Assembly (NCBI GenBank): GCA_017510605.1
Contig: JAFWMQ010000017.1
Coordinates: 62,001-126,000, forward strand
Direction of reading: 5' to 3'
DNA from: Clostridiales bacterium
GTDB lineage: Bacteria; Bacillota; Clostridia; Saccharofermentanales; Saccharofermentanaceae
Length of the DNA stretch: 64,000 bases
Every line of letters begins with the position of its first letter. The first letter of the stretch is position 1. Shown here one piece after another: positions 1-64,000 of this stretch. The notes below the pieces were generated by a model that had not been told where the DNA came from, searched no databases, and saw only the letters and a list, made by a program, of their open reading frames with translations. Both the position numbers and the translations under genes were made by a program.

Positions 1-1247
1 TCTTTTCTGAAGGTGGTTGTTAAAACCGCTAATGCAATTCCAAGATTCAGCATGTAAACAATGATTACATGCCATGCCTTTTCCTGAGCCATAAATGCTT
101 CTGAGATCAATTCCAAAGTATTATGAACCGGTATAAAGTATTCCATCGTTGTAGGTCTTGTTCCTCTGAACATCTGAAGGAAAAAGTCTCCCAGGAAGTA
201 TATGAGAGGAAGCTGGAGATTGACCGTTATTTCCTGAATGTTTTTCAAAGCGAAAACCATTGAAACGCAGATTGCAGTCATGAGAAGTGCTGTGATCGGA
301 ATCGAGAAAAGGACGATCAGCAATTCTGACGGAGTCAGCATCATTCCAAACGGCAGGAGAGACATAGCATCATTATTCCTGTTCAGCCATGAAGACAGGA
401 ATAAAAGCGCGAGCGTAACGCAGGATGAGAAAGTAACGATAACATTTATCGCGAGGATCTTTCCTGTATAGATCTTTTTCCTGGAAACCGGAGTCAGAAT
501 GAGTTTATCCATAAATCCTCTGTCACGTTCAGATGCGAACATATCGATTACGAGAGAATATGTGCTGTAATACATCATTATCATCAACACGCCTGAAACA
601 ACCCGTGATGCGGATTTGTTGGCGACAGTCCTGAAATCTTCGAATTTGGTTACAGGATTGAATGTGTCGGTCTCGAAAAGAGAACTTCCGATGACAGAAT
701 AATCACCGCCCAGATAATCAATAAGGCTGTCCTGATATTCCTCAAGTATAGCTTCTCTGAATGTAGCGGCCCTTGTATTTGCTGTTAATGAATTTGCATC
801 AAAACCTACATAAATAACAGCGTTGCTTTCAGCTTCGGTGTTTTCGAGAGATACTTCATCATAATAATCTCTGACTTCATCATCAAATGATTTGGCAATA
901 TCACCGGAATCGAATAAACAGATTATCATTCCTTTACGCAGCTGTTTTCTGACTTCATTTTTGTCTTTCGAAAATTCTTTGTACTCAGTAATGGTCATGA
1001 AGTTATAGTTAAAGGCTTTGGCCTCTAATGTATCATCGACATAACGCATAAATGATTCCGGGGCATTAACTACAGTTACGGGTTTTTGCGTTAACGTTCC
1101 TGTTGACATGTAGTTGATGAGGAGAGGAAAAACATTAAGCATTGCAACAAGAAAAATGGCAGGTAAAAGAAACAAGGCGAATGTTCTCCGCCAACTTGAG
1201 AATAATTTCTTGATCTCCCATTTAAAAACTGTTAACGTTTTTCTCAT
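1..1247 (-). CDS. ABC-2 type transporter permease, partial (C-terminus beyond window)
   Basis: About 415 residues read on the minus strand, from an ATG whose complement is at 1245-1247 to the window edge with no stop. The layout is that of NatB/ABC2_membrane_3 exporters: a short cytoplasmic start, one hydrophobic helix at about residues 24-45, an extracytoplasmic domain of about 180 residues, then a membrane block that contains the conserved segment ASERDRGFMDKLILTPVSRKK. It would pair with an ATPase outside the window. There is no Shine-Dalgarno; TAAAAT (1254-1259 complement) ends six bases before the ATG, so the mRNA may be leaderless. Family is clear; the substrate is unknown. Confidence 0.85.
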   Translation of the reverse strand, partial: MRKTLTVFKWEIKKLFSSWRRTFALFLLPAIFLVAMLNVFPLLINYMSTGTLTQKPVTVVNAPESFMRYVDDTLEAKAFNYNFMTITEYKEFSKDKNEVRKQLRKGMIICLFDSGDIAKSFDDEVRDYYDEVSLENTEAESNAVIYVGFDANSLTANTRAATFREAILEEYQDSLIDYLGGDYSVIGSSLFETDTFNPVTKFEDFRTVANKSASRVVSGVLMIMMYYSTYSLVIDMFASERDRGFMDKLILTPVSRKKIYTGKILAINVIVTFSSCVTLALLFLSSWLNRNNDAMSLLPFGMMLTPSELLIVLFSIPITALLMTAICVSMVFALKNIQEITVNLQLPLIYFLGDFFLQMFRGTRPTTMEYFIPVHNTLELISEAFMAQEKAWHVIIVYMLNLGIALAVLTTTFRK

Positions 1248-1253
1248 GTAAAT

Positions 1254-1259
1254 ATTTTA
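1254..1259 (-). promoter_or_regulatory. -10 element placing the start of the ABC permease mRNA at its ATG
   Basis: On the minus strand TAAAAT is followed by exactly six bases (ATTTAC) and the ATG. This is the spacing expected if transcription starts on the A of the start codon. No good -35 hexamer and no ribosome site are visible. Confidence 0.45.
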
Positions 1260-1414
1260 GTTTATTATGTTTGCCGATTCTATCGAATAAAATAAAAATT
1301 TGTGAAAACAATGATATATAGTTATTTGAAGATAAAGTTGTTTGTTGTGTGTAAACTGAACAAATAGAATGTTTTCAGCATAAATAATACTAACAAAATT
1401 ATAAAAAAATTTTG

Positions 1415-1443
1415 TTGACACAAATAATAAAGAAATGTAAATT
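1415..1443 (+). promoter_or_regulatory. Sigma-A-type promoter of the Lys/Ala-rich protein gene
   Basis: A perfect TTGACA (1415-1420), a 17-base spacer and TAAATT (1438-1443) stand about 40 bases before the ATG at 1484. It is the only consensus -35 seen among the promoters noted here, which suggests strong expression. The rest of the 1248-1483 gap is AT-rich with no other gene. Confidence 0.6.
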
Positions 1444-1483
1444 TAGTACATCCAAACAAGGAAAATACGGAGGTTCTTTTAGT

Positions 1484-1918
1484 ATGGATACAGAAAAGAA
1501 AGAAATCAAAGTTGCTGCACCTGCAGTTGCACCTGCTGCTCCTAAGGCAGAAGCTGTTAAGGCTGCACCTGTTGCTAAGAAGGCTGCTGCTAAGAAGCCC
1601 GCTGCTAAGAAGCCTGCTGCTAAGAAGGCTGCTAAGAAGCCCGCTGCTAAGAAAGCTGCTCCTAAGGCTGACGCTAAGAAGGTTGCTGCAAAGAAAGCTG
1701 CTCCTGCAAAGAAGGCTGCTGCCAAGAAGCCCGCTGCAAAGAAGTCTGCTAAGAAGGCTGCTCCTGCAAAGAAGGCTGAGATCATTTTCCAGATCGATGG
1801 TCAGGAGATCTCTGCTACAGCTATCGCAAAGAAGCTTCCTAAGGCTGGCAAGATCTATGTTGTAGCTGCTGAGAAGAAGGCTTACGACGTTGATGGTAAC
1901 GGTGTAGATCTCTTCTGA
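1484..1918 (+). CDS. Lys/Ala-rich histone-H1-like small protein with DUF6465-like C-terminus
   Basis: 144 residues from the ATG at 1484, preceded by CGGAGG at 1468-1473; an upstream in-frame ATG at 1412 lacks a ribosome site. Residues about 10-97 are a low-complexity chain of AAKK, PAAKK and APAKK units, strongly basic and helix-prone. The last about 47 residues form a small non-repetitive domain (AEIIFQIDGQEISATAIAKK...) like the short DUF6465-type domain I associate with Clostridia; that match is from memory. The basic tail resembles AlgP/HctB/H1-type DNA-binding tails, so nucleoid or polyphosphate binding is possible but unproven. A strong promoter and terminator make it a single-gene unit. 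Confidence 0.8.
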   Translation: MDTEKKEIKVAAPAVAPAAPKAEAVKAAPVAKKAAAKKPAAKKPAAKKAAKKPAAKKAAPKADAKKVAAKKAAPAKKAAAKKPAAKKSAKKAAPAKKAEIIFQIDGQEISATAIAKKLPKAGKIYVVAAEKKAYDVDGNGVDLF

Positions 1919-1943
1919 TTTCGCAAAACAATTAATTGAATTT

Positions 1944-1976
1944 GGGTTGTCTTAATAAGGCAACCCTTTTCTTTTG
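1944..1976 (+). terminator. Rho-independent terminator after the Lys/Ala-rich gene
   Basis: Stem GGGTTGTC / GGCAACCC with one G-T pair, loop TTAATAA, then a T-rich run. Confidence 0.85.
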
Positions 1977-1980
1977 TCTG

Positions 1981-1989
1981 TGATAAAAT
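1981..1989 (+). promoter_or_regulatory. Extended -10 promoter of the ABC-F gene
   Basis: TGATAAAAT, a TGn-extended -10, begins just after the preceding terminator. No -35 hexamer is visible at 17 bases. The leader to the ATG at 2022 is about 26 bases. Confidence 0.5.
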
Positions 1990-2021
1990 GATTGCCGGAA
2001 TTAATTTGTTAAAGGAATAGT

Positions 2022-3920
2022 ATGCCGCTTCTTACACTTAATAACATCACGATGAATTTCGGAACACGCCGCATTCTTGACGGTGTTTCTTTTCGCGTGA
2101 ACAAAGGTGACAGGATTGCATTCATCGGTGATAACGGAGCAGGTAAGTCAACATTATTCAAGATCATTAAAGGTACGCTGATTCCTGATGACGGTGAAGT
2201 TATTTTGCACGGAAATACTATCGCCGGATATCTCTCGCAGAATATGGATGAACAGGATCTTTCAGGTTCAACATTAAAACCGTCAAATCTTATCGATCTT
2301 GAACTTAAGATAGAAGATCTGTCAGGCAGGATATCGCGTGCATCAGAGAAGGGTGAAGATGTAACAGAACTTGCAGATGAACTGTCAAAACTTCAGTCGC
2401 AGTATGAAGCATCGGGCGGATACGATTACGAGTACAGATTAAAAGATGCTCTCGCAGGTTTAGGTCTAAGCTGTATACACGGAAGAGAAGATTTTTCTGA
2501 TCTTTCAGGCGGCGAGAAGATGCGTGTGTGTCTTGCCAGACTTATCGTTGACAGACCTGATGTACTCCTTCTTGATGAGCCTACGAATCATCTTGATATG
2601 GAAGCGGTCGAGTGGCTTGAGAAATATCTCGCTTCTTATGGAGGAGCTGTTTTTGTAATTACACACGACAGACATTTTATTGATCAGGTCGCAACAAGAG
2701 TAATTGAGTTAGACGGCGGACATATCGCTGAATACAAGGGCGGATACACTGATTACAAGGAACAGAAAGAGCACTTTATAAAATCACAGAGTCTTGTTAC
2801 CAAGGCTTTGGAAGAAGAACTTGCACATCAGCTGGATGTTAAACAGACTATGCTCTCTCACCGCAATATCAGCGGTTATCATCAACGTGAAAAGATGGTT
2901 GCAAAACTTGAAGATAAGCTTGAACAGGCAAGGGCCAAGCTCCCTGCAGGATATGCGAAAATGAGTTTTACCGCTCAGCCGCTTGAACGTACCGGAAGAT
3001 CTGATCGTATTATTCTTCAGGCTAAAGATCTTGCTATGAAATTTGAAGACAGTGATGAAAATCTTTTCGATGCATTGTCATTTGAAGTGACTGCTGACGA
3101 GAAGTTATTCCTTGCAGGTCCTAACGGATGCGGAAAGACTACTTTGTTGAAATTACTGTCAGGCCACGCAGGTGAGAAACTTCAAGGTTCGTCAGGCACT
3201 GTTCTGATCGGATCCGCGCAGTCCATGGGATATATGGAACAGTTTGTCCCGTTTGATGATGAAGAACTGACATGCTTTGATGAACTGGTATCTCGAAGTG
3301 ATATCGGAACGACTGAAGCAAGAACTCTTCTTGCGCGTTTCGGATTCAAGGGTGATGATGCATTTAAGAAGATATCAATGCTGTCCGGTGGAGAACGTTC
3401 AAGACTTTATCTTTGCTGTCTCCTTAAAGAGAATCCGGATATTCTTTTCCTTGATGAGCCTACCAATCACCTTGATATCAACTCCAGAGAGATATTGGAG
3501 GATGCTATCAAGGAATACAGCGGTGCAGTTGTATGTGTAAGCCACGACCGATTCTTTATCGATAAATGCGCTGACAAAGTATTGGGATTTAATGATAAGA
3601 AAGCGATGCTCTATGATTCATATTATTTCTACCGTAAAGCTTTGCAGAGTGATTCTGAAGTTCCGGTTGCTGAAGAAGCAAAAACTGAGAACGAGAATAC
3701 AGTCAGAAATTCTAACCGCGCACAGGAGCGTAAAGAATCAGCCAAGCGCCGCCAGAGAATATCGGATATAGAAAAAGAAACATCAAAACTCGAAGCAGAA
3801 CAAAAAGAGCTTGAAGCCAAGTTCGGCGGTTCGTGCAGTGAAGAAGATGTTAAGAGATATGCAGAGATAACAGAACTGCTTGCTAAATTGTATGATGAGT
3901 ATTTCGAGATAAATGACTGA
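2022..3920 (+). CDS. ABC-F family ATPase (ribosome-associated type)
   Basis: 632 residues with two ABC cassettes and no membrane segments. Cassette 1: Walker A GDNGAGKS (36-43), signature LSGGE (161-165), Walker B ending LLLDE (181-186). Cassette 2: GPNGCGKT (366-373), LSGGE (454-458), LFLDE (474-479). A charged linker helix lies between them (about 250-310, the P-site tRNA interaction motif region) and a coiled-coil-like charged C-terminus spans 560-632. This is the ABC-F plan (EttA/Uup/YkpA/antibiotic-protection proteins), which act at the ribosomal E site rather than in transport. The C-terminal coil favours a Uup/YdiF-like member. AAAGGAA precedes the ATG. Confidence 0.92.
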   Translation: MPLLTLNNITMNFGTRRILDGVSFRVNKGDRIAFIGDNGAGKSTLFKIIKGTLIPDDGEVILHGNTIAGYLSQNMDEQDLSGSTLKPSNLIDLELKIEDLSGRISRASEKGEDVTELADELSKLQSQYEASGGYDYEYRLKDALAGLGLSCIHGREDFSDLSGGEKMRVCLARLIVDRPDVLLLDEPTNHLDMEAVEWLEKYLASYGGAVFVITHDRHFIDQVATRVIELDGGHIAEYKGGYTDYKEQKEHFIKSQSLVTKALEEELAHQLDVKQTMLSHRNISGYHQREKMVAKLEDKLEQARAKLPAGYAKMSFTAQPLERTGRSDRIILQAKDLAMKFEDSDENLFDALSFEVTADEKLFLAGPNGCGKTTLLKLLSGHAGEKLQGSSGTVLIGSAQSMGYMEQFVPFDDEELTCFDELVSRSDIGTTEARTLLARFGFKGDDAFKKISMLSGGERSRLYLCCLLKENPDILFLDEPTNHLDINSREILEDAIKEYSGAVVCVSHDRFFIDKCADKVLGFNDKKAMLYDSYYFYRKALQSDSEVPVAEEAKTENENTVRNSNRAQERKESAKRRQRISDIEKETSKLEAEQKELEAKFGGSCSEEDVKRYAEITELLAKLYDEYFEIND

Positions 3921-3939
3921 ATTTATATCAAATGACTGT

Positions 3940-4035
3940 TTCAGTGACTGGTTTTCGTTTTTAGGAATTATAAAGTGCAAATGACGGTCAAAATGCATTA
4001 TTTTGTGACTGATTCTTGATTTCAGTCATTAACCA
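3940..4035. repeat. 96-bp direct repeat, left copy
   Basis: Matches 4979-5074 base for base with about seven substitutions and no gaps; the offset is exactly 1039. Inside are two inverted repeats: CAAAAT-GCATT-ATTTTG (3989-4005) and TGACTGA...TCAGTCA (4006-4028). It begins 20 bases after the ABC-F stop and, with its partner, brackets the nuclease-like gene. Confidence 0.93.
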
Positions 4036-4175
4036 TTACTACTATGCTTATTGAGATTACACTCAAATTGTTAATAATATATATTTATATTTACACACCA
4101 AAAGATACTTTTTGTGATTGTTTTGCTTGTTGGTTTTTGTAGTATTTTGTAGGGAAAAGAGAATAGGCAAGTCTT

Positions 4176-4181
4176 TATAAT
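4176..4181 (+). promoter_or_regulatory. -10 element, predicted leaderless start of the nuclease-like gene
   Basis: A perfect TATAAT ends six bases before the ATG at 4188. No Shine-Dalgarno is present in that gap, so transcription would begin at the start codon. Confidence 0.55.
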
Positions 4182-4187
4182 CTCTGT

Positions 4188-4976
4188 ATGGAAAACTTTA
4201 GTAAATACATACCGAGAGAATATCTTGCTCTTGAGATAAATTATTGCCGTAAGCGTTTGGAAGAACTGCCAAAGGTCAAACTACACCATTATAAAATCAA
4301 TGGTGAGTTTAGGATAAAGGTTGTTGTTGATGAACATAAATATGATGTTGAATCACCACTTGGAAAAGAGTTTTATAAGATCTGGCAGGAACGTGATGAA
4401 TTGAAAAGACAGCTTCAGATAGGAGAGGCGGTCTGGCATAGCTATTTTTTAGGCGAACCGCCTTCTGATTGTGCCCCGCATGAAATAAAGCGATATCTGA
4501 GAGTCAGTTATGATAAGCGAGTCCCTATGGACAAGGCCTTTTTCGACAGCCTTAATAATGATGATAATTCGAGATATTTTAAGTATAAAAACAATTATTT
4601 TAATGGAATCTATTACCGATCTTCAGCTGAAAGAGATATTGCAATCTATTATACTGAGAATGATATTCCATTTAAGTATGAACCAAGCTTAATTATCTAT
4701 GGGTTGACCAAGACGATTAATCCTGATTTTGTTCTGTATATTAAAGAACTAAATACATGTAAGATTCATGAGCATTTAGGAATGAAAGAGTCATCCGACT
4801 ATTTAAGAGATTCAAAAGTAAAATACAATAATTATCTCAATGCCGGTTTAATTCCTGACTACGATGTTATCTTTACTCATGATAGTGAAGATGTGCCATT
4901 TGATATACGAGTTTTAGCGGCTAAGTTGAATAGTGCAATTTACGGGACAATTGCTTCGGGAGATCAATTATTTTAA
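4188..4976 (+). CDS. Uncharacterised PD-(D/E)XK-like nuclease, flanked by direct repeats
   Basis: 262 residues, not recognised as a named family. Residues about 140-205 carry the order expected of a PD-(D/E)XK fold: YRSSAERDIA (Glu on a helix), IPFKYEPSLIIYG (strand with Glu), a NPDFVLYI strand (the PD motif) and CKIHEHLGM (ExK-like strand with EHLG). This layout also occurs in TnsA, Vsr-like and some homing or phage nucleases. The N-terminal half is charged and mostly helical. Base composition is clearly AT-richer than the neighbours (runs such as AATAATGATGATAATTCG), consistent with transfer. It lies alone between the two 96-bp repeats and is predicted leaderless. The nuclease assignment is inference from motifs. 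Confidence 0.75.
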   Translation: MENFSKYIPREYLALEINYCRKRLEELPKVKLHHYKINGEFRIKVVVDEHKYDVESPLGKEFYKIWQERDELKRQLQIGEAVWHSYFLGEPPSDCAPHEIKRYLRVSYDKRVPMDKAFFDSLNNDDNSRYFKYKNNYFNGIYYRSSAERDIAIYYTENDIPFKYEPSLIIYGLTKTINPDFVLYIKELNTCKIHEHLGMKESSDYLRDSKVKYNNYLNAGLIPDYDVIFTHDSEDVPFDIRVLAAKLNSAIYGTIASGDQLF

Positions 4977-4978
4977 GA

Positions 4979-5074
4979 TTCGGTGACTGTTTTTTGTTTT
5001 TAGGAATTATATATTGCAAATGACGGTCAAAATGCATTATTTTGTGACTGAATTTTGATTTCAGTCATTAACCA
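4979..5074. repeat. 96-bp direct repeat, right copy
   Basis: Second copy of 3940-4035, beginning two bases after the stop codon of the nuclease-like gene. Its inner hairpin is a perfect 8-bp stem, TGACTGAA / TTCAGTCA (5045-5067), and CAAAAT/ATTTTG is at 5028-5044. Beyond it the leuC leader begins. Confidence 0.93.
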
Positions 5075-5191
5075 ACTCTCCTTGACGGCATGGCGAATTT
5101 ATAGAAGGGAAGATAGAAGCCCTAAAGCACACTTTCTCGAAAACCAATAATATAGTAAAATATTTATTATTGTTTCCGGAGGTTTGCATAT

Positions 5192-6472
5192 ATGCCAATG
5201 ACCATGACGCAGAAGATTCTTGCCGATCATGCAGGGCTTGACAGCGCTGCCCCCGGAGATCTGATCGAAGCAAAACTCGACTATGTTCTCGGTAATGATG
5301 TAACTACTCCGCCTGCAATAAAGGTCTTTGAGAAGCTCGGCGTTAAGGATGTTTTCGATAAGGACAGAGTCCTTTTGATACAGGATCATTTCACTCCGAA
5401 TAAAGATATTAAATCTGCCGAATTAAATAAGACGATGCGTTGCTTTGCGCGTGAACATGAGATTACCCATTACTATGAACTCGGCCGGAAAGAAATGGGA
5501 ATAGAGCATGTCATCCTTCCTGATAACGGAATCGTTCTCCCGGGAGATCTGGTTATCGGTGCTGATTCACATACCTGCACATATGGTGCGCTGGGTTCTT
5601 TCTCGACCGGTGTCGGATCGACAGATCTCGCATGCGCAATGGCAAGAGGAGTTACATGGTTTAAAGTACCTGAAGCCATTAAAATCAATCTCACGGGAAG
5701 ATTTAAGAAATATGTTACGGGTAAAGATCTTATTCTCAGCATTATCGGCATGATTGGTGTTGACGGTGCGCTTTATAAGTCTTTGGAGTTTGACGGTGAA
5801 GGTATAAAAGCACTATCGATGGATGGCAGACTTACCGTATGTAATATGGCAATTGAATGCGGTGCGAAGAACGGAATATTCCCTGTGGATAATTACACAT
5901 TGAAGTATATTTCGAGAACGAATCCCGAGAGATTTATCAAGAGTGATTACAAGGTCTACACGGCAGACGAAGATGCCGAATACAGTCAGATGCTGGATAT
6001 TAATCTTGATGACATTGATTTAACAGTTGCTCTTCCTCATTTGCCTTCAAATACGAGAAAAGCATCAGAATGTAAAGATCTTAAGATCGATCAGGTCGTT
6101 ATAGGTTCCTGCACAAACGGAAGACTTGAAGATATAGGTGCTGCAGCTACCATTCTGAAAGGACTTAAGGTTCATAAGGATGTAAGATGCATCGTTATTC
6201 CGGGTTCCCAGAAGGTATACAGACAGGCATTGGATAACGGCTGGCTGCAGGATCTTGATGATGCAGGCTGTGTTATTTCCACACCTACCTGCGGTCCGTG
6301 CTTAGGCGGACATATGGGTGTCCTTGCAAAAGGCGAGAGATGTGTATCAACTACAAACAGAAACTTTGTCGGACGCATGGGAGATGTGGAATCAGAAGTA
6401 ATCTTAAGCGGTGTCCCCGTGGCTGCAAGCTCTGCTGTATTGGGACGCGTAGGAACACCTGACGAACTATAA
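5192..6472 (+). CDS. leuC: 3-isopropylmalate dehydratase large subunit
   Basis: 426 residues, the size of the short LeuC/HacA-type large subunit. With LeuD it isomerises 2-isopropylmalate to 3-isopropylmalate in leucine synthesis, using a [4Fe-4S] cluster. The three cluster cysteines are visible: C307 in VIGSCTNG, and C367 and C370 in [22 protein letters not shown] (123-135) and [11 protein letters not shown] (387-397) are further family signatures. CCGGAGG at 5176-5182 sets the start. The leader from 5075 shows no obvious leucine-codon attenuator peptide or T-box; TAAAAT at 5156-5161 is a possible -10. First gene of a probable leuCDB-ppx-ppk1 operon. Confidence 0.96.
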
Positions 6473-6487
6473 TTTGAGGAGGTCAAC

Positions 6488-6982
6488 ATGAAGGTCTGCG
6501 GTAAAGTATTCAAATACGGAGATAATATTGATACAGATGTTATCATTCCTGCGAGACATCTTACTTCTGCTGACCCGGAGCACCTCAAAGAGCACTGCAT
6601 GGAGGATATCGATAAGTCTTTCAAAGACAGGGTAAACTCCGGAGATATTATGGTTGCGGGAAAGAATTTCGGATGCGGTTCGTCCAGAGAACATGCACCG
6701 GTCGCAATAAAGGCAAGTGGTATTTCTCTTGTGATCGCTTCTGATTTTGCAAGGATCTTCTACCGTAATTCGATCAATGTCGGACTCCCAATCCTGGAAT
6801 GTCCCGGGGCGGCTGACAGGATAAATGACGGAGATGAGGTAGAGGCGGACTTTGATACAGGAGTCATTACTGATAAGACTACGGGAGAGAGTTTTAATTC
6901 AAAGCCTTTTCCTGAGTTTATTAAGAATATTATGGCAAACGGCGGACTGGTTGGTTATACCGGTTCCCAGTTGAATGATTAA
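6488..6982 (+). CDS. leuD: 3-isopropylmalate dehydratase small subunit
   Basis: 164 residues. The swivelling small subunit supplies substrate-recognition residues to the LeuC active site. Family marks: [15 protein letters not shown] near the N-terminus, then the conserved loop [12 protein letters not shown], and [16 protein letters not shown]. It starts 15 bases after the leuC stop with GAGGAGG just upstream, so it is translated from the same message. Confidence 0.96.
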
Positions 6983-6993
6983 GGGGAAACAAA

Positions 6994-8100
6994 ATGGCCA
7001 AGAAATATAACATAGCTGTTATTCCGGGTGACGGAATAGGTCCTGAGATCACTGAGGCTGCAATTGAAGTGCTGGAGGCTGTTTGCGAGCGCAACAATAT
7101 TGAGATCTTCACCAAGGAACTCAAGGCCGGAGGTATCGCGATCGATGAGTTCGGAATACCTCTTCCTCAGGAAACTATAGCTGCTGCCAAGGAAAGTGAT
7201 GCTGTATTACTTGGTGCCGTAGGCGGTCCCAAATGGGATAACGTTGATCCCGAGATCAGGCCGGAGAGAGCGATACTCGGATTAAGATCGGGACTTGGTT
7301 TATATGCGAATATCAGACCGGCCGCTATTTATGAGGGCTTGGAAGCGGCATCTCCGCTTAAGAATCCCGGGAAGATTGATTTTATTATCGTCAGGGAACT
7401 TACAGGCGGTATTTACTTCGGTAAGAATGGTGTATATCAGAGCGGCGAAAAGCTTCCTGACGGAACAGTCAAAGGTAAGATTGCATATGATACTGAAAGC
7501 TATTCCGAAGGTGAGATCAACAGGATCCTGAAGATCGGTTTTGAATTTGCGATGAAGCGGAGAAAGAAGCTAACCCTTGTTGACAAAGCTAATGTTCTTG
7601 TCAGCAGCAGGATGTGGAGAAATCTGGCAAGACAGATGAGTTTTGATTATCCTGAAGTGGAACTTGAATGCCTCTATGTTGATAATGCTTCAATGCAGCT
7701 CATCAGCAGACCTTCAAGCTTTGATGTTATCGTTACGAGCAATCTGTTCGGTGACATATTATCTGACGAAGCGGGACAGATCGTAGGTTCTATCGGAATG
7801 CTTCCTTCCGCATCGATCGGTGTTCAGGGTGAACCTGGTCTGTTTGAACCTATTCACGGTTCCGCTCCCGATCTGACCGGTCAGGACAGGGCAAATCCGT
7901 TAGCTGCGATCCTTTCCGCAGCAATGATGATGAGAACAATGTTCGGCGAGGAAGAAGTCGCTTACAGTATCGAGAATGCTGTAAGAAAGACGCTTGCGGC
8001 AGGATTCAGGACCGGCGATATTACTTTTGTCGGTGACAACAATAACGTTAAACTCGTTGGAACAAAAGAAATAACAAAGGCAGTCATTGATAATCTCTGA
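6994..8100 (+). CDS. leuB: 3-isopropylmalate dehydrogenase
   Basis: 368 residues, normal length. It oxidises and decarboxylates 3-isopropylmalate with NAD to 2-oxoisocaproate. Seen: IPGDGIGPEI at the N-terminus, the substrate-binding arginine region (LRSGLGLYANIRP), VRELTGGIYFG, and the metal/NAD segment NLFGDILSDEAGQIVGSIGMLPSAS followed by EPIHGSAPDLTG. It begins 11 bases after leuD with AAGGGGAA upstream. Confidence 0.97.
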   Translation: MAKKYNIAVIPGDGIGPEITEAAIEVLEAVCERNNIEIFTKELKAGGIAIDEFGIPLPQETIAAAKESDAVLLGAVGGPKWDNVDPEIRPERAILGLRSGLGLYANIRPAAIYEGLEAASPLKNPGKIDFIIVRELTGGIYFGKNGVYQSGEKLPDGTVKGKIAYDTESYSEGEINRILKIGFEFAMKRRKKLTLVDKANVLVSSRMWRNLARQMSFDYPEVELECLYVDNASMQLISRPSSFDVIVTSNLFGDILSDEAGQIVGSIGMLPSASIGVQGEPGLFEPIHGSAPDLTGQDRANPLAAILSAAMMMRTMFGEEEVAYSIENAVRKTLAAGFRTGDITFVGDNNNVKLVGTKEITKAVIDNL

Positions 8101-8126
8101 CGCCTTAAGAAAAGAGGATATTGGCG

Positions 8127-9665
8127 ATGGCAAAAAAGCTTGTCGCAGTAATCGACGTAGGATCGCTCACAGCGAGACTTAAGATTTTCGAGATAGGATC
8201 CAAGGGGAAACCCAAGGAGATCGAAGCAGTCCGTAAGTTTACAGGACTCGGTACGAAGTCATACAGCTCCGGCATTATCCAGACGGCGCAGGTTGATGAA
8301 CTCTGCAAGTGTCTTAAGATGTTTGACGAGAAGTGCAGGGAATATGGCGTCGCACGCATTTTCTGTGTTGCGACATCCGCATTCAGAGATGCTTCGAATT
8401 CTGAAGTCGTTATCGAGAAAGTCAGAACAAGGACCGGATTCAAGATCAAAGTCCTTGATAACTCGATGGAACGCTATTATCAGACTCTGGCTGTTCAGGC
8501 TATCTATCCTGAATTCGCGAAAATGATCTCTAACGGAACCATGATCCTTGATATCGGTTCCGGATCTATCCAGGCTTCGGTTTATGATAAATCCGAATTC
8601 GTATTCAGCCAGAATCTTCTTTTAGGATCACTGAGGATTGCAGGAATGCTCACCGATCTTCAGGGCAGGACAGCACATTACGATGAGGTCCTTCAGGAAT
8701 TCATCGGTCAGGACTTAGACGATTACCACGCAATGGAACCTAAGGGGATCGTATATAACAACCTTATCGCTTTTTCAGGCGAGATGGGTTATATCAAGCT
8801 GCTTGCGGGCCACGATGCCTTGAATTCGGTTGTGCTTACCAAGGAAGAATTCCTTAAGGTATATAACTATCTGCTCAAGGTAAGACCTGCCGATCTGACA
8901 CTTGAGAGAAACATTCCCTCAATGATCGCGCCGCTCCTTCTCCCGACGGCTCTCATCGTTAAGAATATGCTTGATTATACCGGTGTTGACAGTATTTACA
9001 TGCCACACGCTTCGTTGTCTGACGGTATCATCTACTATTATTGTGTTAACTCGCAGGGATATAAGACAGAGATATCTCCTGACAGTTATCTGATCTCTGC
9101 ATCAAGACATATTGCAAAGCGTTACCGTTCCAGCAAGAAACATATTGAATATGTTGAGAAAGCTGCGCTGCAGTTTTTCGATGAGACCAAGAAGATAAGC
9201 GGCTTGGGAAGCCGTGACAGACTGCTTTTGCAGGTTGCTGTAATCCTTCACGAGATAGGTAAGTTTGTTCACTCGAGAAATCACAGTGACGCAGCTTATT
9301 CGATAATCAAGAATACAAATCTCATGGGTCTTGACCACGATGAGATCAATATGGTTGCTATGATCGTAAGGCTTTATCCGAGATCCAAACCTTATGACAG
9401 TTATTACTATTCGATCCTGCCGCCTGATCAGAAGGTCATCGTGTCAAAACTCGCATCGATCCTCAAGATCGCGGATGCGATCGATGCTTCTCACAAGGAG
9501 AAGGGAAAAAAGATCCAGTGTAAGATCAAAGATAACGAATTTGTTATCACCTGTGATGCTTCAGAAGATATGTCCTTTGAGAAATGGGCATTCGAGAACA
9601 GAAGCGTCATGTTCGAAGATGTTATGGGAATCAAGCCGGTTCTCAAGACCAGGAGGGAAGGTTAA
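8127..9665 (+). CDS. Ppx/GppA-family exopolyphosphatase-like protein with HD domain
   Basis: 512 residues from the ATG at 8127. A TTG two codons earlier sits too close to AAAGAGGA (8110-8117), so the ATG is preferred. The N-terminal half has the two ASKHA phosphate loops of Ppx/GppA: VIDVGSLTARLKIFEI and ILDIGSGSIQASVYD. The C-terminal third carries an HD-type helix bundle (VAVILHEIGKFVHSRNHSDAA), as in long Ppx proteins. Expected activity is release of phosphate from polyphosphate or hydrolysis of pppGpp; sequence alone cannot separate them. The next gene, ppk1, makes polyphosphate and overlaps its stop, which favours polyphosphate turnover. Only 26 bases separate it from leuB. Confidence 0.9.
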   Translation: MAKKLVAVIDVGSLTARLKIFEIGSKGKPKEIEAVRKFTGLGTKSYSSGIIQTAQVDELCKCLKMFDEKCREYGVARIFCVATSAFRDASNSEVVIEKVRTRTGFKIKVLDNSMERYYQTLAVQAIYPEFAKMISNGTMILDIGSGSIQASVYDKSEFVFSQNLLLGSLRIAGMLTDLQGRTAHYDEVLQEFIGQDLDDYHAMEPKGIVYNNLIAFSGEMGYIKLLAGHDALNSVVLTKEEFLKVYNYLLKVRPADLTLERNIPSMIAPLLLPTALIVKNMLDYTGVDSIYMPHASLSDGIIYYYCVNSQGYKTEISPDSYLISASRHIAKRYRSSKKHIEYVEKAALQFFDETKKISGLGSRDRLLLQVAVILHEIGKFVHSRNHSDAAYSIIKNTNLMGLDHDEINMVAMIVRLYPRSKPYDSYYYSILPPDQKVIVSKLASILKIADAIDASHKEKGKKIQCKIKDNEFVITCDASEDMSFEKWAFENRSVMFEDVMGIKPVLKTRREG

Positions 9666-12154
9666 TGGCAGTCAAGAAGAACGCGAATTCGCGTAAGGCA
9701 AATACATCCGCAGGAAAAACATCCGCAGGTTCCAAAAAAACTTCTGCGAAGAAGACAACGGTTAAGAAAACTGCAGTTAAGAAAGAGCCTGCAAAGAAGA
9801 CAACTGCTGAGAAATCAGCTTCGCAGAAGTCTGATGCAAAGAAGGTTTCTTCTAAGAAATTTGCTCCTGTGATGATTAAATCAGCGAAAAAGGCTGAGCC
9901 CAAGAAATCATCAAAGTTTATCGCTTCACCGGAGCAGATAGACGCACCTGTTCTCGAATCCAGCGCATCTTTCCTTAGCGGTAACGATTGCTTCTATAAC
10001 CGTGAATTATCCTGGCTTGAGTTTGACGACCGTATCCTGAACGAAGCAAGAGACACAAAGAATCCTTTGCTCGAAAGGCTCAACTTCCTGTCCATTACGG
10101 CATCCAATCTGGATGAGTTCTATATCGTCAGAGTCGCATCCCTGAGAGATATGCAGAGTATCGATTTTGCAGAGCGTGACATCGCCGGGTTCTCAATAGA
10201 CGAACAGCTTGAGAGGATAGACCAGAAGACCAGAAGGACCATGGCTCTGATGTATTCCACATACGGAAGATCTCTTGTGCCTTCACTCGCTCAGGAGAAG
10301 ATATTCCTAAAAAATTACGATGAATTAAGCGACCAGCTTAAGGCGATCGCTGATTCGTATTTCAAGACGGTCCTTTACCCGATCATCACACCGATGGCCG
10401 TGGATTCTTCCAGACCGTTCCCGCTGATCTATAACCGCATGCTCAATATGTGCGTTATGCTCGAAAATGATCCTAAAAAGGCAAAACTTCAGGAAAAAGC
10501 TACTGACGGCATAAGCAATGCCAAGCATGCTGTCAGTGAAGATAAATACATGTATGCGACTGTTCAGATACCTACGGTCGTTAAGAGACTTTATCAGATC
10601 CCGACAGATGACGGCGATGTTTTCGTGCCTGTCGAGCAGATAATAAGAGCCAATACCGATATGCTCTTTAACGGTCAGAACGTTGTGGCAACGGCTTTCT
10701 ACCGTGTTATGCGTAATGCTGACCTTGATATTGATGAGGATGAAGCCGAAGACCTCTTAAAAGAGATTGAAGCACAAGTCAGGAGAAGAAGATTCGGCGA
10801 GATAATCAGGCTTGAAGTTCAGGATGATATTGATTCTGATCTTTTGCACTATATCGTTGATGAGCTTGAAGTAGATGAAGCTGATATCTTCAGCGTTAAC
10901 GGTCCTATCGACCTTACGTTCCTTTCCAAGCTTGCTTCAGCCTGCAAAGCAAAACATACCGAGCTTTGTTATAAGGCACATGATCCTGCCGAGGCAGCTT
11001 CTTTTGACGGACCTGTCAGCGAGCTCGATATTTTCGAACAGATAAGAGAAAAGGACAGGATAGTCCACCATCCGTATGAGACATTCGAGCCGGTTCTTGA
11101 ATTTGTAAAGCAGGCAGCCAGAGATCCGAATGTATTGGCCATTAAGCAGACGCTCTACCGTGTCTCTGACAGATCGCCGATCATTGCGTCACTCCTTGAA
11201 GCTGCCCAGAACGGTAAACAGGTTATGGTGCTCGTTGAGCTCAAGGCAAGGTTCGATGAAGAGAATAACATCAACTGGGCCAAGAAACTCGAGAATGCCG
11301 GATGCCATGTAATCTATGGCCTCGTCGGCTTGAAGACGCACAGCAAGATCACTCTCGTCGTCAGAAAAGAAGAGGACGGCATCAGAAGATATCTTCACCT
11401 TGCGACCGGTAACTATAATGATGTAACCGCCAAGATCTACACGGATCTCGGCATGTTTACAGCCAAAGAATCATTCGGTGAGGATGCTTCTGAGTTCTTT
11501 AACATGCTCTCGGGATTCTCTATCCCGCAGTCCTGGAGAAGACTTATTCCTGCGCCTCTTTGGATGAAGGATTATTTCGTTGCCAGGATAAGAAGGGAAG
11601 CTGACAATGCAAGGGCAGGCAAACCCGCCCGCATCATTGCTAAGATCAATTCATTGGTTGACGAGACTATTATCAAATCGCTTTATACCGCTTCGAACGC
11701 CGGTGTTAAGATCGACCTCATTGTAAGAGGAATCTGCTGCCTCAGGGCCGGAATCCCGGGTATGAGTGAGAATATCACCGTGCGTTCTATCACAGGACGT
11801 TTCCTTGAGCATTCGAGAATCTTCTATTTCTATAACGAAGGTCACGAAGATGTCTATCTCGCTTCCGCAGATTGGATGCCGCGTAACCTCAACCGTCGTG
11901 TCGAACTCCTTTTCCCGGTTGAAGATCCTGACTGCAGAGCCCGCGTAATGGAAGTCCTCGAAGTTGAACTCGCCGATACGGTAAGGGCACATTTTCTTGC
12001 TCCTGACGGCACCTACCATAAACTTGATCTGCGCGGAAAAGAGAAGATCGATTCCCAGCAAAAGCTCATCGATCTTGCCGATGCCGCAATTGCCGAGCGC
12101 CACAAGGATATCGATAAACATGAGTTTATCCCTGAGGAGAGTCCTAAGGCGTAG
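9665..12154 (+). CDS. ppk1: Polyphosphate kinase 1 with Lys/Ala-rich N-terminal extension
   Basis: 829 residues from the ATG at 9665, whose A is the last base of the preceding stop (TAATG); AGGAGGGAAG lies just upstream. An earlier in-frame ATG at 9584 lies inside the ppx gene and is rejected. PPK1 reversibly transfers the ATP gamma-phosphate to polyphosphate. The core begins at about residue 105 (FYNRELSWLEFDDRIL). The catalytic histidine is about H559 in KTHSKITLVV, followed by RYLHLATGNYN and a second phospholipase-D-like half. Residues 1-90 are an extra tail of KKT, AKK and VKK units ahead of the usual family start, resembling the tails on GlgB and GlgA in this window. Confidence 0.96.
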   Translation: MAVKKNANSRKANTSAGKTSAGSKKTSAKKTTVKKTAVKKEPAKKTTAEKSASQKSDAKKVSSKKFAPVMIKSAKKAEPKKSSKFIASPEQIDAPVLESSASFLSGNDCFYNRELSWLEFDDRILNEARDTKNPLLERLNFLSITASNLDEFYIVRVASLRDMQSIDFAERDIAGFSIDEQLERIDQKTRRTMALMYSTYGRSLVPSLAQEKIFLKNYDELSDQLKAIADSYFKTVLYPIITPMAVDSSRPFPLIYNRMLNMCVMLENDPKKAKLQEKATDGISNAKHAVSEDKYMYATVQIPTVVKRLYQIPTDDGDVFVPVEQIIRANTDMLFNGQNVVATAFYRVMRNADLDIDEDEAEDLLKEIEAQVRRRRFGEIIRLEVQDDIDSDLLHYIVDELEVDEADIFSVNGPIDLTFLSKLASACKAKHTELCYKAHDPAEAASFDGPVSELDIFEQIREKDRIVHHPYETFEPVLEFVKQAARDPNVLAIKQTLYRVSDRSPIIASLLEAAQNGKQVMVLVELKARFDEENNINWAKKLENAGCHVIYGLVGLKTHSKITLVVRKEEDGIRRYLHLATGNYNDVTAKIYTDLGMFTAKESFGEDASEFFNMLSGFSIPQSWRRLIPAPLWMKDYFVARIRREADNARAGKPARIIAKINSLVDETIIKSLYTASNAGVKIDLIVRGICCLRAGIPGMSENITVRSITGRFLEHSRIFYFYNEGHEDVYLASADWMPRNLNRRVELLFPVEDPDCRARVMEVLEVELADTVRAHFLAPDGTYHKLDLRGKEKIDSQQKLIDLADAAIAERHKDIDKHEFIPEESPKA

Positions 12155-12247
12155 ATATTATAAGTGTTTTCAACCATTTTTCGCTTGGAAGTTGAATTTA
12201 TCGGCTTCTATGGATAGAATTTGGTTATAACAAGGAGAGATATTAAT

Positions 12248-12922
12248 ATGTTTAGACGAATCAGGAAAACGGATCACAAGTGCAGACAGGCATTCACGCT
12301 TGTCGAGCTTATCGTGGTTCTGGTAATCCTTGCAGTTATTGCTGCTGCACTTATTCCTGCACTGACTGGATATATAAAGCAGGCGAGGAAAGCAAAGTAT
12401 ATTCAGGAAGTTGATGCTTATCGAACAGCAGCCCAGGCAATAATGTCAGAGTGGTATGCAATCGATGGCGGCCGTATCGATTATAGAGATATTTTCTGGG
12501 ATAAAAACTCTGCGGACAAAGAATGGGGCGACAAAGTGTTGCAGCTGATGGGATATAGCAGAGGAGATAAACGTGAACCATATATCCTTGTAGTTGGTGT
12601 GGGATACCCGACTGATGCCAATTTAAGTGAATCATCTAAATATTCGGTTTATTATGTTGGTTATGTAGCAAACAAAAATGCTCCGGCTATTTTCTATGTT
12701 AATGGCGAGTATATATACACTTATCCGACGGATGATCCCGTATATGTCAGTAAAGAAGGAACAGGAAATGGCATTAAGAATTTTATTGTTAAGCCTGAAG
12801 GAACCAGGATAAGGATACAGTATTTTGTTATCTGCAATAATACTGGTCAGAGTAATAGTAATTTCTGGAGAAATGGTGATAATTCGTTACGTGGCCATTC
12901 CGAACCATTTTTCAAAGGTTAA
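12248..12922 (+). CDS. Type IV pilin-like (pseudopilin) protein, orphan
   Basis: 224 residues from the ATG at 12248, eight bases after AAGGAGAGA; an earlier in-frame ATG lacks a site. The N-terminus has a class III signal: a basic stretch, then AFTLVELIVVLVILAVIAAALIPAL. Prepilin peptidase would cut before the F of FTLVE, with Glu at +5, leaving the hydrophobic pilin helix. The rest (residues about 55-224) is a polar ectodomain with no recognised family. No prepilin peptidase, ATPase or other pilin lies nearby, so the assembly machine must be elsewhere. It sits alone, followed by a terminator. Confidence 0.88.
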   Translation: MFRRIRKTDHKCRQAFTLVELIVVLVILAVIAAALIPALTGYIKQARKAKYIQEVDAYRTAAQAIMSEWYAIDGGRIDYRDIFWDKNSADKEWGDKVLQLMGYSRGDKREPYILVVGVGYPTDANLSESSKYSVYYVGYVANKNAPAIFYVNGEYIYTYPTDDPVYVSKEGTGNGIKNFIVKPEGTRIRIQYFVICNNTGQSNSNFWRNGDNSLRGHSEPFFKG

Positions 12923-12930
12923 ATCTTAAG

Positions 12931-12954
12931 AGCTGCCTTCGGGCAGCTTTTTTC
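12931..12954 (+). terminator. Rho-independent terminator after the pseudopilin gene
   Basis: Perfect 7-bp stem AGCTGCC / GGCAGCT with the stable TTCG tetraloop, then a run of six T. Confidence 0.92.
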
Positions 12955-13061
12955 TTGCTGCAGCTTTGCGCGTTATAGTTTCACATGGACAATTCGATTT
13001 AAGGTCCCGTTAAGATTACATCCTGAAAACAGTGATAGAATATCGCACAGGGGGTAATCAT

Positions 13062-13769
13062 ATGGAATTTGTTATAAGCCATCTGGTCAAGAGTTACGGG
13101 GCTAAGCAGGTCTTGAAGGACGTGGATTTTGTTTTCGAGGAAGGCAGGATATACGGGCTTCTGGGACGCAACGGATCAGGAAAGACCACGTTCTTTAACT
13201 GTATAAACAGTGATATTGACATTAACTCCGGTGAGTTTTATTTCAGTGGAAACGGTGGCGAAAAGATCCCGGTAATGCCAGAAGACATCGGGTATCTTGT
13301 ATCCACTCCCACGGTGCCTGAGTTCATGACAGGCAGGGAGTTTCTGAAGTTTTTCATCGAAGTACATGAGGAGATAACACCTGACAGGACTATCGATGAA
13401 TATTTCGATTACATGATGGTGCCTGAAGATGACAGGGACAGGCTCCTGAAGGATTATTCGCACGGTACGAAAAACAAGATGCAGATGCTCCTGAATATCA
13501 TCGCATCGCCGAAGCTGATGCTGCTGGATGAGCCCCTGACATCTCTTGATGTCATCATTGCAGAAGAGATGAAAAATGTCATCAGAAGCCAGAAGCAGGG
13601 GAGGATAACGATTTTCTCAACGCACCTTCTCGATGTGGCTGTTGACCTGTGTGATGAGATCGTGCTCCTTCATAACGGAAGGCTTGAGCCTATTGATAAG
13701 AGCAATCTCGGAGACGATGACTTCAAGGAGAAGATCATTGCTGCCTTAAGGGATCAGGACGATGCTTAA
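13062..13769 (+). CDS. ABC transporter ATP-binding protein
   Basis: 235 residues from the ATG at 13062, after AGGGGGT; an in-frame ATG 30 bases earlier lacks a good site. One ABC domain: Walker A LGRNGSGKTT, an unusually degenerate signature (KDYSHGTKNKMQ in place of LSGGQ), Walker B LMLLDEPLTSLD, and the switch histidine in FSTHLLD. The degenerate signature is common in exporters that pair with ABC-2 permeases. It overlaps the next gene by 8 bases and surely works with it as an exporter; the substrate is unknown. Confidence 0.93.
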   Translation: MEFVISHLVKSYGAKQVLKDVDFVFEEGRIYGLLGRNGSGKTTFFNCINSDIDINSGEFYFSGNGGEKIPVMPEDIGYLVSTPTVPEFMTGREFLKFFIEVHEEITPDRTIDEYFDYMMVPEDDRDRLLKDYSHGTKNKMQMLLNIIASPKLMLLDEPLTSLDVIIAEEMKNVIRSQKQGRITIFSTHLLDVAVDLCDEIVLLHNGRLEPIDKSNLGDDDFKEKIIAALRDQDDA

Positions 13770-15504
13770 CGAATTCAGAAAGACTTTGACCAAGGTAATT
13801 CATCTTAGGAGCATCATCGGCTATAACGGTATGGTCTTTGCGCTAAAGAAGACGCCTCTGATAGGGAAGCTCCTGCCGGACCGTTTATACAGCACCAGGT
13901 TTCTGAAGGTGATCTTCTGGATATTCCACATTATCGTGGAAGCCTTTAAGCTTTTTATCGGAAAGATCTTCAGTCTCGGAATTATCTATCTTATATCGCT
14001 TGGCTTGAAGACTGCTTATATGGAATATGAGCAGGCTGCAGGAGTAACTGAAACAAACCTGTTTGCGAGTTTTGCGCTGTTCTTGTTTCTCATCTATGCT
14101 CTTTGCGGGATCGTGCTCAGGAGACCGATGTTCAAGTGTACTCCCGAGAAGGAATACCTGGTGTTTATGCTCAGGATGAATGCGCGCAAACTGGATAACA
14201 CACTGTTTATCTATGATCTTGCCAAGCTGGTTATCGGTTATCTTATTGCAGGTATCATCGCTGCCCTCTGCGGGGCTCCTTTCTGGCTGTGGCTCGGAAT
14301 ACCTGTGCTGGCCGTGTTTATAAGGCTTTTCGGGACCGGTCTGCAGGCATTCAGCTTCAGAATGAAAAATAAGCGCCATAAGCCGATGAGGAGCAGCTTT
14401 ATCGGATGGATAATATGTCTGACACTGATCATTTTCGCGGCTCCGTTCGTACTGATAATCGTGGCAAACGGTTATTATGTTCCGTTGCCTGTGCTGTTTG
14501 TGGTTTCAGCACTTCTTATTGTATTAGGCATTTTCGGGTTTAAGGAGCTTAACAGATTTGATTCTAATCTTCACAGAAGAGCGCTTAGAGATAACATTGT
14601 CAGGGATGAAATCTCGGAGTATAAGTCGAAGCAGGATACCACCAGGAGTTTCAAGAAGATCAAGGTCAAGGGAACTGTTAAAGGGGACAAGCAGGGATTT
14701 GAGTACCTTAATGCACTGTTTGTCAAAAGACACAGCAGGATGCTCTACTATAAGCCTGTAGTTTTTACGGTCATGATCCTTGTCATTATCGGACTTGCTG
14801 TTTTCGCTTATGTTTACGGATACTATCGCAGCTTCGGATTAGACAGCAGCCTTAATATGTTCGGAAGAAATCTTCTGAATCTGATACTTTTCGGGCATTA
14901 TGAGGATACGTTGATGCCTTATGAAGAGGACTCTGCCTTTATGTTCTTCAGATGGCTTGTACAGTATCACCTTCCGGCCATGCTTTTACTCTTAACTGCT
15001 GCTGACAACTCTTTTAAGAGTACTCAGGCGATGTATATCAACTGTGACAACAGCCTTATGACGTTCAGTTTCTTTAAGCAGCGCGAAAAGATAATCAAGT
15101 TGTATGACATAAGGCTTAAGCAGCTGATCAAGGTCAATATCGCACCTGCTGTGGCGTGCGGATTTGGCGCAAACCTTATCCTTTTCTACACGGGCGGGCA
15201 GGATTATCCTTTCCAGTATCTCGTTACGATCCTTGTCAGTGTGTTTATGAGCATTGGGTATGCGGTGATATGGCTATCGCTTTACTATCTTTTCCAGCCT
15301 TTTACGACTTCAGTCAAAGTTAAGAGCGGAATATATACCGGTGTAAGTGTCATTATTTGGGTAATACTCTCCATAATAATCTGGATTCCGGTGCATTCTT
15401 TGATCCTTGCCGGGATATTGCTTGTGCATACGGCGCTTTTTGTGTTCTTAATGAGAAAACTAGTCTATAAATTTGCTCCGAAGACATGGAAGGTAAAATC
15501 ATAA
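13762..15504 (+). CDS. Large ABC exporter membrane subunit
   Basis: 580 residues with about 12 hydrophobic segments in two groups, around 60-270 and 330-570. Between them is a basic cytosolic stretch (about 270-330, KSKQDTTRSFKKIKVKG). No signal peptide and no soluble ectodomain. I do not recognise a named family; the shape and the 8-base overlap with the ATPase gene make it the permease of that pair. Charged KRLFG-type loops near residues 190-210 could contact the ATPase. Substrate unknown. Confidence 0.8.
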   Translation: MLNEFRKTLTKVIHLRSIIGYNGMVFALKKTPLIGKLLPDRLYSTRFLKVIFWIFHIIVEAFKLFIGKIFSLGIIYLISLGLKTAYMEYEQAAGVTETNLFASFALFLFLIYALCGIVLRRPMFKCTPEKEYLVFMLRMNARKLDNTLFIYDLAKLVIGYLIAGIIAALCGAPFWLWLGIPVLAVFIRLFGTGLQAFSFRMKNKRHKPMRSSFIGWIICLTLIIFAAPFVLIIVANGYYVPLPVLFVVSALLIVLGIFGFKELNRFDSNLHRRALRDNIVRDEISEYKSKQDTTRSFKKIKVKGTVKGDKQGFEYLNALFVKRHSRMLYYKPVVFTVMILVIIGLAVFAYVYGYYRSFGLDSSLNMFGRNLLNLILFGHYEDTLMPYEEDSAFMFFRWLVQYHLPAMLLLLTAADNSFKSTQAMYINCDNSLMTFSFFKQREKIIKLYDIRLKQLIKVNIAPAVACGFGANLILFYTGGQDYPFQYLVTILVSVFMSIGYAVIWLSLYYLFQPFTTSVKVKSGIYTGVSVIIWVILSIIIWIPVHSLILAGILLVHTALFVFLMRKLVYKFAPKTWKVKS

Positions 15505-15549
15505 ACACACTAATTTAATAGATGTTTTACAACATTCATTGCTTTCCTG

Positions 15550-15558
15550 TGATAAAAT
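15550..15558 (+). promoter_or_regulatory. Extended -10 promoter of the diguanylate cyclase gene
   Basis: TGATAAAAT stands 36 bases before the ATG at 15595, with no clear -35. ACAGGAGG follows as the ribosome site. Confidence 0.5.
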
Positions 15559-15594
15559 GCTAATAAGTAAAAATATTTTTACAGGAGGCTGATT

Positions 15595-17001
15595 ATGGAC
15601 TTTCAGAGCTTTGTCGATATGATCGAAGTCATGACTTGCATTATCTCGGTCGAGACAAAAGAAGACGGTTCGTATGGTGATATCAGGATAGTAACGGGTA
15701 ATAATGCTTATATAAACTCTATTGAGCATGCTAATCCTGATGTTCCACAAATGATGACGAATAAATTTGTTCCAAACAGCCTTTATCAGACGTATTTTCC
15801 GACTGACCTCAATTTTGAGGATTTCTGTTTCAGGTGCGCTGTCTTAAAACAGCCCATGCACACATATATTCATCCGGAGAGATTTGATTTCTGGTTCAGT
15901 TTATACATGATGCCTTTAGGAAATGAAGGCAATATTCATTACTGTACTTATTCCCAGGTTGTTTCCAAGTACGCTGACAGCGAGCAGATGAGCAATACAT
16001 CAGCTTCTATAGCAACAGATGTGCTTAATACATGCATAAAACTAAGAGGTTCTACGAATTTCCAGCATACAATGGATGAGGTTATTTCCGATATCAGGAA
16101 ACTCTGTGATGCCCAGTCCTGCGTTATCCTCCTGACAGACCAGGAAACAAGGAACTGTACGGCTCTTTGTGAATCCAGAAATGAGTATTCCATGCTCCCG
16201 AGCATAAAGGGCGTACTAAGAGAAGATTTCTATGAACTTACCGAGACATGGAAAGATACGATAGGCGGAAGTAACGGACTGCTTATAAAGAACAGAAAAG
16301 ACTGGGAATACTTGGAAGAGAAGAATCCCGAATGGTATAAGTCGCTTATGAAAGCGAATGTCGAGAGCATCGTTCTCTTCCCGCTGAACTTCAATGATGA
16401 GACATTGGGTTATATTTGGGCATGTAATTTCGATACCGAGAACTCAGTCAGGATCAAGGAAACTATCGAGCTGACTATATATTTTATAGCATCTGAAATT
16501 GCTAACCATAAGCTTATGGACAGGCTCAGGATCTTAAGCACGATCGATCTGCTTACCGGAGTCATGAATAGAAATGAGATGAACAATAAGATCGACAGCC
16601 TGAGAAACTCGGACAGTGATTCGATCAAGGGGCTTGGAATCGTTTTCGCGGATCTTAACGGACTTAAGAGAGTTAATGATACCGAAGGCCATGAAGCAGG
16701 AGACCTTCTCCTGAAAAATGCGGCAATGGTCCTTCAGAATGTTTTTAAAGGTGATCAGATCTTCAGAGCAGGCGGTGATGAGTTTATGGTGCTCATGACC
16801 TTCACATCAGAAGACGTGATAAAAGATAAATGTACCAAGGCAAAGAAACTTTCCAAGAAATACGGCAACGTATCTTTTGCTTTGGGTTACTCATATCAGA
16901 GCGATTCGAACGATATTACAGGTGCCCTGAAGCTCGCTGACCAGAGAATGTACGAAGATAAAGCTAAGTATTATCTCGAACATCCAGAGTTTATGCGCTG
17001 A
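15595..17001 (+). CDS. Diguanylate cyclase with GAF-like sensor domain
   Basis: 468 residues, soluble. The C-terminal GGDEF domain (about 310-460) makes c-di-GMP from two GTP: DLLTGVMNR, FADLNGLKRVNDTEGHEAGD and the intact active loop AGGDEF at 392-397. No RxxD inhibitory site sits at the usual spacing. Residues about 150-300 look like a GAF domain (ACNFDTENS and flanks), and residues 1-130 are a further sensor-like region, possibly PAS. No HD-GYP or EAL domain. The ATG follows ACAGGAGGCTGATT. The gene ends 11 bases from the convergent GH2 gene. Confidence 0.92.
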   Translation: MDFQSFVDMIEVMTCIISVETKEDGSYGDIRIVTGNNAYINSIEHANPDVPQMMTNKFVPNSLYQTYFPTDLNFEDFCFRCAVLKQPMHTYIHPERFDFWFSLYMMPLGNEGNIHYCTYSQVVSKYADSEQMSNTSASIATDVLNTCIKLRGSTNFQHTMDEVISDIRKLCDAQSCVILLTDQETRNCTALCESRNEYSMLPSIKGVLREDFYELTETWKDTIGGSNGLLIKNRKDWEYLEEKNPEWYKSLMKANVESIVLFPLNFNDETLGYIWACNFDTENSVRIKETIELTIYFIASEIANHKLMDRLRILSTIDLLTGVMNRNEMNNKIDSLRNSDSDSIKGLGIVFADLNGLKRVNDTEGHEAGDLLLKNAAMVLQNVFKGDQIFRAGGDEFMVLMTFTSEDVIKDKCTKAKKLSKKYGNVSFALGYSYQSDSNDITGALKLADQRMYEDKAKYYLEHPEFMR

Positions 17002-17012
17002 TCCCCCTGATA

Positions 17013-19361
17013 TCAGGAGCAGACTTCGAGTTCCAAAGTCCTGCTGTTATCTTCAAAGATTCCTTCATATCCGTCCGGACAGGAGATCTTAAGCGTGATC
17101 TTTCCTTTTGAGCTGCTCTTGATGTATGTACCGCCGTATCCGCCGCTTATCCGCGCTCCGGAAGGCCCGATTATCTCTCCGTTGCCTTTGATCTCCAGTG
17201 GCAGGCTGTCGCAGAAGAACGGCTGGACATTACCGTATTCGTCACAGATTGCGATCCTGACAGCTGCTACGTCGTATGTATCCTTTTCGAAAAGCTTACC
17301 TGAAGAACATTTAATCTCCATGTGAAGTTTCTTGAAAGAAGTCTTTGTGACGGTCTTTACAAGTTTTCCGTCCTTATATCCTTCGAAAACAAACTTCAGC
17401 ATGTTTCCGCCCCAATTGCCGATGTACTTGCCGAAAAGCTGGTAGGCATCTTCGAATTTCATGTGATAAACGGCCATGGCTTCCACAAGACGCATCTTGA
17501 TCTTGGGCGGAATATTGTTCATGCCGTAGATGCCGATATAGTTCATCGCTTCCTTGACGATCTTGTTTTGCCTGGCGGTAAAACCTTCGTTTTTCTTCAT
17601 CTGGTCGCCGATGAAGTCGTCGATAAGGATAGGCGCATTCTTGAGATGCTTATACTCAGTGTCTTTATGCGTATACTCTTTGATGAAGAGATCATTCTTA
17701 TACATCTTTACGCTGTCGCAATTAGTGTAGATATAAGTTTTTCCGCGGTTGCCGGCAGGATGCTCTCCTATGTCAAAAGAGGAACTTAATTCAAGGAACG
17801 GTTCTTTCAGATCACCGCAGGCGCTGTATACATATGAAGCCTGCTTGGGGTTTCTGAACATGTCGGTCACGCCGTGATAGCAGATGCGGTCTCCCGATCC
17901 GAAGTCCTGATGCGTATTGTAATCGAAAAAGCACCAGCCAAAAGATCCTGCAATATCATCATATCCGGCAACGGCATCTAATACATTAGCGTGACGCAGC
18001 GCGTGTTCAAGCCTGTGCTCTTCGGAATCGAAAGGCTTGGTAGGGAACATGTGTCCGTTGTATTCGCTTATGAGGTAAGGTGCATCAGGGTTGGTGGCAA
18101 CCTTTTTCTTGGGGTCACACCCGGGTGCTTTTCCGTCGTGACTGAAATCGTTAAATGTATAGACGTCTTCCAGAAAACTGCTCTTCTTGAGGTAGCGTAC
18201 ACCGCCCGTAGGTCTTGACGGATCGAGCCTGTGAGCCGTTTCGTTGGTCTTTTTGTATAGTTCATCGTCGTCAACGGATTCATTGATGCGGACGCCCCAG
18301 AGAATGATTGACGGGTGGTTCCTGTACTGAAGGATCATATCTTCGACGTTCTTTACTGCCTGAGCTTTCCATTCATCATCACCGATATGCTGCCATCCCG
18401 GTATTTCAGTAAAAACAAGCAGACCCAATTCATCACATCTGTCTATGAAATGCTGTGACTGAGGGTAATGTGAAGTCCTTACTGCATTCACTCCCATTTC
18501 GTTTTTGAGGATATCGGCATCATATTTCTGCATGGATTCAGGCATCGCATAGCCGACATAAGGATAGGACTGATGGCGGTTAAGTCCTCTTATCTTTATT
18601 TTTCTGCCGTTGAGATAATATCCGTCAGTTTTGAATTCCGAATCCCTGAATCCGATGGCGGTTGTATATGAATCATCATCAGACGTGACAGTCAGTTCGT
18701 AAAGGAACGGATCTTCGATATCCCATTTTCTGATGCCTGCTATCTTTTCGCTGAAATGAGCGCCGCTTATATTCGCGACAGTGAAAACTTCTTTGCCTGA
18801 AGATTTTTCTTTGAGACATATATTGTAAGGAGTATTTGTTTTCGCGAACGAGACATCAATATCAAGAACACCGTCTGCGCCTGCCTTTGCGAATACATCG
18901 GATATGAAATTCTCAGGCCTGATGTCGAGATAAACCTCTCTGTAGATTCCACCGTAAGTCATGTAGTCAATTACAAATCCGAAGGGTGGGATGTTGAGCG
19001 TTTCATTGCTGTCAACACGGATTTTGACCACATTGACCGTGTCTTTTTTCAGGACATCCGTGATGTCTGCTTCAAAAGCCGTGTAACCGCAGCTGTGGCT
19101 GGCGACTTCAGAATCATTAACATATACAGTTGTCTGGTGAGCGGCACCCTGAAAAACGATGAATACACGTTTGCCGTCAGCTTCACCGGGATAATCAAAT
19201 TCCTTTTGATAGCCGCTTATCTTCTGATATATGGATTCATCGAAATAATCGTATGGAGTGACCGCGACGGTGTGTGGAATGCGGACGTTAACGCCATTGG
19301 GGAGATCTTCAAATGAATCGTTGTATATCCAGTCGTTGTTAAATGCTATTCTCCGTGACAT
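17013..19361 (-). CDS. Glycoside hydrolase family 2 (beta-galactosidase/beta-glucuronidase-like)
   Basis: 782 residues from the internal ATG at 19359-19361, preceded by AAAAGGAGT; an ATG eight codons upstream would contain that site. Order: sugar-binding jelly roll (1-160), Ig-like domain (165-250), TIM barrel (255-545). Acid/base Glu is about E361 in WGVRINES and the nucleophile about E433 in YLISEYNGH. A helical segment (about 590-670, with KIVKEAMNYIGIYGMNN) separates the barrel from a C-terminal Ig-like domain. No signal peptide, so it acts in the cytoplasm, presumably on oligosaccharides brought in by the ABC genes upstream. Exact sugar unknown. Confidence 0.93.
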   Translation of the reverse strand: MSRRIAFNNDWIYNDSFEDLPNGVNVRIPHTVAVTPYDYFDESIYQKISGYQKEFDYPGEADGKRVFIVFQGAAHQTTVYVNDSEVASHSCGYTAFEADITDVLKKDTVNVVKIRVDSNETLNIPPFGFVIDYMTYGGIYREVYLDIRPENFISDVFAKAGADGVLDIDVSFAKTNTPYNICLKEKSSGKEVFTVANISGAHFSEKIAGIRKWDIEDPFLYELTVTSDDDSYTTAIGFRDSEFKTDGYYLNGRKIKIRGLNRHQSYPYVGYAMPESMQKYDADILKNEMGVNAVRTSHYPQSQHFIDRCDELGLLVFTEIPGWQHIGDDEWKAQAVKNVEDMILQYRNHPSIILWGVRINESVDDDELYKKTNETAHRLDPSRPTGGVRYLKKSSFLEDVYTFNDFSHDGKAPGCDPKKKVATNPDAPYLISEYNGHMFPTKPFDSEEHRLEHALRHANVLDAVAGYDDIAGSFGWCFFDYNTHQDFGSGDRICYHGVTDMFRNPKQASYVYSACGDLKEPFLELSSSFDIGEHPAGNRGKTYIYTNCDSVKMYKNDLFIKEYTHKDTEYKHLKNAPILIDDFIGDQMKKNEGFTARQNKIVKEAMNYIGIYGMNNIPPKIKMRLVEAMAVYHMKFEDAYQLFGKYIGNWGGNMLKFVFEGYKDGKLVKTVTKTSFKKLHMEIKCSSGKLFEKDTYDVAAVRIAICDEYGNVQPFFCDSLPLEIKGNGEIIGPSGARISGGYGGTYIKSSSKGKITLKISCPDGYEGIFEDNSRTLELEVCS

Positions 19362-19420
19362 GGCGGATACTCCTTTTATGTGCATGTTTGATCAAGTGAT
19401 GCCAATGATCCTTACGAAAT

Positions 19421-19426
19421 ATTATA
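19421..19426 (-). promoter_or_regulatory. -10 element upstream of the GH2 gene
   Basis: Minus-strand TATAAT about 60 bases before the GH2 start. No convincing -35 is present; it suggests GH2 can be transcribed separately from the PAP2 gene. Confidence 0.4.
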
Positions 19427-19437
19427 CACACCCGTGA

Positions 19438-20370
19438 TCATCGCTTCTGAATGAGTTTCATGACTGCGGGCCATACGGCCATGATGAAGAGCATGAGAAT
19501 AAAAGTGTTAGCAAAACTGCCCCATTGGAGACCCAGGTACTGTTTCAGAGGCGAGCCTAACAGCCTTATCAGGAAGAACAGGATAAGACCTCCTGCCATG
19601 CCTGCTGAGATGGTCTTTGTTTCGAGTTTAGGCTCGAATCTGATCCATGTTTTCTCTATAAAGCGGCCGACGCAGAATGCGATGAAAAAACCAATATCAC
19701 CGTATCCGTCCTTCATCATTTTCTTGGGGTCAACGAGCAGCCCGCCGTTGACGTAATCCATGGGATAAGATTTGAATGTGATATAGCAGATAGCGATTAT
19801 TCCAAGGATGACACCTGCGATAAGGAAGATGTTTTCTTTCTCAGGGTGTTTCTCAAGATAACCGGACAGTTTGTGCATTGCGAAAAGGAAAACAAAACCT
19901 TCGATCATTGCAACGACAACATCCTGAGGGGTGTGTACACCGAGATAGTTACGCGAAATGCCGGTGACTGCAATGAGCGCCAGGCAGATTATCGATAACC
20001 ATTTCATCTTTTTCCACGTGTTTAGTGCTATGCCGCCGTAAATAGGCGTTGCGGTAATAGTATGACCGCTCGGGAAAGAATAACCCGTAGCCGTAGTGAT
20101 CGCGTCACCAGCCGGAATAATGCGGGGATCTCTGATCCATGGCCTGTATGCGCAGACTGTGAGCTTTAACGAAGCGTTGAATGCTTTGGCCCCCGTAAAT
20201 GACGAGAGGATATAAAGGCCTGCACGTTTGTTCACGCACCAATAGATAAAAGCGACAATGATAATCAGATAAGTTACCGCAAACAGTGATACCTCTTCCA
20301 TGAACGGAGTCAGTGCATCGTTGATACTGTTGCGAAAATCCTGCCACCAAAGCAGATAAGCTATATCCAT
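19438..20370 (-). CDS. PAP2-family membrane phosphatase
   Basis: 310 residues with about eight hydrophobic helices. The three PAP2 motifs are seen: KLTVCAYRPW (motif 1), FPSGHT (motif 2, catalytic His) and SRNYLGVHTPQD (motif 3, SRxYxGxHxxxD type). Members dephosphorylate lipid pyrophosphates such as undecaprenyl-PP or phosphatidic acid at the outer membrane face. AAGGAGGATACC sits before the ATG. It starts 21 bases downstream of the MalG-like permease, so it probably lies on the sugar-transport transcript. Confidence 0.9.
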   Translation of the reverse strand: MDIAYLLWWQDFRNSINDALTPFMEEVSLFAVTYLIIIVAFIYWCVNKRAGLYILSSFTGAKAFNASLKLTVCAYRPWIRDPRIIPAGDAITTATGYSFPSGHTITATPIYGGIALNTWKKMKWLSIICLALIAVTGISRNYLGVHTPQDVVVAMIEGFVFLFAMHKLSGYLEKHPEKENIFLIAGVILGIIAICYITFKSYPMDYVNGGLLVDPKKMMKDGYGDIGFFIAFCVGRFIEKTWIRFEPKLETKTISAGMAGGLILFFLIRLLGSPLKQYLGLQWGSFANTFILMLFIMAVWPAVMKLIQKR

Positions 20371-20391
20371 AAGGTATCCTCCTTCATTTTA

Positions 20392-21228
20392 TTATCCTTT
20401 TACGGCACCGGCTGCGATGCCTTTTACTATGTATTTCTGACAGAGTATGTAGATGATCAGTATCGGAACCAGTGACATTACGATAACCGCCAGAGATGCT
20501 CCGAGATCAACACTGCCGTAGCTTCCTTTGAGATACTGCACCTGAATGGGGATCGTTCTGTATTTTGTCATGTCGAGTACGAGGTAGGGGAGCAGATAGT
20601 CATTCCAGATCCACATGAATTCGAGGATCCCGACCGATATCGTAACCGGAAGGAGCATAGGAAATACTACCTTGAAATAACGCTGTATGGTATTGCAGCC
20701 GTCGATCACCGCAGCTTCTTCGACTTCGTAAGGCAGAGACTTTATGAATCCGGTAAAAAGAAATATAGCCATTCCGGCACCATAACCTAAGTAAACGAAC
20801 GGTATCGTAAATGGTGTATCCATTCCGAACATGCTGGCATCTGATGACAGCGGGAACATGACCATCTGGAATGGTACTGCAAGTGAGAACAGGCATGCTC
20901 CGTAGAAGATCTTAGTGAACAGATTGTTTACCCTGACGATATACCAAGCGGCCATTGAGCAGCAAATTATGATCAGGAGAGTGGAAACAACGCTTATCAA
21001 TACGCTGTACAGAAATGCCTGGCCGAAAGGATAGTTGCCGAATGTGAGCGCGGTGTTGTAGTTATCAAAACCTGCGAAAGAATCTCCGGCAGGAACAGAA
21101 AACATATCGGTATTTATCTCACCGCTTCTCTTGAATGAATTGAGAACGGAAAAGACTATCGGCAGGACCCATATGAGAGAGATCAGAATAAATACGATCT
21201 TTCTTGCTGTATATTTCTGAGTATTCAT
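20392..21228 (-). CDS. Carbohydrate ABC transporter permease (MalG type)
   Basis: 278 residues, six membrane helices. The cytoplasmic EAA loop that docks the ATPase is EVEEAAVIDGCNTIQRYFKVVFPMLLP. Typical MalG/CUT1 features are the ETNTDMF-type early loop and a C-terminus ending VKGIAAGAVKG. It overlaps the MalF-type gene by four bases (ATGA) and would form a heterodimer with it. No ATPase gene is present, so a shared MsmK/UgpC-like ATPase elsewhere is expected. Confidence 0.95.
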   Translation of the reverse strand: MNTQKYTARKIVFILISLIWVLPIVFSVLNSFKRSGEINTDMFSVPAGDSFAGFDNYNTALTFGNYPFGQAFLYSVLISVVSTLLIIICCSMAAWYIVRVNNLFTKIFYGACLFSLAVPFQMVMFPLSSDASMFGMDTPFTIPFVYLGYGAGMAIFLFTGFIKSLPYEVEEAAVIDGCNTIQRYFKVVFPMLLPVTISVGILEFMWIWNDYLLPYLVLDMTKYRTIPIQVQYLKGSYGSVDLGASLAVIVMSLVPILIIYILCQKYIVKGIAAGAVKG

Positions 21229-22160
21229 GCTTTGTTCTCCTTTGCCGGTGAGGTGGTTTCTGAGGGCTTTTTTGAAGCGGCAGTCTTCTTAGGCTTTTTC
21301 TCTTTCTTTTCCCGTGTCACATATAGCTGCAATGCGCCGAATGCCGCTACGAGGAGGAAGAATATTACTGCTTTTGCCTGGGCCGTGCCGTGCCAGTGGT
21401 TATTGATCTGATATGTCGAATAGATATTCATGGCAAGGAGTTCTGTGGTCTTGAGCTGCATGCCGTTTTCGAGTGTTCTTATAGGCTGGCCGCCCGTGAG
21501 AGCGAGGTTCTGATCGAACATCTTGAAACTGTTGGTAAGTGTCAGGAAAGTGCATATTGCGACCGAAGCCTTCATGTTTGGAATAATGATCTTTGTCATT
21601 CTCTGAAATCTGTTTGCGCCGTCCATCTGTGAAGCTTCGAGCATCTCTTCGGGAAGGGCTGTGAATCCGGCAATGTAGATTATCATCATGTAGCCGATCT
21701 GCTGCCATGCAACAAGTATTACCAGTCCCCAGAAACCGAATACCGGACTGGCGGTGAGGTAAGTACCGAAACGGCTCAGGATGCCGTCAAAGAGCATGCT
21801 CCAGATATATCCCAATACGACGCCTCCTATGAGGTTCGGAAGAAAGAATGAAGCGCGGAATAAAGTGACGCCTTTGAATTTCTCCTTAAGAAGATATGCG
21901 ATAAAGAATGCGGGTACATTAACGCAGATTATTGATGCAACAGCATATAGACATGTGATAAGGAATGCATGCCAGAAACTCGTATCCCTGAAAACCGTTA
22001 CATAATTCGATACACCGGTAAATGTCGCGTCTTTCGGAATAAAGAAATTGCAGAATGACAGACAGACACCCTGAATGAACGGCCATACAAAACACAGGCA
22101 GAAGCATACGAAAACAGGGAGGACAAATAACGGAAAGTATTTCTTTATAGGATCTTTCAT
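21225..22160 (-). CDS. Carbohydrate ABC transporter permease (MalF type) with Lys-rich tail
   Basis: 311 residues. Six membrane helices and the EAA loop EEMLEASQMDGANRFQRMTKIIIPNMK. Partner of the MalG-type protein and of the lipoprotein binding protein upstream. The last about 30 residues, cytoplasmic, are unusual: a chain of KKEKKPKK and AASKK units, a shorter version of the basic tails on PPK1, GlgB and GlgA. GGAGAC lies before the ATG. Confidence 0.95.
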   Translation of the reverse strand: MKDPIKKYFPLFVLPVFVCFCLCFVWPFIQGVCLSFCNFFIPKDATFTGVSNYVTVFRDTSFWHAFLITCLYAVASIICVNVPAFFIAYLLKEKFKGVTLFRASFFLPNLIGGVVLGYIWSMLFDGILSRFGTYLTASPVFGFWGLVILVAWQQIGYMMIIYIAGFTALPEEMLEASQMDGANRFQRMTKIIIPNMKASVAICTFLTLTNSFKMFDQNLALTGGQPIRTLENGMQLKTTELLAMNIYSTYQINNHWHGTAQAKAVIFFLLVAAFGALQLYVTREKKEKKPKKTAASKKPSETTSPAKENKA

Positions 22161-22172
22161 GCCAATGTCTCC

Positions 22173-23462
22173 TTACATCGTTCCGTGTTCCAGGCGGTAT
22201 TGGAAACGCCAACCGCTTACGAAAGCATTTTCAACGGCATCCCATGTGCCGATTCCTGCTGAGTATTCAGCGAGGGCGCTTGTAACTCCTTCGCGCCACA
22301 CATCAGTATTCGGTGTCATGCAGAAAGTCCACTGGACAGGATGTTTGCCCTGTTCCTCATAAGCCTTTTCCGCGTTAAAGAAAACATTGTCTGTAGGAAT
22401 GCTGTCTTTGAATGGGGTAACACCGAATTCCTTCGAAAGCATCGTTTTTCCTTCTTCGGATGTTACTACCCAATAGAGAAAATCAAGTGTGGCATCGATG
22501 CTTTCCTGTGATGCCTTGGAATTGACTACCCAATAGTTTTCCGTTCCGCAGCAAAGTGCGCAGTTCTCTTCGTAATCACCGCCGCAGTAGATCGGTATCA
22601 TGGTTAGATTTTCAGGCGCGATGCCGTATTTAGCCGGATCGGTGAGGGCAGCGTATTCCCATGTTCCGTTCTGGAAAAAGACAGCTTTTCCGGTCCCGAA
22701 TTCCTCTTCGGCCTGATTGCCGGTTGCCGTGGTGAGCGAAGTCTTGCTTGTGCCGGAATTGTTGATGTATAGATCCCAGATGTTCTTATAAAGACCAAGT
22801 TTATTGCCGCTTATCTCGGCGGGCTGTGTAGTAAGATCTGTCTCGAATAGTTCGTAGTACAGAGGCATGTTGGATAGGTGACCGCTGAATCTCCATGAAG
22901 ATGACGGGTCAAGTCCTGATGAGGTAAATGCGTCAAATCCGAGTTCGTCTGATCTTGCGTGAATATCCTCGGCAATGTTTTTCAGATCATTGAAGTTATT
23001 GATGTCATCGACACTGTAGCCGGCTTGTGCTAAAAGAGCTTTGTTGGTTATGATGCCGAAAGCCTCATAGCAGAAACCCATACCGAATAACTCTCCGTTT
23101 TTACCCCAGAGACAGTATTCATAGTTTTCCAGCCTGGATGCCAACTCAGTGTTGCTGAGGTCATAAGGGTAACTGCCCAGATCTTCAAGTCCCTGGGCAT
23201 TATTGCAGATAAAGAGTGTGGGATAATACGATTTATTAAGTTGGGCACTCAGTGTGTCATCGTATGTATTCGATGCGGCGGTAACAACTTTTACGGGAAC
23301 ACCAGTCTTTTCAGTATATTCCATGGCAAGTTCCTGCCATGCGGAATCAGCCTCCGGCTTGAAATTCAGGTAATACACATACCCGCTCTTTTGAGTATTG
23401 CATCCGCACAATGTAAGTAAAAGCGCTGATGCAAGTAACGATGAAATGCTTTTTTTCAACAT
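22173..23462 (-). CDS. Extracellular sugar-binding lipoprotein (SBP family 1)
   Basis: 429 residues. A lipoprotein signal (MLKKSISSLLASALLLTLCGC) with lipobox LCGC gives a diacylglyceryl cysteine at residue 20 or so (LTLC-GC). The mature part has the two-lobed family 1 binding-protein layout: the early GVPVKVVTAASN strand, the AVFFQNGTWEYAAL segment and the DFLYWVVTSEEGKTML helix near the C-terminus. It captures a sugar or oligosaccharide and delivers it to the two permeases. First gene of the minus-strand cluster; CCGGAGAC precedes the ATG. Confidence 0.94.
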   Translation of the reverse strand: MLKKSISSLLASALLLTLCGCNTQKSGYVYYLNFKPEADSAWQELAMEYTEKTGVPVKVVTAASNTYDDTLSAQLNKSYYPTLFICNNAQGLEDLGSYPYDLSNTELASRLENYEYCLWGKNGELFGMGFCYEAFGIITNKALLAQAGYSVDDINNFNDLKNIAEDIHARSDELGFDAFTSSGLDPSSSWRFSGHLSNMPLYYELFETDLTTQPAEISGNKLGLYKNIWDLYINNSGTSKTSLTTATGNQAEEEFGTGKAVFFQNGTWEYAALTDPAKYGIAPENLTMIPIYCGGDYEENCALCCGTENYWVVNSKASQESIDATLDFLYWVVTSEEGKTMLSKEFGVTPFKDSIPTDNVFFNAEKAYEEQGKHPVQWTFCMTPNTDVWREGVTSALAEYSAGIGTWDAVENAFVSGWRFQYRLEHGTM

Positions 23463-23512
23463 GTCGGTCTCCGGATAAAAGGCATGATAACCCTTTTATT
23501 TCTATAATTCGG

Positions 23513-23531
23513 ATTATACAAAACGCTTTTG
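23513..23531 (-). promoter_or_regulatory. Promoter and palindromic operator candidate for the sugar ABC operon
   Basis: Minus-strand TATAAT (23513-23518 complement) lies about 50 bases before the binding-protein start. Directly upstream, in the -35/-10 spacer, is the 13-base palindrome CAAAACGCTTTTG (23519-23531), with the CG-centred look of a LacI/GalR-family operator. No such regulator is encoded next to it. Confidence 0.4.
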
Positions 23532-23602
23532 AAGAAACTGTTAAATAAGCAATAAATAAATTAGGGATTTATGAATGTATCCCGGATCGATTGTTCATTC
23601 AT

Positions 23603-23630
23603 TTGTTATTACCCCGGATAAATGTATAAT
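23603..23630 (+). promoter_or_regulatory. Promoter of the membrane-anchored Ntn hydrolase
   Basis: TTGTTA (23603-23608), a 16-base spacer and perfect TATAAT (23625-23630) lie 34 bases before the likely start at 23665. Confidence 0.45.
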
Positions 23631-23664
23631 AAGTGCGTCTCTTTACAGGAGCATGGGTAATAGG

Positions 23665-25299
23665 ATGAAAAAGAAGAGAAACAAAAAAGCGATAATCATT
23701 ACGGCAATGGTAATGCTGATTGGGATCCTGCTGATCTTGGCAGGTTTATTCGGCGGCTGGTTTTTGGGGCTGTTCAGCAAAGGCTTTGATTATGATAATG
23801 TTCAGCCCGAAGATCTCGGCAAACCCGTAAAGGCTGATATCCGTGTCTTTTACAATGATATCGGCATGACGAATAAAGCTCTGCAGGCGGTTGGAGACTT
23901 TGATGACGTATATGCGTTTATCCTTTTGGATTTTTCCGACATGGGAGACAGCGGTGAGCACCTCTATTATTCGAAATACTATCAGAACATCACCATTCAG
24001 GGCACCTTAAGAGCCATAACAGATGATGAAACAGAGGAGATTAAAGAGAACCTTTTCGAGACTTACGATCCTTATTACTATGAGCGAAAGGAACGTGGAG
24101 ATTGGGAGGACGTCACCCTGGATGATTTTCATAAAATATTGGTCGAAGAAATGGTCGGGTTGATCCCGTATTGCATCGAAGTCAAATCGATAGGATCATT
24201 CAACTGGACTCCTTTTTTACATGCCGGAGTGATCATCTTACTTGCATCGCTGGTACTTGAGATATGTTTTGTTTTCAAGCTCAAAAAGAAGATCGTACTG
24301 CCTGTTGTGTACGGGCTCCTGATAATAGTTCCGACTGTTCTATTCTTTGATCATATCAGGACAATGCTTACGGTAAAGAAGGTCGGCGACAGCTTGTATA
24401 CTATGAAGAATCTCGAATGCACAGACACGCAGGGGCTGCTTGATTCTGGTGTTTCCTCGACAAATGAACTTTTTGACTGGATATCTGATAATCACTTATA
24501 TGGTATAAAGATCAATTTTGATCTGGATGATATAGGCTGTTCTGCTTTTGCTGCCACGACACCTGAAGGTGACCATCTGTTCGGGCGTAATTTCGATTTC
24601 TTTGAGACGGATGAAGTGCTTGTTTATTCACATCCCGAAGGTTGTTATGAATCTATAGGAGTTGCCGATCTCGGTGTCCTTGGAGTAGGCTGGAACTGCC
24701 CGATAAGTCCTGATTCCGCAACGGGAAGATTCATCATGACCATTACACCTTATATTGTTGTGGACGGAATGAATGAGAAGGGTGTCGGTGCCGGGATCCT
24801 CCAGCTGAATCTTGAAGATACCCACCAGGATAACGGCAAGCCGGATCTGCTGATCTTTTGTGCGATAAGAGCAATCCTCGATAAATGCGCTTCGGTCGAT
24901 GAGGCACTGGCTTTGCTTGATTCCTACGATATTCAGTCTGACCTGGGCAGCGATTATCATCTTTTTATCACTGACAGGACCGGAAGATATGCGGTAGTCG
25001 AGTGGCTTGATGGTGAGATGGTAGTGGTCGAACACCCCTGCTGTACCAACAGCGTTGTCGCTCCAGGCGAATATTATGACATGGGTGATCCCGATGACAG
25101 ACTTCCCACACTTGAAGGCTGCCTCGGTTCCGGTCAGGTTTATACAGAGTCAGAGGCAATGGCTCTCCTTGAAAAAGTCAAAAGTAATAAAATGACAGAG
25201 TGGTCCTGCGTTTATAATCTTGACGACTTCACCGTCAGCATCTGCCTTGAAGGCGATTTTGAGAAAGTATATACGTTCAGTGTGGATGAATTAAGATGA
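23665..25299 (+). CDS. Membrane-anchored choloylglycine-hydrolase/AAT-like Ntn hydrolase
   Basis: 544 residues from the ATG at 23665; an ATG at 23653 touches AGGAG (23647-23651) and is too close. One membrane helix (about 8-33), an extracytoplasmic domain (34-180), then two helices (about 182-202 and 210-230). After these comes a linear-amide C-N hydrolase domain: the nucleophile region GCSAFAATTPEGDHLFGRNFDF, with the Cys at about residue 292, then the conserved VVDGMNEKGVGAGILQL. In this family the Cys must become N-terminal by self-cleavage; here that would release it from the membrane part. Substrate (bile salt, acyl-homoserine lactone, penicillin-type amide) is unknown. Confidence 0.82.
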   Translation: MKKKRNKKAIIITAMVMLIGILLILAGLFGGWFLGLFSKGFDYDNVQPEDLGKPVKADIRVFYNDIGMTNKALQAVGDFDDVYAFILLDFSDMGDSGEHLYYSKYYQNITIQGTLRAITDDETEEIKENLFETYDPYYYERKERGDWEDVTLDDFHKILVEEMVGLIPYCIEVKSIGSFNWTPFLHAGVIILLASLVLEICFVFKLKKKIVLPVVYGLLIIVPTVLFFDHIRTMLTVKKVGDSLYTMKNLECTDTQGLLDSGVSSTNELFDWISDNHLYGIKINFDLDDIGCSAFAATTPEGDHLFGRNFDFFETDEVLVYSHPEGCYESIGVADLGVLGVGWNCPISPDSATGRFIMTITPYIVVDGMNEKGVGAGILQLNLEDTHQDNGKPDLLIFCAIRAILDKCASVDEALALLDSYDIQSDLGSDYHLFITDRTGRYAVVEWLDGEMVVVEHPCCTNSVVAPGEYYDMGDPDDRLPTLEGCLGSGQVYTESEAMALLEKVKSNKMTEWSCVYNLDDFTVSICLEGDFEKVYTFSVDELR

Positions 25300-25423
25300 T
25301 TTCCGGATGAAGCATCATAATTGCATAATAAATCATTAAATGTCTTTTATAAAAATACATTTTACAGACTGTTTATCAATATATCTTGGTTGGTTCATTA
25401 TCTGGTACAAATGGTACATCAAT

Positions 25424-25458
25424 AAAAAAGCCCTCTGCCTTACAGCAGAGGGTTTTTT
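25424..25458 (-). terminator. Rho-independent terminator of tRNA-Ala
   Basis: Perfect 8-bp stem CCCTCTGC / GCAGAGGG with a six-base loop, and T-runs in both directions. It follows the tRNA 3' end directly on the minus strand. Confidence 0.88.
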
Positions 25459-25532
25459 GGTGGAGCATACGGGATTTGAACCCGTGACCCCCACACTGCC
25501 AGTGTGATGCGCTCCCACTGCGCTAATGCCCC
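25458..25532 (-). tRNA. tRNA-Ala (anticodon GGC)
   Basis: 75-nt cloverleaf read on the minus strand. Acceptor GGGGCAT/ATGCTCC, D-stem GCGC/GCGC, anticodon loop CTGGCAG giving anticodon GGC (reads GCC and GCU), T-arm ACGGG-TTCAAAT-CCCGT, and an encoded CCA end. It has its own promoter and terminator, so it is a single-gene unit. Confidence 0.96.
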
Positions 25533-25542
25533 GTGTATAAGA

Positions 25543-25571
25543 ATTATACGTGGTGTTTTTCGCCTAATCAA
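25543..25571 (-). promoter_or_regulatory. Promoter of tRNA-Ala
   Basis: On the minus strand TTGATT (25566-25571), a 17-base spacer and perfect TATAAT (25543-25548), ending 10 bases before the tRNA 5' end. Confidence 0.65.
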
Positions 25572-25620
25572 TAAATAATATTGGTAATAGTTTTGGGCAC
25601 AAGCAAGTTGACGGATTGTG

Positions 25621-25629
25621 TGCTACAAT
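25621..25629 (+). promoter_or_regulatory. Extended -10 promoter of galM
   Basis: TGCTACAAT, a TGn-extended -10, stands 33 bases before the galM ATG. TTGACG at 25608 is too close to act as its -35. Confidence 0.4.
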
Positions 25630-25662
25630 TTTCGAAGTTAATCTATTGGAGGATCTAAGGAT

Positions 25663-26772
25663 ATGGCTATTACAATTCGTGATTATTTATCAGCAGGCAA
25701 TCCGGAACTTAAGGCAAAGCAGTTCACGATTACAATTGACGGCGGCTATGAGGCTTCCGTAATTACTTATGGTGCTGTTATTACCGATCTTATCGTTCCT
25801 GATAAGGACGGCAAGCCGACTGATATCATGCTCGGCTGTAAGGGCCTTGATGAATATATGGGCAATGACGCAAATCACGGCGCTGTTATCGGACGTTCTG
25901 CCAACAGAATCAAGGATGCTTCATTTGTTATCGACGGCGTAAAGTATCAGATCCCTAAGAATGAAGGCGAGAACAATCTCCACTCCGGCAATCCCGGCTA
26001 CCAGAACGTTTTCTGGGACGGCAAGATCCTTTCAGAGGAAGAAGCAGACGAGATCATTATTGACTCCAGGATAGCGGGTATCCCCGGTTGTGACGGCGGT
26101 GCAGTGCTCTTCAGCTATACAAGTCCCGACGGAGCTACGGGTTTCCCCGGAAACCTCGACACGAAGGTGCTTTATTGCTGGCTCGAAGATAAGACATTCC
26201 TTATTCTTTATATCGGAAAGACAGACAAGGATACAATCTTTGCTCCTACTAACCACGCATATTTTAATCTCCGCGGCGAGAACGCTGAAGGCACTGTAAA
26301 TAACGACCTTATCATGATCAATTCCGATAAGATCACCATAAAGGACGATCTGAATGTTCCTACAGGTGAGCTTATGGATGTAGAGGGAACGGTCTTTGAC
26401 TGCAGGGAGTACCGCTTTATCGGTGAGCTTAATGACAGTGATGATCATCAGATGGTCATTTCAAAGGGTATCGACCAGAATTTCTGCTTGAATACCACTC
26501 CCGGCACATTCTCATTTGCCGCTGCAGTTACGGCTCCCGAGTCAGGTATCACCATGGAATGCTTAACGGATCTTCCCGGTATCCAGATCTATGCAGGCAA
26601 TAATCTGGGCAGTCCGCTTGATATCAAGACAACTAAGTCATACGGGCAGTTTGATGCTATCTGCTTAGAAGCACAGATGGTTCCTAATGCTGTTAACCTT
26701 CCTCAGTTTGATTCACCGGTCATTAAGGCAGGGAAGAAGGTCTATCACGCCTGCGGATACAGATTCGTTTGA
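25663..26772 (+). CDS. galM: Aldose 1-epimerase (mutarotase)
   Basis: 369 residues, normal length. It interconverts alpha and beta anomers of galactose and related sugars. Seen: NLHSG near residue 105, the catalytic histidine in TNHAYFNLRG, and the catalytic glutamate in CLEAQMVPNAVNLP. TTGGAGGA precedes the ATG. No galK or galT adjoins it; the GH2 and sugar importer nearby could supply its substrate. Confidence 0.95.
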   Translation: MAITIRDYLSAGNPELKAKQFTITIDGGYEASVITYGAVITDLIVPDKDGKPTDIMLGCKGLDEYMGNDANHGAVIGRSANRIKDASFVIDGVKYQIPKNEGENNLHSGNPGYQNVFWDGKILSEEEADEIIIDSRIAGIPGCDGGAVLFSYTSPDGATGFPGNLDTKVLYCWLEDKTFLILYIGKTDKDTIFAPTNHAYFNLRGENAEGTVNNDLIMINSDKITIKDDLNVPTGELMDVEGTVFDCREYRFIGELNDSDDHQMVISKGIDQNFCLNTTPGTFSFAAAVTAPESGITMECLTDLPGIQIYAGNNLGSPLDIKTTKSYGQFDAICLEAQMVPNAVNLPQFDSPVIKAGKKVYHACGYRFV

Positions 26773-26812
26773 TACGCTGATGTTTCCTGAATTAATCGGG
26801 TGACCTGTCCTG

Positions 26813-27922
26813 TCACTTGTGTTTGGATGTGTTTTTGCGGATAATTCCGGCAACATATCTGAACGCGGCGACCTGGATCAGGCAGATCAGAAATATCAAA
26901 AGAACATATAACCAGACAGCTGCAAAGTTATCGATCTTCGTGCAAAGGGTGTTGTAAATTGCGTATAGCCCCTCTCTGTATGCATGTTCGATCAGATAAA
27001 TGCCGAATACACAGCCTCCGGCAAATGCAATGATCTTTTCCGCAAGAGCAGGAAATTCCCTGTTCTCGAAAAGTTTTCGGGCCAAAAGGAAAATAAAGAT
27101 AACTTGGAAAGGCCTTGCGCTGTTAATGAATGTGTTAGCGTTTTCTTCCGTAAATTCGCCTGTCAGTCCGAGTTTGTAGTTGGTGATCAGCATGGTTGCA
27201 ATTACGGATATGACAAACAGGCCGAACGATATCAGCAGCATTTTATTAGTGACTTTCTTAAGTCTGGCTCCGAGATAGTATCCGGTGACCGGATAGAAAA
27301 TGACCAGATTGCAAAGAGTTGCAGGATTTAAACTCGGAATAAGGGTAACTGTCCCGTTAAATAACCTGTATTGGAATATCTCGACCACGGTTACAAAGAT
27401 GAAGTAGATCGCCAACAGATATATAAACTCTTTCTCGGAAATATCCCGTGCCATTTTGCGGATAAACGGAAGCAGGATCAGGAATGAGAGATAAACGTAC
27501 AAAAACCAGTAGGGGATTATGGCTCCTTCAGAATATACGCTTATAAGAAACTGCTTTATGGAAAACTCACGGTGATAAAGATTGGTATCCAATATATAGA
27601 AGAACAATGAGAACACTGCAAGAATAATAAGATATTTGGGAATGCGCTTCTTCCATATATAACCTATGGATTCGTTTTTCCCGAGAAGGAGCATCCCTGA
27701 GATCATTAGGAAAATGGGAACGGATATTCCTGCAATAACAGTAAAGAACATATAGAACCAGTAAGGAAGAGTTCCTTTGTCAAAAGACAGGAAATAAACA
27801 TACCCCTTGTAATTGGTATGATTAAAGATTACGAAAACAATACAAATAATGCGGAGTATCTCCACATACAGTATTTTCTTTTTGTCTGTAATGCCTGAAG
27901 AGGTCCCGGATCTGTTTTCCAT
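26813..27922 (-). CDS. Acyltransferase 3 family membrane protein
   Basis: About 369 residues from the ATG at 27920-27922; another in-frame ATG lies two codons upstream. Ten or so hydrophobic helices. The N-terminal block YVEILRIICIVFVIFNHT has the conserved His of the acyltransferase-3 (OafA/NodX/WecH) family, which moves acyl groups onto cell-surface sugars across the membrane. There is no Shine-Dalgarno; TGATATCAT ends six bases before this ATG, which decides the start and predicts a leaderless mRNA. Confidence 0.87.
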   Translation of the reverse strand: MENRSGTSSGITDKKKILYVEILRIICIVFVIFNHTNYKGYVYFLSFDKGTLPYWFYMFFTVIAGISVPIFLMISGMLLLGKNESIGYIWKKRIPKYLIILAVFSLFFYILDTNLYHREFSIKQFLISVYSEGAIIPYWFLYVYLSFLILLPFIRKMARDISEKEFIYLLAIYFIFVTVVEIFQYRLFNGTVTLIPSLNPATLCNLVIFYPVTGYYLGARLKKVTNKMLLISFGLFVISVIATMLITNYKLGLTGEFTEENANTFINSARPFQVIFIFLLARKLFENREFPALAEKIIAFAGGCVFGIYLIEHAYREGLYAIYNTLCTKIDNFAAVWLYVLLIFLICLIQVAAFRYVAGIIRKNTSKHK

Positions 27923-27928
27923 ATACAT

Positions 27929-27937
27929 ATGATATCA
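27929..27937 (-). promoter_or_regulatory. Extended -10, leaderless promoter of the acyltransferase gene
   Basis: Minus-strand TGATATCAT followed by six bases and the ATG at 27922. Confidence 0.5.
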
Positions 27938-27993
27938 GTTTATATCTGCCCGTAAACACATTTGTATGGTCATTAACTGCAGCCTAAAAGGTA

Positions 27994-28023
27994 TTGATTT
28001 TATTGACTTAGTTGCGATAAAAT
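27994..28023 (+). promoter_or_regulatory. Promoter of ilvE
   Basis: TTGATT (27994-27999), an 18-base spacer and TAAAAT (28018-28023); about 43 bases upstream of the ATG. Confidence 0.5.
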
Positions 28024-28065
28024 CTGTCTCATATTTAGAGATTTTCAAGAAAGAAGGAATGTTTT

Positions 28066-29100
28066 ATGGAAAAGAAGAATCTCGATTGGGCGAACCTGAC
28101 ATTCTCTTATCAGAAGACAGACAAAAGGTTCGTAGCTAACTACACGAACGGCGCATGGGATGAGGGCGCGCTCGTTGATGACGATATGATCGTCATGAGC
28201 GAAGATGCAGGTGTTCTCCAGTATGCACAGACCGTATTTGAAGGCCTTAAGGCTTATGAGACTGTTGACGGCAGGATCGTTACTTTCCGTCCTGACCTTA
28301 ACGCTGAAAGACTTCATGATTCTGCAGTTCGTCTTGAGATCCCCCCGATTTCCAAGGAAATGTTCATCAGATCAGTTCAGGAGACTGTTGCAGGCAACGC
28401 TGCATGGGTTCCTCCGTACGGTTCAGGCGCATCTCTTTATTTAAGACCTTTCATCTTCGGTATCAACCCCGTTATCGGAGTTAAGCCTGCTGATGACTAT
28501 CAATACAGAATCTTTGCTACACCCGTAGGCCCTTATTTCAAGGGCGGTGCTAAGCCGATCGCAGTTAAGATCTCTGACTTTGACCGTGCTGCTCCGAGAG
28601 GAACAGGCAACATCAAGGCCGGCCTTAACTATGCAATGTCTCTCCACGCAATCGTTACCGCACACAAGGAAGGATTTGCAGAGAACATCTATCTTGATCC
28701 TGCTACACGTTCAAAGATCGAGGAGACAGGCGGAGCTAACATCATCCTCACAGACGGTCAGGGCACACTCGTTGTTCCTAAGTCTGATTCCATCCTGCCT
28801 TCCATCACCAGAAGGTCACTCGTTTACGTTGCTGAGCATTATTGCGGAATGAAGATCGAGGAGCGTGAGGTTTACCTCGATGAGATCATGAGCGGTAAGT
28901 TCACAGAGGGCGGTCTCTGCGGTACAGCTGCAGTTATCTCACCTTTGGGTTCTATCAATGATCACGGCAAGGAATTCAAGTTCGCTTCCGGCATGGATGA
29001 GATGGGTCCTGTAATGACCAAGCTCAGAGAGACTCTCACAGGCATCCAGATGGGTACTGTTGAAGCACCTGAGGGATGGATCATGGAGATCAAGGTCTGA
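28066..29100 (+). CDS. ilvE: Branched-chain amino acid aminotransferase
   Basis: 344 residues, PLP fold-type IV. It transfers the amino group between glutamate and the keto acids of Leu, Ile and Val, and so completes the pathway that leuCDB serve. Seen: QTVFEGLKAY, RPFIFG, the lysine region NIKAGLNYAMSLHA (PLP Schiff-base Lys), ETGGANI and the GLCGTAAVISP phosphate-cup segment. AAGAAAGGAATG precedes the ATG. Single gene with its own terminator. Confidence 0.96.
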   Translation: MEKKNLDWANLTFSYQKTDKRFVANYTNGAWDEGALVDDDMIVMSEDAGVLQYAQTVFEGLKAYETVDGRIVTFRPDLNAERLHDSAVRLEIPPISKEMFIRSVQETVAGNAAWVPPYGSGASLYLRPFIFGINPVIGVKPADDYQYRIFATPVGPYFKGGAKPIAVKISDFDRAAPRGTGNIKAGLNYAMSLHAIVTAHKEGFAENIYLDPATRSKIEETGGANIILTDGQGTLVVPKSDSILPSITRRSLVYVAEHYCGMKIEEREVYLDEIMSGKFTEGGLCGTAAVISPLGSINDHGKEFKFASGMDEMGPVMTKLRETLTGIQMGTVEAPEGWIMEIKV

Positions 29101-29123
29101 TAGCTCATTCGAATTGAATTATG

Positions 29124-29156
29124 AAGAGGACGTCTTAAACGGCGTCCTCTTTTATT
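29124..29156 (+). terminator. Rho-independent terminator after ilvE
   Basis: AAGAGGACG / CGTCCTCTT stem, loop TCTTAAACGG, then T-rich. It also overlaps the 3' end of the convergent SGNH gene. Confidence 0.85.
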
Positions 29157-29914
29157 TTGTGAGCATCCTTTAAAACTGCAAAGCTGAATAGTCCGACTCC
29201 TTTAGGAGCATTAGGGTGGAAGTCGTTGCACATGTATTTGCCGGAACCCTCTTCGGCTATTACGGATTGAATGACCGGATCAGGATTTATATAGCGGTAA
29301 TCAGTATCCGCGCACCATTTTTCAAGCGCGTCTCTAAACTGATCACCGCGCTTAACAAAAGATATGTCTCGATTAACAAATGACCAAGGCGCAATGAAGT
29401 AGATCTTAGCTCCGGGGGAACGGGAAGTAAGAATGTCTCCAAGCTGACTGCATCTGCTTGCATAATTTTCTGGTGTATGTGCGGAGTCATCGTCGTTGGG
29501 GAAAAGAATATCGTTGATTCCGATGGCTATTACATATATGTCGGCCTCGGGAATGTTGTCGCCCTCATCGATAAGGTTTTTAACTGCCCAGCCACCGTGC
29601 GAAAGAATACTTATGTCACCTTTGATATAAGGAATGAGAGGCTGATACCAGTGAATGCCTTCAGTTAATGAACCGTATGTAATGCTGTCGCCGAGAAAAC
29701 AAAATGATTTCCCGCTTTGCATATCCTCGAAAAACTCAGAATCTTTAAGCTCATCAGTCATGCCGCCATAGATTTCATAACGTCTATGCATCCGTATGTA
29801 CTGTGTGATCTCGGGGAAAAAACAACAAACTGAAACCGCGAGCAGGGAAGCAAGGAGACAAAAGGCCGCTAATACGATCGTGGTCTTTCGGATGCTTGTG
29901 TTTTGACTCCCCAT
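29135..29914 (-). CDS. Membrane-anchored SGNH/GDSL hydrolase
   Basis: 259 residues. One N-terminal helix (about 10-32), an uncleaved anchor with no lipobox. Outside is an SGNH esterase: block I FLGDSITYGS (catalytic Ser), block III IGINDILF (oxyanion Asn), block V DFHPN (catalytic Asp and His). Members deacetylate surface polysaccharides or lipids. AGGAAGGA lies before the ATG. Its place near an acyltransferase gene fits acyl-group addition and removal on surface glycans, but that is inference. Confidence 0.88.
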   Translation of the reverse strand: MGSQNTSIRKTTIVLAAFCLLASLLAVSVCCFFPEITQYIRMHRRYEIYGGMTDELKDSEFFEDMQSGKSFCFLGDSITYGSLTEGIHWYQPLIPYIKGDISILSHGGWAVKNLIDEGDNIPEADIYVIAIGINDILFPNDDDSAHTPENYASRCSQLGDILTSRSPGAKIYFIAPWSFVNRDISFVKRGDQFRDALEKWCADTDYRYINPDPVIQSVIAEEGSGKYMCNDFHPNAPKGVGLFSFAVLKDAHKIKEDAV

Positions 29915-30032
29915 GGTATTAATCCTTCCTGAATGATCAGGTGTAGTGAACCGGTTATCTCAATATTACAAGGACCTGCATATTGATGATGCAGTCAATA
30001 CACAGGTCCGAATATGTCAAAATATTATATTA

Positions 30033-31019
30033 TTAAAGCAGATGTGCTCTCAGATCTTCACCTGACAAAGGTGAGAGAAGTGCAGGAGCGATATCGAAAA
30101 CTGTCTTGCAGCCATAATCACCTTTCTGTGAAAGACGGTAGATGGCGCGTGCATAAGCGGTGAGTACGGAACCCGTGAATTCCGGATTGGAATCAAGTTT
30201 TAATGAGTACTCGATAACGTGCCTGTTCTCGCCGTTTGCGCCTGTCTTGCCTGTACGGAAAACGAAACCGCCGTGGTTGATGCGTGAGTGGTCTCTGATG
30301 AATTCCTCTTCAGAGATGAAGTGAACAGTTGTGTCATAATCAGCGAAGTAGTTAGGCATCTCTTTGATCGTTTTCTCAATGAGCGCAAGATCAGCGCCTT
30401 CTTCGGCTACGACGAAACACTCTCTTGTATGCTTCTGGCGTGTTGTGAGTTCAGGCTCTGAACCGGATCTTACAGCCTCAAGAGCACTTTCAACAGGGAT
30501 CGTGTATTGTTTGCCGTTTTTAACTCCGGGAACTCTTCTGATAGCATCGGAGTGACCCTGGGATACGCCCTTGCCCCAGAATGTGTAATCTTTTCCTTCG
30601 GGAAGGATGCAGCTGCCGTAAAGACGGTTGATAGAGAACATGCCGGGATCCCAGCCGCCGGAAATGAGAGCTGTATGGTTCGAAGCAGAAGCTGCTTTGT
30701 CGACATTTTCGAAATGTTCAGGGATCTTAGCGTGAGTATCAAAACTGTCGATAACGTTAAACATTGAAGCATATTCGGGAGTCTGCTTAGGAAGATCAGT
30801 TGCGGAACCGCCGCAGATGACGAGTACATCAATCTTATCTTTATAGTTGGAAGCATCAGATGAGAGAGCTACTTCAACTCCGGGAGTCAGTGTCTTGACT
30901 GTAGCAGGATCTCTTCTTGTGAAGACAGCGACAAGCTCCATGTCGGGGTTCTGACGGATGGCGAGTTCAACGCCTTTAGCGAGATTGCCGTAACCTAAAA
31001 TACCTATTCTTATTGACAT
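30033..31019 (-). CDS. ddh: meso-Diaminopimelate dehydrogenase
   Basis: 328 residues. It makes meso-DAP from tetrahydrodipicolinate, ammonia and NADPH in one step, for lysine and peptidoglycan. N-terminal Rossmann motif GILGYGNLAKGVE, then CGGSATDLPKQTPEYA and SGGWDPGMFSINRL, a highly conserved Ddh signature, and GVSQGHSDAIRR. AGGAGGTTTTC precedes the ATG. Confidence 0.95.
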   Translation of the reverse strand: MSIRIGILGYGNLAKGVELAIRQNPDMELVAVFTRRDPATVKTLTPGVEVALSSDASNYKDKIDVLVICGGSATDLPKQTPEYASMFNVIDSFDTHAKIPEHFENVDKAASASNHTALISGGWDPGMFSINRLYGSCILPEGKDYTFWGKGVSQGHSDAIRRVPGVKNGKQYTIPVESALEAVRSGSEPELTTRQKHTRECFVVAEEGADLALIEKTIKEMPNYFADYDTTVHFISEEEFIRDHSRINHGGFVFRTGKTGANGENRHVIEYSLKLDSNPEFTGSVLTAYARAIYRLSQKGDYGCKTVFDIAPALLSPLSGEDLRAHLL

Positions 31020-31101
31020 ATGAAAACCTCCTAAAGTAACAATGCCGTTACTTGTTTATTTCTATTCGAACGTCATTATAACAAATAATGAACCTTTGTA
31101 T

Positions 31102-31107
31102 TATAAT
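31102..31107 (+). promoter_or_regulatory. -10 element, leaderless promoter of the ATP-grasp gene
   Basis: Perfect TATAAT followed by six bases (TCACCT) and the ATG at 31114; no ribosome site. Confidence 0.5.
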
Positions 31108-31113
31108 TCACCT

Positions 31114-32109
31114 ATGCCGAATCTAAAGTATCTTATAAGGCGCGTGACGCGCATGGATTATAAGGCGATGAACGCCAAGATCAAGGATATCCACGAGAAG
31201 AGCGGGAAGTCCCGCGTGTGGATTTTTTTCGACATGATACATTGCGGACGGAAATTCGGGGCCGGTTATATGGATTACTGGCTCTATGAGATGTACAACC
31301 TCAACGATGCAGAGCGTGACACATATATTACCAGAGGCCGTAATTACGATCTGGTCAAGCGCTACAATGACCCGAATTATACGGATCTCATTGATAACAA
31401 GATCGAATTCAACAAGCTTTTTGGCGAATTCTTAGGCCGCAAGTGGCTAGAGATAAGGAGAGACAACAAGCAGGAAGTAATAGACTTTATCAACAGTCAT
31501 GATTTCCTGATGGCAAAAGCTGACCTCGGTTCCTGCGGTAAGACCGTCGAGAAGATCGACTGCAAGGCTGAGCCTGCAGAACAGATCTATGAGAGGCTCG
31601 TAAATCAGGAGCGTCCGCATTTCTTTGAAGAGGTGATCGTCCAGCATCCGGCCGTAAGTGCTATCTATCCTTATGCGATCAACACCGTCAGACTGGTTAC
31701 CATCCAGAGGGAAGGCAAGGTTCATGTTGCCAGTGCCTGCTGCAGATTCGGTAACTATGCCCATAGCGTAGACAACTTCAACAACGGCGGCATGACTGCG
31801 CCGGTAGATGAGAAGACCGGTGAGATTACGGATTTCCCGATAGACAAGTCTAAGGTCCTCTACGAGAAGCATCCTATGACAGGGGCAGTCTTTAAGGGAT
31901 TTGTTTTCCCGATGTGGGATCAGGTAATAGAGATGTGTACCAAGGCGGCCATGGTAGTTCCTCAGGTAGGCTTTATCGGCTGGGATGTCTGCTTCACGCC
32001 TGACGGACCGGTTATCGTTGAAGGCAACGACTACCCTGGTCACGATCTCTATCAGCTTCCTGAGCATACCCATGATAAGAAGGGCATCTGGCCCAAGTAT
32101 CAGTTCTAA
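31114..32109 (+). CDS. Sugar-transfer-associated ATP-grasp protein
   Basis: 331 residues from the ATG at 31114, chosen because a TATAAT ends six bases before it; MDYKAMN at 31153 is an alternative start with only a weak AAGG site. The second half has ATP-grasp marks: the AKADLGSCGKTVEKI loop, FFEEVIVQHP, the NTVRLVTI strand and the metal-binding ending VGWD-type FIGWDVCFTPDGPVIVEGND. It matches the ATPgrasp_ST type found in capsule loci, thought to ligate amino or other acids to surface glycans. Single gene. Confidence 0.85.
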   Translation: MPNLKYLIRRVTRMDYKAMNAKIKDIHEKSGKSRVWIFFDMIHCGRKFGAGYMDYWLYEMYNLNDAERDTYITRGRNYDLVKRYNDPNYTDLIDNKIEFNKLFGEFLGRKWLEIRRDNKQEVIDFINSHDFLMAKADLGSCGKTVEKIDCKAEPAEQIYERLVNQERPHFFEEVIVQHPAVSAIYPYAINTVRLVTIQREGKVHVASACCRFGNYAHSVDNFNNGGMTAPVDEKTGEITDFPIDKSKVLYEKHPMTGAVFKGFVFPMWDQVIEMCTKAAMVVPQVGFIGWDVCFTPDGPVIVEGNDYPGHDLYQLPEHTHDKKGIWPKYQF

Positions 32110-32180
32110 AGGCATATTGAAATCGCCTGAGAAGAAGAGTAAAATGCCGATTGTCAACTAAAAGCGGCAAGAGGTTTACA

Positions 32181-32795
32181 ATGTCGGAAACGAGCCTTAC
32201 AACAAAGTCTTCAAAGTCACAAGCAGCAAAAAACAGGGCTTCTATATATGATCTTGTGTTGATCTCGATCTCTGCAGCGCTCATAACAGTATGTTCCTGG
32301 ATAAGCATTCCGATTGGACCGCTTCCTTTTACTCTTCAGACAATGGCGATACTTGCAGTTATGCTTACTACAGGCGGGAGAAGGGGAACGGTTTCCATTA
32401 TTGTATATCTGGCGATGGGAGCATGCGGAATGCCTGTTTTCGCAGGGTTTAAAGGCGGGGTGACGGCATTTGCAGGTCCGACTGGCGGGTTCCTGATAGG
32501 ATTTGTGATCGCAGCACTGATCTATTGGCTTTTTGATAAGATATTCTTCAAAAGATTAATGACGGATACTTTAAAGACTTTGATCTTCGGCATAATCAAT
32601 TCAGTGATATTTGAAGTCGTCATGTATGTTGTCGGCGTTATTTGGTTCATGACGGTTTATGCAGCACAGACCGGTCCTGTCGGGCTTGTCACGGTCTTGG
32701 ATTGGTGTGTATTTCCGTTTATCGTTCCTGATGTGGTGAAGATGATCGTTGCCGTGATAATCGGTGAACGCGCAGGGAAACTCGTCAGAAATTAA
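32181..32795 (+). CDS. bioY: BioY biotin transporter (ECF S-component)
   Basis: 204 residues from the ATG at 32181, after AAGAGG; an ATG 10 codons upstream lacks a site. Six hydrophobic helices. BioY signatures: IPIGPLPFTLQTMAI, YLAMGACGMPVFAG, GPTGGFLIGF and the final PDVVKMIVA segment. It binds biotin and uses the shared ECF energising module encoded elsewhere. The basic N-terminal 25 residues are longer than usual. Confidence 0.93.
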   Translation: MSETSLTTKSSKSQAAKNRASIYDLVLISISAALITVCSWISIPIGPLPFTLQTMAILAVMLTTGGRRGTVSIIVYLAMGACGMPVFAGFKGGVTAFAGPTGGFLIGFVIAALIYWLFDKIFFKRLMTDTLKTLIFGIINSVIFEVVMYVVGVIWFMTVYAAQTGPVGLVTVLDWCVFPFIVPDVVKMIVAVIIGERAGKLVRN

Positions 32796-32825
32796 GGTTT
32801 AATTAAGAGTTCTGTATTCTTATTT

Positions 32826-32834
32826 TGATATAAT
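32826..32834 (+). promoter_or_regulatory. Extended -10 promoter of the ABC exporter operon
   Basis: TGATATAAT with no visible -35; about 60 bases before the GTG start at 32894. Confidence 0.5.
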
Positions 32835-32893
32835 GGAAAAGTCCTGTCATGTATAGGACAGGGATATATATGGAGAAATAAGGAGAAAACAGC

Positions 32894-33802
32894 GTGTCGG
32901 AAACTAAAGATTATGTAATCAAAGTTAATGATGTTTCAAAAGACTACGGCAAGTTTCATGCTCTTGAATCTATGAGTTTTACTGTTCCGAAGGGTTCGAT
33001 ATACGGACTGGTCGGCAGGAATGGTGCAGGAAAGACCACGATAATGAGGATCATCTCGGGTCTTCAGAAGCCTACATCAGGTACTGTAGATTATGGTTTT
33101 GATCACAAGAAACTCGGTAATGTCGGTGCTTTGGTTGAACTCCCTTCGATTTATTCCAACCAGACGGCAAGAGAGAATCTTGTCTACCAGTATATTAATC
33201 TCGGTCTTAAGATCGATGATTCGATCGAGAAGAGCCTTCAGTTTGTCGGACTCGGAAATACCGGCAGCAAAAAGGCGGGCAAATTCTCTCTTGGTATGAG
33301 ACAGCGTCTCGGAATTGCCATGGCCATGAGCGGCAATCCTGAAGTCCTCATACTTGACGAACCTATTAACGGACTTGATCCCCAGGGAATAATCCAGATA
33401 AGGGATCTTCTTATCAAACTCAATAAGGAAAAGGGGATTACGATCATTATCTCAAGTCATATCCTTTCAGAGCTTTCAAAACTCGCAACTGATTTTGCTT
33501 TTGTTGACGGAGGCAAAGTTGTTAAGGAGATAAAGGCTGAAGATCTGGAAAATGCAGGCGGTCTTGAGACAGAATTCTATTCCGGAACGCCTGAACGTCT
33601 CATTCCTGTTCTCAATGCAAAAGGACTTACTGCCACATACAACAGTGAGACCGGCGTTGTCTGCGCGAAAGGATATTACAACCTTACTGACGTTGTTCTG
33701 GCAGCAAATGATGCCGGGGCAAATATTGCCCGTGTCGTAACAAAAGAAACCGACCTTGAGACTTACTTCGTCAAACTTGTAGGAGGTGAGTCAAATGCTT
33801 AA
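32894..33802 (+). CDS. ABC transporter ATP-binding protein
   Basis: 302 residues from a GTG that follows AAGGAGAAAACAGC. ABC domain: Walker A GRNGAGKTT, signature FSLGMRQRLGIA (LGMRQ variant typical of bacitracin/lantibiotic-type exporters), Walker B LILDEPINGLDP, switch His in SSHILSEL. A C-terminal 80-residue extension (VDGGKVVKEI...), as in BcrA-like proteins. It overlaps the permease gene by 8 bases. Roles in antimicrobial-peptide export or immunity are typical of the family. Confidence 0.94.
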   Translation: MSETKDYVIKVNDVSKDYGKFHALESMSFTVPKGSIYGLVGRNGAGKTTIMRIISGLQKPTSGTVDYGFDHKKLGNVGALVELPSIYSNQTARENLVYQYINLGLKIDDSIEKSLQFVGLGNTGSKKAGKFSLGMRQRLGIAMAMSGNPEVLILDEPINGLDPQGIIQIRDLLIKLNKEKGITIIISSHILSELSKLATDFAFVDGGKVVKEIKAEDLENAGGLETEFYSGTPERLIPVLNAKGLTATYNSETGVVCAKGYYNLTDVVLAANDAGANIARVVTKETDLETYFVKLVGGESNA

Positions 33803-34913
33803 GCTGATCTTATTTGAATTAAGACGCATCTCGAAAAGTGTTTTCTTTTGGATAGTTGCTGCATACAGCTTTGTCTGGCCTGTTATTACAGCTTTTTTCT
33901 ACCGTGCAATAATGTCTCTTAATCTCGATAACGGTATCAAGTTCGAAGCTGTTGATCTGCCCCAAAGTGAAGTTCTGTATCTGACATGGATGATCTCGGT
34001 TGCTTTTATGACTGAACTTCCCAAATTCACGGCGCTTTTCACATGTCTTCATATCGGAAGGGATTACACGGACGGAATCATCAGAAATAAGATAATTGCC
34101 GGACATTCGAGAGGTTCAATTTACTTCTCATACATGATCACGCAGATCATCGCAAGTATAGTATTGTGCATAATTTATATATTCTCTGCTATTTTCGGAC
34201 TTGCTGTTTCCGGTATCGGAATCGACCTTAACGGCGGAGAGATGTTCGGAAGATTTGCTGTTGCGATCGTCGTATTCCTTGTAATGACGGTAACATTTGT
34301 CGTTTTGGCAACAATTTTCCGCAGACGTGCAGTGCCGGTCATACTCTGCATCATTATCGCTATGACTTCCAATGCTGCTGCGGCAGTTATCGGGAATTTC
34401 AATACCCCGACAAAGGCATGCAAAGACTACCTTAATATCAGAAATGAACACTACGAGAACCTGGCTGATGCCGGACTTGTTGATGATGAGATCGTTGAGG
34501 AACTCGAAGAGAAATACGGAAAGGATCATTTCCTCGGTATCGGCTGGAAGATAGTTCATCCGGCATATGTCATTTCCCCTATGGGTTTTGAAGGCGATTA
34601 TGCAGCCGGAGGAATTACGAGTATCGCCACGGGCGGAAATGTCGAATATGCTGATGAAATCGATTTCGCCCAGCAATTCTATTACAGCGATGAATCTCAA
34701 TTTACATTATTGAGTTCTATGAACGGCGGCGAATCTCTCACTGAACTGGATGCTGACGATCTTTTCCTGACACTCAACAGCTTCAAGAAAGTGGATTCAC
34801 TGCATCTTAAATACTCAACGCTCAACTGGATCTATGTCGGAAAATCTGCGATCTGGATCGCGGTCTTGACTGCATATGGATTTATAGTTTTCAGGAGGAA
34901 GAATCTGTTCTGA
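33795..34913 (+). CDS. ABC-2 type permease, partner of the preceding ATPase
   Basis: 372 residues from the ATG at 33795, eight bases after AGGAGG; a GTG three codons earlier overlaps that site. Six hydrophobic segments: about 18-40, 55-75, 110-140, 155-175, 185-205 and a last one at about 345-368. A long polar loop (about 205-340, GKDHFLGIGWKIVH) lies outside the membrane. The BcrB/NatB-like shape agrees with the ATPase. The next gene begins on its stop (TGATG). Confidence 0.88.
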   Translation: MLKLILFELRRISKSVFFWIVAAYSFVWPVITAFFYRAIMSLNLDNGIKFEAVDLPQSEVLYLTWMISVAFMTELPKFTALFTCLHIGRDYTDGIIRNKIIAGHSRGSIYFSYMITQIIASIVLCIIYIFSAIFGLAVSGIGIDLNGGEMFGRFAVAIVVFLVMTVTFVVLATIFRRRAVPVILCIIIAMTSNAAAAVIGNFNTPTKACKDYLNIRNEHYENLADAGLVDDEIVEELEEKYGKDHFLGIGWKIVHPAYVISPMGFEGDYAAGGITSIATGGNVEYADEIDFAQQFYYSDESQFTLLSSMNGGESLTELDADDLFLTLNSFKKVDSLHLKYSTLNWIYVGKSAIWIAVLTAYGFIVFRRKNLF

Positions 34914-35590
34914 TGTTTTATCTTGATCACCGTTTATGTATTATTATCGGAGCTTATGGAAGCGGAAAATCCGAGATTGCCGTGAATATGTCTCTTGCCC
35001 AGCGGAAAGCAATGCCGGACAAAAAGCTTCTCATTGCAGATCTTGATATCGTAAATCCTTTCTACCGCTCTTCTGACTGTGCCTCAGTCCTGGAAAAAGC
35101 AGGGATAAGGCTTGTAACACCTTTGTATGCCGGATCGAATGTCGATGCGCCTGTGCTTCCGCCCGATATGTACGTTATCTTTGATGACGAATCTTATCAG
35201 GGTATTTTCGATATCGGCGGAGAGGATATGGGAGCCCTGGTACTGGGTTCGCTGAAGCAGCGCATCGAAAACACCGATGCCGTTATCTACATGGCGGTCA
35301 ATACCTTAAGACCTTTTACTTCCGATCCTGAACAGATCGCGATAATGACAAATGAACTTTCGGCAGCTGCCGGCTTCAAGATCGACGGTTATATTAACAA
35401 CACCAATCTTCTGGAAGAGACGACAGCGGGTATGGTGGCTGAAGGAGAGAACAGAATATTGGAAGCTTCTGTCATTACAGGTGTTCCTCTTATCGCAAGC
35501 TGTGTCATGGAAGGCATCGAGCTTCCTGAAGGCACCCTGAAGTCGCCTGAAATCTTAAGGATGAGCAGAAATATCAGATACGCTTATTAA
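34913..35590 (+). CDS. P-loop ATPase of MinD/CobQ type
   Basis: 225 residues. Walker A IIGAYGSGKSEIAVN, switch region ADLDIVNPFYRSSD, Walker-B-like IFDIGGEDMGA, and late NNTNLLEETT. This is a SIMIBI-type nucleotide-binding fold related to MinD/ParA/CobQ, but no exact family is recognised. Start and stop codons of it and the ABC permease overlap by one base, so it is translationally coupled to the exporter. Its job there is unknown. Confidence 0.8.
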   Translation: MFYLDHRLCIIIGAYGSGKSEIAVNMSLAQRKAMPDKKLLIADLDIVNPFYRSSDCASVLEKAGIRLVTPLYAGSNVDAPVLPPDMYVIFDDESYQGIFDIGGEDMGALVLGSLKQRIENTDAVIYMAVNTLRPFTSDPEQIAIMTNELSAAAGFKIDGYINNTNLLEETTAGMVAEGENRILEASVITGVPLIASCVMEGIELPEGTLKSPEILRMSRNIRYAY

Positions 35591-35603
35591 ATTAGTAAAA
35601 TCG

Positions 35604-35632
35604 TTGTTGTTTTGTCAAATAAATGATATTAT
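35604..35632 (+). promoter_or_regulatory. Promoter of the SPFH/zinc-ribbon gene
   Basis: TTGTTG (35604-35609), 17-base spacer, TATTAT (35627-35632) with a TGA extension. CTAGGAGGA is the ribosome site downstream. Confidence 0.55.
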
Positions 35633-35679
35633 TTTTACTGGCGGAGTTATTTCGACCAAGTACCTAGGAGGAAATAAAT

Positions 35680-37053
35680 ATGGGATTGATTAGCTTAATC
35701 AAGAATGTGGCAGGCACAACATTTGATTCTATTTCCAGCCAGATTCAAGATCAATATCTTGAGTTCTTTACTCAGGATTCTTTGGGACAGGATATCCTTG
35801 TTAAGAAGGGTGCCAACAAGATGGAGAAGGGAAGAAACAAGGGCAATTCCGAAGTTATTTCCAACGGCTCCGTCATCAACGTTCCGGAAGGCTGCTTCTG
35901 TCTACTCGTAAATAACGGTGAGATCGTGGATGTAGTTTCCGACGCAGGCGCATATAAGTGGGATACATCCACAGCACCTTCAATTCTTGCAAATAAGAAT
36001 TTCGGTGAGAACATCAAACAGTCAATCGGTGACATCTGGAACCGTATGAAGATGGGCGGAGAGATCCAGCAGCAGCAGAGAGTTTACTTCGTAAACAAGC
36101 TCGAGATGATGAATCAGAACTTCGGTACACCTTCACCGGTACCTTATGCAGACCCTGAATATCGTAACATTTACATCCGTTTGAACGGTACATTCTCCTT
36201 CAGAGTTGAGAATCCTGTTACTTTCTTCAGAAACATTGTTGGTAACGTTAAGGACGAGTACACGGTAGCTGAGTTCATGGGAACACCTGCTAAGCCGATG
36301 CAGCCCCGTCTTGAGTTCCTCGACAACATCACAGAGACACTCAATAAGTGCGGCGGTCCTTACCCGAACGGCATTATGTTCTCAACACTGCCTTCAAAGC
36401 AGGGTGAGTTCAGAAGATATATGGCAGACTGCCTTGATGACGAATGGCTCCAGAAGAGAGGTATTGTTGTAGAGACAGTTGCTATCGCATCCGTTACACC
36501 TGACGATAAGTCTCGTGAGAGAATCGAGAAGGTCGACGAGGCAAAGCTCTATGGTTCAGATCCGGGCGCTCTCGGCGCAGCTGTTGCTCTCGGTCAGACA
36601 GAGGCTATGAAGAATGCCGGTGCTAACGCTAACGGCGCAGTTAACGGCTTCATGGGTCTCGGCATGATGGGCGCAGTTGGCGGCAACAATGCTACCGCAG
36701 CAGCTCTTAACACAGCTCAGCAGGCTCCCGTTCAGCAGGGCGGATTCTTCGGCGGTGCAGTTCAGCAGGCAGCACCTGCAGCTGCTCCCGCAGCAGCAGG
36801 CTGGACATGCTCTTGCGGTCAGCCTGGCAACACAGGTAAGTTCTGCGGCAACTGCGGTAAGCCTCAGCCGGCTCCTGCAGCAGCAGGTTGGACATGCTCT
36901 TGCGGTCAGCCCGGCAACACAGGTAAGTTCTGCGGCAATTGTGGTAAGCCCCAGCCGGCAGCAGCTCCTGCAGCTTGCCCTAAGTGCGGCTTCAAGCCCG
37001 CTGACGGCAATATGCCTAAGTTCTGCCCTGAGTGCGGTACAAAGATCGAATAA
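35680..37053 (+). CDS. SPFH-domain (YdjI-type) protein with three C-terminal zinc ribbons
   Basis: 457 residues. Residues about 1-300 are the SPFH/virion-core domain of the YdjI group: VKKGANKMEKGRNKG, VPEGCFCLLVNNGEIVD, GTFSFRVENPVTFFRNIVG. Then a Gly/Ala/Gln-rich linker (about 305-372), two nearly identical ribbons (WTCSCGQ...KFCGNCGKP, from residues 375 and 404), and a third variant, ACPKCGF...FCPECGTKIE. Each ribbon has four Cys to bind zinc. Family members are thought to organise membrane or envelope-stress complexes. Single gene with promoter and terminator. Confidence 0.92.
   Translation: MGLISLIKNVAGTTFDSISSQIQDQYLEFFTQDSLGQDILVKKGANKMEKGRNKGNSEVISNGSVINVPEGCFCLLVNNGEIVDVVSDAGAYKWDTSTAPSILANKNFGENIKQSIGDIWNRMKMGGEIQQQQRVYFVNKLEMMNQNFGTPSPVPYADPEYRNIYIRLNGTFSFRVENPVTFFRNIVGNVKDEYTVAEFMGTPAKPMQPRLEFLDNITETLNKCGGPYPNGIMFSTLPSKQGEFRRYMADCLDDEWLQKRGIVVETVAIASVTPDDKSRERIEKVDEAKLYGSDPGALGAAVALGQTEAMKNAGANANGAVNGFMGLGMMGAVGGNNATAAALNTAQQAPVQQGGFFGGAVQQAAPAAAPAAAGWTCSCGQPGNTGKFCGNCGKPQPAPAAAGWTCSCGQPGNTGKFCGNCGKPQPAAAPAACPKCGFKPADGNMPKFCPECGTKIE
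36802..36975 (+). repeat. 87-bp tandem duplication encoding a zinc ribbon
   Basis: Units start at 36802 and 36889. The first 69 bases differ at only four positions, all silent (CCT/CCC, AAC/AAT, TGC/TGT, CCT/CCC), so the duplication is either recent or kept uniform. Confidence 0.9.
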
Positions 37054-37084
37054 GATCCGTTGGTTCTTTAATAAATCCATACAG

Positions 37085-37116
37085 GAGGCTGTCTCACACG
37101 GGACAGCCTCTTTTTT
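37085..37116 (+). terminator. Rho-independent terminator after the SPFH gene
   Basis: GAGGCTGTC / GACAGCCTC 9-bp stem, loop TCACACGG, then six T. Confidence 0.93.
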
Positions 37117-37167
37117 GTTCTTCTGTTGTATAATGAATCCAAGGGTAAGATTAATTGAAGATAAGAT

Positions 37168-38559
37168 ATGGATCGTAAAAAGAGCAGAAGCAGATTTTGG
37201 CATGATTTGTCCGTGCGTTCAGTAAAATTGCTGAATATTATTTTGATTTGTCTCCCTTTTGCATATATTTGGATAAACTATTATTCCCATCAGGTTTATG
37301 GCGGAGAATATGGGCTTTTAGGCAAATTTTCCATTGCTGCCCTTTATGTATTTCTTTATATCGTTTTCGTAAGAATTTATGATGCCTTCCAGATAAGTCA
37401 AGTAAACAGTTCTGAGTTGTATTACAGCCAGATAATTGCAATAGTGTTGATAAATGTAGTGTTCTTTGTTGTTTTCGCTGCTCTTTTGAGAGGTCTGCCT
37501 GATCCTGTAACTTATCTGGGCTGTACGTTTATACAACTCACGGTATCGTCTGTCTGGTGTCTTGTTGTTTCAAAGTGGTATTTTAAGGTCTTTAAACGGA
37601 AAAAGGTTGTAATTATTTACGATAGTATCCATAACCTTAATGAGATCGCTAAACATGAACAGTTCAAAAGGAGTTTTGAACTTATCGGAGCTTATGATAT
37701 TGATGAGGTCAAAACGGCTTCAGACGATGAACGTATAAAATGGCTTTTCGAGAAAGTTAAAGGCGCTGAAGCTGTCTTTGTAATGGAACTTCACAGCCAT
37801 GAGAGAAATGCTATAGTCAAATACTGCGTCGATAATGATATCAGCTGCTATAACGAGCCGAAGATAGGAGATATCCTGTTAAGAGGTTCAAAACAGTTCA
37901 ATATGTATAATCTGCCGGTAATTCTTGTCGAGAGGTATAACCCAACCCCGGAATACAGGATAATCAAGCGGTTAAATGATGTCCTGCTTGCATGTCTGAC
38001 AATTGTCGTTACTTCTCCTGTCTTTCTGATCACTGCTTTAGCAATAAAGATAAGTGACGGAGGACCGGTAATATATAAACAAAAACGTCTTACAAAAAAC
38101 GGACGTGTTTTCGATATCTATAAGTTCAGAAGCATGAAGATCGATGCAGAGGAGAATACCGGGGCTGTATTATCCTCAGGTAATGATGACCCGCGCGTCA
38201 CTAAGATCGGTAAACTGATAAGAAAGACTAGGATAGATGAGCTTCCGCAGCTTATCAATATCATTAAAGGCGATATGTCTATAGTAGGCCCGAGGCCGGA
38301 GAGACCTGAGATTGCCGAGAAATATGCCAAAGAACTCCCGGAATTCCGTTTGAGGCTTCAGGTTAGGGCCGGCCTTACCGGATATGCACAGGTTTACGGC
38401 AGATATGATTCTGATCCGTATGATAAATTGTGCATGGATCTTCATTACATATCCAATGCAGGACTTGCTGAGGACGTCAGAATAATGTTTGTTACCATAA
38501 AGAGGATACTTTCAAAAGAACCGGAAGGTTACCTGGAGGACGAGGATGACAAACTCTGA
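37168..38559 (+). CDS. Polyprenyl glycosylphosphotransferase (priming sugar transferase)
   Basis: 463 residues. Four or five N-terminal helices (about 12-125), a Rossmann-like middle (KRKKVVIIYD, ~140-240), one helix at about 275, then the bacterial sugar transferase domain: YKQKRLTKNGRVFDIYKFRSM, DELPQLINIIKGDMSIVGPRP, YAQVYGRYD. It places the first sugar phosphate on undecaprenyl phosphate and so starts exopolysaccharide or glycan synthesis. First gene of the locus, followed by overlapping glycosyltransferase genes. TATAAT at 37129-37134 is a likely -10. Confidence 0.95.
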   Translation: MDRKKSRSRFWHDLSVRSVKLLNIILICLPFAYIWINYYSHQVYGGEYGLLGKFSIAALYVFLYIVFVRIYDAFQISQVNSSELYYSQIIAIVLINVVFFVVFAALLRGLPDPVTYLGCTFIQLTVSSVWCLVVSKWYFKVFKRKKVVIIYDSIHNLNEIAKHEQFKRSFELIGAYDIDEVKTASDDERIKWLFEKVKGAEAVFVMELHSHERNAIVKYCVDNDISCYNEPKIGDILLRGSKQFNMYNLPVILVERYNPTPEYRIIKRLNDVLLACLTIVVTSPVFLITALAIKISDGGPVIYKQKRLTKNGRVFDIYKFRSMKIDAEENTGAVLSSGNDDPRVTKIGKLIRKTRIDELPQLINIIKGDMSIVGPRPERPEIAEKYAKELPEFRLRLQVRAGLTGYAQVYGRYDSDPYDKLCMDLHYISNAGLAEDVRIMFVTIKRILSKEPEGYLEDEDDKL

Positions 38560-39325
38560 CGGTTCCGAATTGATAAGCGTAATCCTTCCGGCATATAACT
38601 GTGAGAAAACGATCGAAGCTTCCGTTTTGTCTGTTCTCTCGCAGACTTACGGGAATTTTGAGCTTATTATTGCAGATGATCATTCAAACGACAGCACTCC
38701 GGAAATATGCCGTCTGCTGGGAGACCGCGATAAGAGAATAAGGATCATTACAAACCCTTCTAACTGCGGAGCACTCGTATCCAGAGCCAAGGCTGTCGGC
38801 ATTTCAAAAGGTGAATGGATAGGCTTTATTGATGCCGATGATCTATGGCAGCCCGAAAAGCTTGAAAAACAGATATCTCTTCGTAATTTGACCGGTTGCG
38901 ACCTGATCTATACCGCATCTTCCTTTATAGATGAGAACGGCAATATGTATGACTGGGTAATGCATGTTCCGGAAGAAGTGGGTTACAGGAGGCTCTTAAA
39001 GCAGAATATTATTTCTAATTCCTCGGTATTGGTAAGGAAGAAGGATTATATTAAGTTTTCGCCCGCTGAAGAAAAGAGGATCGATATGCATGAGGACTTT
39101 GCCTGCTGGCTTTCCATGCTCAGATCAGGACTGGTCGCCCGCGGAATAGACGAGCCTCTTATTACTTACAGGATCTCGAAAAAATCTACATCCGGCAACA
39201 AGAAAAAGGCCTCCGTGATGAACATGAATACATACAAATACATCGGGCTCGGCTTCTTTGAAAGATACTTCTACGAGACCTGTTACGCAATTAACGGCTT
39301 GATCAAATACAGGCATTTCAGATGA
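38546..39325 (+). CDS. Family 2 glycosyltransferase
   Basis: 259 residues. GT-A fold: VILPAYNCEKTIEASVLSVLSQ, then IADDHSNDST (nucleotide-sugar binding), the metal motif FIDADDLWQPEKL, and later DMHEDFACWLSML (catalytic-base ED). No membrane segment. It overlaps the priming transferase by 14 bases with GGAGGACGAGG ahead of the ATG. Adds a sugar to the lipid-linked intermediate; donor unknown. Confidence 0.94.
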   Translation: MTNSDGSELISVILPAYNCEKTIEASVLSVLSQTYGNFELIIADDHSNDSTPEICRLLGDRDKRIRIITNPSNCGALVSRAKAVGISKGEWIGFIDADDLWQPEKLEKQISLRNLTGCDLIYTASSFIDENGNMYDWVMHVPEEVGYRRLLKQNIISNSSVLVRKKDYIKFSPAEEKRIDMHEDFACWLSMLRSGLVARGIDEPLITYRISKKSTSGNKKKASVMNMNTYKYIGLGFFERYFYETCYAINGLIKYRHFR

Positions 39326-39338
39326 GGAGAAGACCGAT

Positions 39339-40148
39339 ATGAAACGGAATCTGCAGGTATTGATCAGCTCTCTCGAGAAAGACCCGTATTCGCTTGCTTC
39401 ACAAATGAATCTTGAATGTGACGCTGTTATCGTCAATCAGGGAAAACGTGACGGCTGTTTTGAATACGAGACAGACAGGTCGTTGCATATAAAAGTGCTG
39501 GAATCGAGTGAAAGGGGAGTCGGAAGATCCAGGAACCATGCGCTTGATCTGGCTGACAGCAAGATCATTTTATTTTCTGATGACGATATTGTTTATTCCA
39601 AAGGCTATGCCGATAAGGTTTTAAAAGCTTTCCAGGCTGAAACTGATGCGGATATCATTATGTTCAATTTTAATGTCAGCAAGGACAGGATGACTTATCA
39701 TACCGAAAAGACCAAACGTGTTCATAAATGGTCTGTGGGAAGATATCCTTCCTATGCGGCAGCTGCAAGGCTTGAGAGCATCAGGGGAGCCGGGGTTAGG
39801 TTCTCAACACTTTTCGGGGGAGGCGCAAAGTATTCGAACGGAGAGGACAGTCTGTTCTTTATGGACTGCCTCAGAGCAGGCCTGGTGATCAAAGCAGTTC
39901 CTGTCAGCCTGGGGAAAGAAGAGCCCCGTGAGTCTACTTGGTTTCACGGATATAACGAAAAGTTCTTCAGGGACAGGGGCGTCCTGTTCAATTTCCTGTA
40001 CGGAAAACTTGCTGTTATATGGGCTTTAAGGTTCGTTTTGGCGAAGAAGAGATCCTACGGCGGATCAATTGCCCCCAAGGCAGCCTTCAGATTAATGAGA
40101 GAAGGCATAAAAGCGGGAAAGAATCTTGCCCAAACGGGAAAAAAATAA
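39339..40148 (+). CDS. Glycosyltransferase (GT-A, family 2-like)
   Basis: 269 residues. N-terminal NLQVLISSLEKD strand, VGRSRNHALDLADSKIILFSDDDIVYSKGY with the DDD metal motif, and GEDSLFFMDCLRAG for the catalytic acid region. Soluble with a basic C-terminus. It begins 13 bases after the previous gene with GAGGAGA. Similar proteins in capsule loci lack the common early VPVYN motif, as here. Confidence 0.85.
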   Translation: MKRNLQVLISSLEKDPYSLASQMNLECDAVIVNQGKRDGCFEYETDRSLHIKVLESSERGVGRSRNHALDLADSKIILFSDDDIVYSKGYADKVLKAFQAETDADIIMFNFNVSKDRMTYHTEKTKRVHKWSVGRYPSYAAAARLESIRGAGVRFSTLFGGGAKYSNGEDSLFFMDCLRAGLVIKAVPVSLGKEEPRESTWFHGYNEKFFRDRGVLFNFLYGKLAVIWALRFVLAKKRSYGGSIAPKAAFRLMREGIKAGKNLAQTGKK

Positions 40149-40167
40149 TTATATCTTATTGTTTAAG

Positions 40168-40176
40168 TGGTAAAAT
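40168..40176 (+). promoter_or_regulatory. Extended -10 promoter of glmM
   Basis: TGGTAAAAT, 31 bases before the glmM ATG; AAAGGCGG is the ribosome site. Confidence 0.5.
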
Positions 40177-40206
40177 ATCTAATCATGAAAAAAGGCGGTT
40201 TTATCT

Positions 40207-41562
40207 ATGGGTAAATACTTTGGTACTGACGGCTTCAGAGGCGAAGCCAACAAAGCTCTCACCGCGCAGAAGGCTTTCCAGGTAGGAAGATACATCGGCT
40301 GGTATTACGGTCAGAAGCACGATGACGGAAGAGCAAGGATAATCATCGGAAAAGACACAAGAAGAAGTTCTTATATGCTCGAGGCAGCACTTACTGCGGG
40401 CATTACATCTTCAGGTTCCGATGCATATCTCCTTCACGTAACAACAACACCTTCGGTTTCTTTCTGCTGCAGAACAGACGGTTTTGACTGCGGAATCATG
40501 ATCTCCGCATCACATAACCCTTTCTATGACAACGGCATTAAGATCATGCGTGCCAACGGTCAGAAGATCGAGGCTGAGATCGAAGAGAAGATCGAAGCAT
40601 ATATCGACGGCGAGATCGAAGAGATCCCTCTTGCTGAGCGTGAAGCTATCGGTAATGTTGTTGACTATGCTTCCGGACGCAACAGATATATCGGTTATCT
40701 CATGACCATTCCTACAAGAGCTTTCAACGGAATGAAGGTAGGTCTTGACTGCGCTAACGGCGCTTCCTGGAATATTGCAAGATCTGTTTTCGAGGCTTTG
40801 GGTGCCAAGGTCTATATAATCAATAACACACCTGACGGTCTTAATATCAATACAAACTGCGGATCTACACATATTGATAATCTGAAGAAGTTTGTTCTTG
40901 ATAACGGACTTAACGTAGGTTTTGCTTACGACGGAGATGCAGACAGATGTCTGGCAGTAGATGAACTCGGAAACGAAGTCAACGGCGACCAGATCATGTA
41001 TCTCTGCGGAAAGTATATGAAAGAAACAGGCCGTCTTGACGGTAATACTATCGTAACGACCATCATGAGCAACATGGGTCTTTACAAAGCATGCGAGGCT
41101 ATCGGCATCCGTACAGAGAAGACGGCTGTAGGCGATAAGTATGTAGCAGAGAATATGATGGCTAACGGCTTCATGATCGGCGGCGAACAGTCCGGACATA
41201 TCATTTTCGCGAAATACGCAACTACAGGCGACGGAATCCTTACATCACTTATGGTCCTCATGACCATGCTCGAGAAGAAGCTTCCTCTGTCCATGCTTGC
41301 AGGCGAGATGAAGATGTATCCTCAGTGCCTCAAGAATGTTGTTGTTAAGGACAAGGAAGAAGCTCAGAAGAATCCTGTAGTCCTTAAGGCTGTTGATGAG
41401 GTTACAAAGTCTTTGGGCAGCGACGGAAGAATCCTTCTCCGTGCATCCGGTACTGAGCCTAAGATCCGTGTAATGGTCGAGGCAAAGACTGATGAACTCT
41501 GTGAAGAGAACGTTGACAAGGTTATCGCAGTCATTAAAGAACAGGGCCTCATTGCAGATTAA
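40207..41562 (+). CDS. glmM: Phosphoglucosamine mutase
   Basis: 451 residues, standard size. It turns glucosamine-6-phosphate into glucosamine-1-phosphate for UDP-GlcNAc, needed for peptidoglycan and surface glycans. Seen: GTDGFRGEANKALT, the phosphoserine loop ISASHNPFYDNGIK, the metal loop YDGDADRCLAVD, sugar loop GGEQSGHI, and phosphate loop RASGTEPKIRVMVE. It stands among glycan genes with its own promoter and terminator. Confidence 0.97.
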   Translation: MGKYFGTDGFRGEANKALTAQKAFQVGRYIGWYYGQKHDDGRARIIIGKDTRRSSYMLEAALTAGITSSGSDAYLLHVTTTPSVSFCCRTDGFDCGIMISASHNPFYDNGIKIMRANGQKIEAEIEEKIEAYIDGEIEEIPLAEREAIGNVVDYASGRNRYIGYLMTIPTRAFNGMKVGLDCANGASWNIARSVFEALGAKVYIINNTPDGLNINTNCGSTHIDNLKKFVLDNGLNVGFAYDGDADRCLAVDELGNEVNGDQIMYLCGKYMKETGRLDGNTIVTTIMSNMGLYKACEAIGIRTEKTAVGDKYVAENMMANGFMIGGEQSGHIIFAKYATTGDGILTSLMVLMTMLEKKLPLSMLAGEMKMYPQCLKNVVVKDKEEAQKNPVVLKAVDEVTKSLGSDGRILLRASGTEPKIRVMVEAKTDELCEENVDKVIAVIKEQGLIAD

Positions 41563-41570
41563 TGAGTATT

Positions 41571-41604
41571 ACGGCTTCGCGTGGAATCATGCGGAGCCGT
41601 TTTA
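41571..41604 (+). terminator. Terminator after glmM
   Basis: ACGGCTTCGC / GCGGAGCCGT 10-bp stem (one G-T pair), ten-base loop, then TTTT. Confidence 0.8.
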
Positions 41605-41634
41605 AATAAAGAAAAAAGTTGGGAGACATGAATT

Positions 41635-42384
41635 ATGAGAGTAATCAGAAAGAGTAATTACGAAGAAGCTTCAATGGCATGTGCTGAGCTCATCGCTTCA
41701 CAGATCAGGCTTAAGCCGGACTGCAAGATCGGTCTTGCTACCGGATCAACACCTATTGGAACTTACAAGGATCTTGTAGATATGTATAAGGCAGGAAGCC
41801 TTGATTTCTCCAAGGTCACATCAGCTAACCTTGATGAGTACAGAGGACTTGGCGGAGACCACGACCAGTCTTACAGATATTTCATGAATACAAACCTCTT
41901 CGATCATGTAAACATCGATAAGAGCAAGACATATGTACCTGACGGACTTGAGCAGGATGCAGTCAAGGCATGCACAGATTATGATGCGATCCTTGAATCA
42001 CTTGGCCACCTTGACATCCAGCTCCTCGGAATCGGCGGAGACGGACACATCGGATTCAATGAGCCTGCTGATGCTTTCTGCGTAAACACACAGTGCATCG
42101 ATCTTGAGGAGCAGACGATCCAGGATAACGCAAGACTCTTCTTTAACGGTGATCTTGCTGCTGTTCCTACACAGGCATATACAATGGGTATCGGCTACAT
42201 CATGAAGTCAACAACAGTTATCCTCATGGCTACAGGCGCAGGCAAGAGAGGCATCGTAGAGAAGGCCTTCTGCGGTCCTGTTACACCTCAGGTTCCTGCA
42301 TCTATCCTCCAGCTCCATCCGAACGTTGTCGTTATCGGTGATGAGGCAGCTATCTCTGACGCAGTTGTTGCAGCAGCTAAGTAA
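41635..42384 (+). CDS. nagB: Glucosamine-6-phosphate deaminase
   Basis: 249 residues. It converts glucosamine-6-phosphate to fructose-6-phosphate and ammonia, opposing amino-sugar synthesis. Seen: GLATGSTPIGTY (phosphate loop), SANLDEYRGLGGDHDQSY (catalytic Asp region), LGIGGDGHIGFNEP (catalytic motif), MATGAGKRG. GGGAGAC precedes the ATG. Placed directly after glmM, so the two opposed uses of GlcN-6-P are neighbours, though a terminator separates them. Confidence 0.96.
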   Translation: MRVIRKSNYEEASMACAELIASQIRLKPDCKIGLATGSTPIGTYKDLVDMYKAGSLDFSKVTSANLDEYRGLGGDHDQSYRYFMNTNLFDHVNIDKSKTYVPDGLEQDAVKACTDYDAILESLGHLDIQLLGIGGDGHIGFNEPADAFCVNTQCIDLEEQTIQDNARLFFNGDLAAVPTQAYTMGIGYIMKSTTVILMATGAGKRGIVEKAFCGPVTPQVPASILQLHPNVVVIGDEAAISDAVVAAAK

Positions 42385-42406
42385 TCTTAAGAAAATACTG
42401 AATTTT

Positions 42407-42437
42407 AAGGAGTGTCGTTCGTGGCACTCCTTTTTTT
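42407..42437 (+). terminator. Terminator after nagB
   Basis: AAGGAGTG / CACTCCTT stem, loop TCGTTCGTGG, then seven T. Confidence 0.87.
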
Positions 42438-42475
42438 GTTTATTATTCCATAGCTTTTCAAATGGATAAATGCGT

Positions 42476-43450
42476 TTAGTTTAAACGGGTGTGTTTGCCG
42501 GAAAGACGGTAAAGTCTCATTGCAAATCTGATGCTGATGTAAGCGGCAACCGAAAACAGCTTGGCAGGGAAATAGCTTATGCCTTTAAGGTAGTCCTTCT
42601 CATAGCGTTTGTAGTAAACCTTCAAATCTTTTACCGCCGGATGATCATAAAGCTTTTCATCGCACATCTTGATGACACAGTGGTTTACTGCCATAAGGAT
42701 GTCTGATCTTGCATAAACGGAAAGTTCAGGATATTTATCTTCGATAAAAGCGCAGCGATCCTCAAAAACCTTGATCATCTTGAAATTGTTGTCATTGAAT
42801 GAACGGTGGATCAGGCTGTCGTCACGAAGTGTATAGAAATACTTGGAGTCTCCTCCGATTGCGGTGGAACCTGCTTTTGATGCCAAACGGTACATCGTGG
42901 CATCGTCCTCATAATAGTTGCTTCCCTCGGGAAAACGCACCTCGTCAAACAGAGACCTTCTGAACATCTTTCCCCAAATGGAAGAAGAGAAGATCCTGGT
43001 CGTCAGCATGGCGCGCATCGCTTCGTGATTTCCTTTGTAAAGACCGGGCTCGTTTTTCCTGTAGCTGCATTTCGAGAGCTTTCCGCTCTCGTTGGTCGTC
43101 CATGCGCAGCATGATATGTCGGCATCATTTTCAGTGCAGAGCTTTAATAGATATTCAACGTAATCTTCTGCGAGATAATCGTCTCCGTCAGCGAAAACAA
43201 TATATTCTCCGGATGCTTTTTCAATGCCTGCATTCCTTGCATCAGCAACACCGCTGTTGCTTTTGTGGATTACTTTGACACGGCTGTCTTTTGCTGAATA
43301 ATCGTCGCAGATATTACCGGACGGATCCGTGGAACCGTCGTCGATCAACAATATCTCAAGTTCCCGATGTGTCTGGGACAGGGCAGTCTCCATTAACCTC
43401 GGAAGATAATCGCTGACGTTAAATACCGGTATGATAAGAGTTACGAGCAT
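42476..43450 (-). CDS. Family 2 glycosyltransferase
   Basis: 324 residues. TLIIPVFNVSDYLPRLMETALSQ, LLIDDGSTDPSG, FADGDDYLAEDYVEYL (metal motif), and YYEDDATMYRLA (catalytic base region). A hydrophobic C-terminal stretch (about 290-310, YFPAKLFSVAAYISI) may attach it to the membrane. No Shine-Dalgarno: the extended -10 TGATATAAT ends six bases before the ATG, so the mRNA is predicted leaderless and divergent from the radical SAM gene. Confidence 0.93.
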   Translation of the reverse strand: MLVTLIIPVFNVSDYLPRLMETALSQTHRELEILLIDDGSTDPSGNICDDYSAKDSRVKVIHKSNSGVADARNAGIEKASGEYIVFADGDDYLAEDYVEYLLKLCTENDADISCCAWTTNESGKLSKCSYRKNEPGLYKGNHEAMRAMLTTRIFSSSIWGKMFRRSLFDEVRFPEGSNYYEDDATMYRLASKAGSTAIGGDSKYFYTLRDDSLIHRSFNDNNFKMIKVFEDRCAFIEDKYPELSVYARSDILMAVNHCVIKMCDEKLYDHPAVKDLKVYYKRYEKDYLKGISYFPAKLFSVAAYISIRFAMRLYRLSGKHTRLN

Positions 43451-43480
43451 TTATTCATTATATCATGGTAAAATTGTCTC
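43451..43480. promoter_or_regulatory. 30-bp mirror-symmetric divergent leaderless promoter pair
   Basis: The whole gap between the two divergent ATGs is six bases, minus-strand TATAAT (43457-43462), its TGA extension (43463-43465), then TGG (43466-43468), TAAAAT (43469-43474) and six bases. Both -10 elements end six bases from an ATG and their TGn extensions abut. Confidence 0.6.
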
Positions 43481-44383
43481 ATGTCAGAACACAACGGATT
43501 ACGTCACTTTGTCGCCTGTGTGGCGAGAACGTTTCACCTTTGGCCGCTTATCTCCAAGACGGGGATCTATAATTATGCCCGCCGGAAGAAGTATCCGGAC
43601 ACATTGGTGTTTCTGGACGTGGTTATCACGGAGTGCTGCAGCTTAAAATGCCGTAACTGTTCCAATCTTATGCAGTACTATCACAAGCCGGAGAATCTTG
43701 ATCCTGAAGAGGTTATAAACAGTCTTAGAAGGATTTTCGGAGCTGTAAGGGTCAGCCAGTTGAAGATCCTGGGAGGAGAGCCTTTTGTTTGTCAGAAAAC
43801 CCTTATGAGAACTCTCGAGTATCTCAGGGAAGAGGCTCTGGATCGTTTTGACGAGGTGGAGATCATCACGAATGGGACCATAATTCCTTCTGAAGAATGC
43901 CTGCGCGTTATGAAAGAGACACCTAAGCTTAAAGTGCTCTTCAGCAATTACGGCGAACTTTCATCGAGGCTTGATGAGTTTATGGATATCTGCAGAAAAG
44001 AAAGCATAAATTGTGATGTGGCCGAGACTGATTACTGGTGGGATTTCGGTGATCTTAAGACACGTGAAGAAAAAGAACGTAAAACGCAGCACAGATACGA
44101 TGCATGTTATTCCAGAAAGCACTGTAATACTTTGTTCAGAGGAAAACTGTACGCATGCCCGAGACAGGCGCATGCGATCCGCCTGGGTATCAGTCCCGAA
44201 GTCAATGGAGAGTATGTTGATATTTTGAGTTCCGAAAACGAAGATCCCGCAAAGCTTCATGACGCGATCTACCGTCTTATCGACAGAAAAGAGCGCATTA
44301 CGATGTGTAAGGCCTGCGGCTGTGATTCCAATATAAAGATCCAAAGAGCCATTCAGACAGAAAGGCCTGTTGATGTCAGCTGA
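43481..44383 (+). CDS. Radical SAM protein in exopolysaccharide locus
   Basis: 300 residues. The CxxxCxxC cluster motif CSLKCRNC is at about residues 53-60, followed by a GGEP-type segment (LKILGGEPFV) and the EIITNGTII strand. A Cys-rich C-terminus (CYSRKHCNTLF, YACPRQ, CKACGCD) could hold a second, SPASM-like cluster. Radical SAM enzymes start chemistry with a 5'-deoxyadenosyl radical; the substrate here is unknown, perhaps a sugar or a peptide linked to the glycan. Predicted leaderless start. It overlaps the next glycosyltransferase by 11 bases. Confidence 0.88.
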   Translation: MSEHNGLRHFVACVARTFHLWPLISKTGIYNYARRKKYPDTLVFLDVVITECCSLKCRNCSNLMQYYHKPENLDPEEVINSLRRIFGAVRVSQLKILGGEPFVCQKTLMRTLEYLREEALDRFDEVEIITNGTIIPSEECLRVMKETPKLKVLFSNYGELSSRLDEFMDICRKESINCDVAETDYWWDFGDLKTREEKERKTQHRYDACYSRKHCNTLFRGKLYACPRQAHAIRLGISPEVNGEYVDILSSENEDPAKLHDAIYRLIDRKERITMCKACGCDSNIKIQRAIQTERPVDVS

Positions 44384-45359
44384 TAAACCTGAAATATCGA
44401 TCGTAGTACCTGCATACAATGCCGGACCGTATCTGACTGATTGCCTTGAAAGCATTATCAGACAGACGTTTTCGGATTGGGAACTGATAATTACAGATGA
44501 CGGTTCTTCTGACGGTACCGGTAATATCGCTGATGCATTTGCTGCAAATGACGGAAGGATAAGGGTGCTCCATCTTGCAAAACAGGGAGTCTCTGATGCC
44601 CGCAATTCCGGGCTGGATACCGCCAGAGGAAATTTTATTGCCTTTGTAGATTCTGATGATGTGCTTGAGCCGGAATATCTGAAAGAACTGTATTCCCACG
44701 CGATGCAAAGCGGTGCTGACATTACGCAGTGTTCATTCGTTCATGTGGATGAGAAAGGAAACACTATACCTGATCCGGATGCGAACGAAGAGGTATATAA
44801 AGACAAAAATGATATACTGCATGCTCATTTCCGCGGTCAGCAGGGTGATATAAGAGTGAGTGTCTGGGCCAAACTATTCAGGCGCGATCCTGTTTTGAAT
44901 CTCAGATTTGATACAGGTCTCAGGGTTTATGAAGACGCATATTATGTTTATCTTTGCTGTAAGGCTGCGAAAACAGTATGCTGCTTCAAGACGCCGCTTT
45001 ACCGGTATGTTCACCGCGACACATCGGTTACGCATTCATCGCTTCCTGAAATCTGGCCTGATTATTTTATAATGTATGAAAGGCAGAAGAGCGAATGCCG
45101 GGATGACCGCATCATATGCAAAAATATTGACAGGCGGGAAGCCGAGACGGGACTCTGGCTTATGCGCATATTGCTCCTTCAGGGTAATGAAAAGGAAGTT
45201 TGGACCGTCAGGAAAAAGCTGCTCGGAATAACTTGGCCGGTCATCTGGTCATCCGCACCTTCCGGGATCAAAATGAAACTTATTGCCGTCGCGCTGATGC
45301 CGCACATATATTTTGCAATACTTAGGAAAAGGATAGCCTCTAACAATGAGAAAGTATGA
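44373..45359 (+). CDS. Family 2 glycosyltransferase
   Basis: 328 residues from the ATG at 44373; a TTG codon just before is not needed. ISIVVPAYNAGPYLTDCLESII, ITDDGSSDGTG, FVDSDDVLEPEYL (metal DxD), and YEDAYYVYLCCKA (catalytic region). Basic, weakly hydrophobic C-terminus. Coding starts inside the radical SAM gene and ends inside the methyltransferase gene, so the three are translationally coupled. It resembles the 42476-43450 protein in plan. Confidence 0.93.
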   Translation: MSADKPEISIVVPAYNAGPYLTDCLESIIRQTFSDWELIITDDGSSDGTGNIADAFAANDGRIRVLHLAKQGVSDARNSGLDTARGNFIAFVDSDDVLEPEYLKELYSHAMQSGADITQCSFVHVDEKGNTIPDPDANEEVYKDKNDILHAHFRGQQGDIRVSVWAKLFRRDPVLNLRFDTGLRVYEDAYYVYLCCKAAKTVCCFKTPLYRYVHRDTSVTHSSLPEIWPDYFIMYERQKSECRDDRIICKNIDRREAETGLWLMRILLLQGNEKEVWTVRKKLLGITWPVIWSSAPSGIKMKLIAVALMPHIYFAILRKRIASNNEKV

Positions 45360-46287
45360 CAGAAATGCCGTGTTCAATATTATCTTGAAATGCATGCTGT
45401 TCATGCTGGTTTTCGCATGCTCTTTTTGTCTGATCAGATTTGTGTTTGGCATTATATTCATCATTTCTTTATTGTTGTCTGCAGTCCTTGCCGCCGCAGC
45501 TGTTTTTCTGTTTTCATTCCTTCTAAGGTGTACGAAGTTTTACTATGCATATTATTCGTTTGTTTCCCGCTTCTTATTCAAAGAAGACAATGGCAATGTT
45601 TACTGTCCCTGCTGCGGCAAGCATTTCGGGCATTTTGAGGATGAACGTTTTTACGATGACATCAGGCATTATGATCCCAGGACATTTAAGAGATTCAGAC
45701 AGGACGTCATATGTGATTTTTGCCGTTCTGCTCCGAGACAGAGGATAATTGCAAAATGGGCCGAAGAGAATGTGGAACTTCTTAAGTCTTCGAAGATACT
45801 TTATTTTGCTCCCGAACTTTCAATGATGCTCTGGTTCAGAAGGCACGGAATAAAAGTTACGACTGCTGATCTGTTTGAAAGAAGAACAGATCTTAAGCTT
45901 GATCTGACGGACATAGATCTTCCTGATCATTCGGAGGATATTGTTTTCTGTAACCATGTTCTTGAGCATGTTCCGGATTATAAGAAAGCCCTGTCCGAAC
46001 TTCACAGGATCATCAGGGAGGGAGGAAAGCTTATAATCAGTTTTCCCATAGATGATGAAGCGGAAACTGTCCGTGAAGATCTGAATGCTTCCGCAGATGA
46101 GAGGATTAGGCTTTTCGGCCAGCATGATCACTTAAGGCTTTTTGGAAAAGACAGCATAACAATGCTGGAAAATGCCGGCTTTGAAGTGGATACGATAGAT
46201 CTTGAGGCGATTCCGGAAGATGTCGTTCCGGTAAAAGGACCATCGGACTACGATTCCAATTTGATATTCTGCTGTGTCAGAAAGTAA
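45346..46287 (+). CDS. Membrane-anchored SAM methyltransferase with paired CxxC motifs
   Basis: 313 residues. Two hydrophobic helices (about 10-35 and 38-60), then YCPCCGKHFGHF and VICDFCRSAPRQR, paired CxxC knuckles that look like a small zinc site. Then a class I methyltransferase: YFAPELSMM, the acidic TTADLFERR strand, IVFCNHVLEHVPDYKKALSEL (post-motif of Methyltransf_11) and GGKLIISFPI. This plan is seen in methyltransferases of polysaccharide loci. It overlaps the preceding gene by 14 bases. Target probably a sugar. Confidence 0.87.
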   Translation: MRKYDRNAVFNIILKCMLFMLVFACSFCLIRFVFGIIFIISLLLSAVLAAAAVFLFSFLLRCTKFYYAYYSFVSRFLFKEDNGNVYCPCCGKHFGHFEDERFYDDIRHYDPRTFKRFRQDVICDFCRSAPRQRIIAKWAEENVELLKSSKILYFAPELSMMLWFRRHGIKVTTADLFERRTDLKLDLTDIDLPDHSEDIVFCNHVLEHVPDYKKALSELHRIIREGGKLIISFPIDDEAETVREDLNASADERIRLFGQHDHLRLFGKDSITMLENAGFEVDTIDLEAIPEDVVPVKGPSDYDSNLIFCCVRK

Positions 46288-46291
46288 GGCG

Positions 46292-46300
46292 TGTTATAAT
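46292..46300 (+). promoter_or_regulatory. Extended -10 promoter of the FkbM/flippase genes
   Basis: TGTTATAAT, 44 bases before the ATG at 46344; GTAAGGAATAAG gives the ribosome site. Confidence 0.5.
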
Positions 46301-46343
46301 CATTTTGTCCGGTTTAACTGGAATAAGGTGTAAGGAATAAGTT

Positions 46344-47231
46344 ATGGGATTTATAGATAAAGCCGGGAAAAAAGTGTTGCTCAAGCTGCCTGATCTGAAG
46401 CTTATCAGCTTGGCAAGAGAGAGTATGCCGTATATAAGTGTTCAGGCAGACGGTCTTTCTTTTTTCTTTTCGAATACCGATCAGGCGATCCTCAATTATA
46501 TTGTCAAGAATAAAAAGATCTGGGCCAGGGATGAGATGGATTTTGTGCTCGGGTATTACAACAATATAGCTTCACGTCCTGCAAACGTTATAGATATCGG
46601 CGCAAATGTCGGTACGTCAATCGTATATTTCAGGGACAGGCTCGGTGAAGAAAGCAAATTCTATGCGGTAGAGCCTGTGACGGATAACTTTAATCTTCTT
46701 AATGCTAACTGCGCCATAAACGGATTTTCAGATATCAGGACTTTCAAGTTAGGGATTTCCGATAAAGAAGGAGAAGCACAAATAGACATCAATCCCAATA
46801 ATATGGGGAATTGCAAGATCGCGGGTTCGGACGACATGAAACTCGTTCAGTGTGAGTCTGATGTCACATATGTCGGGGAGTCTGTAAAGCTTGTTACGCT
46901 TGATTCCCTGTGCTGCAAGGAACTTATAACAATAGATTCACCTGCGCTTTTCTGGATCGATGTTGAAGGGCATGAACCAGAAGTCTTCAGGGGCGGCATG
47001 GATTCTTTCCGCAATCCGGATTCGGCCGTGTTCTGTGAATATAACCCCAGACTGTATAAGCATAACGGCAGATACGACGGCTTCCTGAAGGATATAAAGT
47101 CATGCTTTGGCCGGTTCATATGTTTTGAACAGGCAGAAACAGGGAACTACAATTTCAGAGATATCAGCGAAATCGATAAGGTTGCTGACGAGAATGAAAT
47201 GAATCAATGTAACCTGTTCCTTGTTAAGTAA
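46344..47231 (+). CDS. FkbM-family methyltransferase
   Basis: 295 residues. The FkbM core is clear: VIDIGANVGTSIVYF (SAM-binding loop), FYAVEPVTDNFNLLNANCAING, and FWIDVEGHEPEVFRG in the C-terminal third, where FkbM proteins keep the WKIDVEGxE-type segment. It O-methylates sugars or other hydroxyls. Probably cotranscribed with the flippase gene 13 bases on. Confidence 0.93.
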   Translation: MGFIDKAGKKVLLKLPDLKLISLARESMPYISVQADGLSFFFSNTDQAILNYIVKNKKIWARDEMDFVLGYYNNIASRPANVIDIGANVGTSIVYFRDRLGEESKFYAVEPVTDNFNLLNANCAINGFSDIRTFKLGISDKEGEAQIDINPNNMGNCKIAGSDDMKLVQCESDVTYVGESVKLVTLDSLCCKELITIDSPALFWIDVEGHEPEVFRGGMDSFRNPDSAVFCEYNPRLYKHNGRYDGFLKDIKSCFGRFICFEQAETGNYNFRDISEIDKVADENEMNQCNLFLVK

Positions 47232-47246
47232 TGGTGCTTTCCAGTG

Positions 47247-48572
47247 ATGAACGGCGGTTCAAAGAAAAAGATCCTATCAAATTCCGTTTGGGTGATCATC
47301 CAGCACCTGTATTCGATGCTTACCTCGCTCATCCTTGTAGCGCTGATCGCAAGGCATCTGGGGCCTTCTGATTACGGACTGATAAATTACTGTGCGTCTT
47401 TGATCTCCATGTTTACGACATTGTCAGGTCTGGGACTTGATAATCTCATCGTATCCGAGATAATCAGGCGGCCTGAGAGGGAGGGCGGTTTCCTTGGAAC
47501 TGCACTCGTTATGAGGCTTGCAGCTACTTTCGTATCTTATCCGGTAATACTTGCGCTTATCGCGGTAATGAACCCCGGAAACCGTGTTTTGTTTATTGTC
47601 GCTGCGCTGCAGGCGCTCGGCATGATCTTCCAGACTTATGAAGTGCTCGTATATTGGTTCAGGATAAAACTGAAGATGAAATATATCTCCATAGCTTTGG
47701 TTTGTGCGATAACCGTAAATTCGATCTTCAGGATCGTGCTTCTTGTAAACAAGGCTGCTGTTGAGTGGTTCGCCTTTTCGATAAGCTTACAGGCATTTGT
47801 TGCAGGAATAATCATTATTGCTTTTTTCGTAAAGAAAACAGATGTCAGGCTGAAGGTCAGCTCAACAGATGCCAGGGACCTTCTTAAGAACAGCTATAAC
47901 TGCATAATATCCAGCATGGCAATAATCATATATATGGAAGTGGACAAGGTCATTCTCGAGAAGATGACCGGTGATGCAGCTGTCGGCATATACTCCGCTG
48001 CTGTTGTTTTAGCGACCTGCTGGCAGTTTATTCCTATCGCGCTGATAGATTCTTCAAGGCCTGTAGTTCTTGAGAAACGTAAAACTTCTCACGAAGAATA
48101 CTTAGATGAGTTTAAGCTTGTTATGGCAGGCGTTAACCTGATCGCATTTGTCTTCGCACTGCTGATGTCCTGTATGGGCTGGGTCTTTATCTATTTCCTC
48201 TACGGAGTGGACTATCTCGATGCGTTTATACCGCTGATAATCCTCTCCTGGTCATCATTTATAGGGGTTTCAGGTTATACAAGAACCATATGGATAACAG
48301 GAGAAGGGTTCTATAAATATGAGAAAAGATATGCTGTCACAGCTATGTTCATAAATATCCTTTTAGATATTGTGCTTATTTGGCAGTTCGGGATCATCGG
48401 AGCTGCGGTCGCCACGCTGATAACATATGTCTATGAAGTGCTTATCGTTCCGCTCTTTTTCAGGGAAACACGCGTTTTTACCCGGATGTATTTTCAATCT
48501 TTCCGTATGATCCCCAGATTCCTTGCGGAATCATCGAAAATGGTTAGAAGCAGATTCGGTCGGGAACAGTAA
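47247..48572 (+). CDS. Polysaccharide flippase (Wzx-type, MATE/MVF superfamily)
   Basis: 441 residues with about 12-14 membrane helices. N-terminal SNSVWVIIQHLYSMLTSLILVALIARHLGPSDYGLINY is the hallmark of Wzx/RfbX proteins. It moves undecaprenyl-linked repeat units to the outer face. Start: ATG at 47247 preceded in frame by GTG; no strong ribosome site is visible, so coupling to the upstream gene is likely. Last gene of the locus; no Wzy-type polymerase is recognised in the window. Confidence 0.93.
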   Translation: MNGGSKKKILSNSVWVIIQHLYSMLTSLILVALIARHLGPSDYGLINYCASLISMFTTLSGLGLDNLIVSEIIRRPEREGGFLGTALVMRLAATFVSYPVILALIAVMNPGNRVLFIVAALQALGMIFQTYEVLVYWFRIKLKMKYISIALVCAITVNSIFRIVLLVNKAAVEWFAFSISLQAFVAGIIIIAFFVKKTDVRLKVSSTDARDLLKNSYNCIISSMAIIIYMEVDKVILEKMTGDAAVGIYSAAVVLATCWQFIPIALIDSSRPVVLEKRKTSHEEYLDEFKLVMAGVNLIAFVFALLMSCMGWVFIYFLYGVDYLDAFIPLIILSWSSFIGVSGYTRTIWITGEGFYKYEKRYAVTAMFINILLDIVLIWQFGIIGAAVATLITYVYEVLIVPLFFRETRVFTRMYFQSFRMIPRFLAESSKMVRSRFGREQ

Positions 48573-48606
48573 TAAACTGCAAGTAACAGTCAATCGTTTT
48601 TTACAG

Positions 48607-48635
48607 TTGCAACGATTTCCTTTAATGTTTATAAT
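48607..48635 (+). promoter_or_regulatory. Promoter of the vor operon
   Basis: TTGCAA (48607-48612), 17-base spacer, perfect TATAAT (48630-48635); about 55 bases before the GTG at 48690. Confidence 0.6.
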
Positions 48636-48689
48636 ACTTTGAATATTTGTGAGCGTTTATTGCGCTGCATTGTTATGAGGAGGTTCATC

Positions 48690-48905
48690 GTGGCTAAAGG
48701 TAAAGTAACTTTTAACGAGAATCTGTGCAAGGGTTGCGGACTTTGCGTTGCAGCATGCCCTAAGAAAATCCTCGAATTAGACAAGACCAGGCTTAATGCT
48801 AAGGGTTATCACCCCGCAACCAGTGTAAATCCGGATGAGTGTATCGGATGTGCTTTCTGCGCAACCCAGTGTCCGGATGTCGTAATCACTGTTGAGCGTT
48901 TCTGA
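48690..48905 (+). CDS. 2-oxoacid:ferredoxin oxidoreductase delta (ferredoxin) subunit
   Basis: 71 residues from a GTG six bases after GAGGAGG; an ATG 17 codons upstream gives an unlikely extension through the ribosome site. Two [4Fe-4S] motifs, CKGCGLCVAACP and CIGCAFCATQCP. It passes electrons between the alpha/beta/gamma enzyme and external ferredoxin. First gene of the delta-alpha-beta-gamma operon. Confidence 0.94.
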   Translation: MAKGKVTFNENLCKGCGLCVAACPKKILELDKTRLNAKGYHPATSVNPDECIGCAFCATQCPDVVITVERF

Positions 48906-48918
48906 TCGGGAGGTTTTT

Positions 48919-50010
48919 ATGGCACAGAAAAGAGTATTGATGAAAGGCAATGAGGTAATTGCCGAGGCAGCGATCAGAGCAGGCTGCCGCAACTATTTCG
49001 GATACCCGATCACACCTCAGACAGAAGTCATGCACTACATGGCAAAGAAGATGGTTCAGGTCGGCGGCAACTTCGTTCAGGCAGAGTCTGAGCTCGCAGC
49101 CATTAACATGGTTTACGGTGCTGCAGCAGCAGGCTTTAGAGTAATGACATCTTCTTCCTCTCCGGGAATCTCCCTCAAGCAGGAAGGTATCTCATACATC
49201 GCAGGTGCTGAACTTCCTGCAGTTGTAGTTAATATAGTAAGAGCAGGCCCGGGTCTTGGCGGCATTCAGCCTGCACAGGGCGACTATTTTCAGGCTACAA
49301 AGGGTGGCGGACACGGTGACTACAGAAATATCGTTATCGCACCCGCTTCCGTCCAGGAACTTTATGAGCTCGTTGTTGAAGCATTCAACCTCGCTGACAA
49401 GTACAGAATGACCTGCATGATCGTAGGTGACGGTACTTTGGGTCAGATGATGGAGCCTGTTGCTTTCCGCGATGAGGAGCCTATCGAGACGATCGAGAAG
49501 CCTTGGGCTGCATGCGGCAGAAAGGGTGACTCTTTCCACCACACGGTAACATCCATTTACATCGATCCGGATGTCCTTGAGAAGAAGAATCTTGAGCTCC
49601 AGGACAAGTATAAGATCGTTGAAGCTAACGAAGTCCGTTATGAAGCAATCAACATGGAGGATGCTGAGATCGTTATCACAGCTTTCGCTACATGTTCCAG
49701 AATCTGCAGAAACGTTATCCGTCAGGCAGCTGAGCTCGGTATCAAGGTCGGCATGATCAGACCTATAACACTCTGGCCTTTCCCTTACAAGGCAATCTCC
49801 GAAGCAGCAGATATGTCCACCGTAAAGGCATTCCTCGACGTAGAGCTCAATGCAGGTCAGATGATCGAAGACGTCAGACTTGGCGCTAACGGCAAGAAAC
49901 CAGTTTATTTCCACGGCAGACTCGGAGGAAATCTCCCGATGCAGAAGGAAATCCTCGACAAGATAGTTGCTATCCATGAGGGAAAAATCATTGAAGGAGG
50001 TAATTTCTGA
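48919..50010 (+). CDS. vorB: 2-oxoacid:ferredoxin oxidoreductase alpha subunit (VorB type)
   Basis: 363 residues from the ATG at 48919, after GGGAGG; an upstream ATG lies within the ferredoxin gene. GNEVIAEAAIRAGCRNYFGYPITPQTEV is the PFOR domain I signature of the four-subunit enzymes; later RPITLWPFP. The substrate is a 2-oxo acid; VorB-like naming suggests 2-oxoisovalerate, but 2-oxoglutarate (Kor) is also possible. CoA-dependent oxidative decarboxylation yields acyl-CoA and reduced ferredoxin. Confidence 0.93.
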   Translation: MAQKRVLMKGNEVIAEAAIRAGCRNYFGYPITPQTEVMHYMAKKMVQVGGNFVQAESELAAINMVYGAAAAGFRVMTSSSSPGISLKQEGISYIAGAELPAVVVNIVRAGPGLGGIQPAQGDYFQATKGGGHGDYRNIVIAPASVQELYELVVEAFNLADKYRMTCMIVGDGTLGQMMEPVAFRDEEPIETIEKPWAACGRKGDSFHHTVTSIYIDPDVLEKKNLELQDKYKIVEANEVRYEAINMEDAEIVITAFATCSRICRNVIRQAAELGIKVGMIRPITLWPFPYKAISEAADMSTVKAFLDVELNAGQMIEDVRLGANGKKPVYFHGRLGGNLPMQKEILDKIVAIHEGKIIEGGNF

Positions 50011-50834
50011 TGGCTGTAGTTTTCGAACCGACAAAAGGCCTTACAGATAAGCCTTTCCATTATTGCCCCGGCTGCTGCCACGGCATTATCCACAGACTTG
50101 TAGCTGAGACTCTTGTTGCTAATGATGCTCTCGAGACAGCTGTAGGTGTTGCATCCGTAGGATGTACTTACAATTCATATGAATACATTGCATGCGACAT
50201 GGTACAGGCAGCTCACGGAAGAGCACCTGCTGTTGCTACAGGTATCAAGAGAAACCTCAAGGACAGCTTCGTCTTTACATATCAGGGAGACGGCGACCTC
50301 GCTTCCATCGGTACGGCTGAGATCGTTCACGCTGCTGCAAGAAGTGAGAATATCACTGTAATCTTCGTAAACAACGCAGTTTACGGTATGACTTCAGGTC
50401 AGATGGCTCCTACAACACTCGTAGGCCAGGTTACAACAACATCACCTTGGGGCCGTGATCCTTCATATCAGGGTTATCCTATCAATGTTTCCGAGTTCTT
50501 ATCCAATCTCGCAGGCGCTGCTTATATTGAGCGTGTATGCGTTACTGATTTCAAGAACATCCAGAATGCTAAGAGAGCAATCCAGAAGGCTTTCAACGTT
50601 CAGAAGAACAAGCTCGGATTCTCACTTGTAGAAGTTCTTTCCACATGCCCTACTAACTGGGGTAAGGAGCCTCTCGCAGCTATGGACTGGCTGAAGGAGA
50701 ACATGGAAAAGCAGTATCCGTTAGGATGCTACAAGGGCGCTGACATCACATTCGATGCTGACGGCAAGTATGTTTCAGGCGCAATCCCTGCAACTTCAAA
50801 CAACTGCGTTAATGTTGGGGAGGTGAAGAAATGA
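50010..50834 (+). CDS. 2-oxoacid:ferredoxin oxidoreductase beta (TPP) subunit
   Basis: 274 residues. It binds thiamine diphosphate: YCPGCCHG near the start, GRAPAVATGIKR, and the TPP/Mg motif YQGDGDLASIGTAEIVHAAARSENITVIFVNNAVYG. It starts on the last base of the alpha stop (TGATG) with GAAGGAGG upstream. Confidence 0.95.
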   Translation: MAVVFEPTKGLTDKPFHYCPGCCHGIIHRLVAETLVANDALETAVGVASVGCTYNSYEYIACDMVQAAHGRAPAVATGIKRNLKDSFVFTYQGDGDLASIGTAEIVHAAARSENITVIFVNNAVYGMTSGQMAPTTLVGQVTTTSPWGRDPSYQGYPINVSEFLSNLAGAAYIERVCVTDFKNIQNAKRAIQKAFNVQKNKLGFSLVEVLSTCPTNWGKEPLAAMDWLKENMEKQYPLGCYKGADITFDADGKYVSGAIPATSNNCVNVGEVKK

Positions 50835-51370
50835 TTGATTTCTCTGTAATTTTTGCCGGATTCGGCGGTCAGGGAATCCTCTCCGCAGGCAAGATGGCAG
50901 CAGAAGCTGCCCTATATGAAGGTAAGGAAGTATCATGGTTCCCGTCATACGGACCCGAGATGCGCGGCGGTACAGCTAACTGCTCCGTTGTATTCTCTGA
51001 TGAACCTATCGGATCTCCTGTTGTTAATGATGCAGACGTTGTTATCTGCCTCAACCAGCCTTCTATGGAGAAGTTCGAGAAGCAGTTAAAGCCAGGTGCT
51101 TTGATGATCCTCGATTCTTCACTTATCAAGACAAGACCTGAGAGAACTGACATCAAGGTCATCGCTATGGAGGCTTCTGATATCGCTTCCGAGCTTGGTA
51201 AGATGATGTTCGCTCCTATCACGATGCTCGGCTGCATGGCTACGGCTACAGGTTGTTTCACAAGAGATTCTTTCGAGAAGTCTCTTTACGAGATCCTTCC
51301 TGAGAGAAAGCACAACCTCATTCCCATAAACATGGAAGCCTTCGACAGAGGCGCTGCATTCGCAAAATAA
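50831..51370 (+). CDS. 2-oxoacid:ferredoxin oxidoreductase gamma subunit
   Basis: 179 residues. GFGGQGILSAGKMAAEAALYEGKEVSWFPSYGPEMRGGTANC is the gamma/POR domain signature, which helps bind CoA. It overlaps the beta gene by four bases (ATGA) and ends the operon. Confidence 0.95.
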   Translation: MIDFSVIFAGFGGQGILSAGKMAAEAALYEGKEVSWFPSYGPEMRGGTANCSVVFSDEPIGSPVVNDADVVICLNQPSMEKFEKQLKPGALMILDSSLIKTRPERTDIKVIAMEASDIASELGKMMFAPITMLGCMATATGCFTRDSFEKSLYEILPERKHNLIPINMEAFDRGAAFAK

Positions 51371-51399
51371 GAGCGGGTTAACTATTTGTTATAATCAGA

Positions 51400-51437
51400 A
51401 CTGTCCCTCATTCATTTGACGGGACAGTCTTTTTTTA
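51400..51437 (+). terminator. Rho-independent terminator after the vor operon
   Basis: ACTGTCCC / GGGACAGT stem, 13-base loop, then seven T. It also covers the 3' end of the convergent phosphodiesterase gene. Confidence 0.88.
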
Positions 51438-51968
51438 TTCGAACTTAATCAGTTCTGCTTTTCCATTATCGATAATGATGTAAGACGGCTTGGTATCCTC
51501 CTTCGGAATGGAAGGAGAGCCCGGATTCATATAGCGGATCTTGCGGCCGTCTTCATATTCCCACATGATATCTCCTGCGACATGTGTGTGACCCGTAAGA
51601 AGGATTGCATCTTCAGGCATTACCGCAGGAATGTTCATCGGGTTATAGATATGTCCGTGAGTTACGAAGAATACTGTTCCTTCGTCAACAAGATAAATGT
51701 AATCAGCCATGATGGGGAACTTTAATACCATCTGGTCGACTTCGGTGTCACAGTTGCCGCGGACAGCAAGTATCTTGTCTGCGTAGTTATTAAGTGTTTC
51801 TATGACTTTCTTCGGTTCATAGTGTTCCGGAAGATCATTCCTGGGACCGTGATAGAGAATGTCTCCCAGGAGAATGAGTTTGTCTGCTTTGCTTTCTGTG
51901 AAAGCATCAATTATGCGCTTTGCCCAATATGAATCACCGTGTATATCTGACGCAACGAAATACTTCAT
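51435..51968 (-). CDS. YfcE-type metallophosphoesterase
   Basis: 177 residues. Two-metal phosphoesterase motifs in order: DIHGD, GDILYHG, GNCD, HGH, GHTH. Close to YfcE/MJ0936-type phosphodiesterases, which hydrolyse small phosphodiesters; the natural substrate is unknown. AGAGGAAT lies before the ATG. Confidence 0.94.
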   Translation of the reverse strand: MKYFVASDIHGDSYWAKRIIDAFTESKADKLILLGDILYHGPRNDLPEHYEPKKVIETLNNYADKILAVRGNCDTEVDQMVLKFPIMADYIYLVDEGTVFFVTHGHIYNPMNIPAVMPEDAILLTGHTHVAGDIMWEYEDGRKIRYMNPGSPSIPKEDTKPSYIIIDNGKAELIKFE

Positions 51969-52126
51969 TGTTATTCCTCTTTCATTTTTGCGAATAGATT
52001 ATCACTGCTTCCTGTCCAATGATAGCGAAAATGTACAAATGAAAATTTACATGTTGTTAATTCTATATAGGGTATTTGATTTTATAATTTCAATATGGGC
52101 TTCATGGCCTCACTATTATTGCGGAT

Positions 52127-54049
52127 ATGAGAAAAATAGCTGTTTTTACATCTCATGTTTACGAGCAGATGTCCGGGCAGATGCAGAAGGGCATTATTGA
52201 TGCTGCAATGAAATTGGGTGTAAAAGTTATATTTTTCGCGAGTTTCGGAGATTCCTACAGCAGCAGGCAATACGGTGAATACTCAGGTTATGATGAGGGG
52301 GATACTGTATCTTTTGATATTCCCGATCTGAATACTTTTGACGGTGTTATAAAGATAACCACATATTTCAGCAAAGTAACGGAGAATCATCTTGAACAGA
52401 TATTAAGTGATATCAGCATTCCGGTTATAAATATCGGCGGTCTGGATGAAAAACGCTTAAATATCTGCTGTGACGACATTGCTACATTCAGCAGTGTAAT
52501 TGAACATCTTATAGAATGTCACGGATGCAAAGATATCTATCATCTGGCGGGTGAGCCGGGGCAGTTTTTTACTGAAGAACGATTGCATGCATATAAGAAT
52601 GTCCTTTTAGAACATGGTGTTCCTTATGACGAAGAGAAAGTCATATTCGGCAATCTGTGGTTTACCTGTGGTGAGCCTGCTCTTGAAGCTATTCTTGAAC
52701 ATTGCAGGAAAAACGGAAAGGAATACCCTGAAGCCATAGCATGCGCCAATGATTATTCTGCCGTTGGTCTGGTTAATGCCTGCAAGGCGAAAGGCATCAG
52801 AGTTCCCGAAGATATCATCGTTACCGGATTTGATGCTGTCTCGGAAGCATTGAATGGTTTTCCGACGATCACGACAGCAAGCCAGCCTTTGTATAAGTCC
52901 GGTTATCAGGCGATCGTAAAGATTCTTGATATGATCGACGGTGAGAAGATCACGGACAATATCCGCATTAAAGGCGAGCTGATACTCAATCAATCCTGCG
53001 GATGCAAAGAGAAAAATGTAGATAATATCGTTGATTTCAGAAGATCGTTCCTGAAGAGAATGGATAATACATTAGGCATCTCGCAGTCTACTACCAATCT
53101 GATGTTAAGTGTATCGAATGCAAAGACACTTGATGATTGCTTCAGGGAAGTATGCAAAAATGCGAAAACAGACAGCGGCTTTAAAGACATGATTATTTGT
53201 CTGGCTCCCGGATGGGACAAACAAAGGATAGTCGGTGATGATTTCCGTTATGAAGATGAAGAAATGACCATCGTAAACGGATATATCGGAGATAAAGAAG
53301 TTCCTTATCAGACGTTCAGGAAAAAGGCTGTCCTTCCTAAAGAACTGCTCGATGATCCTAATCCTTACTATATTTTCACGATCCATCATCTTCAGTATTA
53401 CATGGGATATCTGATAGTATCTCCTGACATAGATTTCCGCGAGCAGAAAGTGCTGCAGTCGTGGTTTGTTGATCTCGGCGTTATCCTTGAGAACAGACGT
53501 ATCCAGAGAGACCTTGAACTTACCGTATCCAGACTTGAATTCCTTTATAATAGGGATACTCTCACAGAAATATATAACCGCCGCGGATTGGAAGAATTCT
53601 TCAGAGAATATTTCGATGAATGCATAAGAAACAGAACAGGCTTGGCAGTCATCGGTTTTGATATGGATGATCTCAAAATGATCAATGATAATTACGGTCA
53701 TAATGAAGGTGACTACAGCCTTAAGACAATTGCTTATGCCATGATGAGATCGGCTGACGGGAACGAGATCTGCGCAAGAGCAGGCGGTGACGAGTTTATA
53801 GTATTGGCCAAGAACTATACGGAAGAAAAAGCAAAGCAGTTTATTGATAATGTCAGAAAAATCATCGCCAAAAAGGTTCTTTTGGATAACAAGCCTTATA
53901 AGCTAGAAGTAAGTGCCGGTGTCCACATTGAGTACCCAGAAAAATCATTCGAAGGCGATGCTCATAAGATTTTCGAGAGCTGTCTTAAAGACACTGACCG
54001 TAATATGTATGAGGAAAAGAGACAGCATAAAGCCGTCAGAGACGGGTAG
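52127..54049 (+). CDS. Periplasmic-binding-protein-like sensor fused to a GGDEF diguanylate cyclase
   Basis: 640 residues, no membrane segment or signal. Residues about 1-290 have the LacI/GalR sugar-binding fold (IAVFTSHVYEQMSGQMQKGI, CANDYSAVGLVNACKAKGIRVPEDIIVTGFDAV) but no helix-turn-helix. Residues about 300-470 look GAF-like. The GGDEF domain (about 475-630) has NRRGLEEFF, FDMDDLKMINDNYGHNEGD and an intact AGGDEF loop. A cytoplasmic sugar signal could thus set c-di-GMP level. No ribosome site; TATTAT ends seven bases before the ATG. The glycogen operon follows. Confidence 0.9.
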   Translation: MRKIAVFTSHVYEQMSGQMQKGIIDAAMKLGVKVIFFASFGDSYSSRQYGEYSGYDEGDTVSFDIPDLNTFDGVIKITTYFSKVTENHLEQILSDISIPVINIGGLDEKRLNICCDDIATFSSVIEHLIECHGCKDIYHLAGEPGQFFTEERLHAYKNVLLEHGVPYDEEKVIFGNLWFTCGEPALEAILEHCRKNGKEYPEAIACANDYSAVGLVNACKAKGIRVPEDIIVTGFDAVSEALNGFPTITTASQPLYKSGYQAIVKILDMIDGEKITDNIRIKGELILNQSCGCKEKNVDNIVDFRRSFLKRMDNTLGISQSTTNLMLSVSNAKTLDDCFREVCKNAKTDSGFKDMIICLAPGWDKQRIVGDDFRYEDEEMTIVNGYIGDKEVPYQTFRKKAVLPKELLDDPNPYYIFTIHHLQYYMGYLIVSPDIDFREQKVLQSWFVDLGVILENRRIQRDLELTVSRLEFLYNRDTLTEIYNRRGLEEFFREYFDECIRNRTGLAVIGFDMDDLKMINDNYGHNEGDYSLKTIAYAMMRSADGNEICARAGGDEFIVLAKNYTEEKAKQFIDNVRKIIAKKVLLDNKPYKLEVSAGVHIEYPEKSFEGDAHKIFESCLKDTDRNMYEEKRQHKAVRDG

Positions 54050-54138
54050 TGTTTGCTATCGACAACAGAATTTGTGGCGGTTATGTAAATTTTGCACAAA
54101 AGCAACGTCAAAATCACCCGCTTTTTTGTATTTTCGGA

Positions 54139-54166
54139 TGGTAAAATCTCAGATTTAGTTTATAAT
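54139..54166 (+). promoter_or_regulatory. Possible promoters of the glycogen operon
   Basis: TGGTAAAAT (54139-54147) and TATAAT (54161-54166) lie 90-115 bases before glgB, neither with a clear -35. The remainder of the gap, to 54256, contains no gene. Confidence 0.4.
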
Positions 54167-54256
54167 ATCTGTTATTAAGGGCTATGGTCCTCAAATTTTG
54201 ACGCGCAAATTTGTTGGGGCGTCAATAATAAATGACAGGGAGGCTGAGCTACATCA

Positions 54257-56305
54257 ATGGATGCTGCTTATTTATTCAACAAGGGCGAGAACTATATGAG
54301 CTATAAGTTTCTCGGTGCTCATCCTTATGAGGACGAGAACGGAAAAGGCTTTATATTCCGCGTGTGGGCTCCTAAAGCAAGAATGGTCAGCGTTATGGGT
54401 GATTTCAATGACTGGGATCCCAACGGCTGCCAGATGTTCATGTTGGGTAAGACCGGAATTTGGGAACAGAAAGTGCCTGATGCACAACAGTGGGACAGAT
54501 ATAAATACAGAATCATCGGTGCAGATAACAGGATCTATGAGAAGGGAGATCCTTACGCAAGGCATTTCGAGACAAGACCGAATAATGCTTCGATAATATA
54601 TGATCCTGATGATTATATCTGGAATGACGATGAATTTGTAAAGAACCGTAAAGATGCGCTGGCACCTAAACCGATCAACATCTATGAGATACATCTGGGT
54701 TCATGGAGAAGGCATCCGGACGGGAATTTCTTCACTTACCGTGAATTGGCTATAGATCTTGCAGATTACTGCAAGAAGATGCACTACACGCATATCGAGC
54801 TTATGCCTATCTTAGAGCATCCCCTGGATGATTCATGGGGCTATCAGGTAACCGGTTATTATGCCGTTACTTCAAGATTCGGAACTCCGGCTGATTTTAA
54901 GTTCATGGTCGATGTTCTTCACCAGAACGGAATCTCGGTAATTCTCGACTGGGTTCCTGCTCACTTCCCGAAGAATATGGAAGGTCTCGTCAGATTCGAC
55001 GGAACTCCTTGTTATGAATATTCTGATCCGCGGATCGGTGAACACAGGGAGTGGGGCACTTATGTTTTCGATTATTCGAAAAATGAAGTTATCTCGTTCC
55101 TGATTTCCAATGCGGTTTTCTGGATCGATGAATTCCATTTGGACGGTATCCGTGTTGATGCAGTATCTTCAATGCTTTACAGGGATTACGGAAGACAGCA
55201 GTATATTCCGAATAAATACGGCGGCAACGAGAATCTTGAAGCAATAGATTTCTTTAAGACGCTTAACTATACGATCCGCAAGAATTATCCTCATGCAATG
55301 CTGATCGCAGAGGAGTCCACAGCATGGCCGAAGGTATCTCATCCCGTTGAATACGGCGGACTTGGATTCACTCATAAGTGGAACATGGGCTGGATGCACG
55401 ATACCCTGGATTATTTCTCAACGGATTCTTATGCGAGAGCATGGCATCACGATGAATTCTGTTTCTCGATGATGTATGCGTTTTCAGAGAATTACATCCT
55501 CAGCCTTTCCCACGATGAGGTAGTTCACGGTAAGCATTCACTGATCGATAAGATGCCCGGAGATATCTGGCGCAAATTCGCATCGCTCCGTACCATGATG
55601 CTCTACCAGATCAGCCATCCGGGCGGAAAGCTTAACTTCATGGGCGCAGAGTTCGGCCAGTTTATCGAATGGCGTTTCTATGAACAGCTCGAGTGGTTCC
55701 TGCTTGATTATGAATCACACCGTCTGCTGCAGAATTTCAACAGTGAACTCAACAAATTCTATGTTGAGAATCCGCAGCTCTGGGAAGATGACCATACGTG
55801 GGCAGGTTTTGAATGGATCGCTGCAGATGATACGAAGAATAACGTATTTATCTATAAGAGATCATGTCCTGACCCCAAGCGGAATGATATCTATGTTGCT
55901 CTCAACATGGTTCCGCAGCCTCTCGAAGGCTATGAGATGCCGGTCTATGAACTTGGAACATATAAGATCGTTTTCAATACGGACGATATGTGCCACGGCG
56001 GTTCGGGATATCCCACTGCAACTGATTTGAACGGCTGTTTCGAAGCAATCGACGAACCGCTTAACGGCAAGCCGTATCACGTTAAGATCAATCTTCCTCC
56101 TCTTGCAGGAATCTATTTCATGAAGGTGAAGGATCCTGTTAAGAAGAAGGCAAAGAAACCTGCAGAAAAGAAATCTGCTGCTAAACCCGCAGCAAAGAAG
56201 GCGGCAGTAAAGACTGCTGCCAAGAAGCCCGCAAAGAAAGAGACTGCAGTTAAGAAAGCAGCTCCTTCTAAAAAGGCTGACACGAAAACAAAGAAGACAA
56301 AATAA
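54257..56305 (+). CDS. glgB: 1,4-alpha-glucan branching enzyme with Lys/Ala-rich tail
   Basis: 682 residues. It moves alpha-1,4 chain ends to alpha-1,6 branch points in glycogen. Order: CBM48-like N-domain (FRVWAPKARMVSVMGDFNDW), GH13 barrel with HIELMPILEHP, DWVPAHFP, GIRVDAVSSMLY (nucleophile Asp), AEESTAWP (acid Glu), LSHDEVVHGK, then a C-terminal beta domain. After about residue 622 comes an extra 60-residue tail of KKAKKPA, AAKKAAV and KKAD units, absent from ordinary GlgB. LFNKGENYMSYKFLGAHP is the usual clostridial start. GGGAGG lies 13 bases before the ATG. Confidence 0.96.
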   Translation: MDAAYLFNKGENYMSYKFLGAHPYEDENGKGFIFRVWAPKARMVSVMGDFNDWDPNGCQMFMLGKTGIWEQKVPDAQQWDRYKYRIIGADNRIYEKGDPYARHFETRPNNASIIYDPDDYIWNDDEFVKNRKDALAPKPINIYEIHLGSWRRHPDGNFFTYRELAIDLADYCKKMHYTHIELMPILEHPLDDSWGYQVTGYYAVTSRFGTPADFKFMVDVLHQNGISVILDWVPAHFPKNMEGLVRFDGTPCYEYSDPRIGEHREWGTYVFDYSKNEVISFLISNAVFWIDEFHLDGIRVDAVSSMLYRDYGRQQYIPNKYGGNENLEAIDFFKTLNYTIRKNYPHAMLIAEESTAWPKVSHPVEYGGLGFTHKWNMGWMHDTLDYFSTDSYARAWHHDEFCFSMMYAFSENYILSLSHDEVVHGKHSLIDKMPGDIWRKFASLRTMMLYQISHPGGKLNFMGAEFGQFIEWRFYEQLEWFLLDYESHRLLQNFNSELNKFYVENPQLWEDDHTWAGFEWIAADDTKNNVFIYKRSCPDPKRNDIYVALNMVPQPLEGYEMPVYELGTYKIVFNTDDMCHGGSGYPTATDLNGCFEAIDEPLNGKPYHVKINLPPLAGIYFMKVKDPVKKKAKKPAEKKSAAKPAAKKAAVKTAAKKPAKKETAVKKAAPSKKADTKTKKTK

Positions 56306-56329
56306 GCTCATATACGGAGGTAGTTCATT

Positions 56330-57589
56330 ATGGCAAGAACTGAAGTCGTTGCGATGATACTCGCGGGAGGACAGGGAAGCAGACTCGGTGTACTGACTAA
56401 GACAGTAGCTAAGCCGGCAGTACCTTTCGGAAGCCGTTACAGGATCATCGATTTCCCGCTTTCCAACTGCGTTAACTCAGGAATCGAGATAGTCGGTGTT
56501 CTTACTCAGTATCAGCCGCTGGCTCTTAATACTTACGTAGGTAACGGTCACCCTTGGGATCTCGACAGAAATAATGCCGGTGCTTATATCCTTCCGCCTT
56601 ATCAGAGTATAGCCGGATCTGTATGGTATAAGGGCACCGCAAACGCTATTTACCAGAATATGAGTTTTATTGATGATAACGATCCGGAATATGTCGTTAT
56701 CCTGTCAGGCGACCATATCTACAAGATGGACTATGCCGCTATGCTGAAGGCCCATATCGATAAGGGTGCGGATGCAACCATCGCGGTTTATGAGGTGCCG
56801 TGGGAAGAAGCTCCGAGATTCGGTATTCTTAATACGAAGGAAGACGATATTATCGAAGAGTTCGATGAGAAGCCCGCAAAGCCGAAGAGCAATCTTGCTT
56901 CAATGGGTGTTTATATCTTTACATGGAGCGTTTTAAGACAGGCCCTTATCGAAGATGAGGCTGATCCTGATTCAGCTAATGACTTTGGTAAGAATATCGT
57001 TCCGAATCTCCTTGGCCAGGGTAAAAAGCTCTGCGCTTACAGGTTCTCCGGTTATTGGAAGGACGTAGGAACTATTTCCTCCTTATGGGAGACAAATATG
57101 GATATCCTCGATAAACCTGAAGATATCAACCTGGTCGACAGATCATGGAAGATCTTCTCGAGAAACCCTGTTAAGCCGTCTCACTTCATTGGTTCAGGCG
57201 CAAAGGTCAAGAATTCGGCTCTTACGGACGGCTGCCGTATCTTTGGTGATGTAGAGCATTCAGTGCTTTCCGAATCAGTTATCGTTGAGAAGGGGGCAAT
57301 AGTTAAGGACTGTGTGCTCATGCCGGGCGTTGTAGTCAAGGAAGGAGCTCATATCGAGCGCTGCATCATTGATGCCGGAACAATAATCGGCAAGAATGTG
57401 CAGGCAGGTAATTTCGTTGAAGGCGAAGGACCTTACACGAATCACAAGATCTGTTCCGAAGGCATCTGTGTTTTCGAGCGCGGTCTGACGATAAGAGAAG
57501 GTTCCGTGATCCCGGCAAACAGCATGGTCGATACAGCCGTTGAAGTCCCTGAGGACTGCGACATCATCGAGTCGACTTTCAGAGCATGA
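56330..57589 (+). CDS. glgC: Glucose-1-phosphate adenylyltransferase
   Basis: 419 residues. It makes ADP-glucose, the committed step of glycogen synthesis. Seen: [45 protein letters not shown], and a C-terminal left-handed beta-helix ([18 protein letters not shown]). ACGGAGG precedes the ATG, 24 bases after glgB. It is expected to pair with GlgD. Confidence 0.97.
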
Positions 57590-57609
57590 GGTAAAGGAGA
57601 TTAAGACAT

Positions 57610-58719
57610 ATGTTTAATAATGCAATGGGGCTTATCTTAGCCGACAACAAAAAGATATCTCTGGGCGAGCTCTCCAATCCTCGCGCGCTTTCCGCAATGC
57701 CTTTCGGCGGAAGATACAGGATCATTGACTTTATGCTTTCCAACATGGTCAATTCCGGAGTTAAGAATGTAGGTCTTCTTACTTACAACAAATACAAGTC
57801 ATTGATGGACCACCTCGGAACCGGAGGAGCATGGTCTTTGGACAGAAAGAATGACGGTCTTCACATCCTGCCGCCTTATGTTAATTCTGAGGCTACCAGC
57901 ATCAGTTCCGATGAGGAACTTACAGGCGTCATCGATTTTTTGAGACAGTCCAGAACACCTTATGTAATCGTCTCCGGAGCAAATGTTATCCTTAACACGA
58001 CTTTTGATAATTTCATTAAGTCACATGAGGAATCCGGTGCTGATATCTCCGTAATGTATAACCGCGACGGGACAAAGTACGGAAGCCCTTCTTATATCCT
58101 TGATATCGATGACGATGGATTCGTAAGAGATATGCTGTACAATCCTACAAAGGCTACGTCGCAGAGATGCTCTCTTGCGATCCTCTGCCTCAGGAGAGAT
58201 CTACTTATTGACATCCTCGCCCGTCAGATGGCGCACGGCCAGAGCCACTTCGGAATCCACTCCATCGTTAAGCTTTTCGATGAGTTCAAGGTGCACGGAT
58301 TCGAGTATTCGGGTGTGGCATTAAGGATCAATAACGTACAGGGCTATTTCAATGCGTCCATGTCGCTCCTTACAGATTCAGTCAGGAACGACCTCTTCTG
58401 GAGCGGAAAGCCTATCTATACAAAGGTCAAGGACGAAGCACCGACACTTTATTTCGACAATGCCGAGATGAGCGATTCGATCGTATCAGACGGCTGCCGC
58501 ATCTATGGTAAGGTTGAAAGTTCAGTTATATTCAGAAGTGTTACGATCGCGAAAAATACCACGATCAAGAATTGCGTTATCATGCAGGACGTTCACATCT
58601 CCGAGAACTGCCACCTTGAGAATGTAATCCTCGATAAGAACGCTTTCGTAAGACCGGGCGTAAGACTTGTCGGACATCCCGACTATCCTATCGTTATAGG
58701 AAAAGGAGCAGGTATCTGA
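57610..58719 (+). CDS. glgD: GlgD, GlgC-like regulatory subunit
   Basis: 369 residues. Nucleotidyltransferase fold like GlgC (AMPFGGRYRIIDFMLSNMVNSG and a C-terminal beta-helix) but with a degenerate N-terminal nucleotide loop (LILADNKKISLGEL in place of AGGxGxRL). In Bacillota GlgD joins GlgC to form a more active enzyme. AAAGGAG precedes the ATG. Confidence 0.96.
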   Translation: MFNNAMGLILADNKKISLGELSNPRALSAMPFGGRYRIIDFMLSNMVNSGVKNVGLLTYNKYKSLMDHLGTGGAWSLDRKNDGLHILPPYVNSEATSISSDEELTGVIDFLRQSRTPYVIVSGANVILNTTFDNFIKSHEESGADISVMYNRDGTKYGSPSYILDIDDDGFVRDMLYNPTKATSQRCSLAILCLRRDLLIDILARQMAHGQSHFGIHSIVKLFDEFKVHGFEYSGVALRINNVQGYFNASMSLLTDSVRNDLFWSGKPIYTKVKDEAPTLYFDNAEMSDSIVSDGCRIYGKVESSVIFRSVTIAKNTTIKNCVIMQDVHISENCHLENVILDKNAFVRPGVRLVGHPDYPIVIGKGAGI

Positions 58720-58721
58720 TT

Positions 58722-60398
58722 ATGGAAAAGACTATCAAAGTATTATTCACATCGTCTGAATGCAGTCCGTTTGTTAAAGTAGGCGGTCTTGCAGATGTTG
58801 TAGGAAGTCTGCCAGTTGAACTCAATAAGCAGGGCGTAGATGCGCGTGTCATTATACCGTTGTACAAGAAGATCAAAGTCAAGTACAGCGATAAGCTCCA
58901 CTTCCTTGGCTGGAAGATGGTGCATATGGGATGGCGTTCGCTCTATGCAGGACTTTTCTCTCTTGAATTAAACGGCGTTATTTTCTATTTCATCGATAAC
59001 GAGTACTATTTCAACTTTGATCAGATCTATGTTGATTATGTTTTCGATATCGAGCGTTATTGCTTCTATCAGAGAGCAGTTCTTGATTTCATGGGAGACT
59101 TCATGGATTTTGAGCCGAATGTCCTCCATTGCAATGACTGGCAGACAGGAATGATGCCTATGCTTCTTGACTGCCACTTCAAGAAGAACGGTTATCACAC
59201 TAATGTCCAGACTGTCTATACTATCCACAACCTTAAGTATCAGGGTGTTCATTCTATTGATGTAGTCAGAGAGATGCTGGATCTTCCTGACGATTACTTA
59301 AGAGAGGATTTCTGCATTAAGGATAAGGCTATCAACTTCATGAAGGCGGGTATCGTTTTCTCGAATTCAGTTACGACTGTATCACCGACATATGCCTATG
59401 AGATCATGACTGACTATTACGGTGAAGGCCTCAACTATACTCTGCAGAAGTACGCTTATAAGGTATCAGGTATCATCAACGGCATGAATGAAATGGAATA
59501 CAATCCTGCAACTGATGATAAGATCCCGATGAAGTATTCGATCAAGAATTACAAAGAAGGAAAGGCGGCCTGCAAGAAGTCTTTGCAGGAACAGCTTAAT
59601 CTTGATGTTAATCCCGGGGCTCCTCTTTGCGCAATGATCTCGAGACTCGTAGACCAGAAGGGATTGGATCTCCTGCTTTACGTTCTCGAGGAAATGCTCT
59701 ATGACGGTATGCAGGTCGTTATTCTCGGTACAGGTGATCCGTACTATGAGAGAGCCCTTGCAGATATTGCTTCACGCAATCCGGGTAAGATGTGCGCATG
59801 CATTGATTTCGACAGCGGACTTGCCCATACGATCTACGCGGCTTCCGATATCTTCCTTATGCCGAGTATCTTTGAACCATGCGGTCTTTCACAGCTTTGC
59901 TCGATGGCATACGGTTCTGTTCCGGTTGTAAGAGAAACGGGCGGCCTTAAGGATACCGTTACCCCTTATAACGAATATACTGGCGAAGGCAACGGCTTTT
60001 CGTTTGCGAATATCAATGCGCATGAGTTCCTTTTTGTTACTAAGTATGCTGCTGACATTTACCGTCATCAGAAGGATATTTGGGATAAGCTCATTGAAGC
60101 CGGAATGAAGGGTGATTACTCGTGGAAGAAGAGCGCCGGAGAGTATGCCGGACTTTATTCCCTCATTACGGGTATTGCAAAAGCTGAACCTGATCCTGAG
60201 CCGGTAAAGCCTGCAAAGAAGGTATCTTCCGAGAAGAAGAGCGCACCGGCAGAGAAGAAGGCTGCTGAGAAAAAGCCTGAAGCAAAAAAGACAACTGCCA
60301 AAAAGGCTCCCGCAAAGAAAGAAGCAGCTAAGAAGCCTGCAAATAATCCTGTAAAGGATCCGGAGAAGAAGCCTGAAGAGAAGGAGAAGAAAGACTGA
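58722..60398 (+). CDS. glgA: Glycogen synthase with Lys/Ala-rich tail
   Basis: 558 residues. It adds glucose from ADP-glucose to the growing chain. GT5 marks: SSECSPFVKVGGLADVVGSLP (ADP-binding KxGGL), HCNDWQTGMMPM, SRLVDQKGLDLL, and MPSIFEPCGLSQLCSMAYGSVPVVRETGGLKDTV. The usual protein ends near residue 485; the last 70 residues are a charged tail of KKAPAKK and EKKPEAKK units, similar in style to GlgB and PPK1. It begins two bases after glgD and its stop overlaps the next ATG. Confidence 0.97.
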   Translation: MEKTIKVLFTSSECSPFVKVGGLADVVGSLPVELNKQGVDARVIIPLYKKIKVKYSDKLHFLGWKMVHMGWRSLYAGLFSLELNGVIFYFIDNEYYFNFDQIYVDYVFDIERYCFYQRAVLDFMGDFMDFEPNVLHCNDWQTGMMPMLLDCHFKKNGYHTNVQTVYTIHNLKYQGVHSIDVVREMLDLPDDYLREDFCIKDKAINFMKAGIVFSNSVTTVSPTYAYEIMTDYYGEGLNYTLQKYAYKVSGIINGMNEMEYNPATDDKIPMKYSIKNYKEGKAACKKSLQEQLNLDVNPGAPLCAMISRLVDQKGLDLLLYVLEEMLYDGMQVVILGTGDPYYERALADIASRNPGKMCACIDFDSGLAHTIYAASDIFLMPSIFEPCGLSQLCSMAYGSVPVVRETGGLKDTVTPYNEYTGEGNGFSFANINAHEFLFVTKYAADIYRHQKDIWDKLIEAGMKGDYSWKKSAGEYAGLYSLITGIAKAEPDPEPVKPAKKVSSEKKSAPAEKKAAEKKPEAKKTTAKKAPAKKEAAKKPANNPVKDPEKKPEEKEKKD

Positions 60399-62530
60399 TG
60401 CCTTCTTTGAAGACACAGAATGATTCAAAAGGTTTAAACAGGGCGCGGTGCATTCATGCATCGCGCCTTCCTGAGTACAGGCTTCCGTTCGGCGCAAGAC
60501 CTGCCGGTTCTTATGTGGAGATCTTTTTCGACTGCTTCAAAGAAGCAACAAACGTAACGTTCTGCTATACGTATGGTCTCTACAGTTTTTCTTATCATGA
60601 GGAGCCGATGTATTCGGTATCGGGGCTTGGAAGATATCATGTTAATCTTATGCTTCCGTCAGAGCCTTCGATCCTTTTCTATTGGTTCAGATTTAATGTG
60701 CCGGGAGATCTTGAGGACCTGCAGGAAGAATTTAAAGTGTCCGGTGAAGACGACAATCCCGCTCCTGATATCACGCTCTACTATGGGGCAGGTATGGATA
60801 CCAAGGATGGAGAGGGTACCATTTATACTTGTCCGCCGAGAGTAGGCGTGGATGAAGATAAATATCCTTTTGCTTTCCAGATAACGGTCTATAACAAAGA
60901 CTTTAAGACACCCGGTTTCCTTAAGGGTGCCATGATGTATCAGATCTTTCCCGACAGGTTTGCCAGAGACCATTCTTTCAGTTATGAGAGACTGACAGGA
61001 ACCGATGCGAGACAGGAGCGTATCTATCACGAGGACTGGTATGAGGATGTCGATACAAAGGGTAAGCCGGAGACAGGTTATCTTGCATGCGATTTCTACG
61101 GCGGAAGTCTTAAGGGAATCGAAGAAAAGCTTGATTACCTGAAGGAATTGGGAATCAATGTCCTGTATTTGAATCCTATCTTTGAAGCCAGATCTTCACA
61201 CAGATATGACACAGCTGATTATCTTAATGTTGATCCGATTCTTGGCGGTACTGCGGCTTTCATGAGTCTTGCTGATGCCTGCAAAGAGCGCGGCATTAAG
61301 ATCGTCCTTGATGGTGTATTCAGTCACACCGGTGCTGATTCTAAATATTTCAATAAGTTTGACAGATATGAGGGTGTTGGCGCCTACAAAGCATTTAATG
61401 AAGGGGAGGAGAGCCGTTACCGCTCCTGGTATAACTTCTTCAGGAATGAGGACGGTTCAGTCGGATACGATTCCTGGTGGGGTTTTCCGGATCTCCCGAA
61501 CATTAATGAAGATGATCTGTCATACCGCAACTTCATCTTCGGCAAAGATGGAGTGGTAGACACATGGACTTCAAGAGGCTCTGCCGGTTTCAGACTGGAT
61601 GTATCTGATGAATTGCCGGATAGTTTTATCAGGCAGATGAGACAGACGGTCAAGGAGAAGACGAACGGTGAGGGCGCCGTGATCGGCGAGGTTTGGGAAG
61701 ATGCTTCGAATAAATGCAGTTACGGTTCCTACCGTGACTTTATGCTCGGCAACACCCACGATTCTGTGATGGGCTATACGTTCAGACATATTATCCTTGA
61801 TTTCCTGTGCGGATATATCGATGCCGATATTGCGGATTCAAGGCTTGAAGGTTTCCGCGAAAGGTATCCGAAGGAAGCTTATTATGCGATGATGAACCTT
61901 GTTTCTTCACATGATGTTCCGCGTATAATGACTGCGCTTTCAAGACCTGAGGATACGGATGACAGAGATGTCCAGCGCGGTTTTAAGGTCGATAAGAAAT
62001 ACTATGATATCATCTCGTCGCTCTCGAAAATGGCCTTTGCATTCCAAACGGGTTATATAGGCGCTTCGTGTATCTATTATGGTGACGAAGTTCTTATGGA
62101 AGGATATAAGGATCCTTTCAACAGAAGGACATATCCCTGGAACAGACTTGATCAGAGACAGCAGGATGCTCTCGCTTATTTCAGGCGGATCGCAAGGTTA
62201 AGGACAGAGAACGCCTGTCTCCGTACAGGTTATTACAAGACTCTTATGGCCGGAGGCGGCTCCTTCGCATTTGTCAGATACCTGAAAGAGGGCCGCGATG
62301 CATTCGGAAATGAGGCATCCGGCAGCAGGGCGGTAGTGTTTATAATGAACAGATCGGATAAGCCTGTCCATGTGGACCTGACTGAACGCTACGGAAGTTT
62401 TGATTGTGTGCCTTCCGAGATCAACGGCGGGATACATCCCTTATCAGAACAGTTTATTCTGGGCGGAATCCTCGGAGGAACAAGACAGATCGGCATAAAA
62501 CCGTTTGGAACGGTGTTCGTAGTATATTAG
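60398..62530 (+). CDS. GH13 alpha-glucan hydrolase (neopullulanase/amylase-like)
   Basis: 710 residues. An N-terminal beta domain (about 1-160), then GH13 motifs: IVLDGVFSHTG, GFRLDVSDELP (nucleophile Asp), GEVWED (acid Glu), VSSHDVPRI, and a C-terminal beta domain with SRAVVFIMNRS. No signal peptide, so it works in the cytoplasm on glycogen or imported maltodextrins. Start and stop overlap by one base with glgA, so breakdown and synthesis are on one message. Confidence 0.93.
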   Translation: MPSLKTQNDSKGLNRARCIHASRLPEYRLPFGARPAGSYVEIFFDCFKEATNVTFCYTYGLYSFSYHEEPMYSVSGLGRYHVNLMLPSEPSILFYWFRFNVPGDLEDLQEEFKVSGEDDNPAPDITLYYGAGMDTKDGEGTIYTCPPRVGVDEDKYPFAFQITVYNKDFKTPGFLKGAMMYQIFPDRFARDHSFSYERLTGTDARQERIYHEDWYEDVDTKGKPETGYLACDFYGGSLKGIEEKLDYLKELGINVLYLNPIFEARSSHRYDTADYLNVDPILGGTAAFMSLADACKERGIKIVLDGVFSHTGADSKYFNKFDRYEGVGAYKAFNEGEESRYRSWYNFFRNEDGSVGYDSWWGFPDLPNINEDDLSYRNFIFGKDGVVDTWTSRGSAGFRLDVSDELPDSFIRQMRQTVKEKTNGEGAVIGEVWEDASNKCSYGSYRDFMLGNTHDSVMGYTFRHIILDFLCGYIDADIADSRLEGFRERYPKEAYYAMMNLVSSHDVPRIMTALSRPEDTDDRDVQRGFKVDKKYYDIISSLSKMAFAFQTGYIGASCIYYGDEVLMEGYKDPFNRRTYPWNRLDQRQQDALAYFRRIARLRTENACLRTGYYKTLMAGGGSFAFVRYLKEGRDAFGNEASGSRAVVFIMNRSDKPVHVDLTERYGSFDCVPSEINGGIHPLSEQFILGGILGGTRQIGIKPFGTVFVVY

Positions 62531-62652
62531 AGGCTTGACAATTTGATATCCTAGAGTGCTGGTTTTCGGACATTTAAAGATATCAAGAAAATGTTAGCGG
62601 CCGGGCACTATTTTTATATTTAGATTTTTTAAAATAATGATAGAATAAATCT

Positions 62653-62669
62653 GCCGGCGGTTCGTCGGC
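62653..62669 (+). other. Short GC-rich hairpin in the capA leader
   Basis: GCCGGCG-GTT-CGTCGGC, seven pairs with a three-base loop, 34 bases before the capA start. Not followed by a true T-run; role unclear. The rest of the 62531-62702 gap shows nothing else. Confidence 0.35.
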
Positions 62670-62702
62670 ATTTCTACTTATTATGAAAGGCAGAACCTGT
62701 AA

Positions 62703-63863
62703 GTGAGAAGTTTCCTTGATCGCAGTGCCTTGAAGAAGGCTTTTGCAGTTGCTTTGACTGTGGCAATGGCTGTCTCTTCGGCTTCCTGCGACAGTAATGA
62801 CGATCCGGATGAGTCTGCGGATGCAGTTGAAACAACGGTCAGTACTGAAATACAGCAGTCTGCGGCAACGACAATAATGCTTGAGACCGTCTCGACTGAT
62901 CCTACAGAGACGCCGACACCGACACCCACACCGACGCCTTTGCCGACTGTGCCTCCCGAAGAACGTTATATAACGGTGACTTTTACCGGAGACTGCACTT
63001 TGACGCAGGATTACAGGTCGGGCAACCGCAAGTTTGACGAAACCATTGGTGATGATATGGAGTATTGTTTCCAGAATTGCGCGGAGATCTTCAAAAATGA
63101 TGATCTGACGCTGGTCAATCTGGAAAATCCCGTAACTGAAAAGACAGGCCATAAGGATAACCAGTATATCTTCAGGATGAAGCCTGAGAATCTTGAGATG
63201 CTTACATTAGCGGGGATCGAAGCCGTTAATATCGCTAATAATCATACTATGGATTTCTGGGAGGACGGCCTTCAGGACACTAGAGATTATCTTGATGAAT
63301 ACGGGATCATATGGAGTGATGACCATTACGGTGCTACATTTACGACAGATAAGGGCTATATCATCGGAATGGTAGGCCTTGGAAATGATACGAATGCTTC
63401 TGACGTTTCCGGGATTATTGCGGATCTCAGGAATAAAGGGGCTGCGATAATCATCGCTTCCTGCCATTTCGGAGCAGAGGGTACCTATGAACCTACAGCA
63501 AGGCAGCAGAAGATAGCTCACAGCCTGATAGATGATTATGGTGTGGATATTGTTGTCGGAACACACCCGCACCGTCTCCAGCCTATCGAAAAGTATAACG
63601 GACACTATATTTTCTATTCTCTTTCCAATTTTTGTTTTGGTGGAAATTACTCATTAACAGACCCTGATTCTGTAATAATTCAATGCGAATTTCTTATGGA
63701 CGCATCAGGTTCTGAGTGTGTAGACTATAGATTGAAGGTTATTCCTTATTGCCAGACTTCCACAAGACCCGGAAATGACTTCTGTCCGGAGCCTTATGAG
63801 TGGGAATCTGAGGATTATTTCAGGGTCATGAAGCGTCTTGAATGGGCGCAGGGCGATGAATAA
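62703..63863 (+). CDS. CapA-family (poly-gamma-glutamate synthesis-like) lipoprotein
   Basis: 386 residues from a GTG at 62703; AAAGG lies 12 bases upstream. Signal with a possible lipobox SASC at residue about 29, then an acidic Ser/Thr-rich stalk with (TP)5 at about 68-79. The CapA domain follows: FTGDCTLTQDY (metal), NLENPV, NIANNHTMDFW, ASCHFGAEGTYEP, GTHPHRLQPIE, and FYSLSNFCFGG. This is a calcineurin-like metallophosphatase fold whose role in capsule or poly-glutamate is not settled. Confidence 0.9.
   Translation: MRSFLDRSALKKAFAVALTVAMAVSSASCDSNDDPDESADAVETTVSTEIQQSAATTIMLETVSTDPTETPTPTPTPTPLPTVPPEERYITVTFTGDCTLTQDYRSGNRKFDETIGDDMEYCFQNCAEIFKNDDLTLVNLENPVTEKTGHKDNQYIFRMKPENLEMLTLAGIEAVNIANNHTMDFWEDGLQDTRDYLDEYGIIWSDDHYGATFTTDKGYIIGMVGLGNDTNASDVSGIIADLRNKGAAIIIASCHFGAEGTYEPTARQQKIAHSLIDDYGVDIVVGTHPHRLQPIEKYNGHYIFYSLSNFCFGGNYSLTDPDSVIIQCEFLMDASGSECVDYRLKVIPYCQTSTRPGNDFCPEPYEWESEDYFRVMKRLEWAQGDE
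62911..62942 (+). repeat. Thr-Pro dipeptide repeat in the CapA stalk
   Basis: Repeated ACNCCN codon pairs encoding TPTPTPTPTP, a typical wall-spanning linker in a surface lipoprotein. Confidence 0.75.
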
Positions 63864-63887
63864 CATCGAAAAAGGCAGGTATTGATT

Positions 63888-64000
63888 ATGGCTGACGCAA
63901 AAGTTCTTGTAGTAATGGGTTCCGATTCTGATTTTCCCGTAATGGAAGGGTGCTTTAAGATGCTTAATAAGTTCGGAGTCGGGTTCAAGGCAACTGTTGC
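63888..64000 (+). CDS. purE: N5-carboxyaminoimidazole ribonucleotide mutase, partial (runs off window)
   Basis: First 37 codons only, open at the window end. VLVVMGSDSDFPVMEG is the PurE active-site signature (the GSDSD loop binds the phosphate of the substrate). It catalyses a carboxylate shift in purine synthesis. AAAGGCAGG precedes the ATG. Confidence 0.93.
   Translation, partial: MADAKVLVVMGSDSDFPVMEGCFKMLNKFGVGFKATV

Follow-up and report, generated by a model that had tools for sequence, protein, structure and literature searches.

The 30 bp that separate a family 2 glycosyltransferase (GT) gene from a divergent radical SAM gene in a Clostridiales bacterium, a clostridium of the rumen and of Saccharofermentans type, are most probably (roughly 85%) a packed pair of extended -10 promoters that drives two leaderless messages, with one polymerase bound at a time. 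The gap lies within a 64,000-nt stretch of DNA, referred to here as the window. Two known kinds of control region are combined in it, namely leaderless genes with extended -10 elements and divergent overlapping promoters.

Anatomy of the intergenic region

The two ORFs begin at 43450 on the minus strand and at 43481 on the plus strand, and the gap between them consists of exactly twice a TGn, a -10 hexamer and six nucleotides, with no spare base (Table 1). Read from the centre outward, the plus strand gives TGG TAAAAT TGTCTC ATG and the minus strand TGA TATAAT GAATAA ATG, and both TGs together form a central CATG palindrome. The original prediction had described a 30-bp gap filled by two extended -10 elements, each six bases from its ATG, and its coordinates proved to be exact. 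It had also called the gap mirror-symmetric; the symmetry is instead two-fold (dyad), because the two TGs share the central CATG. The claimed lack of a Shine-Dalgarno (SD) sequence was borne out, as no purine-rich motif is present in the 15 nt upstream of 43450 or 43481.

Table 1. Features of the divergent gene pair and its intergenic region (window coordinates)
Feature	Coordinates	Strand	Remarks
Divergent intergenic region, 30 bp, wholly occupied by two back-to-back promoters	43451..43480		Length 30 in nine species
Extended -10 element TGA, GT gene	43463..43465	-	TG invariant in 8/8 haplotypes, third base variable
-10 hexamer TATAAT, GT gene	43457..43462	-	Six columns, all invariant
6-nt spacer GAATAA, -10 to ATG	43451..43456	-	Predicted +1 is the A of the ATG, 43450; 0 invariant columns, length constant at 6
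Extended -10 element TGG, radical SAM gene	43466..43468	+	TG invariant in 8/8 haplotypes, third base variable
-10 hexamer TAAAAT, radical SAM gene	43469..43474	+	TAGAAT in one 30-bp relative
6-nt spacer TGTCTC, -10 to ATG	43475..43480	+	Predicted +1 is the A of the ATG, 43481; 0 invariant columns, length constant at 6
Family 2 GT, 324 aa	42476..43450	-	ATG 43450-43448; Pfam PF00535, 1.9e-37
Radical SAM protein, 300 aa	43481..44383	+	ATG at 43481; Pfam PF04055, 4.2e-10; conserved radical SAM and C-terminal cysteines
GT2, methyltransferase, FkbM methyltransferase, polysaccharide flippase	44370..48572	+	Probably in the same unit as the radical SAM gene, judged from spacing

For lack of a well-placed -35, both promoters escaped a generic -35/-10 scan. 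On the radical SAM side the best -35 match agrees in 2-4 of 6 positions. On the GT side a -35-like CTGACA (5/6) is found 19 bp from the GT -10 in 4/8 haplotypes, and in those four haplotypes a -35 may contribute.

Divergent mRNAs, a dyad-symmetric AT-rich core and two polymerases that are unable to bind together, so that only one orientation is occupied at a time, are features that the gap would share with the bidirectional promoters studied by Warman and Grainger (PMC12825309). In that classical form one symmetric -10 is shared by both directions and the transcription start sites (TSSs) are commonly 10, 18 or 23 bp apart. The present gap instead holds two complete, non-overlapping extended -10 elements whose hexamers are separated by six bases, it would leave no 5' UTR on either side, and its TSSs, which are predicted rather than mapped, would be 31 bp apart. 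A single shared -10 is thus extremely unlikely to account for it.

Start codons and locus setting

An in-frame TAA is located just upstream of each ATG, within the -10 hexamer for the plus-strand gene and as the last spacer triplet for the minus-strand gene. The next internal methionine of the radical SAM protein is residue 64, past the cysteine motif (C53, C57 and C60), and that of the GT is residue 20, past the first beta strand. Both starts are forced by these upstream stops together with the conserved N-terminal regions, and 43450 and 43481 are, as judged from the sequences, the sole plausible starts of the two genes. The ATG is kept in all close homologues of both genes that were read.

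The pair is situated at the border of a polysaccharide locus with the gene order GT2, radical SAM, GT2, methyltransferase, FkbM methyltransferase and flippase. Species in which the neighbouring nagB gene (window 41635-42384) shows 93-99% identity share no more than 56-80% in the GT next to it, and the distance from nagB to the GT varies among relatives from 66 to about 1670 bp. These identities are as expected for what appears to be a hypervariable, exchangeable surface-polysaccharide locus at a fixed chromosomal site. The radical SAM protein carries further conserved cysteines towards its C-terminus (C209, C215, C226, C276 and C279), and its solved-structure relatives are weak only (7wzv, E 9e-9). 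Elsewhere in the window (54257-62530) a glycogen-type cluster encodes two alpha-amylase-family enzymes, one of them with CBM48, two GlgC/GlgD-like nucleotidyltransferases and a starch synthase.

Conservation of gap length and promoter bases

The divergent GT/radical SAM pair was sought by protein search, before any DNA pattern was applied, in 59 sampled congeneric genomes. It was found in 11 of them, the window's own genome included, and the relatives with the pair are recorded as Saccharofermentans and rumen Ruminococcaceae/Oscillospiraceae MAGs; the gap is exactly 30 bp in nine of the 11 species and about 93 bp in the other two. Across the nine species (eight haplotypes), 15/18 core columns are invariant, compared to 0/12 columns of the N6 spacers, whose length is constant (Fisher p = 1e-5). 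Core variation is confined to three columns, namely the 'n' of either TGn and position 3 of the plus-strand -10, that is, the degenerate positions of the TGn/-10 motif. This conservation is seen at an evolutionary distance at which four-fold-degenerate sites are near saturation (25-49% identical, one near-identical pair excepted). In the GT tree the nine species with a 30-bp gap group together as a single clade (100/99), and the arrangement within the genus therefore represents one event that was retained.

A variable gap in relatives had been named beforehand as an observation that would count against the original prediction. No such variation is seen among the nine species, and in the two 93-bp relatives both -10 elements still lie six bases from their ATGs. 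Gap length and promoter bases that are fixed in nine species lend strong support to two back-to-back extended -10 promoters. The exact length of 30 bp in these relatives most likely follows from the lack of a spare base. An indel at the central CA/TG junction would be tolerable to both promoters, so that the fixed length of the centre may mean that there is no space to spare and not that the promoters are coupled; the viral pairs with 29- and 32-bp gaps, described below, favour this view. The junction between the radical SAM gene and the next GT was considered as a variable-length comparator; its length is constant in the nine species and it therefore provides no neutral yardstick for indels.

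The core, being dyad-symmetric and strongly conserved in nine species, could also be read as an 18-bp CATG-centred operator for a dimeric regulator, with transcription starting further upstream inside the opposite genes. An operator would not be expected to go with spacers of fixed length and free sequence, its half-dyad and N6-ATG would not need to persist, as they do, in genes that do not face each other or are 93 bp apart, and the variable columns would have no reason to coincide with the degenerate positions of TGn and -10. A leadered transcript would moreover lack an SD. An operator is accordingly quite unlikely, and the conserved core is better read as the two extended -10 elements themselves.

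Evidence for leaderless starts

The six-nucleotide spacing is found, with variable spacer sequence, at 34 homologous starts (11 GT, 8 second-family GT and 15 radical SAM), including radical SAM genes without a divergent GT and both genes of the two 93-bp species. A spacer that is fixed in length and free in sequence is the hallmark of a leaderless start. Away from this setting, more distant radical SAM homologues do not, for the most part, show the N6 spacing, and some have SD-like leaders. In the two 93-bp species the GT -10 is without TG but has TTGTAA 18 bp upstream, whereas the 30-bp species have TG; this difference is the trade that is expected between an extended -10 and a -35.

The second GT family, with the start ATGAAAGTAAG, has in eight species the arrangement TGTATAAT-N6-ATG, in which TG directly abuts the -10. 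It faces another GT at a distance of about 39-45 bp, and the facing gene apparently has a weak SD.

Genome statistics were drawn from 452 kb of this genome, which contain 16,890 ATGs in any frame on both strands. The pattern TGnTAnAAT-N6-ATG precedes only three of these ATGs, two of which are the present facing pair. A single copy of the exact 36-bp layout exists in this genome. Across 85 congeneric genomes it was matched nine times, at no other place than the GT/radical SAM locus, and reversed-pattern controls gave no match in the same 85 genomes. The arrangement is not due to chance. In the 452 kb, the distance between strong -10 hexamers and ATG has its peak at 6-7 nt (18 compared to 5.4 expected, p = 1.4e-5), and seven of this spacing carry TG (0.3 expected). 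On the strength of this peak, leaderless genes are a small but real class in this genome and make up roughly a few per cent.

Both the N6 placement and the genome-wide peak agree with the published distance of about 6-7 bp between the -10 and the ORF of leaderless genes (PMC12340547) and with the TG peak that was reported before leaderless -10 elements in low-GC Firmicutes (PMC3160421). These comparisons of sequence give good support to the anatomy and to the leaderless reading. The original prediction of leaderless starts has thus gained strong comparative support from spacers that vary in sequence and not in length, while leaderless translation itself is something that we infer. About a dozen further leaderless-type starts were noted in the 452 kb; the host group is not among the leaderless-rich Firmicutes named in the 2011 survey, which are concentrated in Lactobacillales and Mycoplasma (PMC3160421).

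Recurrence with unrelated genes

A search of a class-wide sample revealed a zero-mismatch match to the layout in another clostridial family, between genes for a Crp-type regulator and an alpha/beta hydrolase. Including both start codons, this gap (CATAAACTAATTATACCATGATATAATTAGTTTATG) is a near-perfect 36-bp palindrome. Three additional matches in viral contigs all represent one divergent pair, whose short-chain-dehydrogenase-like (SDR-like) and 2-oxoglutarate-oxygenase-like products were named by eye from sequence. The genes of both pairs are unrelated to the GT and radical SAM genes, and the layout has thus recurred independently. No further match was obtained in the phylum-wide sample at up to one mismatch, nor any other in the family of the Crp/hydrolase genome at up to two mismatches. 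Among relaxed layout matches elsewhere in the genus, both flanks of eight loci were translated, and none of these eight showed a plausible divergent pair with long ORFs at that spacing.

A preference for exactly 30 bp was sought in the viral contigs and not found, as plausible pairs also occur at 29 and 32 bp, and 30 bp is therefore not uniquely required. In contigs of the viral collection, 32-bp gaps with head-to-head leaderless-type promoters lie between long divergent ORFs of 220/213, 211/238 and 246/392 aa. The same layout is present with a 29-bp gap in further contigs, several of which have a short conserved ORF (103-115 aa) that begins like M...ILYIIYSP. Head-to-head leaderless promoters within about 29-32 bp might tentatively be regarded as a recurrent minimal class of bidirectional control, which would have arisen repeatedly in clostridia and viral contigs. 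Each promoter would there serve as the upstream half of the other, and alternating polymerase occupancy would be forced without a regulator; this generalization is somewhat less probable than not.

Proposed mechanism and coupling of the two genes

In the proposed mechanism, two divergent housekeeping-sigma promoters of the extended -10 (TGnTATAAT) type would stand back to back on the shared CATG dyad. RNA polymerase would recognize TGn and the -10 without the need of a -35, and any -35 would fall within the first codons of the opposite gene. Transcription would start from the A of each ATG, and both mRNAs would be leaderless 5'-AUG messages. With predicted start sites 31 bp apart, one polymerase footprint would span both promoters and limit the gap to single occupancy. 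The promoters would drive the left border of the surface-polysaccharide locus, with the GT leftward and the putative radical SAM/GT/methyltransferase/flippase unit rightward.

The usual footprint of RNA polymerase reaches from about -55 to +20. Simultaneous occupancy is very unlikely, because two sigma-A holoenzymes that start 31 bp from each other would cover the same DNA. Judged by such known footprints, exclusion is physically likely, and the regulatory mutual exclusion of the original prediction is a possible consequence.

The same anatomy could result from packing, with two independent leaderless promoters that abut without regulatory coupling and without selection on the centre. We give this even odds, an estimate that does not exclude the one given for the main reading; the anatomy is the same in both and the regulatory consequence differs. 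The two 93-bp relatives show that the promoters can work apart and that coupling is not essential, and the central spacing in other pairs is 5 or 8. At five E. coli bidirectional promoters, which are too weak to compete at basal activity, competition was little or undetectable in that state and appeared once one side was activated (PMC12825309). Against mere packing stand the overlap of footprints that a TSS spacing of 31 bp must bring about, and the retention of the 30-bp form through near-saturating divergence.

The single occupancy proposed here resembles that of E. coli aroP, where polymerase at one of the divergent promoters P1 and P3 blocks the other (Wang et al. 1998, as cited in PMC12825309). 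The exclusion at aroP involves the regulator TyrR, according to the title of that study, whereas no regulator is known for the present gap.

Relation to known systems and significance

The two genes share with described leaderless genes a -10 about 6 nt before the ATG and no SD (Zheng 2011, PMC3160421; Deinococcus-Thermus, PMC12340547), and with those of low-GC Firmicutes the TG before the -10 (PMC3160421). Published accounts treat leaderless genes one at a time, and the present gap joins two of them head to head without a spare base. A literature search, with many subscription papers outside its scope, found no prior description of back-to-back or leaderless bidirectional promoters.

With each base of the gap assigned and no room for a leader or a ribosome-binding site, the gap comes close to the minimum size of a control region for a divergent gene pair. 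It is a clean natural case in which to test leaderless initiation in clostridia, which the 2011 survey does not list among the groups where such genes are concentrated, and to test how far polymerase occlusion alone couples two genes. Where RNA data are lacking, spacers of fixed length and free sequence are in addition a simple means of locating leaderless starts in uncultured genomes.
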